Source of the DNA: Craspedostauros australis
Taxonomy: Eukaryota; Bacillariophyta; Bacillariophyceae; Mastogloiales; Achnanthaceae
Length of the DNA stretch: 64,000 bases
Direction of reading: 5' to 3'
Assembly: GCA_026770025.1 (NCBI GenBank)
Contig: JAMXDE010000029.1
Location: 62,001-126,000 of the forward strand
Shown piece by piece: positions 1-64,000 of the stretch. A program made the position numbers and the translations under genes. Numbering within the stretch: position 1 is the stretch's first letter; every line of letters starts with the position of its first letter. The notes below the pieces were generated by a model that was not told the origin of the DNA, made no database searches, and saw only the letters and a list, made by a program, of their open reading frames with translations.

Positions 1-671
1 TCAAGAACACAGGTCATCTCTGACTCTGCGTTGCTGTCAGCGATGTACGCCATGGTGAGGAGTCCAGTTTTGGCCATGTGATTACGCACCAGGCGTATGA
101 ACTGCTGGATGTTGCCTCCCTTCTTGAACTTGTCGGTGAGTCCTTGCTCTCGCTTGGACTGGTTGGTGGAGTCAGCACCGTTGTGGAGAATTCTCTGTTG
201 TTGAGAGTTGGTCCACCTGGTCTGTGACTCGTCTTGGAGACCGGTCCACGACGCATTTGGTGCGCCTGCGGTCCAGGGTACCCAGTTGCGTCCTTGCTTG
301 AGGATACCTCCCATGATGGGGACGGTTGGTTTCCCAGAGAGGTCGTCGTCGTCGTCGTCGTCACTGTCCTCACCTGACTTTCTGCTCTTCTTGGGCATGG
401 GTGTTTCCATGTCGAAGAGGCTGTCATCAAGGAAGGACTGGTCCGTCCGGGCTCGTGTGGCGCCGACTGATCGGCTGCGCCCGAGACCGGAACGGCTTGG
501 TGTCGCGGTGGTTGTTGCTGCTGCTTGGGCAGTGACTACAGCCGCGTTCGCTGCTTCTGCAGCGGCTTCGGCCGCCAACGTCGCCTGTGTGAGGCGGGCG
601 TTCTCGATCGTGATCGCTTCGAGCTGCGCTTGCAGCTCTTCCAGCGTGGCAGGGGTTGTCTCTTCCGCCAT
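1..671 (-). CDS. Partial gag-like retrotransposon protein, runs off left edge
   Basis: An open frame starts at ATG 671 and continues without a stop to the window edge (about 223 codons seen). The N-terminal third is an Ala/Glu/Gln-rich helical stretch beginning MAEETTPATLEELQAQ. A basic segment and a run of seven Asp follow (encoded by the GTC repeat near 344-361). Next is a more structured part with KFKKGGNIQQFIRLVRNHM and LLTMAYIADSN. This order, coiled N-terminus then a globular part with a xFIRxVRxH-like helix, resembles gag of copia-type LTR retrotransposons in diatoms, but no protease or reverse transcriptase lies inside the window. The upstream candidate primer-binding site near 1081-1100 supports the orientation. 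It could instead be the first exon of a host gene. A long plus-strand frame over the same bases is its antisense shadow. Confidence 0.5.
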   Translation of the reverse strand, partial: MAEETTPATLEELQAQLEAITIENARLTQATLAAEAAAEAANAAVVTAQAAATTTATPSRSGLGRSRSVGATRARTDQSFLDDSLFDMETPMPKKSRKSGEDSDDDDDDDLSGKPTVPIMGGILKQGRNWVPWTAGAPNASWTGLQDESQTRWTNSQQQRILHNGADSTNQSKREQGLTDKFKKGGNIQQFIRLVRNHMAKTGLLTMAYIADSNAESEMTCVL

Positions 672-1080
672 GATGGTTAGCGGGGACTTCTCGAGTAGTC
701 TTCGGACGTCGAGGGAATCGATCTGTTTGCCTTCTCTTGCTCTTGCTCGACTTCACTTCGTTGAGAAGGTGTGCACTGAAGTTCGATGCAGGCTTTGAGA
801 GGCTCGTACTCGGTCAGCGAGTGCGGTTATAGCTTGCTTTAGCAGAGGCTACTGAAGCTCGACCTTGGGTCGCTTACCTTCAGCTGGGACTTTTGTCCTC
901 TTGAGTGGCTCGGTTTTCGAGCGTTGGTAGTCTGATTTCAAATCAGATGCATGCGATGAGGACTTCGTCCTTTGTTGGAAGCTCGGTCTGCGAGCTGTGC
1001 CTTTTGGCTTGGTCTCAGAGAGACTCTTGCGATTGGTTGGCAGAGGAAGATGCTCGGTGGAGTTGATTTGAGAGTATTTG

Positions 1081-1100
1081 GCAACCACTCGCAGCTACCA
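1081..1100 (-). other. Candidate retrotransposon primer-binding site
   Basis: On the minus strand the sequence reads CCTAAC followed by TGGTAGCTGCGAGTGG. TGGTAGC is what an initiator-Met tRNA 3' end (GCTACCA) would pair with in a copia-like element, and it lies about 410 bp upstream of the gag-like ATG at 671. An LTR would then end near 1101. I could not find its matching 5' end (TG...CA) or a second LTR, so the element boundary is open. Confidence 0.35.
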
Positions 1101-4097
1101 GTTAGGATTCGGGCGTAGTTGGCGCGAATCGGTGGAGAATGTCTCTTGAGTCTGCCAGCTTCGGGATAGCCGTGTGATGCAGTTCAAGAGAGGTGTACTA
1201 ATTGAAGAGTTATAACTTGTAACGATGAGAAGTAGAGTGCTTTGTAGCTAATCCTTGTCTGTGTTTATTATGAGTTAGCTTGTAGTGTTCATAGGGTGAA
1301 GAAACGATGTCACACAACTTGGCGAGACCCTGCACTGATGTACTTGGTTCAGTGCTACAGGGTATACAGTCATTACAGCGCCTTGCTCTCCACACACGTA
1401 GATACACTGCAGTGTAGATCATGGCTCATGGCAGTGACGACCATGAAGCAGTGGCTGTGGTTGGAGCTGGCTCTCGGATTCCATTGCTTGAGTTGAAGCA
1501 GGTTGGATACATGCGTTAAGACTACGGCAGTGGTGCAGTAGTCGTCAGCATGGAGGGAATCGAGGTATGTTGTAGTAAAAGGATCTGAGGAGCATATAGT
1601 TCCCAAGGTGAATTGTGAGTCAGGTCGGTCATGTTTGAGTCATGATGGATTCGTGAATGGAGGAGAGGAAGGAGGAGAAAAAGATTTGGTGGTCGATCAA
1701 GTCGGAAGATTTCGCGCCAAAAGCAAGAATTTCTCCCATCTGGTTGATACCGTATCCGGTAATAGTCTGTCCCTCATTGAATCTCAACTCTGTTCATCTC
1801 TGCCAAGTTGTTTCTTCCTATTGGTGGGCTTAGTGTTGCTATGCCCTCCATCCTTTCGCAACCATCCTTTTGTTGTTGCGCCTCTCTTCATCTGCTTCGT
1901 GAGACAGGTGATTGCTGTTGCCTTCTGATGCCGCGAGACCTTGAGAAAATCTGCGATTTTGGCTTCTTGCGATTCCGTGGTAGTTGGGGATGGTGTGGTG
2001 GGCTTAGTCTTGTTGTTGACACGCGCAACAGCGACAGAGTGATGCTGGGGAGAAAGGAGGGAAGGCTGAGCAAGGCCACCATCAGTGCGAGTCCGCGCGA
2101 AGGTAACGAGGCTGTGTGGTGTGCACAGATCCTCACGAACGATGTACATGTGCCCTCTGGACATCACTGGGGTCACCATGACCATCTCCACCTCTCCTGG
2201 TGCAAGAGGCCCATCACGTTTGATCGTAGCACCTTCAACAGTCAGCTTCATCAGCGACTGGACATAGCACACACCGAGGTCATGAACCCTGCCACGTGAG
2301 TCCGTGTGGGATGTCATGTTCACACAGTCACCAGCGAGCATCATGCTTGCGAGCTGAAGATCACAGTGATTGCAGGATGATGTGAACTTTGTTAATGGAG
2401 GCTGCAGTGTACTTCAAAGGGGCGTCGCGACTCACATCAGAATCACGAGGACAGCGACACAGCGCATCGCATCATCAGCCATCGAAGCACAGGACGGCGC
2501 AGCGCGTCACAAGGGGCATGGGCAACATTGGATGATCACAAGGTGCATTGTATCGTCCACTCTCTCCAATGTGGAGGGTCACAGTCATTGTACATTGTTG
2601 CAAAAGCAATGGCTACAAGCAGCAGAGAATCAACAGCCGGTCGTCCCAGATGCGCAATGTTTCCGTTGTCCATTTTGTGAGGTCAGTTTTGTTGTTGTGG
2701 AATGGAGGCGCAATTCGGGACTCGCAAAGTGTTCCCATTGATGGGCACATTCGGTAGAATTGTGGTTAATCTCCACGTCCCCCAACAGCAAAAACTGTTT
2801 GAGAACACCAAACACAACACAACAACACGACAATGGAGAAACACAACAAAACTCCTCAAGCGCCGCCGAACGGCATCATCGGCGCCGCGATAACCATCGG
2901 TCCGGTGCAAGATCTGAGGGCATAGGCGGAACCGCCATGTAAATCTTGGTAGACGAGCGAGAGGGGGATGCCATCGTGGTTTATTTGGGACCGTGGCAGG
3001 CCCACGCGCACACGACACGATTCGGAGGAAAATATGCTCATTGGATATGGTCTCTGCCTGGAATGCACAAGCCATTCCAACAACCATGGATGGGCAAGAT
3101 TCATCCAAGAGGATGCTATGAAGATTCACACGAAGTTTGAGGGTCAGGGGTGGCCTGGAAGGTGCCCTCCGCAAGAAACAAGTGGAGGGCAAGAGTTTTT
3201 TGGTGGGTGGCGGCAGACACATCACGTGACTTCGCTGGTGATGGGTGCCATTGACAAGTCACCCAGATCGCCAAGCCACCCATTGTAGATGTGTTCAAAA
3301 TCAAATCAGGAACAAGGATATGGAGGAGATTCCGAGTAGGATTGTCTGGAAGAGGCTGCAAGGCGGTATGCACACAAAATGGTGTTTTTGGGGTGTCGCA
3401 AAAACTCCATGGTGGCATCAGCACATGGAGATGTGCCTTTGGAGGTATGAGCGCCCCACCCATTCTGAACACATCAGTGTGTCGCCAGAGAATGTGGGAA
3501 CGCATGAGGGGCATGTGGAGGATCTGCAAGGATCGTATCGACGAGATACGGATCCAAATACGAACGGCATCCGTGTCGGAATCCGGTGTTCGAAATTTCT
3601 GCGTTTCAGTGCAGGGAGGCTTTGGAGTGTGAAATGGACATTGGACTCGGAGCGCTTCATGGAGTGGATAGATGGGGGGTGTGCGGAGCTAATGTGGTGC
3701 GCAGATTGTAAAAATGCCAGGGATGATAATGATGATCATGGGTGCTGAAGGTAGGGCAGCATGGTGCCATCGAGAATTTTTCGCACCCACCACCTGACTG
3801 ACAGCAAGCCAAAAGGACATTAAAAATAAAGTTCATACAAAATTAACTTCGATATTCAGAATAAACGATAGCCAAGCGTCCGAATGAACTGTCTAGTTTT
3901 AATTTTAATGGTGTGGTGTTGAGATATAGCATCATAAGCAGTTGTTTGGATGGTTTTGGGTGTGCTCTATTTTAGTCTACTTTATCACGACTCATCACGA
4001 GTAAAACTAAAAAATAACTCCACAACTAGTGCTATCGTGACCCATTTTACATTTCGTGCAGCTCGTACAATAGTTGGCAGGTAGGCAGCAGCTTACT
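1101..4097. other. No supported gene; possible LTR remnant and unexplained sequence
   Basis: This 3-kb stretch has several open frames on both strands but none with a recognisable domain. The most protein-like is a minus-strand frame at 1784-2344 (186 aa; a plausible globular N-terminal part, then a Thr/Pro/Lys-rich tail). It has no family I can name and could be a degraded transposon frame. The part nearest 1101 would be LTR if the primer-binding site is real. The last 300 bases are AT-rich 3' flank of the next gene. Confidence 0.5.
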
Positions 4098-6619
4098 CTA
4101 GAAGAAGTTGACGATGACACCTCCCGCAACGACGGAGGCTGCACCGAGTCCGAGGGACATGGACGTTGCGGCGGATGTCGGGCTGGATGTTCCCAGCCCA
4201 CGAGATTGGTTGTCTGCCGGGCTTTCGGTTGGCACGGCACTGTTCGCGACGATTGGCATGGTGGTCGGCATATCTGAAGGGGACGTTGAGTTTGCCATGA
4301 CTGTCGGCATGTCGGTGGGGGTTGCTGTGGGAGAACTTGTGGGTGCGTTGGAAACCGTGTGGGTCGGCAAAGAAGACGGCACTTGGGATGGGAGATCGGT
4401 GAAAACGGAGTCTGGCTCGGGTGTGTCTTCATTTCCGCCTACGTCACATTCGAGAATTACGTCGCAGAGTCCTGCGGCCACCATGCTTCCGTCGCCGGCT
4501 GGGCAGTTGAAAGAGAACGAAGGGGAACTGTAGAAATTGGATTCTTCGTCACATCGGGTTGGCACACAGTCGAAGCAGGTGACACCATCCGCGGAGATTG
4601 GACAGGAACCGTCCTTCTTGACAGGTATGCTGTAACAGAGTTCATTGATGCCCATGCCAGCATTGCTCTGGCAGAGAGTGGACTGGAATGTCTGATCGCC
4701 GAAGAAGTTGTATGTGATTGTCTGGTCGCAGGTGGGATAAGTGCACACCATGCTGCCGTCCAACGGTTGCACGAGCCCGCCCGTGGCGTTGCGCGTCATC
4801 AGCGAACAGTCGCAACCATCGTCTTCGTAGCACCCTTCGGCAGCGCCGGGGCCGCACGTGACCTTGCTTGCGAGGGAGAGGAAATCACATGTGTTTCCGG
4901 TGAGCCCGCTGCTGCAGACGAAGCTGAACTTGTTGGGCGTCCCGGCATAGTATGGGCAATCGTCAATTGGTTCGCACGTGCATGATTCTCCATTGACGGT
5001 TGGGCACGTGTAACCATCCTGAGTGTTTTTGTAGACAAAGTTCCCGTAGGCTGTGTAGTACTCAACCTTGATACTGTAGGCGACGGCCGTGTTGTTGACC
5101 AGAGTGAACTCGCTTGAGTCGCAGGAACCCTGGCAACTGCCGGATCCTGTGTATGTCTCACGGTCGATGCCAGAGCAATCGCAGTCTTCTTCGTCGTCGC
5201 AGAAGTAGCCAAAGTTGCGAGGCGCATTAAATATGCACGCGTAGTCGACGAAACCGACGCTGCGATTGTAGAAACCGTCGACGATATAGATGGTGGTGTT
5301 GTCAGGACAATTATTGACATACGATATGCAACTGAAGCTTCCTACTCGCATTGCACACAGGATAGAAACGGTCGATCATGCAGCAGCAACGCAATGAGCG
5401 AGGGAGCATCAGTCGTCGACGTTAGAAACAGGAAGAAAGGATGAAGAAAGTGGCAAATTGGGTGAGGCCGAGGATGCATGGGACTGCAACAGAAAGTGCA
5501 GTCGAAGCACAAGCGACAAGGCGTGGGACTTGATGATGCGACGCTCTTACCTGAGCCAGACAGATCGTCAAGGACGCCGGTGTCGCAGTTGCACGTCTCT
5601 GCGAAGAAATTGCATGTGTTGATGGCGGTGTAGTCGCAGAATGGCGCTTCTTCGTTGACCTGTGCGGTTCCATCGCCGTAGAAAGTCGCACCAAAGTTGC
5701 GGCACGCGGCGGCGCAGTTGACAGTTGCAGACTGGGTGTCGGGATCGAAACCCGGAGCTGGACAGTCGCATGAGCTGGGCAGGAATGGGTTATCTCCGAT
5801 GATGGGGAAGGGGCCGCAGAGCCTGTCGAAGATTTGGTACGCCTGAGAGGGCGGGTCCACGCTGAGAAGCCTGTCCACGATATCAGGTGGGGAGAAATTG
5901 ACCATGAGAGTACCCATGAAGGCGTCGCCTTCGCAGTATAGGCTGACGCTGTCAGTTGCGAAGTTGAAGGCGTTGACATCGAGGGGGCATCCCGTGCACT
6001 CGATGTTGGGAAATTTGGGGAAGCCACAGTAGCCATTGAGACTGACGAGCGCGGCATCTACTCCGTTCTGCAGATTGCGATCGTGGTGGGCGGCAGCACG
6101 GCGTTGCACATTGTCGTCCTTGCTTGCCGAGATGGAAGCTGGAGTCTGCACGCACAATCCGCTGTTGGCATCAGCTGTCAGCAACGGGATGCAGGTGAAG
6201 TCGGCGGGGCATCCGGAAGCCGCTGACAGGATTCCTGTGTCGGTGGTCTGTGCCACAGTTGGATCGCACTCTACCTTTGCGAGGCTTGGAGCCTTCTTGG
6301 CCTTGTTGGAGGGGGCGTTCTGGAGGTCCACCTTTTGGGCAGTCTTCTCGTAGAGACCCATGAACTCAGGGCCTTTCGGCTTGTTTGGGACCTTGGTTTT
6401 GAGCTCCTCCCTGATTTGTTTGGCGAAGAGGCGGCCGTCTTCGGCGACCTGATCGCGGGTCTTGGTGCTCTGCCGGCCCCAGATCTTGTTGACGTTGCGG
6501 CTGCCGCTGCGGTCCTTGCGGGAGATGCGCTTGCTGCTCTCAGCATCCGCGCGTCCCATGGCGCCGCTGATGACCAGCGACAGCTGGGTGAAGAAGCTGA
6601 TGGATCCTTGGAAGTGCAT
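4098..6619 (-). CDS. Secreted Cys-rich protein with Pro/Thr/Ser stalk and GPI-like tail
   Basis: Two exons, 6619-5551 and 5341-4098, joined across a 209-bp GT-AG intron (donor GTAAGAG, acceptor TAG), give about 770 aa. ATG 6619 is chosen because it opens directly into a hydrophobic signal peptide (MHFQGSISFFTQLSLVISGA); the frame is open further upstream but that part has no secretory signal. The mature protein has a basic Lys/Ser/Pro segment (residues about 30-110), then many cysteines, often as CDC, CNC or CTC pairs, and several N-x-S/T sites. The last 130 residues are a Pro/Thr/Ser stalk with PTSSPT and TDMPT units, ending in a Ser/Ala-rich segment and a hydrophobic tail (LGLGAASVVAGGVIVNFF), as in GPI anchoring. 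Stramenopile cell-surface and wall proteins share this plan. The ligand or activity is unknown. Confidence 0.75.
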
Positions 6620-7938
6620 GGTGTCGTTTGTGTGCTTTGCTTTGCGTTTGCAGGTTCTTGTCTCTGTGTGTTGGATGTACTTGCGATCTGTGCTCTTTCG
6701 ATTTTGTGTCAGAGTGTTGCTCCACTGTCTTGCTCTTGAGAGATGGCTGTATCCGCAAACAAGTGCGCCGAGATGCGCGGATTGTGGTTTGCCAAACAAG
6801 AACGGATGTGCGTGCACTTCCGCTAGTTGTCTTGGCGTCGCACCAACGTGTATCTTCCGCTTTGTCCATCCAAAGAAAAGCACAAGGTGACAACAGATCC
6901 TTCGTCGGAGTTGTTGGCCGCACGCGTGCTCGTGTGCTCCAAGTTGCGCACAACATCACACACAAAGATCGCAAAGCTCCCGAGCCAAACGGAGTCAACG
7001 GCACGAGCGAAACACGAAACAAAGAACAACAATCACGGACAAGGAGGATCACAGAGACACGACACTTTGAACACAGGTATCCACCACGCGCTCGCACGGC
7101 GATCGGAAATTGCGAGGTTTAAATTTTGATATTTCGGTGATGTCCTGGTGGCGACAAACGACAGAGTGCATGGCGTGATTTGTCATTGGAACTTCCAGCC
7201 ATCGGCATCTTGCCCAATCAATCAACGCACAAACATCCTTGACGTTGTCGAGCGTCAGATTGTGTCGCTCGGCAATCTGTTCTCTAACGGCCGAATCTTC
7301 TTCAGATTCGTCAGTTTCGTCAGCAAACTTCCTCGTTGTTCTCAGAGGCGCGACTGTGTTGCAACTCGCTCAAAGATATTTGGGTCAGACGCGCAAACAC
7401 CAGTCCGTGTCGTTTGGTTTCTCTGCGTACGACATCACACGTAGAACGTTGCGGTAATTCACTATTATCTGTATAATCTGATATCATCGAAAAACTTGTT
7501 GATTGTTCTTTGAATTGGACGTTATTTATGACGCTACCGTTGTTGAAGTCGATCGAATCAACTATTTGAACACAACATGGGAATCCGGAATCTCGGAAGC
7601 AGATCGAAAGCTGATGAACCCAGCAACAGGTGAAGAATGCTGAAACAACCACCAACAAACGCCACGATACGAGTGGAGACAACTACAACGATGACCATGG
7701 CGCAAGCCGCCGTGGTGGGTGTTTGGACAATGCGGATTCCGGACGACGGCGGAAGGAAGCCCACACAGAGATCTTTTCCGGTTGGATAGCACACAACCCA
7801 CCACGCCACACCAACAGCACCAACAACAGCATATAAATACCCACAGGCATACTCTGGAGCAGCGACCATCGCAGTGTTGGACGCATCGATTGAGATCAAC
7901 AGCTACTTAGACGACGATACGAACAAGACAGAGACATC
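6620..7938. other. Divergent promoter region between the surface-protein gene and CCT7
   Basis: The flanking genes start at 6619 (-) and 7939 (+), so these 1.3 kb must hold both promoters and 5' UTRs. Apart from the TATA-like box at 7832 I see no repeat, RNA gene or convincing reading frame. Confidence 0.6.
7832..7839 (+). promoter_or_regulatory. TATA-like box upstream of CCT7
   Basis: TATAAATA lies 107 bp upstream of the CCT7 ATG, in the right orientation and at a plausible distance for a TATA box followed by a short 5' UTR. No transcript evidence is available. Confidence 0.4.
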
Positions 7939-10188
7939 ATGTCGATGAAGCCAGGCATCATCCTTCTGCGAGAAGGAACCGATTCCTCGCAGGTGAGCGT
8001 TATGCCTGGGATCATGTTGCGGCTGTTACTTGTGTTGCGTCTGTGTCATGCGTCTGTGCCATGCGTGTGCTTCCGTAATGCTGATGCTGATGCTGATAGC
8101 ATTCACAGTGAATGAGCGAGGGGAGGGGACGAATGAGATCAAGGCTGAGACTGGGCTTGTGGATGGCCAAAAGAATGACGACAGCAATGACAACAACATG
8201 AACACTTGCGATTGCGATGGCCACGATGGTCTTGTTGCAACTGCATGACTCAATCGCACAATGCATGTCTCCTGCAAGTGCCATGCAGAGGGCACGACAC
8301 TCGACTCCATTTATCTACCCGCACACTCACACTCACATCCAAACCCGCCGCCCCAATGCAATGCACTCCAATGGAATTCAATGGAACGGAATAATACACA
8401 CCATTATGCCATTTGCGCTAAAAATCGAAATCGAATGTCGGAATCATGACAAAGTAGGGAACACCACAACTCGTCAGCAACATCAATGCCTGCCAGGCTG
8501 TCGCCGACGCCGTCCGCACAACCCTGGGACCCAGAGGAATGGATAAGTTGGTGGCAGGCGGAGCCACGCAGAACACGGTCACCATCAGCAATGACGGTGC
8601 CACCATCATGAAGCTCCTGGAGATTGCGCATCCCGCAGCCAAGACTCTCGTGGATATCTCCATGAGTCAGGACATGAGCGTCGGGGACGGAACTACTTCC
8701 GTCGTTCTGCTCGCCGCCGAGTTGCTCACCAAGTGCAAGCCGCTGGTCGAGGAGGGCATGCCACCGACACGCATCATGCAGGTGCTGCGAGAGACGGGCC
8801 GCAAGGCTGTGGCGCACGTTCAAAAGTGCGCGGTGGCACCCAACCAGGAAACCATGTTGCTCAAATGCGCCAGCACGGCGCTCAACTCCAAACTCATCTC
8901 CAGCCACCAGGACCTCTTCTCCCCCATGGTGGTGAAATCAGTCACGCAGTGCTACGAAGCCGGTAAGATCGACCACGTCAATGACCTGGTCGCCATCAAG
9001 CAGGTCCCAGGTGGTGATGTGCGATCCTCCTTCATGGTGCCCAGCGGTGTTGCGTTCCCAAAAACATTCTCGTACGCTGGATTCGAGCAGATGCCAAAGC
9101 ATTTCACAACTCCCAAAATTCTGCTTCTCAACGTCGAGCTAGAACTCAAGAGCGAGAAAGAGAATGCCGAAGTGCGAATCTCCAATCCGGAGGATTACCA
9201 ATCCATCGTCGATGCAGAATGGCAGGTCATATACGACAAGCTCGATCAGTGCGTTGCGTCGGGTGCCAACATCGTGCTGAGCAAGCTCCCCATCGGTGAT
9301 CTTGCCACACAGTACTTTGCGGACAGAGGCTTGTTCTGTGCAGGCCGCGTTCCGGATGCCGATCTCAAGCGTGTGGCGCAGGCCACCAACGGCGTGGTGC
9401 AAACCACGACAAACGGTCTCACAGAGTCCGTTCTGGGAGCATGCGGAAAATTCGAGGAGAAGCGGGTGGGCGATGAACGATTCAACCTCTTCACGGAATG
9501 TCCTTCGCATTTGACGTGCACCATCGTACTTCGTGGAGGAACTGAGCAATTCATCGCAGAATCGGAGCGCTCCATCCATGATGCCCTCATGGTGGTGCAG
9601 CGGGCCATCCAATCAAAGACCATCGTTGCCGGAGGTGGTGCCATCGAGATGTCGATCGCCGAGCTGCTCCGCCAGTTCGCGCTCACGGTCGAAGGCAAGG
9701 AGCAGCTGATAGTGACGGCATTCTCAAAAGCGCTCGAAGTGATCCCCCGACAGCTGTGTGACAATGCCGGTTTGAGCGCAACCGACGTGCTGGCCGCGTT
9801 GAGAAAGCAACATGCGGCGCACTACAGGCAGCAGCAGGACAGCGGCACAGACGAATGCTGCTGGTACGGTGTGAATATTGAGGAGGGCGGCATCGTCGAT
9901 ACCTTCGAGCTTGGCGTTTGGGAACCCAGCGACAACAAGTTCCATTCCCTGGAGGCCGCGACGGAAGCCGCTTGCGTGATTCTGTCAATCGATGAGACTG
10001 TGATCGCGCCACCATCGCAAGACCCAGGCGCGCAGGCCACCGGCATGATGAGCGGAGGCGGGGGCGGCAACGCGGGAGCCATGAGCTCCATGATGGGCAA
10101 CGCCATGGACATTGCCAACAGCAGCGGACCAAGAAGCGGGCAGCTCGGACCTGGCGTGTCCTACATGAAGGGCAGAGGTGGAGCCTAA
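7939..10188 (+). CDS. CCT7: Chaperonin TCP-1 (CCT/TRiC) subunit eta
   Basis: CCT7 is one of eight paralogous subunits of the cytosolic TRiC ring, which folds actin, tubulin and other proteins using ATP. Exon 1 (7939-7992) encodes MSMKPGIILLREGTDSSQ. A 465-bp GT-AG intron follows (7993-8457), and exon 2 (8458-10188) continues with GTPQLVSNINACQAVADA, giving 594 aa. The group II chaperonin signatures are present: TLGPRGMDK near residue 40, NDGATI near 63, the nucleotide-binding GDGTTSVV near 94 and VAGGGAIEM in the C-terminal equatorial half. The short first exon with GIILLREGTD is typical of the eta subunit and separates it from the other seven. The C-terminus is a Gly/Met/Ser-rich tail ending in GRGGA, slightly longer than usual for the family. 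The reading frame is intact throughout. Confidence 0.96.
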
Positions 10189-10572
10189 ACCATCCGTACG
10201 ATATGTAGCATCTTGCTTTGCTCTCTCTAGAGGTGTAGTCGTACGGGTGCTGCATGACCATGAGTCGTTGACGGCATCGCGGAGTAGAGGAGGATCGCAT
10301 CTCGCTTGGTTGGGTCTCTCGTTGTCATTGTTGTTGCCAACAATCGTGTTTGGATTCTCACAGTGTCTGCTGCCGATTCGTCCGACCACAGTTGCCATGA
10401 CTGGAGGCGAAAAATTGTGCCCAACAGTCATTTGCCGCCAACGGTCACATCGTGTTGATGACGGCAAGAAGGCAAAATGCGACAGAGTTGGAGCAAGAAC
10501 GAAAGACAGGAGCATCCGCAGAGAACACAAACAAAGAGAGAAGAGGAGAGAGACATCCAACTGGAACCGACG
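10189..10572. other. Short intergenic and 5' leader region
   Basis: This is the CCT7 3' flank and the leader of the downstream glycosyltransferase. Open frames here are in a different frame from both genes and have no recognisable content. Confidence 0.5.
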
Positions 10573-12713
10573 ATGGGATCGCAAGACGAAGGCAAGGACA
10601 AGGCGACCGACCCCGGCAGCCGCCGCGCCAAGCGACAACAGCGCCGTCGCGACAATGCGGTCGCGGCCAACAAGCAGCCCACGCAGATCGTGTGCACGAA
10701 GAGCGCGCTGTACAGCACGAAGAACTCCGTCGAGCTGGGGGCGGTGGTGAGCATGGGCATCGTCGCGCTGTACCTCTTCGGCTGTCTGGGATCGCTGGTG
10801 CACGTCCCGTCCATCCACACGGGACGCATCATCGGCGCCAACCTCAACGTGCCCGTGCTGCAGCGCGATGAGGACATGCTCTTTGCTCTGCAGGAGGGCA
10901 CCGTCACGCTGGGCGATCGCGGTCTGTCCGGCATTCCGACGGCCGTGTGGCCCGTTTCTCTGCGCGATGAAGGCGAGGACCGAGTGGAGACCATCCCGCA
11001 TCCCGCCGACGACAACGTCCAGCTCACGGTGCCCCGGTTCTGGTCCAAGCCGCTGCACAACAACAAGCTCTTCACGCGGGAGCAGGCCATGGCCGTCGGG
11101 TCGTGCGCCACGCCGGATCCCAACACCGGATCCTTCGTGCGCGGCACGGACTGTCCTGCCGATCAGCGCACCATCTTTGTGGCGATCGCGTCGTACCGTG
11201 ATTTCCAGTGCCGACAGACGGTGGAATCCATCTTCACGAGAGCCTCGAATCCGGATCGCATACGAATTGGTGGGTATTACTGTTGCATGTGCTTGTGATA
11301 TACATGTGATGGAATGGAGTGACATGGAGATGCCGCGACTGCGGATCATGAGGGCAAATGCTTTCTCACCGAATCAAGATGATCCAAGTGGCAAGCGAGC
11401 ATCGTCTGCCAATTCAACCATGCCATACCATACCATACCATACCATATCTATTTGGGGAGTGACAGTCCCTGCACACGACATCACGCACAGCACAGCACA
11501 CAACATGACAATCATTCTGACTCTTTGATTTCAACTTGTTTGCTTTCGCTCTCGCACACGCACGCACACACACACACTTCTCCTTGGTCGATCTTTGCTG
11601 ATTACGCTATCCCGCAATACTATCCGTACCTTCCCAACTCGTCGCATCGCCTTGTTACCATCCCTTCAATCCATTCAATGAGCAGGCGTTGTCGACCAGA
11701 TTGTGGCTGGAGAAGACCCCGTGTGCAACGAACCGATGAGACCGTGCGAAGAGGCACCGCAGCAGGCCCTGTGCAAGTACCAGGATCAGGTCGACGTCTT
11801 CCAGATGGAGGCCCAGCTCTCCGTCGGTCCGGTCTTCGCCAGGCACATCGGACACCGCATGTACCGCGGAGAGTACTATTCGACGCAATCGGATGCGCAC
11901 GTCACCTACACCAAGGACTGGGACAAGGATATCATCGATCAGATGGAGCAGAGTCACAATGAGATGGCCGTCCTCACGACCTACCTCACGGACGTTCAGG
12001 GATCCATCTCGCCGGAGGGAAGATCGTTGCGGAAAACAAGACCCATCATGTGCAACACGTACTACGAGGGCGGTGTCCAGGGCATGCACCTGCGACATGG
12101 AAGTCAGCCAGAGCGTTTCCCAAGCATCCGCGGATCCCCGCAGCTGGCACCGTGGTGGGCTGCCGGATACTCCTTCTCGCGAGGCCATTTCGTGGTCAAC
12201 GTTCCATACGATCAATACCAGCCGATGATCTTTCAGGGTGAAGAGATGAGCATCGGTATTCGTGGATACACGATTGGGTACGACTTTTACGCGCCGGAGC
12301 GCTCGGTTTGCTTTCACCACTACGCCGTTGGCAAGAATGCCGCGGTCCGCAACAAGGTCAAGCACTTTTGGGAGAATGGAGACCGCTACAAGGGGGTCGG
12401 AAAGAAGGCCATGGCTCGCTTGCTCGGCATCGTTCACATGAACCCCGAAACGCCGCGATCGTCGTGGGATCACAAGGAGGAGGATATGTACGGCATCGGC
12501 GCGGTGCGAGAACCGGAGCAATTCTACAAGATCTTTGGAATCAACGTCGTCGACAAGGAGACGCAGGGCCATCTCTGCAAGTTCGTGGATGACAATGGTC
12601 GCATGCACAAGGAGTTCACAAAGTATCTGCGACAGGACGGAATGGGAATCGATTACACGAACATCCACTCCGAATGGGTCGATCCCACGCCGAATGAGAA
12701 GCACTTCAAGTAG
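10573..12713 (+). CDS. Membrane-anchored GlcNAc-transferase-family protein (Pfam GlcNAc)
   Basis: Two exons, 10573-11269 and 11686-12713, encode 574 aa. The 416-bp intron has donor GTGGGT and acceptor GCAG and splits the conserved IRIG|VVDQIV block in frame. ATG 10573 (MGSQDEG) is preferred over the in-frame ATG 10477 because it gives a compact basic cytoplasmic tail before one membrane segment (residues about 54-77), a type II Golgi layout. The lumenal domain starts with TIFVAIASYRDFQCRQTV near residue 199. It contains QSDAH near 300, at the place of the metal-binding DxH of the family, and closes with DYTNIHSEW. The family includes Dictyostelium Skp1 hydroxyproline GlcNAc-transferase. That enzyme is soluble, so the membrane anchor points to secretory cargo instead; this is inference. 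The acceptor substrate is unknown. Confidence 0.85.
11419..11450 (+). repeat. CCATA pentamer microsatellite inside an intron
   Basis: Four to five head-to-tail CCATA units lie in the intron of the GlcNAc-transferase gene. Confidence 0.8.
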
Positions 12714-12949
12714 GAGCAGGAATTAATGCGACAGCAGTGGTGATGGGCGTACGATACGGCATTGTGCAAATGTCTTCCCTGGGTCGCACTCGGAGTAGGC
12801 GTCAGATGATTTCCCATGCGACCACGCCAGAGCATATCTTGCGGAGCAAACAGCGACGGGACACAAACAGCCACATTGGTTCGTCTGATGCATTGAACAA
12901 TCCAATCTAATCCATATTTCAACGCAACGGATACTTGTGTCATCTATGA
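12714..12949. other. 3' flank of the GlcNAc-transferase gene
   Basis: This short stretch lies between the stop codon at 12713 and the interspersed repeat. No feature is seen. Confidence 0.5.
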
Positions 12950-13084
12950 TACGACCCGGTTACTCTAGGAAGCGTGCATCTGAGCCGTAATGACTTTTAT
13001 GACCTATCTGAAACTTTGCACACAGATAGACCTATAGGTGGAGGGCTACTGTGTGAAATATTGCCCCCCCTACGAGCATTATTA
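12950..13084 (+). repeat. Interspersed repeat, uninterrupted copy (empty site for the 24.3-kb transposon)
   Basis: About 135 bp beginning TACGACCCGGTTACTCTAGG and ending CTACGAGCATTATTA recur in inverted orientation at 24174-25277. There the repeat is split at the CTAG (here 12965-12968) by a 967-bp element. The copies are nearly identical over the shared part, including a run of seven Cs here against seven Gs there. No coding capacity is visible. It could be a MITE or SINE-like element; its true ends cannot be fixed from two copies. Confidence 0.85.
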
Positions 13085-14050
13085 TAAAAGTTATAAGCAT
13101 CTAGGCTAACCTCTACACGCCGGCCGCGCCACAAGATACCCTCGCAGTGGCCCGTCTTAAATTATTTTAGAGTCGACTCCGATATCGCCCGTCAAGCCAA
13201 GGATGTTGTGGGTTTAGAAGACAACATGTGTCCAAACCTGGATGGCTTGGCTTTTGAACGTCGTACACATGGTCGGAAGACAGTCTCAGTCGACGTTCTC
13301 CAGACGTTTTCCACACACATCTTTCCAGATCCTCGTACCGCGGATAGACGTGGAATTGCCTTCTTCAATTTCCTGGGCTTCTCGATTTCGCTTCGATCGA
13401 AGTCATCGATGTTCGAATTCCTTCTTGTGGGAAAAGGATTCTTCATTTTCGTTTCGGCTTGTGGGTTGGCATGCTCTTTCTTCGGTTGTGCGGACGTTAA
13501 CAGTTGAGAATGTCCCATCTGTCCACAACTTTCGTCTCATGCTTCCTTAAATGAACTCTTGTCTTCCTGTGACAAATGCATACGTCGTTGACTTTGTTGC
13601 CAGAGAGGACGGGTGGCCTACCAAACGAACTGTGTGTCGAATTGATGGCTCTCGACCAGATCGATCAAGTGTCGAATTGGATTTTGGGAGGGTCTTCTTG
13701 TGTCTCTGGAGGTGGCTCTTGGGCTCCCGCTTGCAACACACAACACGTCTTGAGATGCCGAAATCATCAAGTCGTGCAGTTTGGAAGAGCCAGCCCACTG
13801 GCTGATGACAGATGTTCACACAGAGAAAGCAGACTTGTTCGCCGTCGTTCTTGTTGGGGTGGAAGCAAATGCGTTTTCGCAGTCATTTGGTCTCGTCGAT
13901 CTTTTGCTATTCCACACGCAAGCACGATGTCCAACGCACTGCAACGTTCATTGAGGACGAGCGCCCTGGTGGGCTGTATTCACAACAAAGGAGAGGCATC
14001 CAACGCCGCTATACGACTACCATCGAAGCACAGCATCAACGGAACATCCG
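13085..14050. other. Unannotated sequence before the repeat arrays
   Basis: Frames of 80-165 aa exist on both strands (for example minus 13192-13518 and plus 13576-14070), but none shows a domain, signal peptide or splice continuity that I can defend. Composition grades into the short tandem array near 14050. Confidence 0.45.
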
Positions 14051-14055
14051 AAAGT

Positions 14056-14400
14056 GACATCCGAGCATGACACCCTAACATGACATCATGGCATGGCATC
14101 GCAGAATGGCATCGACGCATGACATCACAGCATGGCATCATAGAATGGCAGATCATCACGGCATGGTATCGCACCACAAGATGGTATCACAACATGGCAT
14201 CACAAAATGGCACAACGGCATGGCGTCGCCGCACAGCGTCACGGCATGGCATCACAGCATGGCATCGCAGAATGCCATCGCAGCACAGCATCACAACATG
14301 GCGTCATGGCATGTCATCACAACATGGCATCAAGGCAGCGCATCACGGCATGGCGTCACGGCATGCCATCACAGCATGACATCACAGCATGCCATCACAG
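14056..14400 (+). repeat. Degenerate minisatellite with about 10-bp period (consensus near CATGGCATCA)
   Basis: About 345 bp consist almost entirely of variants of CATGGCATCA, CATCACGGCA and CATCACAGCA placed head to tail. The unit keeps a period near 10 with occasional slips. All reading frames through it are repeats of His, Met, Ala, Ser and Trp and are not credible proteins. Confidence 0.9.
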
Positions 14401-14639
14401 CTCTCTTATGTTGGATGATTGACAGACAGTGTGGGATACAATCCTCGCTGTTCAGTCATTTGACATGCAGTCAGATCGCCCTGCCCAATCTGAACCCAGC
14501 ACGCGATCGCACAACACACTTGAGCACACAGGGTGAGAGATGAAGGGATGATGGTGAATGTTGTCCTCGTCACCGAATGAGTCCACTGGCGTTCGAGCAC
14601 TCAACACAACATCAACAGAGCTCAGCACATGAAGCATGC

Positions 14640-17600
14640 TGTGAGAGATGCAGAGGGGCTGTTCGATGAAACCCCCATCGCGAAGTGGATCTGTTACCCA
14701 ACATCACGACGATCCTCAGCATGGCACAGCACATGCAAGCACATTTTCAGAGAGGGAGGCAAGGTGTGTGCAATGCCATCTCCAACACAGAACATCACAC
14801 ACCACAACAAGGCCAGAGATGGGTGGGCGCGGGCGAATGTGATCGTCACAGCAAGATGAATCCGTTGCGGTTTGATCACCCTGCACACACATGAACACAG
14901 CACATCCAACGTGAGCACATGGCGAGAGATAGAGGGGTGCTGTGATAGGCGATTCTCTCCTTGGAGCGAGAGAGTCTATCCTGAGTTTGGATCACGTTGC
15001 ATGCCATCAATGCAGACCAGCATAGGCCACTCCATGCAAACCAACCACACGTGACTACAAGGTCAGAGATGGATGGACGTTATTGCATATGATCACCGCA
15101 CAGCGACTGGAGATGCGGTTGGGTCACCCTACGCAGCACCAACATAGCACAGTTGGCACATCACATTTGAGCACACATGGTCGCGTGTGGAGAGGCGCTC
15201 TCTGATACAATCACAACTGCGAAGTGGATCACCCTGCATATGGATCACACTGAGCATGGATCACCCAGCACAGCCTGCCACAACACATGACATCAAGCAA
15301 AAGACTGAGAATGGGGGACACTGTTGGATGCGATCCGCGATGGGCAATGAATGAGTTCGTACAGAGGTCGCCACGCAGAGGCCACCATGCATATCACATC
15401 CAAGTACATGGTCGGATATGGAGAGGCACTCTCGGATGTCATCACAACTGCACAATGAAGGATCAACCTGTGCACCATCCATGCAGCCCATCACATGCGA
15501 GTACATCACTCGCGGAAACATCACAAACGAGCACATGGTCACAGAGGGATGGGCGATGTCGGATGCCACCTTCGCTGCAACGTAAATTCGCTGTGCTTGG
15601 ACCGCTCCGCGCACTGCCAACACATAATCAACATCCGCGAGCACATGTTCGAAGATACAGAGACGAGTTCGGATGTGATTGTTGCTGCAAAGTGAACCGC
15701 GCCACGGTTGGAGCACCCAGTGCGACACACTCAAACACATGGTGGGTGGTACATGGAGGGATGCTGCAAGCTGTTGATGTGATCCTCACTGCAAGGTGAA
15801 TCCAGTGTGAGTTGGATCACCCAGCGCGCACATCGAGACAGGTCACCACGCACAAGCATTGGGTCGGAGATGCAAGGGCGCTGTCAGATGTGATTGTCAC
15901 TGCAAAGTGAATGGCCTTGCGCATAGATCACTGTGCACACTGCCAAAAAATGCCATCACATGCGAGAATGCTAGGAACGAGCACATGTTTGGAGGCGGGT
16001 GGACACTGCCAGGTGCCATCTCCGCTGTGAAATGAATCTGCAACGGTTGAATCACCATATGCAACATCGACGCAGCACACCGCACACGAATGCAGGGTCA
16101 GAGACGGGTGAACGCTGTCCCATGCAATCCTTGCTGCAAAATTATTCATCTGCGGTTGGATCATCTGCGGTTGGATCACCTGACCCACCACCAGCACAAG
16201 CTGTCACGCGTCAACACATCACATGCGAGTGCCTGGGGAGAGATGGAGGGATGTTGTTGGATACAATCTCCATTGTGCTCCCATTATCAGACAGACACAC
16301 CAATGCGGCCAACATAGGCCAACATAGCATGCGCAAGCAGAAGACCAGAAATGGAGGGATGCTGTCAGATGTGGATATGATCCTCACTGCAGAGTGAATC
16401 TACTGTGCATGGATCATCTTGCGCACACACCAACACAGCCCACCACACGCCAGCATGTGGTCAATTGGATGGATGCGGTGGGAGGCCAACGCACTGCATA
16501 AGAAATCACTATGCGTTTGGATCACTTTGGACAACATCAACACGTGACGTCACACGCAAACCTTGTCACACACGAGCGCAGGGTCAGCGAAGGTGGGGTG
16601 CTATCAGATGTGATAATGACTGCAGAGTGATTCATTCTATGGTTGGATCACTTGGCACGCGCCAATACTGCAGATCATGCGGGGATGCTGAGTCAGAGAT
16701 AGATGGCCGCCATCGATGCCATCAAAACTGCAAAGTGGATCCGCTGCGGTTGAATTACCCTACGCGCCACACACCAACACAGCAGAATGCACACGAGCAG
16801 ATGGTGAGCCACGGAGAGCCGATGTCGGATGCGACCCTCCCTGCTCAGCGCCAGGCCATGCGGATTGCATCGCTGCAAGCAACATTGACACAGCACAGCA
16901 CACCACAAGCGAGCATATGGTGATAGATGGAGAGATGCCTGTTTGATTTGATCGTAATTGCGATGCGAATCACTGTGCACATGGATCGCCAGTGCGGCAT
17001 CTGCGCGGCACAACACGGCGGAGCATATGGTCAGAGAAGGAGAGACGCTGTCGGGCGTGATCCTCACTGCGAGGGGAATCGCTTCGCGGTTGGATCACTC
17101 CGCGGTTGGATCACTCCGCGGTTGGATCACTCCGCGGTTGGATCACTCCGCGGTTGAATCACCGGGCGCATCACAAGCGAGCACATGATGGGAAATAGAC
17201 AGACGCCGCCGGACGTGACCGTGACTGCAAAGTGAATCCGCGGTGCATGGGTCATCCTGAGCACGACCGGCACAGGCTGTTGTATGTGAATCCGTCACCC
17301 ACAAGTACAGCGCCAGAGATGGATAGATGCGGTGGGATGTGAATCTCATTGGGCAACGAAGTATCCTGCGTGCGGATCCTACCCACACAACCCCAACACA
17401 GCCAATCACACGCGATCCCATTACACGCGAGCAGATGGTGATAGAAAGAGAGGTGCTGCAGCCAGAGGTGGTTCTCATGACGAAGCGAATCTGCTGCGGT
17501 TGGATCCTCCAGCGCATCACACACCATCAAAGTACATCAGAGCACATCACAGCACATCAAGCACGCATATGGTGAAAGATGGAGACACATTGCCGGATGC
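14640..17600 (+). repeat. Degenerate tandem array, period about 105-120 bp, around 25 units
   Basis: A composite unit recurs in one orientation. It reads roughly CACTGCAAAGTGAATCC, then GCGGTTGGATCACC, then an A/C-rich stretch with CACAxCAxCACAGCxCATCAC, then GAGCACATGGT, then CAGAGATGGAGxGATGCTGTC, then GGATGTGATCCT. Anchors (AAGTGAATC or GGATCACC) occur near 14855, 15105, 15220, 15690, 15795, 15905, 16028, 16135, 16390, 16500, 16620, 16725, 16960, 17070, 17225 and 17480, mostly 100-130 bp apart. Units are diverged, so the array is old or evolves by drift as well as amplification. Frames inside are short and broken by stops. Confidence 0.85.
17085..17164 (+). repeat. Five-copy 16-bp tandem repeat nested inside the satellite array
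   Basis: The unit CGCGGTTGGATCACTC is repeated at 17085, 17101, 17117, 17133 and 17149. The first four are identical and the last ends GAATCACCG. It is a local amplification of the GCGGTTGGATCAC core of the larger unit, so it must be younger than the array around it. Confidence 0.95.
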
Positions 17601-18186
17601 CGATCAGGGCTCTTCAATGAATCGGCATGCGCTTGCGTCGATGGCAGCACATGGACACGATACGAGCACGATGGCACCATGCAGCACAGCAGGATGTCGC
17701 CCCAAAGCACGTCAACACAGTGCAATGGCACAGTGCATTCGTTGCTGAAACGTTGACCCATGTGAGCATCGCATGGTACCAAAGCTTAAGAGAAATAGAG
17801 CAGATGGAATCGTGTGGAGTGGCTGTGGATTCAAAAGGAGAAAATGGCACTGCGATAAACCCAGAAACGAAAATGTCATGGATGTTTTAGTGGCAGCACA
17901 GACGACACAAGGACAACACAGCGCTCATCGCCGTTGCGCGGCGCCTGGCACTCCGCACATCACAACGCAACGCATCACATTCACCCCCTTTCTCCACAAT
18001 CAATCCATTCGTCAAGCGAAAACACGAGAACAACAGCACCGCCGCTGCCACCACCGCCACCACCAACAACAACATCATCATCATTGACACGGCCAACCGT
18101 TCTCGCGTTGACTTGGTAGATAGGACTCTTCTCTCTCGGATGGTACGATACGAGTCGACAGTCCAAGCTGTGCCACGACAGCAGAA
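17600..18186. other. Flank between the satellite array and the TLDc pseudogene
   Basis: The sequence ends in a CAC/CAA-rich stretch (about 18035-18090) that reads as poly-His or Gln in several frames. No gene is supported. Confidence 0.5.
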
Positions 18187-21100
18187 GTGAACGCAGAAGT
18201 GGCATCAGCCACAGCGAAGACCACAGATGGTACCGTCGGAACTCCGGCTGCTGCGCAAGACAACAGCAACACCAACAATGGCACGAACGCTAACATGGAT
18301 AATGACATGGATAACGACGTGGACAACACAGAGGGAAACGCTGCAAACGACAGCATTCGCAAGAAGGAAAAACGAGGGGTGCTGGGATCATCGCGCAGGC
18401 GCGCCTCCTCTTTCGTTTACCTGACGTCCAAGGAGCATATCTTCTTGCAGGAACTTTTGATGCGTGGCATGGACAGCAAGATCGAACTGGTATGGGAGCA
18501 ACTGCATCAGGGGGAGCTCATGTCCATGTCATCCATTTCTCACGTTGCCACCGCCAAGTCAGCAGATGATCAACCAATTGGCGCAGATTCCACAAAAGCA
18601 GCCAATGGCATCAATCATGATGCTGACTCCACCGCTGCTACTACTACAACTGCTGCTACTTTGCAACTGCGACTTTGGCTGACGTGGAGTTGAAGGCAAA
18701 CACAAGGCCACCGCTGCCAAGACTCCCAAAGCCCATATCATTCGCGTCCAATGCAGATGGTATTCAAAACGGTGATGTGAGTGGCATGAATTCAAAAGGT
18801 TCCGTCCGCAAGAAGATGGGCAGGTTCACGTCAGTGGGATCTGCCTGTCGCAACCCGGTGCTGCAGCAACGACATCAGCAGCAACTGGATGGCAAGAACT
18901 CGCCGCACATGCTTCTGTGGAAGGCGCACGAGCAAGGGCTGGGGACTTTGGTCACGACGTCGAATGCGACGGGTGCGGGGACGCTGTTCGTTCCAGCCGA
19001 TGTGCCGCCACATCCCTGGCTGCAGTCGCAGGCACAAGCCAACCAAAGGGACAAATCGGCATCGACCAACCAATCGGCGTCAACCACAGCAACGCCTCCG
19101 ACCATCATCCAGCCATTCCCATCCATGCTCCTGATTCCGCAACGCCGACGAAACAGCAGCCACGGCAGCAACAGCAACAGCTTGAGCAGCTACTACAAGT
19201 CCGCCGCTGCGCCAGGAGCCAACAAGAGGCTGTCATTCTGTGGCAGTGTTCACAGCACCACCTCGGCCGCATCATCGTTGACCCCCGATGACATGCATCG
19301 CTTGCATGCTGCAGCGCACGCGATTTTCCGCAGCAAGGTGCAACGCAGATCGATCAGACTCTCTGCCTCCGCCACTCTGCAGCAGAGGTTGCAAATGCAG
19401 CAGCAAAAGCAACAACAACAACAACGCGACATCCCAGCTGCAAAACTCAGACGCAAATATCAGCGTTCCCAATCGCTGACCGTCGCTGCAGCATCCTTTG
19501 CAAACAAGCCAATGGCAGCATCGCGGCTATCGTCAATGCCCAAGAGATCGTCAATGTCAAAATCACAGTTTGGTGCCCTCGCATCTCAGCCAATGCCGCT
19601 GGCCCGACGTGGCAGGACGAAGTCAGTCACCTTCTCGGAGGGAACAAACGATGGTGCCATTCCGACGCCAACTCCAACCTTTCGCAGGCCGAAGCTTCTG
19701 ACTCGCAGACAGTCGGACACATTGGTCTACGCCTCGTCGTTGTCATTGCCAATCGACGATGCTCCTGTGCCAACGTCGCAACCAAGCACAGCTCGTCTTG
19801 CAAGAATTGCATCTGACGCAGAATCCATCGCATCCTTTGCCAGCATCTGCCCGGCCACCGCAATTCGAAGCGACTCATCCACGACGGTGGCGAGCATTGG
19901 CAATACGAGCATCCCACCGATCTAACCGGCAACAGCGCTGCGATCGCAATCGACAGCCACGGTCGATAGTTTCCCCCCAATCCCTCCAGTCAAGGCGATG
20001 CGCGGCAATCCGTCGCAACCGAGGCCAGCATCCCACCCACCCAACTCGCGACGGCCATCCAGTCCAAATCAACTGCCACCAACAACACGTTCCCGCCGCT
20101 CCCACCAGGCGTTGTGATGCGAGGCGAGTCAATTGCCACCAACGCGACGAATGCGACCATCCCATCCATTCGTCATGCGACAGCGTTGCGTTCCCAATCC
20201 ACCATCTCGACGGACAGCAACTTGCCTTGCTTCAGAATTCGGCACTGGCAACATCGCCACATGTTCAATCAACCGCGGCCACTGAGACATTCCCTCCCAT
20301 CCAACCCACAACGGCCATGCGGTCCGAATCGTCCACCGCCACTTTTCACGATGCAGCAGCACAGCAATCATCTGGAGTCGTCAACCAAGACGACATCCCA
20401 ATCACAGCTCCCACCACAACCACGCAGCTGTGCTTCCGCGATGCTGTCGTCACCATCCCACCGCCACCATCCGTCAACGCAGCAGAGATCCTGCGCGCGC
20501 AGTACGAGGCTTCGGATCAGGTGGCTATGGCATGGGCGACGGCCGGCAACATGTCGTCATTTGCAACTAGCACATCGCAATCGTCGCAAACCAGCAGTGC
20601 ACACGAGCAGGAGCAACAGAAACAAAATCTTCATCTTGATCATGTTCCTGCTACCATTCCGACTGTCCCAACTGCGGCCACAATGCCGAGCGCCGCATCG
20701 ACTGTCACAACCATCGAGTCTGCTGCAACGGCAGATTCTTCAATGAATGTCGACACCATGAGTCAAGCTTTGCCTTCGTCAACACCATCAGACGCCAAGA
20801 TGCCTTCCCTCACCACGGAAGAACATGATGCGCCAACGGGGGCATCCGACACGCCCACAGCCAAAGAAGAGCCCACCAACACCTGTCCTGTTGCGCCTGG
20901 CATCAAGAAACAATTACGACGGCGAGGGTGTGGAAGTCAGCGAAAGTCCGTCGAATATGTTGCAACAGCAGCAGCAGCATCAGGGTTCGTTGCAGGCAAC
21001 GGAAGATGCCACAGCACCTGGCCAAGACGACGATGGTCAAGATCAGCAGCAGGAACCAGTGGTGCTGGATTACACTGATGTGGATCACAGCGCCGCCGTC

Positions 21101-22560
21101 GAAAACGCTGGGTCAAGCGAAGGGGCCTATCATCACTGGCAGCAACAGCTGCAACAACGGGCGCAGCAACAACCTCCGCAGAGCATCATCTGGTTCTTGC
21201 GACTGTTGAGCCATGACAACACACCCATGGATCAGAGCCATGGCAACCTTTACCTGTCAACATCATTTGATGAATCGTCATGCTGCCACTACAAAGACAG
21301 TTTCCAAATCAAAACGCTTCGTTCGACCAAGATGCGCATGGTGACATCTTTCGCGTTTGTCGTGCCGTGTCGCACGATAACGATCAGCCGTTCATCCCAG
21401 AGATCATCGCCACAACGTCTGCACCAAATCTGGAGATGTCGAAATATTGCCCACATTATCCCTTGGATGCCTCCACTGTTGGCACGAAGCGCGATCCTGA
21501 AGCCCTCAGCCACTTTGATATGCAGCATGCCCACTACATGCATGCTGAGGACGGCCGCGGCAATGGCGATGCTGATGACAACAACGATGACGATGACTAC
21601 CAGGACTCTTGGGATACGTCATCGGTGCTAGACATCGAACGGTTCGACAGCTGGAACATCGTGAAGGACGATTACGCAAGCGGTTACGGAGGTGGTGGCA
21701 CGTTGGGATTTTCTATCCTTGGCACATCGGCAGGCGATGTGGCAGCGTCACCTCATGCCCCAAGCCCTCCGTTGATGGATTGGCTTCAAGGATTCTTTCC
21801 GTTTTGCAAAAACAAGAAAACTTCTACCTGAAGTACTGCCTCGTCCGCAATGGTGCATCCCTTGGGTCCTTCCTTCAGCATGCAAGAGGGGCTCAGTACA
21901 CAATGCTGGCGCTGGAGACGGTGGATGGCTAAGTGTTCAGCGCCTTCACCGGCCAGGCATGGCGCAAGACACGGAAGTACTTTGGCACGGGCGAATGCTT
22001 CCTGTGGCGGATGCGCAATCACCGCTTGACGCCGAAGAGCCGATCCGTTCTGAAGCAGGCGCAGCTGGAAAGCGAGATCGATGTCTTCCCGTGTGCCGGT
22101 GCCAACGACGGCATCCAGCTCCGCACGAACGATTGACTTGCGGTTGGATGGGGCACCCCTACCGATAGCACCGGCCCCATGCCAATTCCCACCATTCCAT
22201 CCTACTCCTCTGCTCACAACTTCTACGACGATGACGATGGCGGACAAGAAGCAGGCGAAAAGAAAGAGGAATATCCACACACAGCCACCAACTACACATC
22301 AACCCACCTGGACGCCATTGGTGGTCCAGCGACGGGTAGTAGTGGCCTCGACACCAACACCAACACCAGCAACGACGACAGTGATGACGCACAGAAACAA
22401 AGGCGACAGCCGAACCGGGAATTTGGTTTGGTCATCGAAGGAGATTGTCTGCTTCATGGAACCACACGTCCGTGTCTGACATTCAACAGCCCGTTGCTGT
22501 CGAAGATGCACAGCAACGGACCTAGTTCAAAATCGCCAATCTCGAACTCTGGACGTGAAC
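18187..22560 (+). pseudogene. TLDc-domain protein gene, decayed by frameshifts and stops
   Basis: Coding-like sequence continues for 4.4 kb but jumps frame repeatedly. Shifts are visible near 18660, 20010, 20230, 20905, 21290, 21800 and 22525, and in-frame stops at 19923-19925, 21930-21932 and 22134-22136. The C-terminal part is a TLDc domain: YCLVRNGASLGSFLQHARG, TMLALETVDG, then FSAFTGQAWRK, YFGTGECFLW, VFPCAGANDGIQL, FGLVIEGDCLL, RPCLTFNSPLLS and finally FKIANLELW. The TAA at 21930 falls where the family usually has an acidic residue after DG. The TGA at 22134 falls just before LAVG. The N-terminal part is low-complexity (poly-Gln, Asn, Ser) with a repeated ATAxRSxSTATxxxFPPI-like unit near 19.85-20.35 kb. 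TLDc proteins act in oxidative-stress protection and V-ATPase regulation; this copy can hardly make a full product. Residual assembly error is an alternative, but neighbouring genes are clean. Confidence 0.8.
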
Positions 22561-24173
22561 GCCGTGCGCTACAGAAGCAGAGGCTGAGAGACTGAGCTCT
22601 CGCGATCGATTCTGGAACGCCACGCAGCGTGGCCGTAGGCACGAGCTATTACAAGCAATGTGGACTACACTGCATCAAAAGTACTGGTGCACTGCTTCAG
22701 AGAGGTCCGCCAGGACGACCGGTCCGGATAGTGCCCCGCAGGTGCGGCTACGGGCGACATGACAACCCGTTCAGCGGATTCATCGTTGAGACTGTTAATA
22801 GCAGTATTTTGCCAAGCAATCCTGGGCACTCGCACAGTGCCAACAATACCAATCACTCAGATTCATAGCATACTTCCCTCTCAATAGCTAAGTATTGGTT
22901 TTCTTGTGGTTATACTCGTCGTTGTACTCCTCCTCCGCAACAGAGCGATGCTCCGGCAGTTCATGTGATGAACGTGATGCTCACTGTTTCGTGCCAACTC
23001 CCTCGTGTTTTTTAGAACGAAGATGGGAAACATCATACCTGTATAATACGAGTATGAGCAAGACCTAGGCACAGAATCCCACAAGGGGGATGGATTGGAC
23101 AGGCGTACTACTGCACCTCGCTCACTCGGCAAACTGATAGCATTCTCGAGCGCTATCGTCACACCATTCGTTATTGCGTTCAGGTTCGCGCAAGCGAGAC
23201 GCACCAAAACGGAGCCTCGAAGCGCATTGTTGGCATGGATTAGGTTGCAGGTGTGACGTCTGGCCACATGTCGGGCTGACGACCACAGCCAAACAAGTGA
23301 TTTAATTGGCTATTCTACGTTGGCAGCATTGTCCGATTGACATTGCTGACGTCACGGTGCGATGAACTCGACAAATTCAAACCGAGACATTGAATGCAAG
23401 CGTTATATTCGAAATAGATAGATACATCCGGCGACGCAGAGACATGTCAAAACCGGTATCAGACCGTAACCAAGCGAAACATTCAAACTGAACGAAATTC
23501 GAATCCTCACAAACAGCGAGCTTGTGGCAACCTTCGATATGAAATACTAGAAGTTATACCAAATACCATGAGCTGTTCCAACTCCAACACCAAGGGAGCA
23601 TTAAAGAACTTCAGGGTTGAAGTAATTGATGGCATCAAATAAGACAGGAACATGCCGAAAGTGGATAACTTGTCGAGGTCCGGCATGTGGTCGGTTTGCA
23701 GGTTCGACCACAGGAGGGTCAGAGACAGGGGGCTTTTGCTTGAGTTAGGACGACTAACCGCAGAGAGCAAGGTTGGTGAATACCATCTCAAGGGGTGCAT
23801 TGTATCCACTTCACTGCTGCAACAGGCCGCAGTGCCACTGACGCGAGTTTGCCCATGTCAAGCTGAAGGCATCATCCCGCCGAATCGTTGGAAGTTCAAA
23901 GATGACCCAAGGGTGTTCTGGAAGCCGGCAAGGCGAATGACACAAGTGTAGCTTCAGGTTTTGCAATTGTAGATGTGCGGACGAGATCCCCAAACACACC
24001 CCAATGACATCAATCCAACTAGTAGCTTCAGGCTTGTCTATTTCATGAAAATCCGACAATAGGCCCAATTTAGCCCCATATCGGGAAGCAAAATGGGTGT
24101 AAAAGTGCCGTCTGTCATGCGGTACGTCAATAGTCTTGGTATAGTCCAAAATTAAAAACTTAAATATCTACTC
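22561..24173. other. AT-richer, TE-like sequence without a supported gene
   Basis: Two minus-strand frames (23811-24149, 112 aa, and 23507-23809, 100 aa) lie end to end next to the interspersed repeat and could be remnants of one transposon frame. I recognise no domain in either. One copy of the TGTATAATAC motif lies at 23040. Confidence 0.45.
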
Positions 24174-25277
24174 TAATAATGCTCGTAGGGGGGGCAATAT
24201 TTCACACAGTAGCCCTCCACCTATAGTTCTACCTGTGTGCAAAGTTTCAGATAGGTCATAAAAGTCATTACGGCTCAGATGCACGCTTCCTAGTGCCTCA
24301 AAGAGCCGGACCCAAATGTTTGGCGATGTTTGGCGATGTTTGGCGATGATTGGCTACAGATTTTGGACCCATTTTTCCCAAACTCAGACTTAAAGTTATA
24401 GACACTCAATCGAATATCTCTTTGCATCTACCTAAACTTAAGACTCAGGGCTATCCAGGCAAGCAATAGCATTATCTTGTTGTTACTACTATCTAGTCGA
24501 TCTTTTTGTGTTTGTTGACCCCCTTGGTGTGGTTTTGCCTTCGGACGACGGACGGACCGGGTTTTGTTTGGCGATGTTTGGCTACAAGTAGAATTCTACA
24601 GGAGTCCGGTAGGATCTGGCCTCTTTTTTCGAGAAATTCGACTCGCCATCTTTGAAGTCTCCGGACTTAGCGGTCTTTGGCCCAATCTGCACAATAGATA
24701 TCATTTCAGAATCCTCTCTCCGAGTTGGTCACAACCATATGGTTTATATTGTGTTTGAGTGCGATGATATGGAGGTATGCTTGCGTTTAGTGCTCCCATG
24801 GAGGTCGGAACGATATTTGACCACTCGGATCCCCAATTTCGGCGGCAAGTTTGGAGAAGTCTGGTTCCAATGCTTGCGTCATCATGACGTCATCGATGGT
24901 TGGATCAGTTGTTTGGAACAACCAGAACAGGAAAACAAGCCAACCAGAAGCCAAAAACGTCCGTGAATGATGGGGGTGCTTGACAGATCACATCAGCGCT
25001 CACCGAGCAGGAGAGCAACAGACACCAAACTTTAGTATTGTATATATAAACGCCATATGATGCTACAATAGAAAGACGAGTACAGTAACACGCACACGAG
25101 CTAAGTCCGGAGAGTTTAACTTTGGTTGATGCTGTTTTTAGCCTTTTTTTGTTCGGGACTTACGTGAAAAATGTACTACATTCTACAGAGCAGTTTCTGT
25201 GATCCAAACATCGCCAAACATCGCCAATTTGTTTGGCTACAGCCAGCTCTTCGAGGCACTAGAGTAACCGGGTCATA
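24174..25277 (-). repeat. Interspersed repeat, second copy, inverted and split by a transposon
   Basis: Read on the minus strand, this copy matches the uninterrupted one at 12950-13084. It is interrupted after its first 20 bases: the repeat occupies 25277-25260 and resumes at 24292-24174. Everything between is the inserted element. Confidence 0.85.
24293..25259. mobile_element. Non-autonomous TIR element (967 bp) inserted in the interspersed repeat
   Basis: The left end reads GTGCCTCAAAGAGCCGG and the right end, reverse-complemented, GTGCCTCGAAGAGCTGG: 17-bp terminal inverted repeats with two mismatches. Comparison with the empty copy at 12.95 kb shows either a TA duplication (24291-24292 and 25260-25261) or, with ends one base further in, a CTAG duplication. 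Just inside both ends are inverted copies of TTTGGCGATG (three in tandem on the left, two on the right) next to TTGGCTACA, typical of transposase-binding subterminal repeats; another copy lies near 24567. Internal frames (for example 24652-24966) are short and carry no transposase motif, so it would need enzyme in trans. TA targets suggest Tc1/mariner or Harbinger-like ancestry; not decided. Confidence 0.88.
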
Positions 25278-26429
25278 CGAATAGCAGTCTGTGAAATGGA
25301 ACTGGAAAAGTGATGGAGACTCCCATCATTTCTGTGCGCCATCGTTGCATTTGGAGATTCAATGTTTTATAAATTCAGGCCATCCAACAACACAGCATGA
25401 CAACTTCACACCCGAAGAGATGGCCTGACTTGACTCCAGAGGACTTCCGTCAGCGCTTCGGACATGAGATGCTCGCCTTGATGGCAGCTGCGCTCATGCT
25501 GCGGCTATTACGCGATGGTCGCTGCTCCCATGGTGTTCTTTTGTTTCTCCCTCTCTCTGTCTCTCCGGAGAGAGGTGCGACCACCAAATTCTATCATTTC
25601 TTCGTCTGCGATCTGCGGAATCGAATCTCGGACTGGCCATCCGCGAACAGTGGGATCTTCTTGGATCCGGTTCCCACAACTGATCAGAACACAAGAACAA
25701 TTCTTGCCTGTCAAAATGTCAAATGAGAACAAAGATGGCGTCAGAACAAAACGCAGGCACGGAAGAACAAGAGAAGATCCGCAACACGGAAAGAAGCCGG
25801 AGTGACGCGTGGGCTATCATCTCTCGATCCGTGTCGGGAAGTACCAGCAACAGAGCCGAAGCTTTGGCGCCACGCGCAGAGGAGCTGAACACATCACAGC
25901 GTGTGCGTAACGTGCATGCACAATCGGCGGCACAGAAGATCACCGTGTTTGCAATTCCGCAGACTCCCGCACGCGCGTGTGTACGTACTCCACTGGATGC
26001 GGGATGTTCCTTGGATGATGTGTGCCATGGTCGTGTTCGGACATTCGTTGCACAGGACGAGTATGATGGAGGAGACCTGTTCTCTTGTATTTGCATTTGC
26101 ATTTGCATTTCTGTGGGAACTGCAGAACGGCATGAGCCGGACAAGAATAAATCTGTTGATGGGTTGATGGGGCATGCGACCAATGAACCACACAATCAGC
26201 GTAGGAGACCGACGTTTGGTGATGCACAGTCGCTCGCATTGTTCCGAGACTTGATGATTCTGACATCTGAACACGGTCAATGTTTTGTTTGGCAAACATG
26301 AGGCGTACTCCAATCCATAGGCAAGGCGGCTCGAACTGCAGACTGGCGACGATTGCTCTTCGATGATCACATAAAATCGAAAGCCCGTGCTTTATCATCA
26401 ATATCATCATCGTTCTCATCAGCATCACT
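25278..26429. other. Upstream region of the DUF6824 gene; no supported gene
   Basis: A 192-aa plus-strand frame (25723-26301) and overlapping minus-strand frames exist, but none has a recognisable domain and they overlap each other. A TTTGCA hexamer microsatellite lies at about 26088-26112. Confidence 0.45.
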
Positions 26430-27731
26430 ATGGAACCAGCAGAAGTAGCAACCTGGATCTCTTGTCGCAACAACTGCCACACCGACTGCGACGACGAAGA
26501 CGCCATGATCTTCGGTCAGACAAAAGCATCGGACCCACCAGCATTTGGGGGAAGAGGCTTCCACATCGTCCACGAGCATGGTGAAAACGACAACACAGCT
26601 TTCCCACATGTTCAAGGCGACGCATTCGAGACCGGTATCTACCGCAGCGACACCAACAGCATTCACCACAACAGCGCTGATGATGCATTCGAACCGACTG
26701 CCAGCGTTGTTCAAGTGCCATCCAGCCAAGGCGGCCCCAAGGAACAATTCGAGGAAGTTCATGCTGACGCATTGAACTGCCTTCCTCCGTCACCACCATC
26801 CTTCATTCCCCAGTCCCCCAAAGCGGCAAGTGTCAGAGTGGCGCCAACCGCAGTCGCACCAGCAAATGTCATCCGAACGTGCTCTTTGGATTCCAAGGAC
26901 CCGGTGCCGGGCGATGCGTTGACACAAACAGCAAGCTTTGATGTCACATTCCCGGGCGCTATTGCGAGCAGCCCCCAAGTGGGCACGGTCCCGAACTCCA
27001 CTGCGTGCGCCACCCAGCATCCAGGATACTTCGCAACACAGTCACATGTCAACAACGACAACAGCAAGAAACGGAATAGAACCATCTCATTTTGCGAAGG
27101 ATCACCAGAGTTGGGTGGACTCTCCGATCCCAGCTCAGCACCTCTGAACTTCCCAGAGTTCACGACGGCCATATTCCCGGAAGTCCCGGATGTCGTCATG
27201 GTCAACTTCGGCAGTTCAGAAGATCAAGGAGCTCAACAGACCGCGTCCCCACGCACACAGGCGATGCAAGAGCAACGAGACGCAGGAACCAAGGCTGATG
27301 CGGTGGACAGTCACAGTGGCGATTGTAGTGGCGATCGTAGTGGCGATCGTAGTGACGATGCTGCTCCTGACATGCTCCAACATCAAATGGATAGGCTCGT
27401 ATCCTTGATCGGGAGCCCCACAACGTGGATGCTCAAAACGCAAATTACAAAGAGCGACATCATTCCAGGTCCCGGGGGCAAGAGCAACAATTGGGACGGC
27501 AACAAGAAATATATGTGCTTCGTGAAAGACATGTACACAGACTATTGGAAGCATGCCGAGACACGGCCCGAACACAAGACCATCGTGAAGCAGGTCAAGG
27601 ACGAGATCAAATCGAGAGGAGGTCGTTTCCTCAAGGAGACCATAATTTACACGGAGATGAATGATGACGAAATCACCAAGAAGATCCAAAGCAGTCTTCG
27701 CCAATTGAAGCGAAAGAGGGAGTCACCTTAG
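26430..27731 (+). CDS. DUF6824-domain nuclear-type protein
   Basis: Single exon, 433 aa, with a clear ATG. The first 330 residues are low-complexity and probably disordered, with acidic and Pro/Ser/Thr-rich stretches and a 12-bp DNA repeat at about 27313-27360 that encodes SGDx units. The last 90 residues form the conserved part: SDIIPGPGGKSNNWDGNKKY, then an aromatic/basic helix, then KTIVKQVKDEIKSRGGRFLK and a closing basic helix (SSLRQLKRKRE). This matches the DUF6824 pattern, where a GPG or GRG motif and a heart of RGGRFL are constant. The family is strongly expanded in diatoms and has no assigned function. Its basic character suggests nucleic-acid binding, which is inference. The assignment of family rests on the C-terminal motifs only. 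Confidence 0.75.
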   Translation: MEPAEVATWISCRNNCHTDCDDEDAMIFGQTKASDPPAFGGRGFHIVHEHGENDNTAFPHVQGDAFETGIYRSDTNSIHHNSADDAFEPTASVVQVPSSQGGPKEQFEEVHADALNCLPPSPPSFIPQSPKAASVRVAPTAVAPANVIRTCSLDSKDPVPGDALTQTASFDVTFPGAIASSPQVGTVPNSTACATQHPGYFATQSHVNNDNSKKRNRTISFCEGSPELGGLSDPSSAPLNFPEFTTAIFPEVPDVVMVNFGSSEDQGAQQTASPRTQAMQEQRDAGTKADAVDSHSGDCSGDRSGDRSDDAAPDMLQHQMDRLVSLIGSPTTWMLKTQITKSDIIPGPGGKSNNWDGNKKYMCFVKDMYTDYWKHAETRPEHKTIVKQVKDEIKSRGGRFLKETIIYTEMNDDEITKKIQSSLRQLKRKRESP

Positions 27732-29441
27732 CGCAGCCCGACTGAAGCGGACCCAAACGACAAGTCGTCCCACAGTATCTTGGCTGAATCAGATCGAAGC
27801 GACAAGGTGCTCCCAACCACGAAGGTGCACCAGGAGCAAACAAGGGCGACGCAAGTGTGAGGTCATACTTGGGTTGCGGGGGTTTTGGTCGAAGTTTGAG
27901 TGAATTTTTACGAGTATTATACAATGGTGGTGTTGGTGTTGATGTTGGGGATTGCATATCAAGAGAGAATTGGCAACGTCCTCCATGCAAGCTTGACATC
28001 ATTTTACATGGATGGTCCACTTTTCTTCGATGCGGTGGCTCCGTAGATGGCAGGCAGCTGTCGCAGAGTAGAGCAGTATTGGCGTGATGCATTTTAAACA
28101 CTTTTAATTGCTTTTTTGCATTTCCACAATCCATCTCAGTGATGGGCGCGGGAAGAAGGTTGACGATCTTCTTCCTGAGCCAGACATGTGCGCCAACGAT
28201 CACGCATCAGTCTTGACGCTGCTCTCTGAATGGAGCTTCTGTCACTTCTGCAATCATCCTCCCGCGCTGTCATGAGACGATCATGACCGGATGGTGAGGT
28301 TGGTGCATGCGGCGCAGACACGGTCACGCCAGTGTTGGTGGAGGCAATTGGTGCGGTGCGACCCATGGTACCATAGTCAGGTGGTCAAGTGATTGAGTGA
28401 TCAAGTGGTCACCACCGCGGATGAGCGGGGAGAGATGAGAGAATGGTTTCCAAAGAACCGCACCATCACAACTGGTACTGGATGTTCTGTGAAGTTGGTG
28501 GAGGATTCTCGTCACCATTTCGTTGTCGGAGGCATCCTGAGTCACGAATTACATTCCCGTGTATGTTCGCCAATTTTCCTCGTTTTGTTTCCTTGTCACG
28601 AATGAATGGGGAGCGTTGAACATGTGACGCTCTGGACAAGCCCTGTTTGCGCCATTGTTGTCGTTGCGGAGCGTTACATGAGACCGTGGAGCGTTGAAGC
28701 AGCTCAAGTCGGAGGAGGGCGCTGGAGTCTTCCTCAATTGCATTCGCAGATCATCGCTGTTCATCGAACGACTCGTAGCTCGCATGGCACAATACGACCT
28801 GTGGCTCGGAACCATCACAGCGTCGCCAATGAACCGTGAAACGTGAAAGCAGAGGCTGACGACCAAGCAAACATCCGCGCTGTCTTGACAGAGCAACGCA
28901 GCAAGCAAGAAAGCTCCTCGTACAACCTACGACCTACAACCTATTGCGCCGTAGATCGTGCCACCGCAGAGAGAAGGCGGGAACGCGCGGTCCGAAGAGG
29001 CGCAAGCATTCTTGAAACCAGCACTGGAGCATCTGGGAGAAGAACCTCTGTGGATTGCGAGCAAGGAGGCCAGCGATACTGGTAGGCATACGAGTGCAAT
29101 AGACAGAGCCATCAGCGGCAACAGGAGGGCGAAAGAGCAGCGCAACGTCGCCCTTCGTTGTCTTCCCCATCGGTGCCCTTGAGAAGAAGGCCAAGCGCTT
29201 CTACGCACCAAGGGCCTCCGTATCAACTCTCTCTATCAACCGCATGTGCAAGCCATACATGTTGGTGCATCGGTGTTCTAACCAACGCAAGCACACCTTC
29301 ACGAATCCGCTGTCTCAAGTTGCAGCCTTGTACTCTACTCCACGAGTATAGCAGAGTCTCACTGCAGGCAACCATTGCTGGTCCTTCCCCTCTCAAACGA
29401 CCCTCAGTGACGACCATCAGTGACGACCATCAGCGACGAGA
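27732..29441. other. Intergenic region, no supported gene
   Basis: Frames up to 176 aa occur on both strands without domains. Notable only are a reverse-strand TGTATAATACTCGT at 27910-27923 and a cluster of TACTC/GAGTA words at about 29332-29357, shortly before the next gene. Confidence 0.45.
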
Positions 29442-31328
29442 ATGTCGTTCTGTCGGCACGGCTTCGGCGTCGAATCCGACGACAGCACCAACAGGCGATG
29501 CGATCTGCTCGAGGAGTTCATTCAGTTCATGCAGAAGGACGATGAGGTCATCCAGTCCCGAGTCAGCCTCAAGCCCGGCCGTCCCTTCGTCGGTGACAAT
29601 CACGCGGAGCGGTGGACGCTGCATTGCGCCTCCTTGGCGAGATTCGTGCTGCTGGCGCCACGTCACAACAAAGCCAACACGGCGGACCTCTTCGATGCCA
29701 ACATGGTCAAGCTGTGCTGGTCCCTCGCAACCAACTGCCTCCTCAACGGTCAATCCTCCAGCGCGTATTGCGTCAGCGAATTGGGCATCCTCGTACAGGC
29801 GTGCATCAACTGTCCGTCCTCCGTCAACTTTGCCCATCTGCTCGTCGAGCATTACCATCCGCCCGGCACGCTCATGAGGATGCTTCATGAACATGAAAAG
29901 GCAAGGAATGCGAGCAAGGAGGTTGGAGAGGCTCAGAATGGTGCAGGCAACAATCGAACCAACGAGAACAACAACAGCAGCGAAGGCAACGATGATACCA
30001 ATCGGTCTGGTGACAACAACAACAACGATGCAACACAGCAACCCTCCGCGAATATTCATGCCACAGTCGCCGCCGCGGAGAATGCATCGTACGACATCAT
30101 TCGACACTTTCAGAAGCCCCTGCAAAACCTTGGTCGCAACGTGGAAATCTTCATTGCGGGAAAGATCCCGTGCTCTTGTCTTGAGGCTTGCCGCACCAAC
30201 GTGCGTGCATCCAAACCAATCGCCGTTGCCGCCGCTGTCCAACCAATTCATAAAACTGGAAAGACGAGTGCAAGCGGAGTCAACGATGCTGCTGCTTTGA
30301 CCAATGGCGACACCAAAACCAACGAGAATGGCAACGACGATGGCAATCATGGCGATTCGGTGCCGGACTATTCGGAAGACGCCAACGCCATCGTTCAGCC
30401 GGGAACGATACCAATGGGTCTCAAGCTTCAATCGCAAAAGTGGAATGGAAAATCGTCGCCAGCCCGAAAGCTCAATCTCAAGCGAAACAGCTCCACCGCC
30501 AGCAATTCTGCATCGGCCGTGCGAGATGCATCGCAAAGAAGCAGGTCGTTGTCGAAACGCATCCTGCAGGAACGATCATCCACGACTGCTCCGGACTCTC
30601 CGCAACAAGCCGCAAATGACGAGCAACCGCAGAGCAACGAGAAAAAGCCCACGGCCCCTGCAAAAGAAACCAAGCAGCCGGGTTCGCCGCGACAGACGAC
30701 ATACAAGTACAAGGCAAGATCGTTCGAGATCAAGCGGCGCGCAATTGCAGCGAAACGAGCGACGATGCTGGGGACGGCGGCGATCGTGTCATCGCCGGAA
30801 GCCGGTTTCAAGATGCCTCTTCAACCAGCGGCGTCGACCAAGTTGGCGCCTCCGTTCGCGGAAAGCAATAAGCCGGCGCAGACCGCAAGACATTCGACCG
30901 GCAGCGCCAATATCGAAGCGCTGAGAATAAACGGTAGACTGGCGGGAACGAAAGCGCAGATCCGATCTCGCAACAGCGCAATGGCGGCTCCTGCCAGCAG
31001 CAACCAGAATGAGAATCACACTTCGCTGCCCACCAATACGGTTTCCATGTCATCATCCATATCGTCAATATCAATGAACTCCGTCACACCGCCGCAGTCG
31101 CCAACCTCCTCCGTGGCCTCCATGACGCCGTCGCAAACGGCATCGCCGCCGAAGCTTCCGCAAGAATCCAACCTCCACGACAGCGCTCTGCGGCGCTCCC
31201 TGATGCGATCGTCACGCAATGGTAGCGGCCGCAGCAACGCTGTGCTCTCGCCAGGATTGCAGAGACGAGCGAGCGTGCGCAGCACGAGAGTAGGCTTCGA
31301 TGGGCAGGTCTATCGTCAGGATGATTGA
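29442..31328 (+). CDS. Hypothetical Ser/Asn/Ala-rich protein
   Basis: Single exon of 628 aa starting at ATG 29442. Residues 1-160 look folded: a helical, Cys-containing domain with LLEEFIQFMQKDDEVIQSR, an HxxxxTLHCASLARFVLLAP helix and AHLLVEHYHPPGTLMRMLHE. A long Asn/Glu-rich linker (about 160-210) follows, then a short conserved-looking block (YDIIRHFQKPLQNLGRNVEI, then FIAGKIPCSCLEACR). The remaining 380 residues are basic, Ser/Thr/Pro-rich and probably disordered, with many potential SP/TP phosphorylation sites. I do not recognise the family. The IPCSCLEACR block resembles one I associate loosely with uncharacterised diatom proteins. A second long frame on the opposite strand (29430-30536) is an antisense shadow. 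Confidence 0.7.
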   Translation: MSFCRHGFGVESDDSTNRRCDLLEEFIQFMQKDDEVIQSRVSLKPGRPFVGDNHAERWTLHCASLARFVLLAPRHNKANTADLFDANMVKLCWSLATNCLLNGQSSSAYCVSELGILVQACINCPSSVNFAHLLVEHYHPPGTLMRMLHEHEKARNASKEVGEAQNGAGNNRTNENNNSSEGNDDTNRSGDNNNNDATQQPSANIHATVAAAENASYDIIRHFQKPLQNLGRNVEIFIAGKIPCSCLEACRTNVRASKPIAVAAAVQPIHKTGKTSASGVNDAAALTNGDTKTNENGNDDGNHGDSVPDYSEDANAIVQPGTIPMGLKLQSQKWNGKSSPARKLNLKRNSSTASNSASAVRDASQRSRSLSKRILQERSSTTAPDSPQQAANDEQPQSNEKKPTAPAKETKQPGSPRQTTYKYKARSFEIKRRAIAAKRATMLGTAAIVSSPEAGFKMPLQPAASTKLAPPFAESNKPAQTARHSTGSANIEALRINGRLAGTKAQIRSRNSAMAAPASSNQNENHTSLPTNTVSMSSSISSISMNSVTPPQSPTSSVASMTPSQTASPPKLPQESNLHDSALRRSLMRSSRNGSGRSNAVLSPGLQRRASVRSTRVGFDGQVYRQDD

Positions 31329-31578
31329 ATCGTTGCAAATAATATTATATAATAGAACAGCAGAATTAGAGTATCCCAGTCGTTCGGCCAACCAAACTGG
31401 ACAGGGATCCGCATTGAACTCTGTATTTGAATAGACAAAAAGAAAGAGCCTCTGCCAGACACCAATCGAGTACCGGCTCCTGTGAAGGAACGCAAAGAGC
31501 GGACAGGGGACAAAATGGCGTGGTCAGAGACCATCACCACAACAGTTCGAGGCGTGTTCGGTGGTCGTCGCCACCAAC

Positions 31579-31582
31579 AAAA
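31579..31582 (-). terminator. Pol III terminator of tRNA-Pro
   Basis: TTCTTTT follows the mature 3' end on the minus strand within a few bases. A run of four T is the minimal RNA polymerase III stop. Confidence 0.7.
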
Positions 31583-31586
31583 GAAG

Positions 31587-31658
31587 GGTCCCCTCCGGGA
31601 ATCGAACCCGGGACCTTCTGCACCCAAAGCAGAAATCATACCTCTAGACCAAGGAGAC
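31587..31658 (-). tRNA. tRNA-Pro (anticodon TGG)
   Basis: On the minus strand the 7-bp acceptor stem GTCTCCT/AGGGGAC pairs fully (one G-T). The D region starts TGGTCTAGAGG, the anticodon stem is TCTGC/GCAGA around loop TTTGGGT, and the T arm CCGGG/CCCGG holds TTCGATT. The anticodon TGG reads CCA proline codons. The discriminator is C, as in eukaryotic tRNA-Pro, no CCA is encoded and there is no intron. A and B box sequences (TGGTCTAGAGG, GGTTCGATTCC) are intact. Confidence 0.95.
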
Positions 31659-31738
31659 GCTTGCTGGGAGGGATCTAAGAAATATAGTACAATAACAAAC
31701 TCACCCAAGCACAACGAAGTTTCGTGGAGAAACAGCTG

Positions 31739-31891
31739 ATGTCTTCCGAAGAAATGGCCCAGATCATTGGTCTGGTTTGCTCCCTTGTAACGCTCATTTC
31801 GTTGTCGACGATGAGATCACAAGCGGTTGGGATACATGGACAAATACAGTTGGAGCGCAGGATCCAGGGCGAAGGTTGGCGACAACTGTAA
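31739..31891 (+). CDS. Possible small membrane protein (50 aa)
   Basis: ATG 31739 opens a 50-codon frame starting MSSEEMAQIIGLVCSLVTLI, that is, an acidic start then a hydrophobic segment, followed by a basic/amphipathic tail. Reading on in the same frame past the TAA gives another 20 plausible residues ending at TGA near 31950. It is too short for the usual length cut-off and has no family. It may be chance. Confidence 0.2.
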   Translation: MSSEEMAQIIGLVCSLVTLISLSTMRSQAVGIHGQIQLERRIQGEGWRQL

Positions 31892-32039
31892 CGACAAGAG
31901 TGGAAGCATCTGAATCCCCGCGTCAGCAGCACGCTAGCTGGCTGAGCAGCACAACGCCAGAGGAAACGAAACCGATCGCTGGTCATCCGTTGAGTGGGCC
32001 GCATCGTGTCCACACAGGCTTCCCTCGAGTACCTATTAT

Positions 32040-32053
32040 TGTATAATACTCGC
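32040..32053 (+). promoter_or_regulatory. TGTATAATACTCGC element upstream of the GT92 gene
   Basis: This 14-mer lies 54 bp upstream of the GT92 ATG and its TATAATA core could serve as a TATA box. Near-identical copies lie at 23040, 27910 (reverse) and 35197. It is also half of an imperfect hairpin with CGAGTACCTATTA just upstream. Confidence 0.35.
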
Positions 32054-32106
32054 ACCTATCATATCACACAAACCAAACCACAGAACCTCTCGCCAACCTG
32101 CCCATC

Positions 32107-34140
32107 ATGGGCGCACAAACATCCGAGGCGAAGAAGAACGCACCCGCAGAGGCGGACTCAAAACAACGCAGAGATGTGCCGAAGAAGACGAAAAAGAAAC
32201 GAAAAAGCAGAGACGATCGAAGCCAGATATTCTTCACAAAATGCCAACGGACCACTCAGATACTGATCGGATTCCTCCTCATGGTCGTCTTTCAGATCAT
32301 AGGCAACTGGATTCCTGCGACGGTCGTGTCCGAATTCCAGCTGCAATCTGCACACAAGCAAATATCGGAGGACCCTGAAAGCATGTCCGCACCTGCGAAG
32401 CAGGATGGTGGGGCTGCTCCTGATGGGCAGAATGGTGAGATGGTCAGGGATATCGGAGATGCCGTAGCTCAATCCAAGATTGCCGAGCAGGAAACAGCTT
32501 CAGATATTAACATGCAGGATGCTTCAGGACACCAGCCGCTCCATTTGCTTGCTCACTCCCCAAATAATGCCACAGGGAGCGCGGAGAAAGGAGGAGGAAA
32601 TGAGTTGAGCAACACTGTTGGTGCTGGTGCGAGCGCCGTTGCAACCATCCCTCCGGCAGACACGAACATCGTCGTAACGCAGCCTGCAGCTCTTGAAGAA
32701 CACGAATTGCTGACTCCAGCAACCAAGTGTCGCATCGAATATGACGACAACGCCAATCTGCATCATATTCCCGTCTGGGTCAGATCGATGCATCCGATAT
32801 TCTTCAACGCTGTCGTTGATGGCGACACGGCCACCCTCATCTTCACCTGCGATCATGTGCGGTTCATCAACAAACAGCAACATCTCGAATTCCAAAGGAA
32901 GCCCTGGTTCTGTCTCTACGGTGACACGTTGCCGGAGACAGTCAGTCCCAGCGACGCAGCACAAAGCAAGGATGGTACGATCCTCACGGTCGGTGAATTC
33001 ATGCCCCACAGGTCAACCGTCTCCTTGCTCATTAAGTGCCCGCTGCGTTCGTTGGGATCGCCTGCCGCCAGTTCCAATTCTTCGACATCTGGACCCGTAT
33101 TGCTCGACCTGATCGGGGCTGCAGCAGCGCACGTACCTCCCGCACACCTTCGGTTCAACCACACCTACAACGCGAGCGATCCAAAGGATCTCAACATTCA
33201 GCCTCGTGACCAGGTTGTGTACGATGTGCGTCCATCGTTGGAATGCGACAAACTGGACAGGCAGGAAGAACCAGCCAAAGGTCCCATCAAGGTGGCAGCA
33301 TGTGCCTTCTACTTCGGCGAAGAGACCAACAGGATCCTTCCCGAATGGGTCACGTACCACAGCATGATCGGCATCGATCATATCTTCTTATTCGTGGCCG
33401 AACCGTTCAACGCAACGAGATTGTTCCGCCATCCCAACCTCACCTACGTGCCACACAATCACAGATGGTCCGTGCACCAGTCGATGCACGACCCGAGGAT
33501 GAAGCTGTGGATCAACCACTTTTGGCAGCAGCCGATGATGCAAACCTGCTTGTACCGTCTCAAGAGAATGAAGGCCGAATGGATGCTGTCGACTGATATG
33601 GATGAGTTCGTCCACGTGACCTACAAAGAGAACGCGACGATGTCGTCCAATGCAAATGCGTCTATTACAAAGAACAGTTCTCTTTCCAACAAAGAAGCGT
33701 CATACAGGCTGCACGAGTTCTTGGATAAAGTGAAGACGGAAAAGAAGGTTGGCGCGATCAAGATGAAATCAATACCGTACGGCAAGCATCCCAGTCGTGA
33801 GCGTGCGAAGGGGCCGCAGCCAATGTTGTTGGATTATACGTGGCGCAAGGCTGGAGGAGGGGAAGCCCATGGATGGCATCGCACGAAGCTGTTCTTCCGC
33901 CTCAAGAACGCCTTTCAGATTGGTGTTCACTGGATATACCACTCTGGCCAGACGAGGCCAGCAGATGCCGACACTGAATTATACGTGCACCACTACAAGA
34001 ACCCCACGAAAGGTGTATCAGTCCGCGGCGACGCGCGAACGCTCTCGCCTCGCGACTTAGCGCAGGACACGAGGTTGTGGGATCAGTACAGAAATGCTAT
34101 TGCGAAGAAGTTGGGGATTGCAACGGCGACAGGCCTATGA
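32107..34140 (+). CDS. Glycosyltransferase family 92 protein, type II membrane
   Basis: Single exon, 677 aa. A basic cytoplasmic tail (Lys/Arg-rich, residues 11-38) precedes one membrane segment at about 50-74 and then a Ser/Ala/Gly-rich stem to about residue 210, the usual Golgi type II layout. A stem-proximal domain with several Cys follows. The catalytic part starts near residue 394 with IKVAACAFYFGEETNRILPE and WVTYHSMIGIDHIFLF. The motif LSTDMDEFVHV near residue 497 supplies the DxD-type metal-binding site, and the domain ends with IYHSG and YVHHYKNP. This order is that of the GT92 (former DUF23) family, which includes galactosyltransferases acting on glycans and pectic galactan. Donor and acceptor here are unknown. 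It may act with the GlcNAc-transferase-like protein at 10573 in the same organelle, though the two genes are 20 kb apart. Confidence 0.87.
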   Translation: MGAQTSEAKKNAPAEADSKQRRDVPKKTKKKRKSRDDRSQIFFTKCQRTTQILIGFLLMVVFQIIGNWIPATVVSEFQLQSAHKQISEDPESMSAPAKQDGGAAPDGQNGEMVRDIGDAVAQSKIAEQETASDINMQDASGHQPLHLLAHSPNNATGSAEKGGGNELSNTVGAGASAVATIPPADTNIVVTQPAALEEHELLTPATKCRIEYDDNANLHHIPVWVRSMHPIFFNAVVDGDTATLIFTCDHVRFINKQQHLEFQRKPWFCLYGDTLPETVSPSDAAQSKDGTILTVGEFMPHRSTVSLLIKCPLRSLGSPAASSNSSTSGPVLLDLIGAAAAHVPPAHLRFNHTYNASDPKDLNIQPRDQVVYDVRPSLECDKLDRQEEPAKGPIKVAACAFYFGEETNRILPEWVTYHSMIGIDHIFLFVAEPFNATRLFRHPNLTYVPHNHRWSVHQSMHDPRMKLWINHFWQQPMMQTCLYRLKRMKAEWMLSTDMDEFVHVTYKENATMSSNANASITKNSSLSNKEASYRLHEFLDKVKTEKKVGAIKMKSIPYGKHPSRERAKGPQPMLLDYTWRKAGGGEAHGWHRTKLFFRLKNAFQIGVHWIYHSGQTRPADADTELYVHHYKNPTKGVSVRGDARTLSPRDLAQDTRLWDQYRNAIAKKLGIATATGL

Positions 34141-34389
34141 AGAGTGAGGTTGTGGACAGCCCTTGCTTGACGACTGCAATATCCTGTCACGATCCGTGCT
34201 CAAGATTCCAGAGCAGTAGAGGATTACCACCACAGAGTGTTAGAGGGGATGATACATGGATTATGTTAACGACGAGCATTGGTACTCGCAGCAATGGTAT
34301 TGCTGTTCCAGCTGTCTGCTTCTCCTCCTTTGTTGGTGTTGCAGTTGTTTCCGTCGTAGTTTGGCCTTGTTCTTTTCTTACTGTTGCAA

Positions 34390-35355
34390 TCAATCTTCTG
34401 CACCTTCGTCTGTGTTTGTCTCCACAGCCTCCTCATCGCCATCTAACTCGGATCGGATCGTCGCGCGAACCCTCATCAATACCAAACCGAGCCAATTCCG
34501 ACCCCACTTGGCACGTGGCAATGTCAAGGCTCGCGCCTTGCCATACCCGATGCCCCATCGAAAATCACGAGGTGCCGCTTCCACAATCTCGCTGTCTCCC
34601 GTCTCGAGCAGGGCTGCTTTGAGATCGTCATTCTGCGAGAACTTGTAGTAGCACGCAGTCTCCATGACCGATCGGCACTTGTTATTCCACACCTGAACGT
34701 CAAAGTTCTGCACCTTCCTGCCGAACCTCTTGCAGCGCGCGGGTGAGACGGATTCGGCACGGATGGCCTTTGCATCTCTTCATCCTGAAACATGGTGGCC
34801 TTGCCGTACATGAAGCATTGCTCGGAGCAGAAGAAGGAGACACCGTCCTTGTCTTGGAAGGAAGCAGGATGGAAATTGCTGAATGGAGATTCCTTTCCGT
34901 AAAAGAAGCGGTACTTCTTGCCCTTGTGATCTGGGTGTATGGTTGTCGTGCCACTCGTGTCAGGCTGGAGAGAAGCATCAGTTGTTGCCATGAACGTATT
35001 ATGCGTATGAATGTATGAATGAATGGATGGATGAATAGATGGATGGGTGCGCGAGTGCGTGAGTGAACACGCAAGTATGCACGAGAACGAGCAAACAGAT
35101 GCCCGCTCGAGTGGAGAGGGGAAGTGAACTGTCATCCATCGAGAAGTAGAAGCAAGAACTGATTCCATCCGATCTCTTTTGCCCATTCCACACGTTTGTA
35201 TAATACTTGTTGGTATGGTTGCACATATGCGTCTTGCTCGTACATACCTTCGATGACGTCTCTGCTACGGTGCGCTTGTTCTTGGTCTTGGATTTTCCAA
35301 CCTGACTTGGTGTCTTGCGCTTCTGGCTCGCTTCCTTGCTCGATCTCGTCTTCAT
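34390..35355 (-). pseudogene. NADAR (YbiA-like) domain gene with a single-base frameshift
   Basis: Proposed exon 1 (35355-35248) encodes a basic nuclear-signal-like start (MKTRSSKEASQKRKTPSQVG). A 283-bp GT-AG intron (35247-34965) joins it in frame to PDTSGTTTIHPDHKGKKYRF. An alternative start without the intron is ATG 34991. The NADAR domain follows: FFYGKESPFSNFHPASF, FFCSEQCFMYGKATMFQDEE. Then the frame breaks between 34773 and 34772, where one base is missing. In the next frame the domain resumes with KAIRAES, KRFGRKVQNFDVQVWNN, YYKFSQNDDLKAALLETG and RDFRWGIGYG, ending at 34390. NADAR proteins hydrolyse N-glycosidic bonds in damaged riboflavin intermediates or reverse ADP-ribosylation. 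Everything but one base is preserved, so this is either a very young pseudogene or a sequencing error in a working gene. Confidence 0.75.
35005..35050 (-). repeat. ATGA/ATGG tetranucleotide microsatellite
   Basis: Alternating ATGA and ATGG tetramers on the plus strand, lying in the proposed NADAR intron. On the minus strand it reads as His-Pro-Ser-Ile repeats, which explains a spurious N-terminal extension of that frame. Confidence 0.85.
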
Positions 35356-36099
35356 GGCTTTCACTGGAGGCAAAGATGTACGTGTTGGTGTGTCAGTGAG
35401 AGGAAGGAGAAGTGTCTGGAAACGTTGGGCAGAGGATGTAAACAGCAACTGTGGCGAAATTGTGAGCGATGGTTTGTTCTTCGCGCAGAGAAATAGTCCA
35501 AAACACGCTACTGCTCTCATCTTCATCGCTGAATTGGACAATGGCGTTGCCACTTCGACCATCATGCACTGATCCACTACTCTGAGCTCACACATGAACA
35601 CAAACATGGGCCCACGTGCAGATGGGGGACGTCGTACCCGCAGACTGATGTTGCCATGCTACAGCGCAGCGCCAGCGTTGATCATCATGCATTCCCACGA
35701 TTCATGTTCCGGTTTGGTGTTGTTTTCTTGCTTGCACTTCCAGTCGTGCACATCAATCAATCTTCTCAGACGTGTACAGCTTCATCACATTTAGTCAGAC
35801 GAGTCGAGTGGAGTGTTCTCTTGGATTGATTCATGTTTGATGCAGTCACGCACAGAACGAACGAGAAGATACGACTACGAACAGAGTGCGCTCCGCTGCG
35901 TTGGTCGGCACACCAACACGACAGCGTCATCGCGACACTACACACAGAATGGTTTCCACATCGATCGGAAGACGTCATCGAAGATCCATCTGCATCTTCA
36001 TCCGTAACCGCACCTTCTCGTTCATCCCACCACAAACACACAATCCCAAAGTACTTCGTACGAAAGCATCAAATCACAAGGACATAGACAAAGACAAAG
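35356..36099. other. Divergent promoter region between the NADAR and MsrB-like genes
   Basis: About 740 bp between two divergent start codons. Open frames on both strands lack domains. I see no TATA-like box at a convincing distance. Confidence 0.5.
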
Positions 36100-37328
36100 A
36101 TGAAGCTGACCAAGCCATGCACCCTCCTCGCGCTCGCGTTCCAGGTGAACGCGTTCACGCGCCCATCGTTCGCCAGCAAGTCCGGCGCTCCCTTCGGAGC
36201 CAAGAGCGGTTCCACACAACGCGGTCTGTTCAATCTCTTCAGCTCCCCTGCCTCGGATAGCAAGTATCCCGTGTACGCCGAGGAGAGCGTCATGTCGAAG
36301 AAGGCCCACGGCACTTCGGAGAAGCCAGTGCAGAAGGATCTGCGATGGAACTGCGACTTCGACACCGCCGATCGCATTTGCAACTTCAATCGTCATTACG
36401 CGGAGTACGCTGGCTACTGGACGTCCACCGACTTTCTCAAGAGCATCCCCAACGAGGAGCTGCCAATCAAGTTCTATGACTCCGTCACAGGCGAGCTTCT
36501 GTTCACTGCTCCGGTCGGAAGAACGATGGAGGAATTCGTCAAGGAGAGCCAGAGCCACGGATGGTGAGTGCAGCGATGCCAATGCGTCTTGTGTTGTCGA
36601 TTTGGGATGAGCGGTAGCTTTTGGCATAGGAGGAGAAGAGAGGAGTGGGGGGCAGAAGGTTTCGACTGTGATCTCATGACGGGTTGGATCCTGCCATGAC
36701 GTTGCTGTTGCCACAGCAATGATGAGTTGTCGCGAGCTGTGTGACCTCGAGAGACCTGGATGAGGCCTTGTGGTTGGGTGAAACATATCAGATCCACGCA
36801 ATGGCTGGAAAGCATGAGCATCAACATGAACTCACTGTCAACTTCGATGCTTTGCATTGCATTCTACTTTTGCTTTTGCGCCCGTTGGTACGCTCTCATT
36901 GCAATGCAATGGGCTGTGGTTGCGAATTTGGATGTGTATATCGCTTGAAACGGATAATCGCAATGGCCGAATTCACGTCACACATGGTCAACGGTTGTGG
37001 TGATGCTGCGATGCTTCGCTTGCGTTTCTGCCATTTGCATGCTCTGCAATCTTCGGTCATGCTCATACTCCGACGCAAAATCGCAATACGGAAACGACGT
37101 ACTCTGTGATGGATGTTCATTGCACTCGGACCGTACCATACATACTCGCACGTACGCAGGCCATCTTTCCGCGATGAGGAATGCAACTGGGACCATGTTC
37201 GTTGCCTCCGCGACGGTGAATGCGTGAGCCAGACCGGAACGCACCTTGGACACAACATTCCAGATGGTTCGGGCAACAGGTACTGCATCAATCTGGTCTC
37301 CGTTGCCGGACAGCCAAAGGAGGACTAA
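36100..37328 (+). CDS. Plastid-targeted methionine-R-sulfoxide reductase (MsrB/SelR)-like protein
   Basis: Two exons, 36100-36563 and 37160-37328, encode 210 aa. The 596-bp intron (donor GTGAGTG, acceptor GCAG) splits HGW|PSF in frame. The N-terminus MKLTKPCTLLALAFQV is a signal peptide followed by NA|FTRPSF, the Phe-containing cleavage motif of secondary-plastid presequences, then a Ser/Lys-rich transit-like stretch. The C-terminal half is SelR-like: IKFYDSVTGELLFTAP, ESQSHGWPSFRDEE, TGTHLGHNIPDGSGNRYCIN. Cys197 in RYCIN is at the catalytic position of MsrB, which reduces methionine-R-sulfoxide using thioredoxin. The two CxxC zinc-binding pairs of classical MsrB are not present, and extra cysteines occur at about 163, 170 and 176. 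Activity is therefore likely but not certain. Repair of oxidised plastid proteins is the probable role. Confidence 0.85.
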
Positions 37329-37740
37329 AGTCTAGTAGGATCATCATCTTTTAGAGAGAGAGAGAGAGAGGGAGAGAGCAGGCCATTCCTTGCCTTCTCT
37401 GTGGTCCCGCATTAAGCTTGAAGACCGTGTAACATCGGATCGAATGGCGTGATGATTGAATTCATTCAGCGCAAACAGTTGTATCAAGAGCATTTCAATG
37501 AGCAGACTTGGGACAGCGCAAAGATCAGTTCGATGCCAACAGTTGATCGTCAATGAACCTCTCCCCCTCGCGATAGAGAGACTCTGGGAGGACATCAAGA
37601 AGAAGGGACTGTGTGCTTGTGTATGTACTCTACAGACGTGTCTATTGATGTCATGAAAGCCATCATCATTGCGGGAATGCTCCGCGCATGATGAGACAGT
37701 TGTTGTGTGTTTAGTGTTTGTTGAACACGATGCTTATTGC
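37329..37740. other. Convergent 3' flanks with a GA dinucleotide run
   Basis: This is the space between two tail-to-tail genes (MsrB-like and eS24). An AG dinucleotide microsatellite lies at about 37353-37378. Nothing else is seen. Confidence 0.6.
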
Positions 37741-38829
37741 TTAATCGTCTCCGGCACGCTTGGCCTTGTGCTTGGCAATGCTCGCACCAGTACCGCGGAT
37801 CTTGAGCCTCTTGTTCTTTGCCTCCTTGATGGCCTTGCGGGAGTACTCCTTGGCCTTGATGGCACCCTTGCGGACAAGACGGTACTTTGGCTCGAACTTC
37901 AGCATGGAATCCTCGTCGTCGTAGATGAGGCAGAATCCAGTGGACTTGCCACCTCCGAAGGCGGTCTTGAATCCGAAGACGGTGGTGAGCTTGGCATCGG
38001 ACTTGTACATACCAGCAAGGAGCTCGCACAACTCGCTCTTGGCGACGTTGGCACGTCCTGGATGGATGACATCGATGATCATCTGTGATGTTGGTGAGAA
38101 TAACAGCAGCAATTGTTTGTGGACGGCAGAGAAGGAAAGGAAGCGTTTGTGAGCATCACGGTTCTGCAGAAGTCATCATTTGCTCCTTCACTCTTCGAGC
38201 TTGAATTCAACTGTATCCTTCTCATTTCCTGGAATGATGGTTGTCGTAGATAGTCACACCGCAACGTGTTCTTCAACTGCACGCATCCAGCATGTACAAA
38301 CCAACAGTTCCGCTTCAATGGCACTTCGGCAGCCTGGATGAGATAGCGTATGCGCACTTTCGTGCCATTTCGGGCAGCAGAAGTTCCACATTGGCAAGCA
38401 CTTCTCTCTCCTCCCTGCACCCGCACTTTCCTCCACCAACCGTACGCGTTGCGACCTGATGCAAGCGAACCCTTGGCGCGGACTGTGACACGGTCCTTGG
38501 CTTGAGTGAGTTTGGCTGTTACCGAGCGTTGAAACCTGTTGTGTTGTGCTGCTGTTGCTACTGCTGTTGTTGATGTGAACCACGGTTCAACACGAGACGC
38601 GATGCAGCAGAGGGCCAGAAGAGGTTACGACATGGCCGCGTCTTCATGAACCCTTCGCTCCCATCGCCATCTCGTGGTTGCCCATAAGAGCTACGTGCGA
38701 CTTCTGCTCGAATCATCATCAGTTGATCGGACCTGGGCTTTCGCCAGTTCATCCACACACCTGCTTGCGCGCAAGCAAAGGATTGCGCTTGAACTTGCGG
38801 GTCTTGATGAGTACGGTAGAGTCGCTCAT
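37741..38829 (-). CDS. RPS24: 40S ribosomal protein eS24
   Basis: Exon 1 (38829-38761) encodes MSDSTVLIKTRKFKRNPLLA then RKQ. A 678-bp GT-AG intron (38760-38083) leads to exon 2 (38082-37741), starting MIIDVIHPGRANVAKSEL. The total is 136 aa, the normal size for the family. Diagnostic blocks are TVxIKTRKF at the start, the VIDVxHPG turn at the exon junction, VFGFKTAFGGGKSTGFCLIY in the middle and a Lys/Arg-rich C-terminus. eS24 sits in the 40S body and is needed for pre-18S rRNA processing. The very short first exon followed by a comparatively long intron at the start of a ribosomal-protein gene is common in eukaryotes and often linked to expression control. I looked for a C/D-box snoRNA in the intron and found no convincing one. 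Confidence 0.96.
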
Positions 38830-39314
38830 GGTTCCGACGAAAACACGGGGGAAAGAAAAAAGGAAGGGATTATGGGTTGGTGAAGTCGGGGGCGTTGGAA
38901 GGCAACGGAGGTGGGGTCAAGGATGGTGCTGGTGTTGCTTCCTGTTTCGGTGCTGTCTCTTGTTTGTCCTGTTGTTGGTTTGGCGCGGCGACAACCGACG
39001 CATGACAGACTGTCGCATCGACGCGATCCGAGTAAGCGGGAAGTGGTAACAAAATCGGGCATCGGATGAAGGTCAGACGAAGCCATTCGTCGACTGGATT
39101 CAAACGTGGACATGTCCATTATTGTTCAGCGAGTCGCAGACGTGGATTGGAAGTTGAGGAAACGCGTGTTCTTGGCTGCGGCAGATGAATGTGGTGTGGT
39201 ACCGTGCCGTGTTCTACTCATAGGAGTAGCTCGGACGAGTGCTCCGGTATACCCATACTATCCACCTCCACTTACGAGCACTCTGTCATGTTTTGCTATA
39301 TTATATAATACCTG
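38830..39314. other. Upstream region of eS24, also 3' flank of malonyl-CoA decarboxylase
   Basis: Both neighbours are on the minus strand, so this 485-bp stretch must contain the eS24 promoter. A TATATAATAC sequence at about 39302-39311 sits directly beside the decarboxylase stop codon, too far from eS24 to be called its TATA box. Confidence 0.45.
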
Positions 39315-41618
39315 CTAAAGCTTGGAGGGGAGCTGCGGAGACGCGCTGCTCTTGGCGTCGGATGGGTGCCGCTGGCGCTGCTGGTCCTGTTCCGAGTCAC
39401 GCGGCAGCAAATGGGATACAGACCGCGACTTTGGAATCTCGTGATCAAACTCGAATTCCTGCTGCTTGGCTGCGACGGTATTGAGATCGTAGAGGTAGTT
39501 GACCATGATGCCGTAGCTCGATCTCAATCCTTTGCGGCTCACATCGGCCGCGAAGTTGATCCGGTGCAGTGAGGCACCATTGCCAAGATGGAATCTGGCG
39601 ACCGCGTCCAGCGGTTTGCGACGTCGCTTCTCAAGACACAGGTATCTCGCCACGAATCTCATCAGAATGCTCTCTACCGGAGTGTCTCGATACGTTTCAA
39701 TGCCGCGACGGATACTGGCATCATCTTTTTCATTGGTGACATTGCCGATGGATGTGTCCAGTGCAGCGAACATATCCGCAAGCGCCTGTGCCACGGCAGC
39801 ATCGCCACTGATGGAAGTTGAGCTGACTGCAGCTTGCGCATCACTGGCCGCAAAGGAATTAGTTGGCAGATACCCTGCGGCTTCCAGATCTCGCACATCT
39901 TCCAATGTCACAAACGTATCATCGTGGAACGGACTCGATGGCTGCAGTTGCTGCTGCAGCTTGGTCCTCATCCATCGCCGAAACTGCGGCACGGGACTGA
40001 GCGTCACGAAGGATTGGATGCAATTAGGGAACTCTGATTGCAGCAATCGAATGGAGTCTTTGATCAGGAACTCGCCGAGGCCGATGCCTGCCAATCCCGG
40101 CTGGGCATTCGAGATGGAATAGAATGCTGCGAGTTTGGGCTGCACAGCGCTGCTGCTGCTATTGTCGGCACTGTTTTGTTTCTTTCCCATGACTTGAGCC
40201 ATGGATGCTGGTGTCGTGTCCGATTCCTGCAGCGAAACATGAACGAATACGATTGGGTTATTGGGAAGAAGCGGGTGGAATAGGCTGAAGACCCGATGCT
40301 TGGGACCGAGCCGAGTCCGCAGATCATCCAGGCTCCGCATCGGGTGCACCGCTTCTTTCTTGGCGATCTTTTCGATGACCGATGCTGGCGAATGCTGGTA
40401 CGTGATGCGTGAGGTCTGAAGCATACCTTGGCTAAACCATGGCGCGATGAACTGCCGCAAGAAGGAGTCGAATTCCTGCAGTTGGACTTGCAGCTGCCTC
40501 CGACAATGCTCATCGTTGTCATCATGATCCTCCAATCGTGTATCATCATCATCATGTTTGGAATTGGCCACGCTCTCAGCCCTTGCATCATTAGCGACCC
40601 GCGCTTGCGCCGGCTGTCTCACATGGCGCATCACATACAGAAGATCCTGCCGAAGCTCGATGAGGAATTGCATACCATCCAGAGCGCTCTGCTCGAACAG
40701 ATACTCCACCAGCGCCTGGTACCGCGGCTGGATCGCAGCGGACAGGGCTGCACGGCTGATGGTTCGGTTGCTGAGACAGGTGCTTGCCGCCGTTCTTACG
40801 ACCTCTTCGCTCGGGACGCACTCTACGGCAAGGAAGTGGATGATGCGCGATCGTTGGCATGGATTGGCTTGCATATCTGGTTGGATCTGGAACCTGATTG
40901 CAGCCAGCGTCTTGTATTGTTTGCAAACAATTCTTGCCAACTCGGCCGCGTTGATGCTCGCCGCATATCCTGCACTTTTCTGATCTGATGGATGGACAGA
41001 GCTCTGACGATGCTTGATTCTCGTTACGTTGTGATCGTAATGGGCCTCGCTCGTTGCATCATTGTACGAGGATTCGTGGAGGGCTGACGCTGCTGCCTCC
41101 GTCGGTGAATCGGATGAACTCGATGATACATTTGAGATGGATCTATCAATGATGAGCTTGGGCTGGGTTAATGAGAGCACAAGCCTGTCGACGACGTCCA
41201 GAAGATCGAGCCTGCTGGTACCGTCGGTAGTCCTTGACATGCCATCATGATCATCGCTCTGATGGCAACAGCTTGTGGTGCTGTAGGCGTGGCTATGTTG
41301 GGATTGGTGTCGCCTTGGATGGTATCGACCATGACTCGCGCCTGTGGTTACGAAAGTAGTTGAACCCATTGGAGAAGGCTTCGGGTAGATGCGGCTGATC
41401 CGAGGAGAGCCATGGATCGACCTGATTCTCTTGCTGGGATGAATCGTCGTCTCTTCAGCAGGCGACCTTGACAACGAGATCCGCGAAGCAAGAGCAGACG
41501 CTGTTGCAAACCTAATCTGTGCAGCGCAGCTGGATTGCACCACACACCGCGATAGAAGCCTGGGATCTTGGGCTGATCTGGGAAGCGATCTCATCACCAT
41601 CCGCTCCAGCAACACCAT
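39315..41618 (-). CDS. MLYCD: Malonyl-CoA decarboxylase, dual mitochondrial/peroxisomal signals
   Basis: Single exon, 767 aa. The enzyme converts malonyl-CoA to acetyl-CoA and CO2. The N-terminal 50 residues are rich in Arg, Ser, Ala and Leu with few acids (RSLPRSAQDPRLLSRCVVQS), a probable mitochondrial presequence. The C-terminus is LPSKL, a canonical PTS1 peroxisomal signal. Family blocks are ITYQHSPASVIEKIAKKEAV, HPMRSLDDLRTRLG, FHPLLPNNPIVFVHVSL, AAFYSISNAQPGLAGIGLGE, FVTLSPVPQFRRWM, and near the end ARFHLGNGASLHRINFAADV with SYGIMVNYLYDL. The Ser of FYSIS and His of FHLGNGA correspond to the catalytic pair known from bacterial and human enzymes. Low-complexity inserts (Ser-, Asp-, Gln-rich) make it longer than the human protein of about 490 aa. 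Start codons at 41618, 41600 and 41594 are close together and equally plausible. Confidence 0.93.
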   Translation of the reverse strand: MVLLERMVMRSLPRSAQDPRLLSRCVVQSSCAAQIRFATASALASRISLSRSPAEETTIHPSKRIRSIHGSPRISRIYPKPSPMGSTTFVTTGASHGRYHPRRHQSQHSHAYSTTSCCHQSDDHDGMSRTTDGTSRLDLLDVVDRLVLSLTQPKLIIDRSISNVSSSSSDSPTEAAASALHESSYNDATSEAHYDHNVTRIKHRQSSVHPSDQKSAGYAASINAAELARIVCKQYKTLAAIRFQIQPDMQANPCQRSRIIHFLAVECVPSEEVVRTAASTCLSNRTISRAALSAAIQPRYQALVEYLFEQSALDGMQFLIELRQDLLYVMRHVRQPAQARVANDARAESVANSKHDDDDTRLEDHDDNDEHCRRQLQVQLQEFDSFLRQFIAPWFSQGMLQTSRITYQHSPASVIEKIAKKEAVHPMRSLDDLRTRLGPKHRVFSLFHPLLPNNPIVFVHVSLQESDTTPASMAQVMGKKQNSADNSSSSAVQPKLAAFYSISNAQPGLAGIGLGEFLIKDSIRLLQSEFPNCIQSFVTLSPVPQFRRWMRTKLQQQLQPSSPFHDDTFVTLEDVRDLEAAGYLPTNSFAASDAQAAVSSTSISGDAAVAQALADMFAALDTSIGNVTNEKDDASIRRGIETYRDTPVESILMRFVARYLCLEKRRRKPLDAVARFHLGNGASLHRINFAADVSRKGLRSSYGIMVNYLYDLNTVAAKQQEFEFDHEIPKSRSVSHLLPRDSEQDQQRQRHPSDAKSSASPQLPSKL

Positions 41619-42221
41619 CCTGCTTTTTGTTTCGATCTACATGCACTTGCGGAGTCTCGATTGGGATGACATGCACAGGTATGCAGATGAGATTCCAGTG
41701 GCTCGGTCTTGTGCATTGTGGGTTGACCATGTTGTCAGAGTGCGGACGTTCTCCTTGGGATGGCCAGCAAAGCGCGTTTGTTCGTTTGATGCGTTCAACA
41801 TGTTGAATCTTTCCCATTCAAATCCAAAGAGTCTGTATCAGAACCTCATACTCGAGTCCCAAAGCGCGAATGAATCGTGTCGAAACGTGGCTTCAATCCA
41901 GTCGATTTGGTCGGAAGTGGGAAAATCAGAGAAGCGGTTCTCCGGAAAAACGACACCAGCATCTGCTCGCAGATCCAGACCACAGAGCGCCGAAGGCGTT
42001 GGTCTTGGTCTTGGTCTTGGTCAACCACCATTCATGATCATGTTGCGCCATACTAAACGATCTAATCCTCGCCAAGCATCTTCATCTGCAACTCCGAGCA
42101 AGAAGCCAACGGTGTTCATTTCTCTCGAGCTGAAACGGGGAAGAACGCAGATTGGATCGCGTACGTCCTATCATACCGTTGTCGACTCTATCGCCAACGC
42201 CAACGCCAAGGTCGCAGGTAC
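41619..42221. other. Divergent promoter of MLYCD and the NIT1-like gene
   Basis: 603 bp separate two divergent start codons, so both core promoters must lie here. A short GGTCTT hexamer repeat occurs at 42001-42023. No TATA box is clear. Confidence 0.55.
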
Positions 42222-43840
42222 ATGATCTCGACGAGGCTCGTGCGTGGAGCGTTCTGTGCGATTCATCTATCACCAGCCTTGGAAAGGTGCCTGTCGACGA
42301 CGACATTCACGTCGGTGAGGGCATCCATGTCAACAGCCACAGGCATGACAGCAAGAAACATGGATGTGGGCACTGCTTCAGCCAAGAAGGCGATTGCTGC
42401 CATCGCCCAGCAGACTTCCACTGGGAACAAGCTCACCAACCTGTGCGATGTCTCCAGATGCGCGTACCTGGCGAAGCAAGCCAACGCGTCCATGCTCTTC
42501 CTTCCAGAGTGCACCGGATTCATTGGCGAAGGCTCGGCGCAGACATTGGAGAATGCCGAGATCATCGCAGACGAGGGTGGCGACGATGTTTTGAAATTGA
42601 AGAATGCGGACACAGTGAGCGACTTGCTGACATCGATAGTCAACGGCGAGCAGGTCAGCAGCGAAACGATAGAAGCATCAACAACATCAGGCCAAGCATC
42701 TGGCGACACGCGCGGCTTGAATGATGGCGTGTTTCTGATGGACGGACTGCGAACGATCGCCCGTGAGGCATCCATTTGGATCTCGGCAGGCGGCGTCCAT
42801 ATCGTTGCAGAAACCAACGATGATGGCAGCACGAAGCGCGTGCACAACGCGCACATCATCATCGACGACAATGGCAACATTCGGTGTCGATACGATAAGA
42901 TTCATCTGTTCGACATATCCATCCCTGGCAAGAGAGACTATCATGAGAGCGCAACGACTGCGCCTGGCAATCGGCTTGCCGTTTGTGATTCACCCGTCGG
43001 TGCGTACGTGCGAGCGTGGGATGCGTTCGATGCTTGCGGGGCTATTTGTTTTTGTGCGGAGAATGTACGAGTCTGTCGAGGCGTTCTGGAGTTTGCATTT
43101 CGGGATGAGGCGATGAATGAAGTTGTGAGGACTGATGTTCACCAAGGGGAAGGTTGTTTTCAGGTTGGACATGTTGCTGTGTACGCTACAGCAATGTCTA
43201 TTCTGTGCAGATGCTGTCTCTCCCTCTCTCCTCCCTATTTTGGATTGACTCAATCGGCTACTTCTACACATGCTTGCTCTGCTTCCTCCACTCGTCCCTC
43301 ACACGCTCGCAATGAACGGTCTCTCTTGTTGCTACTACACTATTGCACTCTACTCCGCAACGATCAATCCCATCTCCCACACCAGGCAAACTCGGCATCT
43401 CCACATGCTACGACATGCGCTTCCCAGAAATGTACACGCGCCTCGTGGAAGACATGGGTGCGCAGATCCTGCTGGCACCCTCCGCATTCACGACCCCGAC
43501 GGGCATGGCGCATTGGCACACGCTGCTGCGGGCGCGCGCCATCGAATCGCAGTGCTACATGCTGGCAGCCGCGCAGGTTGGGCAGAGCAATGCGAGACGA
43601 CAGAGCTTCGGCCATGCTCTGGCGGTCGATCCGTGGGGCAGGGTGCTGGCGGATGCTGGCGGATACAGGTACGGCGATGATGTGCATGGCGAATCCACGC
43701 TGGAGGACGGTGTCGCAGACAACACGCCATGCATTGTGACCTGCGAGATCGATCTCGGTTTGGTGGAATCAGTGCGAACGAACATGCCCATCACGATGCA
43801 TCGCAAGGCTGCTGCAGATGCTGAGGCAAGCAGTGATTGA
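42222..43840 (+). CDS. NIT1: Nitrilase-superfamily amidase, NIT1-like (deaminated glutathione amidase)
   Basis: Two exons, 42222-42999 and 43386-43840, encode 410 aa. The 386-bp GT-AG intron splits SPVG|KLGIS in frame. The catalytic triad is visible: Glu96 in MLFLPECTGF, Lys226 in CRYDKIHLFDI and Cys267 in ISTCYDMRFPE. WHTLLRARAIESQCYMLAAA and SFGHALAVDPWG are typical of the Nit1 branch, which hydrolyses deaminated glutathione, a side product of transaminases. The Arg/Ser/Thr-rich N-terminus before MSTATG suggests mitochondrial import from the first ATG and a cytosolic form from Met36, as in the mammalian gene. Unusual is an acidic/Ser-Thr-rich insert of about 55 residues (roughly 108-165) between the Glu and Lys regions. 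It looks disordered and should not touch the active site. Confidence 0.9.
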
Positions 43841-44334
43841 GGCGCGCGACGCTTTTGTTGTCGTGCGATGTATTCATACGTAAACAACATTCGCATTGAG
43901 TGCAGCATTGCTCTCCTACTCGCACCTACCTTCTACTTTGTATTGCTGCCAAAGTCACAGAGTAGAGAAGAATGGTAGACAGCATTGCTTTGTCGCATTC
44001 TCTCACGGTTCTCTCCATGTGCCAACGTCCGAGTACGATTCTTGGTGGGACTGCTCATCTATCAGCGCACCCGGAGCAGCGGCTCCGCACTACGACTGCA
44101 CTTCGAGATCAAGAATAGCATTGGAGTGATTAAAGTACAATGTTGATGGTTTATAGTGGTACAGTGTAGTATTGGTATGTGACACCGGCAGCAAGATATG
44201 CCAGCGTTCGGATGCTGTTTCGTTGGTTTGGACGGGATGTGACCTTCATCTGTACTCGCAGGCCCCATCCGCTGTCCTTATCCCTCTCTATATGCGTTGA
44301 ATACGCTACATGAGTTCGTCTGCACTGAACATGT
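43841..44334. other. Convergent 3' flanks of NIT1-like and ABHD17-like genes
   Basis: About 490 bp between tail-to-tail genes. Several TACTC/GAGTA words occur (near 43917, 43962 and 44260). No gene is seen. Confidence 0.55.
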
Positions 44335-45683
44335 TTAGCTGATCAGTCTCCGTCTCTGCACTGGTCCATCTGTGGACCTGGCGACGTTGCCGTCCGCACT
44401 GTACTTTCCATCCACCAGCATTCTTCGGTTCGTCGCTGACAGCTGTTTCGATAGTCTCGACATCTTGCCATTGCCTTTCTCTTCCAGGTTCGGTCTGACA
44501 TGCGTCTCCAGGTACTCATTCAATCTCGCGATAAACATGGGTCGGATGACCGAGTGCACGTTGTTGTGTCCCATCCCCTCAATGTACAGCGGCTCGGCTC
44601 TCGACTGCGGCGGAAGCGCTTCGTATAATCTCTCAGAGTGGTTGAAAGGAACGATCTGATCTGCCGTGCCGTGCACGAGGATGAGCGGCGACCGGATCAT
44701 GGGCGCGAAGTCGACGTTTGGGAACTTGTCGCCGAAGACAGTGCAGCCAGGGTCGATGACGATGCGGTATACTGAGAGGAAGGGAGCGTGGAGGATGACG
44801 CCTCCGACGGGTCCACCGATGGATGGATCCTCCGACTCGGCGGTGCCGGAAGCCATGTAGCAGGATGGCCCCGATCCGAGCGAGCGGCCGTACAGGACGA
44901 TATTCTTTGATGGGACGTTGAGGTTGAATCGAAGGTACTTGAAAGCAGCCTCGATATCAGCGTAGCAATCCTCTTCAGATGGGCTTCCTGCTCGTCAATG
45001 AGTGGAAGAGAGAGTGAGTGAGGGAGCGTGTGAAGGTGGGCAGGCGGGAGGAGGCGAGAAGTAATGGGTTAGCGCATTGAATTGAATTGCCTTGAATTGG
45101 ATGGAGCTGAATCATTGGTTTGGATTGTCGTGCGTGCACGCAGAAGATGCCTTGCAAGTGCATCGAAGCATGGGCAAGAATGCCCCCAGAGCAAGACGAA
45201 AACGAAATCGTTTGGAGGCATGTTCGCCCTTCACCCACGCTGTGTCGCAAGAGAGAGAAGCATGGTGGCGGGACTTTCCGCACTTGAGTTGCGGATTAAA
45301 ACCTCAAAGGCAAGGCAAGGGATGGTATGCAAGATAAACAGGAACTCACCCTCTTCGTACGCCATTCCGTATCCCGTGTAATCGTAGGCAAGGAGGTTGA
45401 CTCGCAGCATCTTGCTGAGGAACTTGCACCATGGATATATGCTCCCCAGATCCTCTGCGTTGGCATGCGAGTACAGTATCGTTATCCCTCGATCTGTCCG
45501 CGTGTGCTCTAACTCTTTCGTTGTTAAGGACCTTGACTGCTCCTCCCCGCTGTCTTCCGAATAGCTGATGTAGAAGGCAGGGATGCGCTTCCCTCTGCTC
45601 GTGTTCAGCCATATGATCTTGTTCTCCTTCAGCTTGGTTGGAGGAGGTGGCTGGAAAAGCAGCGTGCTGACCGTGTCTCCCAT
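44335..45683 (-). CDS. Alpha/beta hydrolase, ABHD17/FAM108-like
   Basis: Exon 1 (45683-45350) and exon 2 (44987-44335) are joined across a 362-bp GT-AG intron that splits YGMAYEEG|SPSEEDCY, giving 328 aa. The fold signatures are in order: ITILYSHANAEDLG (oxyanion region), LLAYDYTGYG, the nucleophile elbow VLYGRSLGSGPS (Ser of GxSxG), SPLILVHGTADQIVPF (catalytic Asp) and IEGMGHNNV (catalytic His). YDYTGYGxxxGxPSE and the HGTxDxIVPF spacing are typical of ABHD17-type depalmitoylases and their plant and protist relatives. The N-terminus MGDTVST fits an N-myristoylation site (Gly2, Ser6) in place of the Cys-rich palmitoylated start of animal ABHD17; this is inference. The basic C-terminal extension of about 50 residues is family-atypical. 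The substrate is not known; membrane-protein depalmitoylation is the best guess. Confidence 0.85.
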
Positions 45684-48569
45684 CGTGGAAGTATAGTGTA
45701 TTGTGTATTGCGTGTAGTGTATTGCGTGGTACTCTCTAGTGAAGTGTAGTGTGCTGGATGGCTTCCCAATCTATGCAACTCAACTGGATTGTCTCAATCT
45801 CAAGCAATGCTGGCAATGGTATCGTTGTCAATGACGGTGGACTCGGAACTCAAGAGGATGCTGTGGATGCAAGAAACAACGGCGAGGGTGGCAAGAAGCT
45901 TGGATCTCTTTTCGATGATCGCAGTGAAGGGCGGATGAAGACTATGGGCTGATGCGATCGCAGTTGTCCTTGATGGTGGCTCGTGCTGCTGCTGCTGCTG
46001 CTGCTGTTCTTGGTCCTCTGGTTGAGTTATGATTGTTGGCGTGTTGATACTCTCCTGCGGTTGCGTTTACACTTTTCCTGACTTTGCTTGGCTTTTGTTG
46101 TGGAATGTATTTGAGTGGGTGCTCGGCGAGTAGAGCAGAGCAGAGTAGTTGTCTCCCCCTCTTGATGGATGCCTGGTGTTGTTTGTGATGCCGCACAGGG
46201 AGAAGAGTCGGTGGACCAGAGCATCAAGCCGCCTCGCCCCATTTGAGCCGTTTCGCACTTGCCGTCATCGCTGCCAAATTTTCTTCCGAAACCGTGATTT
46301 CAACGACAACGAAATTTGACGATTGAACGGCAAATCATGGTGCAACGCTGCGCACAAGGTCCTCGCAGCGCAGAGAGTGTCAACACGCCCAACCACCGAG
46401 GCGGCGCAAATCGTGGACCATGTCGCCGCCGTCCGTTGAACCACACACACAAACGCGAAAAACGAGCGGTCTTTGCTGGTCTCGCGCACTTCAAATGGTA
46501 ACCCATTATCTAAAAACCGTGATTTAAACCGTTCCATCTAAATCAAACCCGACGAGCGTGCCGCGAGACACGCAAGATGCGCCGTGGCAGGTTCGTAAGC
46601 TTCCGCAGCACAACCAAGGACAAATGGCACGCACTCCGCGCCTGCGGACAAGCCCAACTTCCGTTGAAATTCCCATTTTTCGTCGCAGAAATCCGTTCTG
46701 ATGCCGTTCTTTCTGTTCATCGGTGTTCACAACCCAACAGGGCTGCAGTAAATAGGCCGGGACTCTCTGATTCGCCACTTCGTCTCGTACGCGTGCATTC
46801 CGTTCGATGCCCTACGACATTTTCGCCTGCCGATGTCGGCGCCAAAACCAACACCCGACATGCAGAGACACACACAACGCACGGGACAAACGGAAATCGG
46901 CATGTCCTCAACGCGGACCGGCCGATCCCTATCCAACACAAGCCGCGCCGCACCGCGACACTACACAAAACAAATCTCTCACTCTTTGTGTGGAGGTAGG
47001 AAGCGAAGCGTCGTTTTGATTGGGAGGAGCGTTTTCAATTTGGAAATTTCCCACTCATCACCTCAGGGCATCCGCATGATTTGAGGGGGACCATCTCTTC
47101 GTGGGTTGAGCATAGCCATCACATTTGAACGTAACCGCCATTCACCGAACACCAAGATGATGGATGGGTGGATGGGTGTGATGCATGGAGTGAGCAAGAG
47201 AGCATGGCATGGCATCAATGATCTATCTGTCTGTACAATGCCGTCGTGGTTGTCACCCCTTGGGCTCGTCATCGTCACTTGATCCGAGTTTCAGACACAC
47301 AACAATGCGACAGAGCGGCCAGGCTGCCTCTCGGTCTCGCCTATAACTTCTTCCGCCCTCCCCTGTCGGTGAAGAGCGCCATACGCATCCGCCGGTTGGG
47401 GTGCCCTTCTGATTTGGTTCACCCCTGCCCTGATCGCTCCTTTTCCTTCTGCTTTGATTGATTCGGCACACTCTGCACTCTCCTGTTATGATTGGCAGTA
47501 GCGGACGTTGTCCCTTCGACGATGCCATTCTTTCGTTTTGGTTCTCGCCCCGCTTCTCGTCTCTTTTGTGTTGTCCTTCCCTTCTTCACCACGAATCACT
47601 CTCCTCTTCATCTGCTCCCGTTTCACGAAGCTCGCCACGAACAAAGAGAGGCGACGGCACAAGACTTTTCATGCTTGGAGACTCGTCAGTTGGGTCCCTT
47701 CCAATTTGTGTGTAAGATAGTTAGTAGAGCACGAGTATAGTAGAGTATTGTTAGCAATGTGCACTCGGATGGTGGTCCCATCTCTCACATATTATAGTTT
47801 GGTGGTGAGGAGCACGGCCCCTCTTCATGTGCCTTGAGTTGGAGCATGATTCAAGTTCTGTTCCATGTCATGTGTGTGCTCGAGGAATCGATGAGCAAAC
47901 GGATGCAATGGGGATGAGTTGAACCCACCACCACAATCGTTGCTATCGTGCGGCACTCACGAACATGTCATGCCATACTCCACTGCCTTCCGTTGCGTTG
48001 GAGGGCGCACTTCTCACCGTCATCCAACGTTGCATCCATCGCGTACTCTGTTGGAGAGGATTGGTAGAGAGGAGAGTACATACGTAGTACGCATCGATCA
48101 CCAACAACATCCGAACTACGTTACGGGCATGGTGTACTCTTCAGACCACTCGTTCCTTTCTCACAAGCTGCCACGAGTATCAACCTCATTTGTACACGAA
48201 CTCACTGATGTCCGCAGCATTGGAACAAATGACGTCCACAAAAACTTAATTTTGGCATCGGAATTGACGGTTTCATTGTTGGCTGTCCGCAAGACTCTGT
48301 ACATGGAAGGAATGTCATAGAGTAGGACGAGAAGAACCCTGGTGTGCTACACGATGCGCAAGTGCATCATTCTATTGGTGGGTGCCCATTCCGCTGTTGA
48401 TGGTACAATACTTGGCATTGGCGCATCCATGCAATTGAGGACTCGGACATGGTCGCGAACCGTCGTCCGAACCGTGCCGTCATCAACACTGTCTTTGGCG
48501 GTACCGCAATCGTTACCGCTTACTATACGCCGTTGCTGTTGTCGTTGCTGTACATAGTAAGTGTCAAGA
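45684..48569. other. Intergenic region of 2.9 kb without a supported gene
   Basis: Frames up to 140 aa lie on both strands without domains or splice continuity. A CTG trinucleotide run lies at 45983-46006. TACTC/GAGTA words cluster at 46130-46150, 47733-47750 and 48040-48135. A gene with very short exons could be missed here. Confidence 0.4.
45983..46006 (+). repeat. CTG trinucleotide microsatellite
   Basis: Seven to eight consecutive TGC units lie just downstream of the start of the frame-poor interval. They are not within a supported coding region. Confidence 0.95.
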
Positions 48570-49831
48570 TCATAGATAGCATAGCTGATACAGTACCTTG
48601 ATGGGCGTGTGCGTCATGCGCTCTCTTTCGAACTTGTCCACAATCTCCGCAGCATCGTCCGCCAGTCGATCGCCGGCAGCCTCCAGCACCCAGCACAACT
48701 CCAACGCCACCTGTCCCTGCAATTTGGCTTCATGCGGATTATCCTTCGTATCCAGACAAATGACATGAATCGGCAGAAAGTCCACCGTCGGCTCCCGTAT
48801 TTGCAGATCCTCCACGACGGCATCAAAGATACGCTCTTCAAATGCGATCACGACATCATGCTGCCGTATCCACTCGGATGGCATGTCCTGCCATCTCTGC
48901 GGTCCCCGTTTGACGGCGGCACCGCGTTTGCACAGCTGCAATACACCGTTGCGCGCGAAGAAGGCCTCGTCTTCCGGCGTGGCGCACATGTTGTTGTACA
49001 TGTGCTCGTAGGGCGTGCCGAACTTGAACACCTTGGGTTCCATGGAGTTCTTTCCAGGTAATCTGCAGCGTTCAACGTTGTTGTGGTTGCAGCATGTGTT
49101 GCAATTAGCAATGGCGTGCACGCGAGAGAGAGAGAGAGAGACATATACATACAATACGCCATCGATTGGTTGATTGATTGATTGATTGGATGAATACAGA
49201 AGTGTGGAAGAGAGAAAAGTTCGTAGATTGATGAGTCGATTAGTTGGGCAACGGATGGGATTGCAAGGTGCCATCATCTTGCATGCACGAATGCATGGTG
49301 CAATGCATGATGCAATGAATGGCGTATCGTGCGCGTTGTGCAACCATCATCATCGTGCTGATTGCAGTACTGTACTGTCAGCTTACCGGACCTGCGTTCC
49401 TGTGCCATAGCTCTCCACTCTCAGTCCTGTTGAAGGTTCGGATAGAATTGAATGTTGCGTCGTGGTGTGTTGTGGTGATCATCATAAGAGACGCAATGAT
49501 GTATAATAAGGAATTCAAGTGAGAAAGGAAAACGATGAGCAAACGACGAGTGAATGGCCGCTGCAAACGGCACGCATCCGCGCAAAGAAGCAATTGTGCA
49601 GAGTGGAACAGCATGATTCCAACGCCGTCGCAGCAACACACGCAGACCGAACGCACCCGCATTGCCCAGAACGACATGGGCCTCCATGGAACGATTGATA
49701 TTGCTGGAACAGACGACACCGAAGGAGAGCTGCGATTTGATCCTCATGTTTTCCTGCGGCGGCACACCCGGCGGCGTCGATGGCCGGGGAAGCCTGTTCG
49801 AGCTGGATCCGCTTCCGCTTCGTGGTCCCAT
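48570..49831 (-). CDS. SSU72: RNA polymerase II CTD phosphatase Ssu72
   Basis: Three exons (49831-49657, 49426-49387, 49062-48570) add up to 235 aa in frame. Exon 1 ends in the phosphatase P-loop FGVVCSSNINRSMEAHVVLG (C-x5-R). The 40-bp middle exon encodes GLRVESYGTGTQV. Exon 3 starts LPGKNSMEPKVFKFGTPYEH and contains HDVVIAFEERIFDAVVEDL, the region of the general acid Asp in the family. Both introns are GT-AG (230 and 324 bp). Ssu72 removes phosphate from Ser5 and Ser7 of the Pol II CTD and works in the cleavage/polyadenylation complex during termination and gene looping. The N-terminal Gly/Ser/Pro-rich extension of about 28 residues before MRIKSQL is longer than in yeast; Met29 is an alternative start. 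The tiny exon is required to restore the conserved SYGTG block, which supports the model. Confidence 0.92.
49119..49141 (-). repeat. GA dinucleotide microsatellite in an Ssu72 intron
   Basis: About ten GA units in the second Ssu72 intron, followed by a TTGA/TTGG tetramer stretch near 49165-49190. Confidence 0.9.
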
Positions 49832-50875
49832 GGTTCGATTTCCAAGTGAAGAGTATGAGGTTGCGTTTCGCGAGATCAAATGGATGAAGCAGAATGGCGC
49901 GTGTGGAAGGAGAGTCTCAATGTAGGTATAGTAGTGGGAATGTCGGCGATGGTATGTGTATGTATCGTATGGCACGATCAAAGGGAATGGAAATGAAGAT
50001 ACGCTGGAGAATGGGGGCTGGATGTGCATTGTGAAACATGTTCTCTGTTGTGTTGTCTCTTGTTTGACGATGGATTGCTGTCGTGAATGAAAGCTGATTT
50101 TTGGCGGGAGTGGATTCCAGCACGCCTCCATTGTCGTTTTATTTTGGTCGCTGCTTTAATCCATTTGGTCAATCGTGACCATTGTCTGGATCGATTTCTG
50201 AAACGCCCTATGAAATATCTCCGAGACCGCAAGCGCTTTGTCGTTGGCATGCTAGAGTACTTTGAGTCCATGGGGAGTAACTATTGGACTGGCAATGACT
50301 TCGCCCATTTGTGTCGCGAAAAGATCAAGGATTCGCCAGGGTTATTATGAATCGCGCGAATTGATCCAATCCACTTATGAATACATGACGAACAGTCATT
50401 CACAACACTGAACCGGACAAATAAGGCTGGCAAGGATAAGACCGAGTTGATCATCACGATACGACGTGGTACACAAAGGCCTTGCACAGAATTCGGAGAC
50501 ACGAGCCCAAGAAAGTGAAATCGAGACTGGAAGCGTCAGTGTTCCAGGGACATTCGCGGGCATGTTCGTGCACTCTGTGTTGTACTCTACAAAGCATACG
50601 AGTACATGCGAGTAGATTACGTGTACCCTGTGGACACACACTGCCATCATCTCGTGACTACTCCCCCTGGCGCCGATGCGGGCACACACCACTAAAGAGA
50701 GCTTGTGCAGAACAGCATTGAGCTGGATCAGATCCGCATTTTCACCCAATTGAATTGCGATAGTATTATTCGAGCTACTGTACAGCACATCAGACTCTCC
50801 ACCGCATGAAGAGGAGCGCCGAGAAGAGAGAAACCGTTCATGGCGCCAAACTCTTGGACGTTGGGTAATCTCTCT

Positions 50876-50906
<31 letters not shown>

Positions 50907-51491
50907 CAGCTTGTGGAGCCCTTCACAGAATTTGGATGAGCGGCAACATCTGCAGCAAACCAAAAAAGGAAGATTGCGAGCACGGAGTTCTTGTGCCCAA
51001 GCGGAACACTGAGGCAAAGGAAGGACTGTCAAGACAGAAGCCCCCAAGACGCCGAAACATTTGAGGCTCCCTTGCCGAACTTCTCTCGACACGGACGGAA
51101 CTCCCGCGAGAAGTGAAGAGTTGGTGCGCTTCATTTGCCTCACGATTGCCGCCACTCACCTTCACCACACAAGTTCCCAGCGACCTCCTCGCACAACATT
51201 CGTTTTCTCCTTTTGAGTGTTGTGCCCTACAACTCTTTCAGCATTCTGTTCTGACCTCACAGCCAGCAAAGCGAGTCGCTCTGCAAACCAAAAGGCGACC
51301 ATCGGCTCAACCCGCAGGCATACTTACGATACGAGCTGCAGATAAGAGGTAACAAACTCACAACAACGTTGGCGAACGCACCAACGCAGCAACAAACACA
51401 GCAACAACAAAACGGGCCTCCTCCATTGCATCAGTACTTCACCTCATTGTATCCGCGCCTCGCTCTCTCTCTCACTCTCCTCAGAGAACAG
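49832..51491. other. Region between Ssu72 and the diatom conserved gene
   Basis: Divergent promoters of the two flanking genes must be here. One 87-aa frame (plus 50087-50350) has a basic/aromatic helical second half and an in-frame ATG, but no family; I do not call it. A GA microsatellite lies at 50885-50906 and a TACTC/GAGTA cluster at 50583-50616. Confidence 0.45.
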
Positions 51492-52970
51492 ATGCAAGAA
51501 CAACCACGCCAAAACTGGAGGCAACAGTCTCCACACGCCTTCGATACGCAGCGAGAAGCAGGCCACCAGAGGATGGTTGGCAACAGGACTGGGAACCAAA
51601 AGCACAATCAGAAGCACAATAAGAAGGACAACCAGAAGCACATCAGCACCAACACCAGCACCAACATCAGCACCAACACCAACACGAGGAAGAGTACAAC
51701 TCCAACGAAACAGAGGAACAAGCGCAGCAGCGAACGCAGCAGCAAGGGTAGCAGCATGGGCAGCAGCAAAGGCAGCAGCCAGGAAGTTGGCGGCGAGGGA
51801 CCCTCCGATGATCATAGCGGCACTTACAGCCTCAGCAGCAAGCGCAGTCAACGAAGTCAACACGCGGAACTCAATCGCCACGACCAAGGCAACAGACCAT
51901 CGATGGATACCAGGACCACAGTCTCGTCGAAACCTATCATGACGGTGGGGCAGGTCCGCCGCGAGTTCCTCAGGCAGGTCCCGGAGGAGGTGCTGGATCA
52001 GGTCCCGTACGAGGCGTGGGATCACATCTTCGGTGAACTGGACTCCCTGGCAAGCCGCAGGAGCGACGACAACGGCGAAGACGATCGCCTGCTCACCTCC
52101 AAGATGCTGCGAAAGCTGGGATCCCGCATGGAGCAGGAGTTCCACGGTGAGGTCTACCTGGAGGATTGCTACTCCGTCATATCAGAGATCAGCAGCTATT
52201 CCGCGATCGCCGGCGATAACGTCGCCAAAGGCGCCAGGGCGATGAGACGGAAGATCCTGCTGACGAGCGGTGACAACTTCGCTCCTCATACTCAGCGACA
52301 ACCGCAGTCGCAACCACAGTCACAGTCACAGTCATCACAAGGAGGCCAGCGCAGCAAGACCATGCAGCAACATGCGACGTCGCGAAGTTCGAACCGGTAC
52401 ATCCCGCGCGACCGAAAGACGACGGGCGGCGGCCTGTGGGGCGACAGCGACGAACACATCGACTTTGACGACGATTCGTACCACAAGCATAACGCGCTCA
52501 ACACCAGCAGCACGAGCACGACCAACAGCAGCACGGAGACAGAGACGGAACGATCCGTCGTCTTCGGCCAGGTCCATCTGCGGATCTACGAACGCACGCT
52601 CAGTTACAACCCTTCCGTGAGCATCGGACCGGCGATTGGGCTGTCCTGGGAGTACGTGCCATTCAACCACGGCATCATCTCGGTCGATGACTTCGAGATG
52701 GTGCGATCGCGCGAACGCGTCACGTCGCCAAGGCATCTCGTCGTGTCGCGCAAGGAACGCATCGTCCTCCTGCGCTCGCTGGGCGTGTCGCAGATGCAGA
52801 TCGCGGACAACACGCGGAGGATACGGCGCGATCAGAAGAAGCGCGTGCAGACCATCCAGAACATCCGCGTCGACGAGATGGCGTACGCAGCGAGGCGGAC
52901 GGTCAAGCGGTTCTTGGGATTGTCGCGGGGAAGCGACAAGCATCGCGCCGACGGCAAGGCCGGGCAGTAG
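51492..52970 (+). CDS. Conserved diatom protein with NPSVSxGP-type C-terminal domain
   Basis: The frame is open from about 51255, but the first ATG is at 51492 (MQEQPRQNWRQQ), giving 492 aa. An upstream exon or a non-ATG start cannot be excluded. The first 120 residues are Gln/Asn/Ser/Thr-rich with repeated NTxTNISTNT and GSSKGSS units. The middle has a structured segment: VRREFLRQVPEEVLDQVPYE, LRKLGSRMEQEFHGEVYLED. The last 140 residues form a domain I associate with a large uncharacterised family in diatoms: VVFGQVHLRIYERTLSYNPS, VSIGPAIGLSWEY, ISVDDFEMVR, LVVSRKERIVLLRSLGVSQM, then a basic amphipathic helix. In relatives the domain pairs a REY-like motif with NPSxSxGPP and a Leu-rich helix. 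No function is established. The long low-complexity N-terminus is typical of the family. Confidence 0.72.
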   Translation: MQEQPRQNWRQQSPHAFDTQREAGHQRMVGNRTGNQKHNQKHNKKDNQKHISTNTSTNISTNTNTRKSTTPTKQRNKRSSERSSKGSSMGSSKGSSQEVGGEGPSDDHSGTYSLSSKRSQRSQHAELNRHDQGNRPSMDTRTTVSSKPIMTVGQVRREFLRQVPEEVLDQVPYEAWDHIFGELDSLASRRSDDNGEDDRLLTSKMLRKLGSRMEQEFHGEVYLEDCYSVISEISSYSAIAGDNVAKGARAMRRKILLTSGDNFAPHTQRQPQSQPQSQSQSSQGGQRSKTMQQHATSRSSNRYIPRDRKTTGGGLWGDSDEHIDFDDDSYHKHNALNTSSTSTTNSSTETETERSVVFGQVHLRIYERTLSYNPSVSIGPAIGLSWEYVPFNHGIISVDDFEMVRSRERVTSPRHLVVSRKERIVLLRSLGVSQMQIADNTRRIRRDQKKRVQTIQNIRVDEMAYAARRTVKRFLGLSRGSDKHRADGKAGQ

Positions 52971-55284
52971 GAAGGTCGTGGCGGATGGTGACAGCGTCGC
53001 TCTGGGCGATCGATGAGGACGGCGGAGAGTTGCAGCGTCTTGGTGTCCAGCCACACAGACGTCAACGATGGGATCCAGCACGCTGCTATTGTTATATTTG
53101 TGTTTTGAATTTTGAGAGTGGGAGCACTCGTGGTTGTAAGAAGGATGGAGCCAGGCGCAGTGTCCTATGTAAGAGCACTTTTGAAGAGCGTGCTGCTGAC
53201 ATGCACTGCTCCATGCGTTAGACTCCATCACGATCATTGATCATTACATTCCACAACGACATCTCTCTGCTCGTACCAGTTGAAAACCGAGTAAATACTC
53301 TTCTCTAGAGAGAATTCTTTTCTTTTCGTCTTGCTCTTACTTTTCATACCAGTATCACTGTTGCTATCACTCACTCTATCGCTGCCAGTGCTACTTCCGC
53401 AATGCATGCGTCATGATGATGGAATGGAGCGGAAGTATTCCTTCCGTACTCGGATGTCCATAGTGTTGGCATTTCGCTGCTCTATTGCAACAGGGAGAGA
53501 GATGCGCTGTTACGTAGAGCATCGGGCCGATTCTATTGAGTGTTTGAACCTGCTCCATCCACTTGTGTGATGAAAGTTCTTGCATGCCTTTTCAGTTTGC
53601 GTCATTCTCGCTGCGGTGGTGCTCATCTCGATGATGTAGGACGAGAATAATTGGATGTTCCATGCGTCTGCGGCCTCATTTCATAACTGCTCTACTTGAA
53701 CCTCATGGGACTGAATGGTAGCCTCCAATATCGCACCGTGCATGCTCCAACCATATCCTCCTTTTCCTCCTCGCCCTCTTCTCCGCTGTGATCACCACCA
53801 TACTTGAACCATTCAGCATCACTCTTCAACCCTTGCTTGTCATCACCATCGACTCGGGTGTGCGTGTTGATGTCTTGGACGAAACGAAACTCCACCATCT
53901 CCTCACCATGCTTCATTTTCCGTGCGCGGCTACGTCGTCACCCTTGTTGCGCACGCACACTTCAACACCATCCAATGGCATGAGATGCAGTTGTGAAAAA
54001 CGGCTCTTGCCTGCAGCGCCTTCACTTTTCGCCATGCTCACACGATGCTTGACAATTTCATCTTGCCCATTTTGGCATCGCTGCCGCGGTGATCTTGACT
54101 TTGTTGATGGCGCTGCTATTGCAAATGCAATGAAATTGGTTGCGGGGATGGCCTGGTGTTGGATGAGATCGAAGAGTTCGGTGACTATGATGCAGCGGTC
54201 GAAAGGCAAAGTAGAGGCATGAACGTCATGAAGAGGAATGATAGGCGATACTTCATTGGTGTCGTTGTCGTTGTTGTTGTCGTCCCAACATTCCAGGCCC
54301 CCACGATCTTGTGCATTCCATCTGCCACATCATGTTTCTTTCTTTCCTTCTCGTCCTGCGTCTACACGTTGCGGTCGTATTTGTGCCCATCATGCCCATC
54401 ATGCCCATCATCTATCCACATTCGGCACCGTCGTCTACCGCCATCATTATTGTTGTTATCGCCGCTGTAGCAGTTGGAGGTGTTCTCACACTTGTCGCCA
54501 TGTTGCATCAAGCGGCGCGCAACATGGCGCGAGTGTGGTTTGTTTGTTGAATCTGTCGATCTCGAATCCAGATGAAAGATTCTCGACAGTGCGCTCACCG
54601 GTATGTTCGAATAGGACGTCGGTTTGCAGGAACGATGTTGCCGTCCCACTTTTGTCCGAGTGTGGGATTTGCTCCACGCTTGTGTGAGCATGTCCGAGTG
54701 TACCACGAATAAATGGGAAGTTTCGTGCGAGCGACATGATGTGCGACATGGATGAACGAAAACGAGGAAGAGACAAGGAAAAAAGCGTTTTGTTTAGTCC
54801 AAAGCAGCCCTACTTTACGAGAGTTCTAGCCTAACCACGACATTCTACACGCAAACAACTCAAAACGAGTTTTCGCGCACATGTCTCCACGACCTCTCAT
54901 CCGCGCAAAGTTCGAGCCAGGTAGCATTCGTACTGTTCCAAACCAAGTGACGCAACACGACACAACACGACACGACACAACGCACAGCACCACTCTCCCA
55001 AACACAAGCAGTAGCAACACCCGCTACGACAGAAACAGTGCGTGGCGTCTGTGTGGCAACCTCCATCCAACAAACCACACACAAACACTCTCTCGTGCCC
55101 ACCTACTCACACTGTACACCCGTACATGCCGGTACGCAACACGCACTCCAACACGCACAACACACGCATACAACAATCAACACAATAACGAACGCAACAA
55201 CACACACACAGACACACAAACACAAACACATCTGTGCACACATCTATACACCCACACCCACCCACACACCTATACACCCACACA
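52971..55284. other. Intergenic region upstream of the ISWI gene
   Basis: Minus-strand frames at 54486-54776 and 53913-54209 (about 97 aa each) are moderately protein-like, but I cannot join them by plausible splice sites or assign a family. The last 200 bp before the ISWI ATG are very CA-rich (ACACAC blocks), probably 5' UTR. Confidence 0.4.
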
Positions 55285-58200
55285 ATGCCCAAGGAGGACA
55301 GATCGCAGTGGGTGGCGGTGGCACCGGACGTGTCATCCTCCGCCAACTACACTGGCGCGCAATCGAAGATCCAACCCGCAAAGTCCGCTTATCGCTTCTT
55401 CGAGCAATCGGTCAAGAACGACATCCAGCGCCAAATCCTAAGGCAGAACGATGGCAAGTTCCAGGTCGGGGACTTCACGCGCGCCGTGCGCGAGCGCTGG
55501 ACCACCCTCGGCGACGACGAGAGGCAGCAGTTCGAGGCGCAGGCGCGGGAGGACAGGGCCAGATTCGCGCAGGAGTCGCATCTGGCGGACGTCGCCGCAT
55601 TGGAGCGCAGAAATCGCATCCAGAGGGAGCGCGACATGATCCTGCTCGATGATCATGGCGGGACGCAGCGCACGACGCGACGCCAGTTCCAGAAGCAGGG
55701 CAAGAAGCGCGAGCGCAGGGAGAAGCGCAAGGCCACGCGCACAGCCAAGGCCGCCGCATCCAGCAAGGTCAAGGGCAACGCCGAGGACGAGGACGAGGAC
55801 TACGTCGATGAAAATGACAACAGCGACAGTCAGGAAGAAGAAGATGACGACAACGACGACAATGATGCCAGCGACGACAGCAGCGACGAGTACTCGGAGG
55901 GGAGCGAGAACGAGACCTCCGACAGCGACGAATCGCAGGAGCAGAGACCCAAGAAGAAGAAGAAGAAACAGCAGCCGCCGCCGGCCAAAGCAAGGAGGCA
56001 GCAGAGTCAGAAGCAGATTCAGTATCGCGACAAAATAAAACGAGAAAAACACGAAAAGGACGCCTACATCGCAGAACGCCAGGAGGATCTCCGCAAGGAG
56101 AAAGCAACGCAGGCCAAGAAACGCCTCGAGTTCCTCCTCAAGCAGAGCAATATATTCTCGCACTTCGGTGCCGTGCAGCAGGACAAGCAGAAGTACGGCG
56201 TCCGCAGCTCCGAGGCAACCAAGAAATCAAGGCGCGACGCGTCGGGCGAAGACGACGGAGATCGCGAAGAGCTCGAGGAAGCCGACGAGCACCAGGCCAC
56301 CTTCCTCACAACGCAACCGACGACGCTGGGCTTCGGAAAGATGCGCAACTACCAGCTCGAAGGCCTCAACTGGATGATCCGCCTGCAGGAGAGTGGAGTC
56401 AACGGCATCCTAGCCGATGAGGTAAGTCCATGCCATCGTCCGCGTCCATCCCGCCGTCCCCAAATTACATCTGCGGCTGCCGTTTTATGCCCAAAATGTG
56501 AGCGCTGATTTCAAATCCTTCTCACCTTGCTTTCCTTTCTGCAGATGGGTCTAGGGAAAACATTGCAATCCATTTCGATCCTCGTCTACATGCTCGAGTA
56601 CCAGCACAACACCGGACCCCACCTCATCGTCGTCCCCAAGAGCACGCTCAGCAACTGGATGAACGAAATTGCACGCTGGGCACCGACGCTCAAAGCCGTC
56701 AAGTTTCACGGCACCAAGGAAACGCGCGAGCACCTAGCCAACAACGTCCTGTCACCCGGCCAAAGGGACGAGGACAGATCATGGAACGCCATCGTCACCA
56801 CCTACGAGATATGCAACATAGAGAAGAACGTCCTCAACAAGTTCGCCTGGACCTACCTCATCATCGACGAGGCGCATCGCCTCAAAAACGAGGCGTCCAC
56901 CTTCGCGCAGACCGTCCGGGCATTCGAGACGCGCTACCGTATCCTCATCACGGGAACCCCGCTTCAGAACTCGCTGCACGAACTATGGGCCCTCCTCAAC
57001 TTCCTCGTCCCGGACGTCTTCGCCAGCGCGGAGCAGTTCGACGAGTGGTTCAACCTCGACATCGATGACGACGACGAGAAGAACAGGCTCATCTCGCAGC
57101 TCCACAAAATTCTCAGGCCGTTCATGCTGCGACGCCTCAAGAAGGAGGTGGAGACCAGCCTGCCGCCCAAGCACGAGACCATCCTCTTCTGCGGCATGAG
57201 CACCATGCAGAAGAAGCTCTACAGAGACATCCTCATCCGCGACATCGACGCCGTGCGCGGCTCATCCGGCAGCCGGACGGCCATCCTCAACATCGTCATG
57301 CAGCTGCGCAAGTGCGCCGGCCACCCCTACCTCTTTCCCGGTGTCGAGGATCGGACCCTGCCACCGTTGGGAGAGCACCTGGTGGAGAACTGCGGCAAGA
57401 TGGTCCTGCTGGACAAGCTACTCCGCCGACTCAAGGAGAAGGGACACCGCGTCCTCCTCTTCACGCAGATGACAAGGATATTGGACATCCTCGAGGATTA
57501 CCTCGTCATGAGACGCTTCGCTTACTGTCGTATCGACGGTAACACCACCTACGAGATGCGCGAGGACTACATCGAGGCCTACAACAGGCCCAACTCGGAG
57601 AAGTTCCTCTTCCTCCTCTCCACGCGCGCCGGAGGTCTCGGCATCAACTTGCAGACGGCGGACGTCGTCATCCTCTACGACTCCGATTGGAACCCGCAGG
57701 CTGACTTGCAGGCGCAGGATCGCGCGCATCGCATCGGCCAGAAGAGGGAAGTGCAGGTCTTCCGCTTCGTCACGGAGCACACGGTCGAAGAAAAGATCGT
57801 CGAACGCGCGCAGCAAAAACTCAAGCTGGATGCCATGGTGGTGCAGCAGGGGCGTTTCAAGGAGAAGGACAAATTGTCGCGCGACGAACTGCTGCATGCT
57901 GTGCGCTTCGGTGCCGACAAGATCTTCAAAAGCAAGGACTCCAGCATCACGGATGAAGACATTGACATGATCATGGATGCCGGCAAGCGGAAGACGCAGG
58001 AGCTCAATGACAAGCTCAAGGCCGCCGATAAGGGTGATCTGCTGGATTTCACTCTCGATGGAAGGAATTCAAATTTGCAAACCTTCGAAGGCATTGACTA
58101 TTCCAACGCCGCGCGAAACAAGCCGGAATGGCTCGAGATCATGGACGTCGGAAAGCGCGAGCGCAAGACGGTGGCCAACTACAACGAGAACAAGCTCTAC

Positions 58201-60279
58201 CAGAACGCGGTCGCTGCCAACCAGATTGTCAAGAAGAAGAAAAAGATGATCATCAAGCTGCCGAAACAATTCCGATTGCCGCGCATGGAGGAATGGCAGA
58301 TGTACGATCGACCGAGGCTGCTCGAAATTCAAGAACAGGAGGAAGCCAACTTTCGGGCCTTGCCAGAGGAGGTGCAAAAATGCGCAGTTCACGCTCCCAC
58401 ACCAACGGATGCCACAGCTGGAGCAGCAACAGCTGCGCCGACCGCTGCTGCGAATAATGTGAATGCCAATACCGATACGCATGTCAGCAGCAATGGCACC
58501 ACCGCAACTACAGCTCCTGACACTCCATCGGAGACTGACACGAAAGCCGAAACCAACAATGCGCAGTCCGAATCCGAGCAGGCTGCGCCAACGCTGCCAC
58601 CGCTTCTGGAGGAGAGCGTCATGGAGGAAAAGAAACGGTTGCTCGCGGAGGGCTTCGATGATTGGAATCGGTCGCATTATTCCGCCTTTGTCAAGGCCAG
58701 CACGCTGTATGGACGCTCCAGAGTCAACAACATCGCCAAGTACATAGGCAAACCAGCCGCCGATGTCGACAAGTTCGTACAGCACTTTTGGGGCGACGTC
58801 GGCAAAGCCCGCATTTCCGAACACGAGTACGATCGCGTGCTGAAACAGGTCGAGAAGGGCGAGCGCAAAATCCACGACATCAAATCCATGGAACGCGGCA
58901 CAAGAGCGCTGGTCTCCATCTTCGACAATCCGTGGGAGGAGCTGGAGTTCAGCCACGTCCAGACCAAAGACAAGCTGTTCTCGGTCGAGAATGATCGGTA
59001 TCTGCTCTGCTGGGCGCACAAGGTACGTCATCTGGAGAGTGCGGTGGCATCACCTTTGCGACTTGATTTGCAACTTGCTTTGTATTCGATTGAGTTGCGT
59101 TGCACTGCTGGATGAGAATCTCGTGGCAGATGTCCTGGAAATGCTTGGGAGGGGAATGCTTATTGACTGGCGTTCATGCTGAAGCTTCGTCTTACGCTCT
59201 GTCTCTCTCATGCCCTCGTGGTTGCATGGTATCTTCGCTTCGATATACGTCGGATCCATGTTGTACTTCTCCACCTGCAGTTCGGGTACGGGCAATGGAG
59301 CGCCGTCAAGATGGCCATCCGACGAAGTCCCAAGTTTCGATTCGACTACCTTCTCCGCAGCCTCCCCGTGGACCTGATCGCGAAACGATGTGAGTATCTG
59401 ATGAGATCGGCCTTGAAGGAGGTGGAACATTTGGAGCGCAAGGAGCGGGAGTCTCAGGGATTGCCCGTCGAAGCTGAAGATGGAGCTGAGTTGCCACCTG
59501 TCACACTGAAACCGTTCCGAATTTTGCAACAAGAACGACAGCAGGAACGGATTCAGCGAAGGCAGACCGAGAAGAAGGCCCTCGAGGAGAAAGTGGACGA
59601 TCTGGAACGGCACATGAAGGAAATCCAAAACAGGCTGAAGCAACTGAACAAGGGGTCTATCGAAGGCCTCCAAGCGACGATGGCAAGCAAATCGACAAGC
59701 AATGGGATGGGAACAAAGTCACCTTCGGCAGGAGCTGCGGCAACAGCTACATCAGCAAACAACAAGCACGATGGCGTTAAGACGAAGGCATCTGCGAATG
59801 GGAATGGCAAGCAAGAACAAACGCCTGCATTTGATACCATGAAGGGCGACATCGGTCCGGAGGATAAATTCCTCGAATTCCCAGAATATGATGGATCAAC
59901 GGAACCGAAGGATTACAAGAAAGCGTTCGCGCATTACTGCCACCGCAATAGAAAATCCATCAAGGAGTCGCTGCCTGCCGAGGATCGCAAGAACAAGGAG
60001 AAGATCAACGGCGCGTTGAAGGAGGGCTGGATACAGCTGACGGAGGATGACAAGATGACGTTCCGCAAGTGGGCTGCGTGGGACAAGAAACGACACACAC
60101 GAGATTGCATCATCCGAGAAGCATTCATGAAGAACGGCTCCGGAAATGCAGACGGTGCCGACGGCCAAGCCTCGGTGGATGGATCGAAGCCCGCTCAAAA
60201 GCGACGCAGCAGCACCGAATCCTGGGTTTCATCACCCACCTCAGTGCCGAAAAAGAAGAAGCGAGTGCAAAACATTTGA
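55285..60279 (+). CDS. ISWI-type chromatin remodelling ATPase flanked by two HMG-like boxes
   Basis: Three exons (55285-56421, 56545-59022, 59281-60279; both introns GT-AG, 123 and 258 bp, phase 0) encode 1537 aa. Order: HMG-like box (about 33-100, KSAYRFFEQSVKNDI to RWTTLGDDERQQFEAQ); acidic stretch (about 170-222); basic linker; SNF2 ATPase with MRNYQLEGLNWM, DEMGLGKT cut by intron 1, DEAH at about 487-490 and the helicase C half ending QAQDRAHRIGQKREVQVFR; HAND region; SANT (about 1081, WNRSHYSAFVKASTLYGRSR); SLIDE (about 1195-1250, YGQWSAVKMAIRRSPKFRFD); coiled coil (about 1286-1330); second HMG-like box (about 1414-1480, KDYKKAFAHYCHRNRKSI); and an SV40-like PKKKKRV signal at the end. 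ISWI slides and spaces nucleosomes, HAND-SANT-SLIDE reading linker DNA. HMG boxes on the ATPase itself are not part of yeast or animal ISWI. Confidence 0.93.
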
Positions 60280-60745
60280 GCATGGCATGGTGCAATTAGA
60301 GTAGAGTGGAGTCCGAGCAGAGAGATAATAAACCCAAACCCTGCAGAGATGTACTAATGCAAGTACGTAGAGCAGATGAGTCATGCGATGAGCTTTCCAT
60401 TTTTCCCCAGACAGAGAGAGAGAGTTGCCTCCCATTCCACAAGAACGACCTGCGCAGATTTGCCCACACGGGTCTCATCTATTCACGGGTTTGAAAATGT
60501 CTGGAAGACGAGTGAAGTGTTGTGTTTTATCACATTTCAGCTATGGTGTTGCAAAAATACATGTCCGATTTGACACCTTGTTCTCGAACAAAAACGAACA
60601 CAAGCGGACAAGAGAGACCGTAGCGTGGGTGCGGAGAAAAGAATAGATTTGGAACAAGACGGTACCCACATCATCAGTGCAGATGATTGAGTATCACCTC
60701 TGCTACTTGTGCGTGTGTATGTGACACGTATTCGTTCAGTAGGAG
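60280..60745. other. Convergent 3' flanks of ISWI and ankyrin genes
   Basis: 466 bp between tail-to-tail genes, with a GAGTAGAGTGGAGT cluster directly after the ISWI stop and a short GA run near 60413. No gene is seen. Confidence 0.55.
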
Positions 60746-62917
60746 TCATCGTTCGTGCATGTCTTCATTACCATGCATCTTCGCCTTTAGCAATGCCAAC
60801 ATCCATGAATCGTGGCCTCTCTCCTGAGCACACTGGAGCGCCGTCTTACCATCGTTGTTCCTCACATGTGGATCAACACGTTCCAGATTTGCCAGATACT
60901 TGGCTAAGCCCAAGCAACCATGTATGATCGCACGGTGCAGCACAGTGTCTCCCTCCTTGTTCCTTGCGTTCACATCGACCTTTACGTTGTTCGATTCAAT
61001 CAAAAGCTTCATATGCTTCAGCGTATGGCGACGCTCAATTCTGCAGACACAATGTAAGAGTGTGTCCCCGTTGTTGTTTTGCAACGTGGCGTCCACCGAG
61101 TCATCTCCGATCAAATCACGCGCAACGGAAATACCACCATACTCGTATGCGAGATGAAGGAGGGTGTCGCCGTTGTTGTTCTGGATATTCACAATTGGCT
61201 TTGTTTTGTCGATCAACCGTTGGATGATATCCATTTCTCCACCACCGTTGTTTGGACTGGAGAGATCGCTGAGGTTGATTGCGGAAACGACTTGTTGTTG
61301 GATGAAATCGAAGATTTGGGAGAGTCTCGCCGAAGCGTCAATCCTGCAGAATCTGCGCCGACAGAAGAAAACATGAAGAGGTGTGTTACCGCTGCAGTTT
61401 TGAATGTCGAGACAAGCATCGGCCGTCCGCGATCTGAGAAAGGCGTCGACGAAGCTTCGTTCCCGCCTCAAGCACACCAAGTGAAGTGGCGTGTCACCAT
61501 ATTTGTTTTGAATGTTGAAGACGCCATCGAGCTTCGCGCTTGTGTTGTTCAGTTGATAGAACTTGATCAAGGTCGCCAGTGCCTGGTTTGAATACACGCG
61601 GCTGGCCGCAAGATGAAACGGTGTGTCGCCGTTGTTATTCTTGATGCAGAGATGGCTCTGCGAATCGACATCGTCCGACTGTATGAGATATTCAACCACA
61701 TCCACCTGCGCCTGCCCACGACAGGCAATGTGAAGTGGTGTGTCACCCTCCTTGTTTTGCATGTTGGGGTTGCCACCAAGCATGCTGTTGATATCGATGC
61801 GATCAGATTCCATTAAACAAGTAATCGAATCTCTTGTTCCACGCTGGCAAAGAAGATGGAGCAATGCATTACCATCGTCGTTTGGTGCCAGGATCTCAGG
61901 GCTGACGTCAATGCGATCCGATTTCAGCAGGTATGCGATCCTAGCTCTATGCCCACAGAAACAGGCACAGCGGAAAGGGACATCACCATTGTTGTTGCGG
62001 ATATTGGCATCTATGTCGGCGCGGATCTCGGGTGATTCCATCAAATATTCCATCACGTCCTTGCACCCAGACTCACACGCCACATGGAAAGGCGTGTCAC
62101 CGTGGTTGTTTGGCTTGTTGATGATAGAATCGACGTCGATTTGTCTTGATTGCACCAAGTACTCGAGCGCCTGGCTATGTTGTTGTGCTTGGCAAGCATA
62201 ATGGACCAGCGTGTTGCCATCGTTGTCTTCCGTAGTGGTATCGATCTGGTCAGATTCCATCAAGCACGCAACAGTAGCTCGATCGCCGTGCTTGCAAACG
62301 AGATGAAATGGTGTCGCCCCAGTTTTGGTCCGAATGTTGACATCCACATCGAATCGGTCACTCTCCACTAGGCACCTCACGAGATCGTTTCTTCCAATCC
62401 GGCATGTAGACAGTAATACTGTCTCTCCGTGAACATCTTGAATGGCGGCATTGATGTTGATTCCATCAGAGACTACCAAGTACTCAAATGTATCTCGATC
62501 CAAGCGCCAGCATGCAGCATGGAGCGGTGTCCTTCTCGTGTAATCTTGGATGCTGGCATCAACGCCGATTCGGTCGGACTCCACCAAGTACTTGATGATA
62601 TCTCCACGCCCGAGCTTGCACGCAATGTAGAATGGCGTTTCCCCCTTCCAGTTCCGGGCGTTAGCATCGATTTCGATTTGGTCAGACTCCACCAAGTATC
62701 TGACGATGTCTATGTTCTCACCCGCGCACGCATAATGGAGCGGCGTGTTGCGACGAAAAGAAGCCATAGTGGAAGGGACCACCCTTTCGCACCCTTCAAC
62801 GAGGGCTTGAACCGCTTGCAGGTTCCCTCGAATACAAGCACTCGAAAACTGCTTCATCCATTTGAAAGTGAACACGTCGCTGCTTCTCGATTGGAAAGTA
62901 TAGTATTTTGAACCCAT
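60746..62917 (-). CDS. Ankyrin-repeat protein (about 17 repeats)
   Basis: The frame is open to 62965 but the first ATG is 62917 (MGSKYYTFQSRSSDV), giving 723 aa. Seventeen ankyrin-like units of 33-45 residues are marked by NTPLHYACAGEN, ETPFYIACKLG, RTPLHAACWRL, ATPFHLVCKHG, DTPFHVACESG, DTPLHIACRGQ, DTLLHLAYEYG, KTALQCAQERG and others, each usually preceded by I-x-N-N-N-G. The second helix often reads YLVESDxIDVD, so units resemble each other more than a generic ankyrin consensus, which points to expansion within the gene. There is no membrane segment, signal peptide or other domain; it is probably a cytosolic or nuclear scaffold built from repeats alone. The partner is unknown. Stramenopile genomes hold large families of such genes, and gene-conversion among them is common. 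Confidence 0.85.
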   Translation of the reverse strand: MGSKYYTFQSRSSDVFTFKWMKQFSSACIRGNLQAVQALVEGCERVVPSTMASFRRNTPLHYACAGENIDIVRYLVESDQIEIDANARNWKGETPFYIACKLGRGDIIKYLVESDRIGVDASIQDYTRRTPLHAACWRLDRDTFEYLVVSDGININAAIQDVHGETVLLSTCRIGRNDLVRCLVESDRFDVDVNIRTKTGATPFHLVCKHGDRATVACLMESDQIDTTTEDNDGNTLVHYACQAQQHSQALEYLVQSRQIDVDSIINKPNNHGDTPFHVACESGCKDVMEYLMESPEIRADIDANIRNNNGDVPFRCACFCGHRARIAYLLKSDRIDVSPEILAPNDDGNALLHLLCQRGTRDSITCLMESDRIDINSMLGGNPNMQNKEGDTPLHIACRGQAQVDVVEYLIQSDDVDSQSHLCIKNNNGDTPFHLAASRVYSNQALATLIKFYQLNNTSAKLDGVFNIQNKYGDTPLHLVCLRRERSFVDAFLRSRTADACLDIQNCSGNTPLHVFFCRRRFCRIDASARLSQIFDFIQQQVVSAINLSDLSSPNNGGGEMDIIQRLIDKTKPIVNIQNNNGDTLLHLAYEYGGISVARDLIGDDSVDATLQNNNGDTLLHCVCRIERRHTLKHMKLLIESNNVKVDVNARNKEGDTVLHRAIIHGCLGLAKYLANLERVDPHVRNNDGKTALQCAQERGHDSWMLALLKAKMHGNEDMHER

Positions 62918-63869
62918 TCCAACGCAGAGCGAAGAATCCACACAAACACACACGAATAATACCAATAGAGGGTAGGATGAGTGAGATGGATGAAACCAAA
63001 GCGATGCAACACTTCACATCATTTGTATGAGCAAACCAACTGGCTACCACACATCCCACATCGGGCCCATGCGCCAGCGCGCATGCCATAACCACAGCAA
63101 CTTACGACATCTCCTGGTTGTTCGACGAGGCCACCGTTCTGCTACGACTTGTGGCAGTGGTGGACGTTGATGGAGAATGGAAGACCGGAAGCAAGTTGTT
63201 TCGATGTTGATGGCCTGTGATCCGTTGCTTCGAGCGTGGAAATATGATGAGTGAAGGAAAGATTCGTGCACAGTGTGATGCACAGCGTAGCGTAACGCAG
63301 TGTGTTTTTCAATGCAATAGGTGTGGATGCCGCCTTTCTCGGATGCCAGAGGGCGAAGCGGATGCGATCAGCGCTTTTGATGCAAGGATCGGTCGCAAGT
63401 TTGCCATGTGTCACAGAGGTCGCTGAGGAGCGCGTTTTGTATTACATGGGTGATATAATTTGGCCAACTGGAACTTTGTCCTCTTTGTTGATGTGTCGTT
63501 TCCTTTGCCCTTTGTGCTGTTGTGGTGTGGTATGTGCTCTCACTTGGATCGGCGCCTGGCTGCCCTTTCGTCTTTGTTTCTGTTTCTGCACCACGAGTTG
63601 GGAGCCTTCTTGTTGTTTGTGACACACGATTCAAGAATCGAGAAATGCAACACACCAAACAAGATCGGAAAGGAACAAGCAGGACAGTGGGCAAATCTTG
63701 GATCGTCTGACACCCACCAACGGGACGAATCAAGTGCCGGATGAAGTGGACATTCTAAGCTTGTAGAGTATGGTATCTGCATCTCCATTTGCGTACCGTA
63801 TCTTAATTTAGGTTAGACCGCTTGTTTCTGTCATGGCCCATCTACGCTGCCATCGGCGTGGATACCTGC
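62918..63869. other. Region between ankyrin and Sec31-like genes
   Basis: This is the upstream region of the ankyrin gene and 3' flank of the partial gene at the right edge. No supported reading frame, RNA gene or repeat is seen. Confidence 0.5.
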
Positions 63870-64000
63870 TCAAGTTCGGAATTTCTTTGTTGAGAGCTGG
63901 AGCAGAGCCTTGATGCCCTTCAACCAATCCTTGTGCTCCTTCCAGTCGGTGTTGACCAGGCCAGTTTGGATTGCCTGCGCGTTCTTCCAATCATATGTCT
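63870..64000 (-). CDS. SEC31: Partial C-terminus, probably COPII coat protein Sec31
   Basis: On the minus strand the frame enters from the right edge and ends at TGA 63872-63870. It encodes TYDWKNAQAIQTGLVNTDWK then EHKDWLKGIKALLQLSTKKF and RT. A helical block with AxxIQxxLxxxDWxEHKxWLxGxKxLI is characteristic of the C-terminal helical (SRA1-like) domain of Sec31, the outer COPII coat subunit that forms the cage around ER-derived vesicles. Only 43 codons are visible, so the call rests on this one motif; another SRA1-domain protein is possible. The window cuts off everything upstream. Confidence 0.6.
   Translation of the reverse strand, partial: TYDWKNAQAIQTGLVNTDWKEHKDWLKGIKALLQLSTKKFRT

Follow-up and report, generated by a model that had tools for sequence, protein, structure and literature searches.

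A MITE inserted at CTAG in a diatom genome and its probable derivation from a piggyBac-related transposon family

Results

A transposase-less element nested in a larger transposon

Within the 64-kb window analysed here (the whole stretch of Craspedostauros australis DNA, on contig C27), a non-autonomous, MITE-like transposon (the MITE below) lies inside one terminal repeat of a larger transposon (Table 1). The MITE has the termini TGCCTC...GAGGCA and stands between two copies of CTAG, in agreement with the original prediction of an insertion exactly at that site. A 967-bp element with 17-bp inverted ends had been proposed; the inverted ends are present, and the size is corrected to 965 bp with 16-bp repeats that differ at two positions. 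The outer G and C, which had been counted as element bases, both belong to the CTAG duplication, as is apparent from copies elsewhere that are flanked by CTAT, CTAC, CTTG, AGAG, CTGA or CTGG. The predicted subterminal TTTGGCGATG and TTGGCTACA blocks are present in the sequence, and the layout of the left end is the same as at the left end of an autonomous copy on C47, where two TTTGGCGATG-type units occur. No open reading frame of at least 150 aa lies inside the MITE, which is also shorter than the autonomous relative sharing its ends, as expected of the transposase-less element that had been inferred.

Table 1. Features of the MITE and of the transposon that contains it, in window coordinates.
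Feature	Position	Strand	Basis
Non-autonomous transposon (MITE-like), subfamily A, 965 bp	24294..25258	+	sequence, genome copies, clustering
Left CTAG copy of the 4-bp target site duplication	24290..24293	.	sequence
Right CTAG copy of the 4-bp target site duplication	25259..25262	.	sequence
Left terminal inverted repeat, 16 bp, TGCCTCAAAGAGCCGG	24294..24309	+	sequence
Right terminal inverted repeat, 16 bp, 2 mismatches against the left	25243..25258	-	sequence
Left subterminal repeats: three TTTGGCGATG-type units spaced 10 bp apart, followed by TTGGCTACAG	24319..24359	+	
Right subterminal repeats: two inverted TTTGGCGATG-type units and an adjoining direct-orientation TTGGCTACAG block	25204..25242	-	
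5' part common to the MITE and autonomous element L081, 96.1% identity across the aligned first 600 bases	24294..24893	+	
3' part common to the MITE and L081, 91.3% identity across the last 300 bases (92.6% in local alignment)	24964..25258	+	
Large transposon entered by the MITE; inverted ends GACCCGGTTACTC..., ~130-bp terminal inverted repeats	12953..25274	.	
Target site duplication of the large transposon, ATAC	12949-12952 and 25275-25278		sequence
Left terminal inverted repeat of the large transposon (the 'unsplit copy' of the original prediction); CTAG at 12965-12968	12953..13084	+	
Right terminal inverted repeat of the large transposon, interrupted by the MITE insertion	24164..25274	-	

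The repeat split at CTAG had been described as an interspersed repeat. The split is real; what it divides is a single large transposon's right terminal inverted repeat. The inverted, unsplit copy at ~12.95 kb, which had been read as an empty site, does give the pre-insertion sequence; it is, however, the other end of the same transposon. A search with the terminal repeat found 14 places, 12 of which form six inverted pairs ~9 to 32 kb apart (on C27, the window's own, and on C43, C14, C3, C28 and C35), while the other two are single, at 77% and 88% identity. Its short distance (11 kb) and inverted orientation might suggest that the unsplit copy arose by excision or is an artefact of assembly, which would void the pre-insertion reading. 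We consider this scarcely credible, since the copy is the opposite terminal repeat of a transposon with matching ATAC duplications, and since the ten other copies, in the five remaining inverted pairs, run unsplit through CTAG at 96–99% identity. The pre-insertion reading therefore holds.

The large transposon (family loci L056–L068) is flanked by 4-bp duplications around TA: ATAC in the window, ATAA on C14, CTAA on C28, CTAT on C35 and TTAA on C3. Duplications agree in five of the six copies (ends read by eye, the window's rechecked) and disagree on C43 (CTAA versus TTAT). The C43 (L059) and C28 (L065) copies have identical left flanking sequence, which, together with the mismatch on C43, suggests recombination or segmental duplication. 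A 5.36-kb block with a long open reading frame is absent from the window copy and from L056 on C3, and inspection by eye showed no inverted repeats at the junction; judged from their sequences, these two copies look like non-autonomous deletion forms of one origin. The frame, 1,325 aa long, is open in the copies on C14, C28 and C43 and broken by an insert on C35. It contains the motifs DHKQKILP, SDNA.CFAS and EAQTGK, has no Pfam match, and yields a predicted structure with a mean pLDDT of 32. Its relatives in the genome lie at 41–44% identity in about 40 of the 52 matches listed (48 of 379 candidates scored), and none of 52 pattern matches in viral contigs was confirmed as a relative.

Several other features were observed in this family. 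The large transposon carries a TLDc-domain gene (E 7.8e-24 in L056, 5019–7949), and the homologous stretch of the window, at ~19.7–22.6 kb, is broken into several frames. Positions 14044–14427 of the window, also inside the large transposon, hold a degenerate array of ~30 units of 13 bp. On C35, a ~6-kb nested insertion (L064, ~0.57–6.6 kb) with ~95-bp inverted ends carries a divergent, 1,304-aa relative of the long open reading frame. In scale (~9–32 kb between repeats), extra genes and nested insertions the large transposon is like the giant gene-carrying transposons of Ectocarpus (KDZ, EnSpm and Sola-1), as these are described in PMC12477816; unlike them it duplicates four bases around TA.

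Genome copies and target site duplications of the MITE

The MITE is present in at least 42 copies in its own genome (74.8 Mb, 90 contigs), each aligned over at least 851 bases, and this number is a lower bound based on 40 scored candidates out of 143. It is thus not the single-copy sequence that would have counted against the original prediction. The other 41 copies, located in 39 loci, were all fetched. Both ends could be recognised in 39 of the 42 copies, and three were set aside for a missing or unrecognised end (L048, L055 and the second copy in L023). Clustering of 37 of these 39 (L019 and L023 left out) gave the window's group of 12 members (mean identity 97.5%), two related groups of five (97.3% and 98.0%), another group of 12 (98.6%) and three singletons. 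In one group, nine members are identical over 966 bp.

A perfect 4-bp duplication flanks 38 of the 39 MITEs (those of L019 and L023 read by eye), with a flank mismatch only in L054. The duplication is CTAG in 27 cases, and in the other 11 it is CTAT (2), CTAC (2), ATAG (2), GTAG, CTTG, AGAG, CTGA or CTGG (1 each). Chance does not explain these matches. When the right flanks of 40 elements were shuffled 1000 times, matching 4-bp pairs numbered 18.7 on average and 25 at most, whereas the real flanks gave 39. Among the 13 elements that lack CTAG on one or both sides, shuffling gave a mean of 1.7 and a maximum of 8, and the real flanks gave 12. A five-base flank match occurred in none of 40 elements. 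CTAG and TTAA are similarly rare in the 64-kb window (30 and 39 occurrences); CTAG was used by 29 and TTAA by none of 42 elements (the 39 MITEs and the longer elements L071, L072 and L073).

The nine byte-identical MITEs have CTAG (four times), ATAG (twice), CTGG, GTAG and CTAC as their duplications, amounting to five different tetranucleotides as written or four if strand is ignored. Because copies of identical sequence differ in this way, the variety arose at insertion and not by later mutation. In three places (L017, L019 and L023) two elements lie side by side with one common CTAG, as expected if one had entered the duplication of the other.

Copies had been predicted to be flanked by TA or CTAG, and the second of these is what was found in most duplications, whereas TA alone fails because four bases are duplicated. 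A Tc1/mariner-type MITE with a TA duplication, in which the surrounding C and G were part of the element or there by chance, would explain the central TA in 34 of the 38 perfect duplications. Against it, the duplication spans all four bases in 38 of 39 MITEs, among them those with the non-palindromic CTAT, CTAC, CTTG, AGAG, CTGA and CTGG; four of the 38 duplications have no TA; and PF13843 is the only Pfam family matched at E up to 0.1 by the transposase of the autonomous partner (below). In view of the non-TA and non-palindromic duplications we reject this reading as very improbable.

An autonomous partner with a PF13843 transposase

The end pattern of the MITE is paired at a distance of ~3.77 kb in at least eight places, among 100 of 145 places listed. 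Two such elements are L071 (3771 bp, 882-aa open reading frame) and L081 (3761 bp, 880-aa open reading frame, an autonomous element of type A), each with CTAG on both sides. L080, considered as a possible autonomous end, was dropped for lack of a recognisable end. In the four autonomous copies of this family (family 1) that were read at both ends, the duplications match, being CTAG in L071, L081 and the copy on C42, and CTGG in the copy at C1:2290353.

The transposases compared match PF13843 (DDE_Tnp_1_7, the piggyBac transposase domain) with 58.9 bits in L071, 56.5 in L072 and 60.8 in L081, against a cut-off of 22.4, and the match is nearly full length (profile positions 23–31 to 348–349 of 349). 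An autonomous relative sharing the ends had been expected to name the superfamily, and these 3.76–3.77-kb elements, with their piggyBac-type transposase, point to piggyBac; they also show that the MITE, suggested to be an undescribed family, has relatives. Searching the genome with the transposase protein returned 56 matches, 11 of which are stop-free copies at 83–100% identity that span query residues 1 to at least 863. The dN/dS ratio is 0.21 for L071/L081 (first ~860 codons) and 0.25 for L072/L073.

By motif, the predicted catalytic D-D-D triad lies in VMDES, GDSWFAS and N.VD.HN. These motifs were paired with DEMM, MDNLF and GVDKCDQ of family L082 (below), the third by eye, as MAFFT did not align it. 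D432, D537, D669 and the C-terminal cysteine pairs are invariant in all three transposases aligned, two of which are near-identical. The residue three past the third catalytic D is N in this transposase and D in the related families L082 and L100. A putative C-terminal Cys/His domain, with the order H..CxxC-CxxC-CC-CxxxH, was recognised in L081 and L072; the final CxxxH is missing in L071, whose C-terminus is altered relative to that of L081.

Other searches gave no further assignment. A phmmer search with a single transposase (E up to 0.1) retrieved no solved piggyBac structure, and a profile built from the transposase alignment hit only five P450 chains among solved structures, with E above 1. 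L071, L072 and L064 had no NCBIfam match above the curated cut-off. Of the pattern matches examined as possible relatives of the transposase, none was confirmed among 44 in viral contigs or 54 in bacterial and archaeal genomes.

The MITE as a deletion derivative in matched subfamilies

Between its two L081-like parts the MITE has a specific stretch that replaces ~2.9 kb, including the transposase open reading frame. Since the flanks match L081 and a short MITE-specific sequence stands in place of the coding region, the MITE is an internally deleted form. That middle sequence is common to the eight MITE representatives compared.

Three types of MITE ends could be distinguished: type A, that of the window, with GCGAT and GCTACA units in one layout; type B, with GTTACA units; and type C, with GCGAT and GCTACA units in another sequence context. 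The autonomous ends fetched were of type A (C47), type B (L071 and C8) and type C (C42), with C1:2290353 intermediate. Identities in the two shared parts were 96.1/91.3% between MITE A and autonomous A, 93–94/89–92% between two MITE B copies and autonomous B, and 88–89/83–84% between MITE A and the same two MITE B copies. As the middle is common to the MITEs and the flanks resemble those of their own autonomous type (types A and B), the MITE and its enzyme source appear, from these comparisons, to have diverged side by side. An alternative is that MITE ends were repeatedly converted by autonomous copies.

Other PF13843 families in the genome

A second family encodes transposases at 42–43% identity to those of family 1, and its elements have the ends TGCCTATCCGC...GCGGATAGGCA, again with TGCCT termini. 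Two whole-genome pattern searches gave 40 family-2 ends, 32 of which form 16 pairs ~3.9–4.1 kb apart; the eight that were unpaired at this distance were left out. Duplications are perfect in 12 of the 16 pairs (CTAG 4, CTAC/GTAG 7, CTAT 1), and in the remaining four the flanks differ at one position. Since family 2 has both features, TGCCT ends and a CTAG-like site are common to the two sides of a deep split. Outside these 16 pairs, two family-2 ends lie 32 kb apart at C29:377515 and C29:409971, both with CTTG, and are possibly one element swollen by insertions.

These duplications also bear on whether the elements could be ordinary TTAA piggyBac transposons whose target site duplications were mutated or misread. 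Divergent tetranucleotides are indeed reported for T. ni piggyBac, at 7% of junctions (543 of 7623; PMC12324416). Here, by contrast, TTAA is found in none of the 38 perfect MITE duplications and none of the 12 of family 2, the two sides of each agree with one another, and byte-identical copies have different duplications. An ordinary TTAA element thus seems highly implausible.

A third PF13843 family (L082–L099) has TATCCC...GGGATA ends and a GVDKCDQ-type motif. Nine copies were available with both ends (seven of the eight pairs sought, plus L082 and L083). The duplication was 6 bp in two of the nine, a five-of-six match in one and absent in six, and TTAA was not seen. This family had been tried as a TTAA control; with no TTAA and mostly no duplication it provides no clean control. 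Target behaviour within PF13843 may be broader still, or the ends of this family may not yet be understood. A further PF13843 family, L100, was observed with a GVDKCDQ-type motif and a partly resolved end.

Discussion

Taken together, the matching autonomous ends, the copy number, the 4-bp duplications at a relaxed site, the intact open reading frames, the PF13843 match, the D-D-D and Cys/His motifs and the low dN/dS support the idea that the insert is an internally deleted derivative of the 3.76–3.77-kb family and is mobilised in trans by a DDD transposase related to that of piggyBac, a reading to which we give a probability of about 0.86. Mobilisation in trans, the staggered cut, binding of the subterminal units and any seamless excision are steps that we infer. 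Full-length copies elsewhere in the genome would supply the transposase, which probably recognises the 16-bp terminal inverted repeat together with subterminal TTGGCGAT/TTGGCTACA/TTGGTTACA units. It would cut with a four-base stagger, the ends being joined to the target across four bases. Its preferred target would be CTAG, or more broadly N-TA-N in which at least one outer base is C or G, with CTTG, CTGG, CTGA and AGAG tolerated. In the window, the MITE entered a CTAG near the tip of the large transposon's right terminal repeat.

The four-base duplication fits the piggyBac path set out in PMC7351741, in which cleavage at the transposon end is followed by a hairpin across the four flanking bases, its opening to give a four-base overhang, and joining at positions four bases apart. 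In that account the choice of TTAA is ascribed to contacts of the unpaired tetranucleotide, including one between its first and last bases. If the analogy holds, the CTAG lineage must satisfy such contacts differently.

How the lineage is classified depends on the feature considered. PF13843 is given as the characteristic domain of piggyBac-like transposases (PMC8086355), and like T. ni piggyBac, piggyBat and PLE-wu the elements combine a PF13843 catalytic domain, a predicted D-D-D triad and a C-terminal Cys/His domain with a 4-bp duplication (38 of 39 MITEs, all four family-1 autonomous copies and 12 of 16 family-2 pairs), terminal and subterminal repeats and MITE derivatives. Unlike that superfamily, they duplicate CTAG or N-TA-N-like sites and never TTAA in the sets examined. 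A terminal repeat of 12–19 bp with a CC[C/T]T terminal motif is described as a piggyBac hallmark (PMC2872659); the 16-bp repeat found here falls within that length, whereas the ends read TGCCT. The Pfam score, at 56–61 bits, is modest. On the sequence evidence, the filing is with piggyBac by protein and outside it by TTAA and CC[C/T]T. We call this a piggyBac-related lineage, with an apparently piggyBac-like way of working, in which two hallmarks from the literature fail.

The same discrepancies, together with the absence of a PDB match, would also fit a distinct DDE superfamily that merely resembles piggyBac, its PF13843 match reflecting distant common ancestry. The match, however, covers nearly the full profile, the D-D-D motifs are in place, and the Cys/His order of L081 and L072 resembles the PiggyMac type given in PMC8086355; we consider a separate superfamily unlikely, though less so than the alternatives above.

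Of the systems compared, the nearest described behaviour to a relaxed, piggyBac-related enzyme is that of Paramecium PiggyMac (Pgm), a domesticated piggyBac transposase reported to make four-base staggered cuts centred on a TA that is the sole conserved part of the site (PMC3408717). Both systems involve four bases centred on TA, and the C-terminal Cys/His orders are similar (PMC8086355). Because the TTAA-type piggyBat and PLE-wu may share that order, according to the same source, it does not by itself establish a link with PiggyMac. Pgm is, moreover, a gene of the host with a role in IES excision, unlike the enzyme of a multiplying transposon whose sites are duplicated on insertion. An element of the diatoms P. 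tricornutum and T. pseudonana, termed 'weakly related to piggyBac' in PMC2806351, is likewise alga-borne and weakly piggyBac-like and, going by that description, could be kin of the CTAG lineage. No pairing of piggyBac with a CTAG duplication was found in the literature searched, with Repbase, the likeliest home of one, outside that search.

TTAA serves as a piggyBac hallmark by which MITEs are classified; the piggyBac transposase is also an enzyme used for genome engineering. We propose tentatively, at somewhat less than even odds, that this genome contains a piggyBac-related lineage, mobile and recently active and made up of two families at 42% protein identity, in which a relaxed, CTAG-centred four-base site replaces TTAA. 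If so, strict choice of TTAA would not be inherent to the piggyBac superfamily, the N-TA-N cutting of Paramecium PiggyMac could already exist in free-living transposons, and the three MITE types would have diverged in parallel with enzyme subfamilies by changes in their subterminal units. A CTAG/N-TA-N lineage would be mis-filed under TTAA rules. It would offer a natural contrast for finding the residues that set target choice and would give the PiggyMac enzymes of ciliates a mobile counterpart, and its matched MITE and autonomous subfamilies, with their different subterminal units, would make enzyme–DNA co-evolution directly testable.
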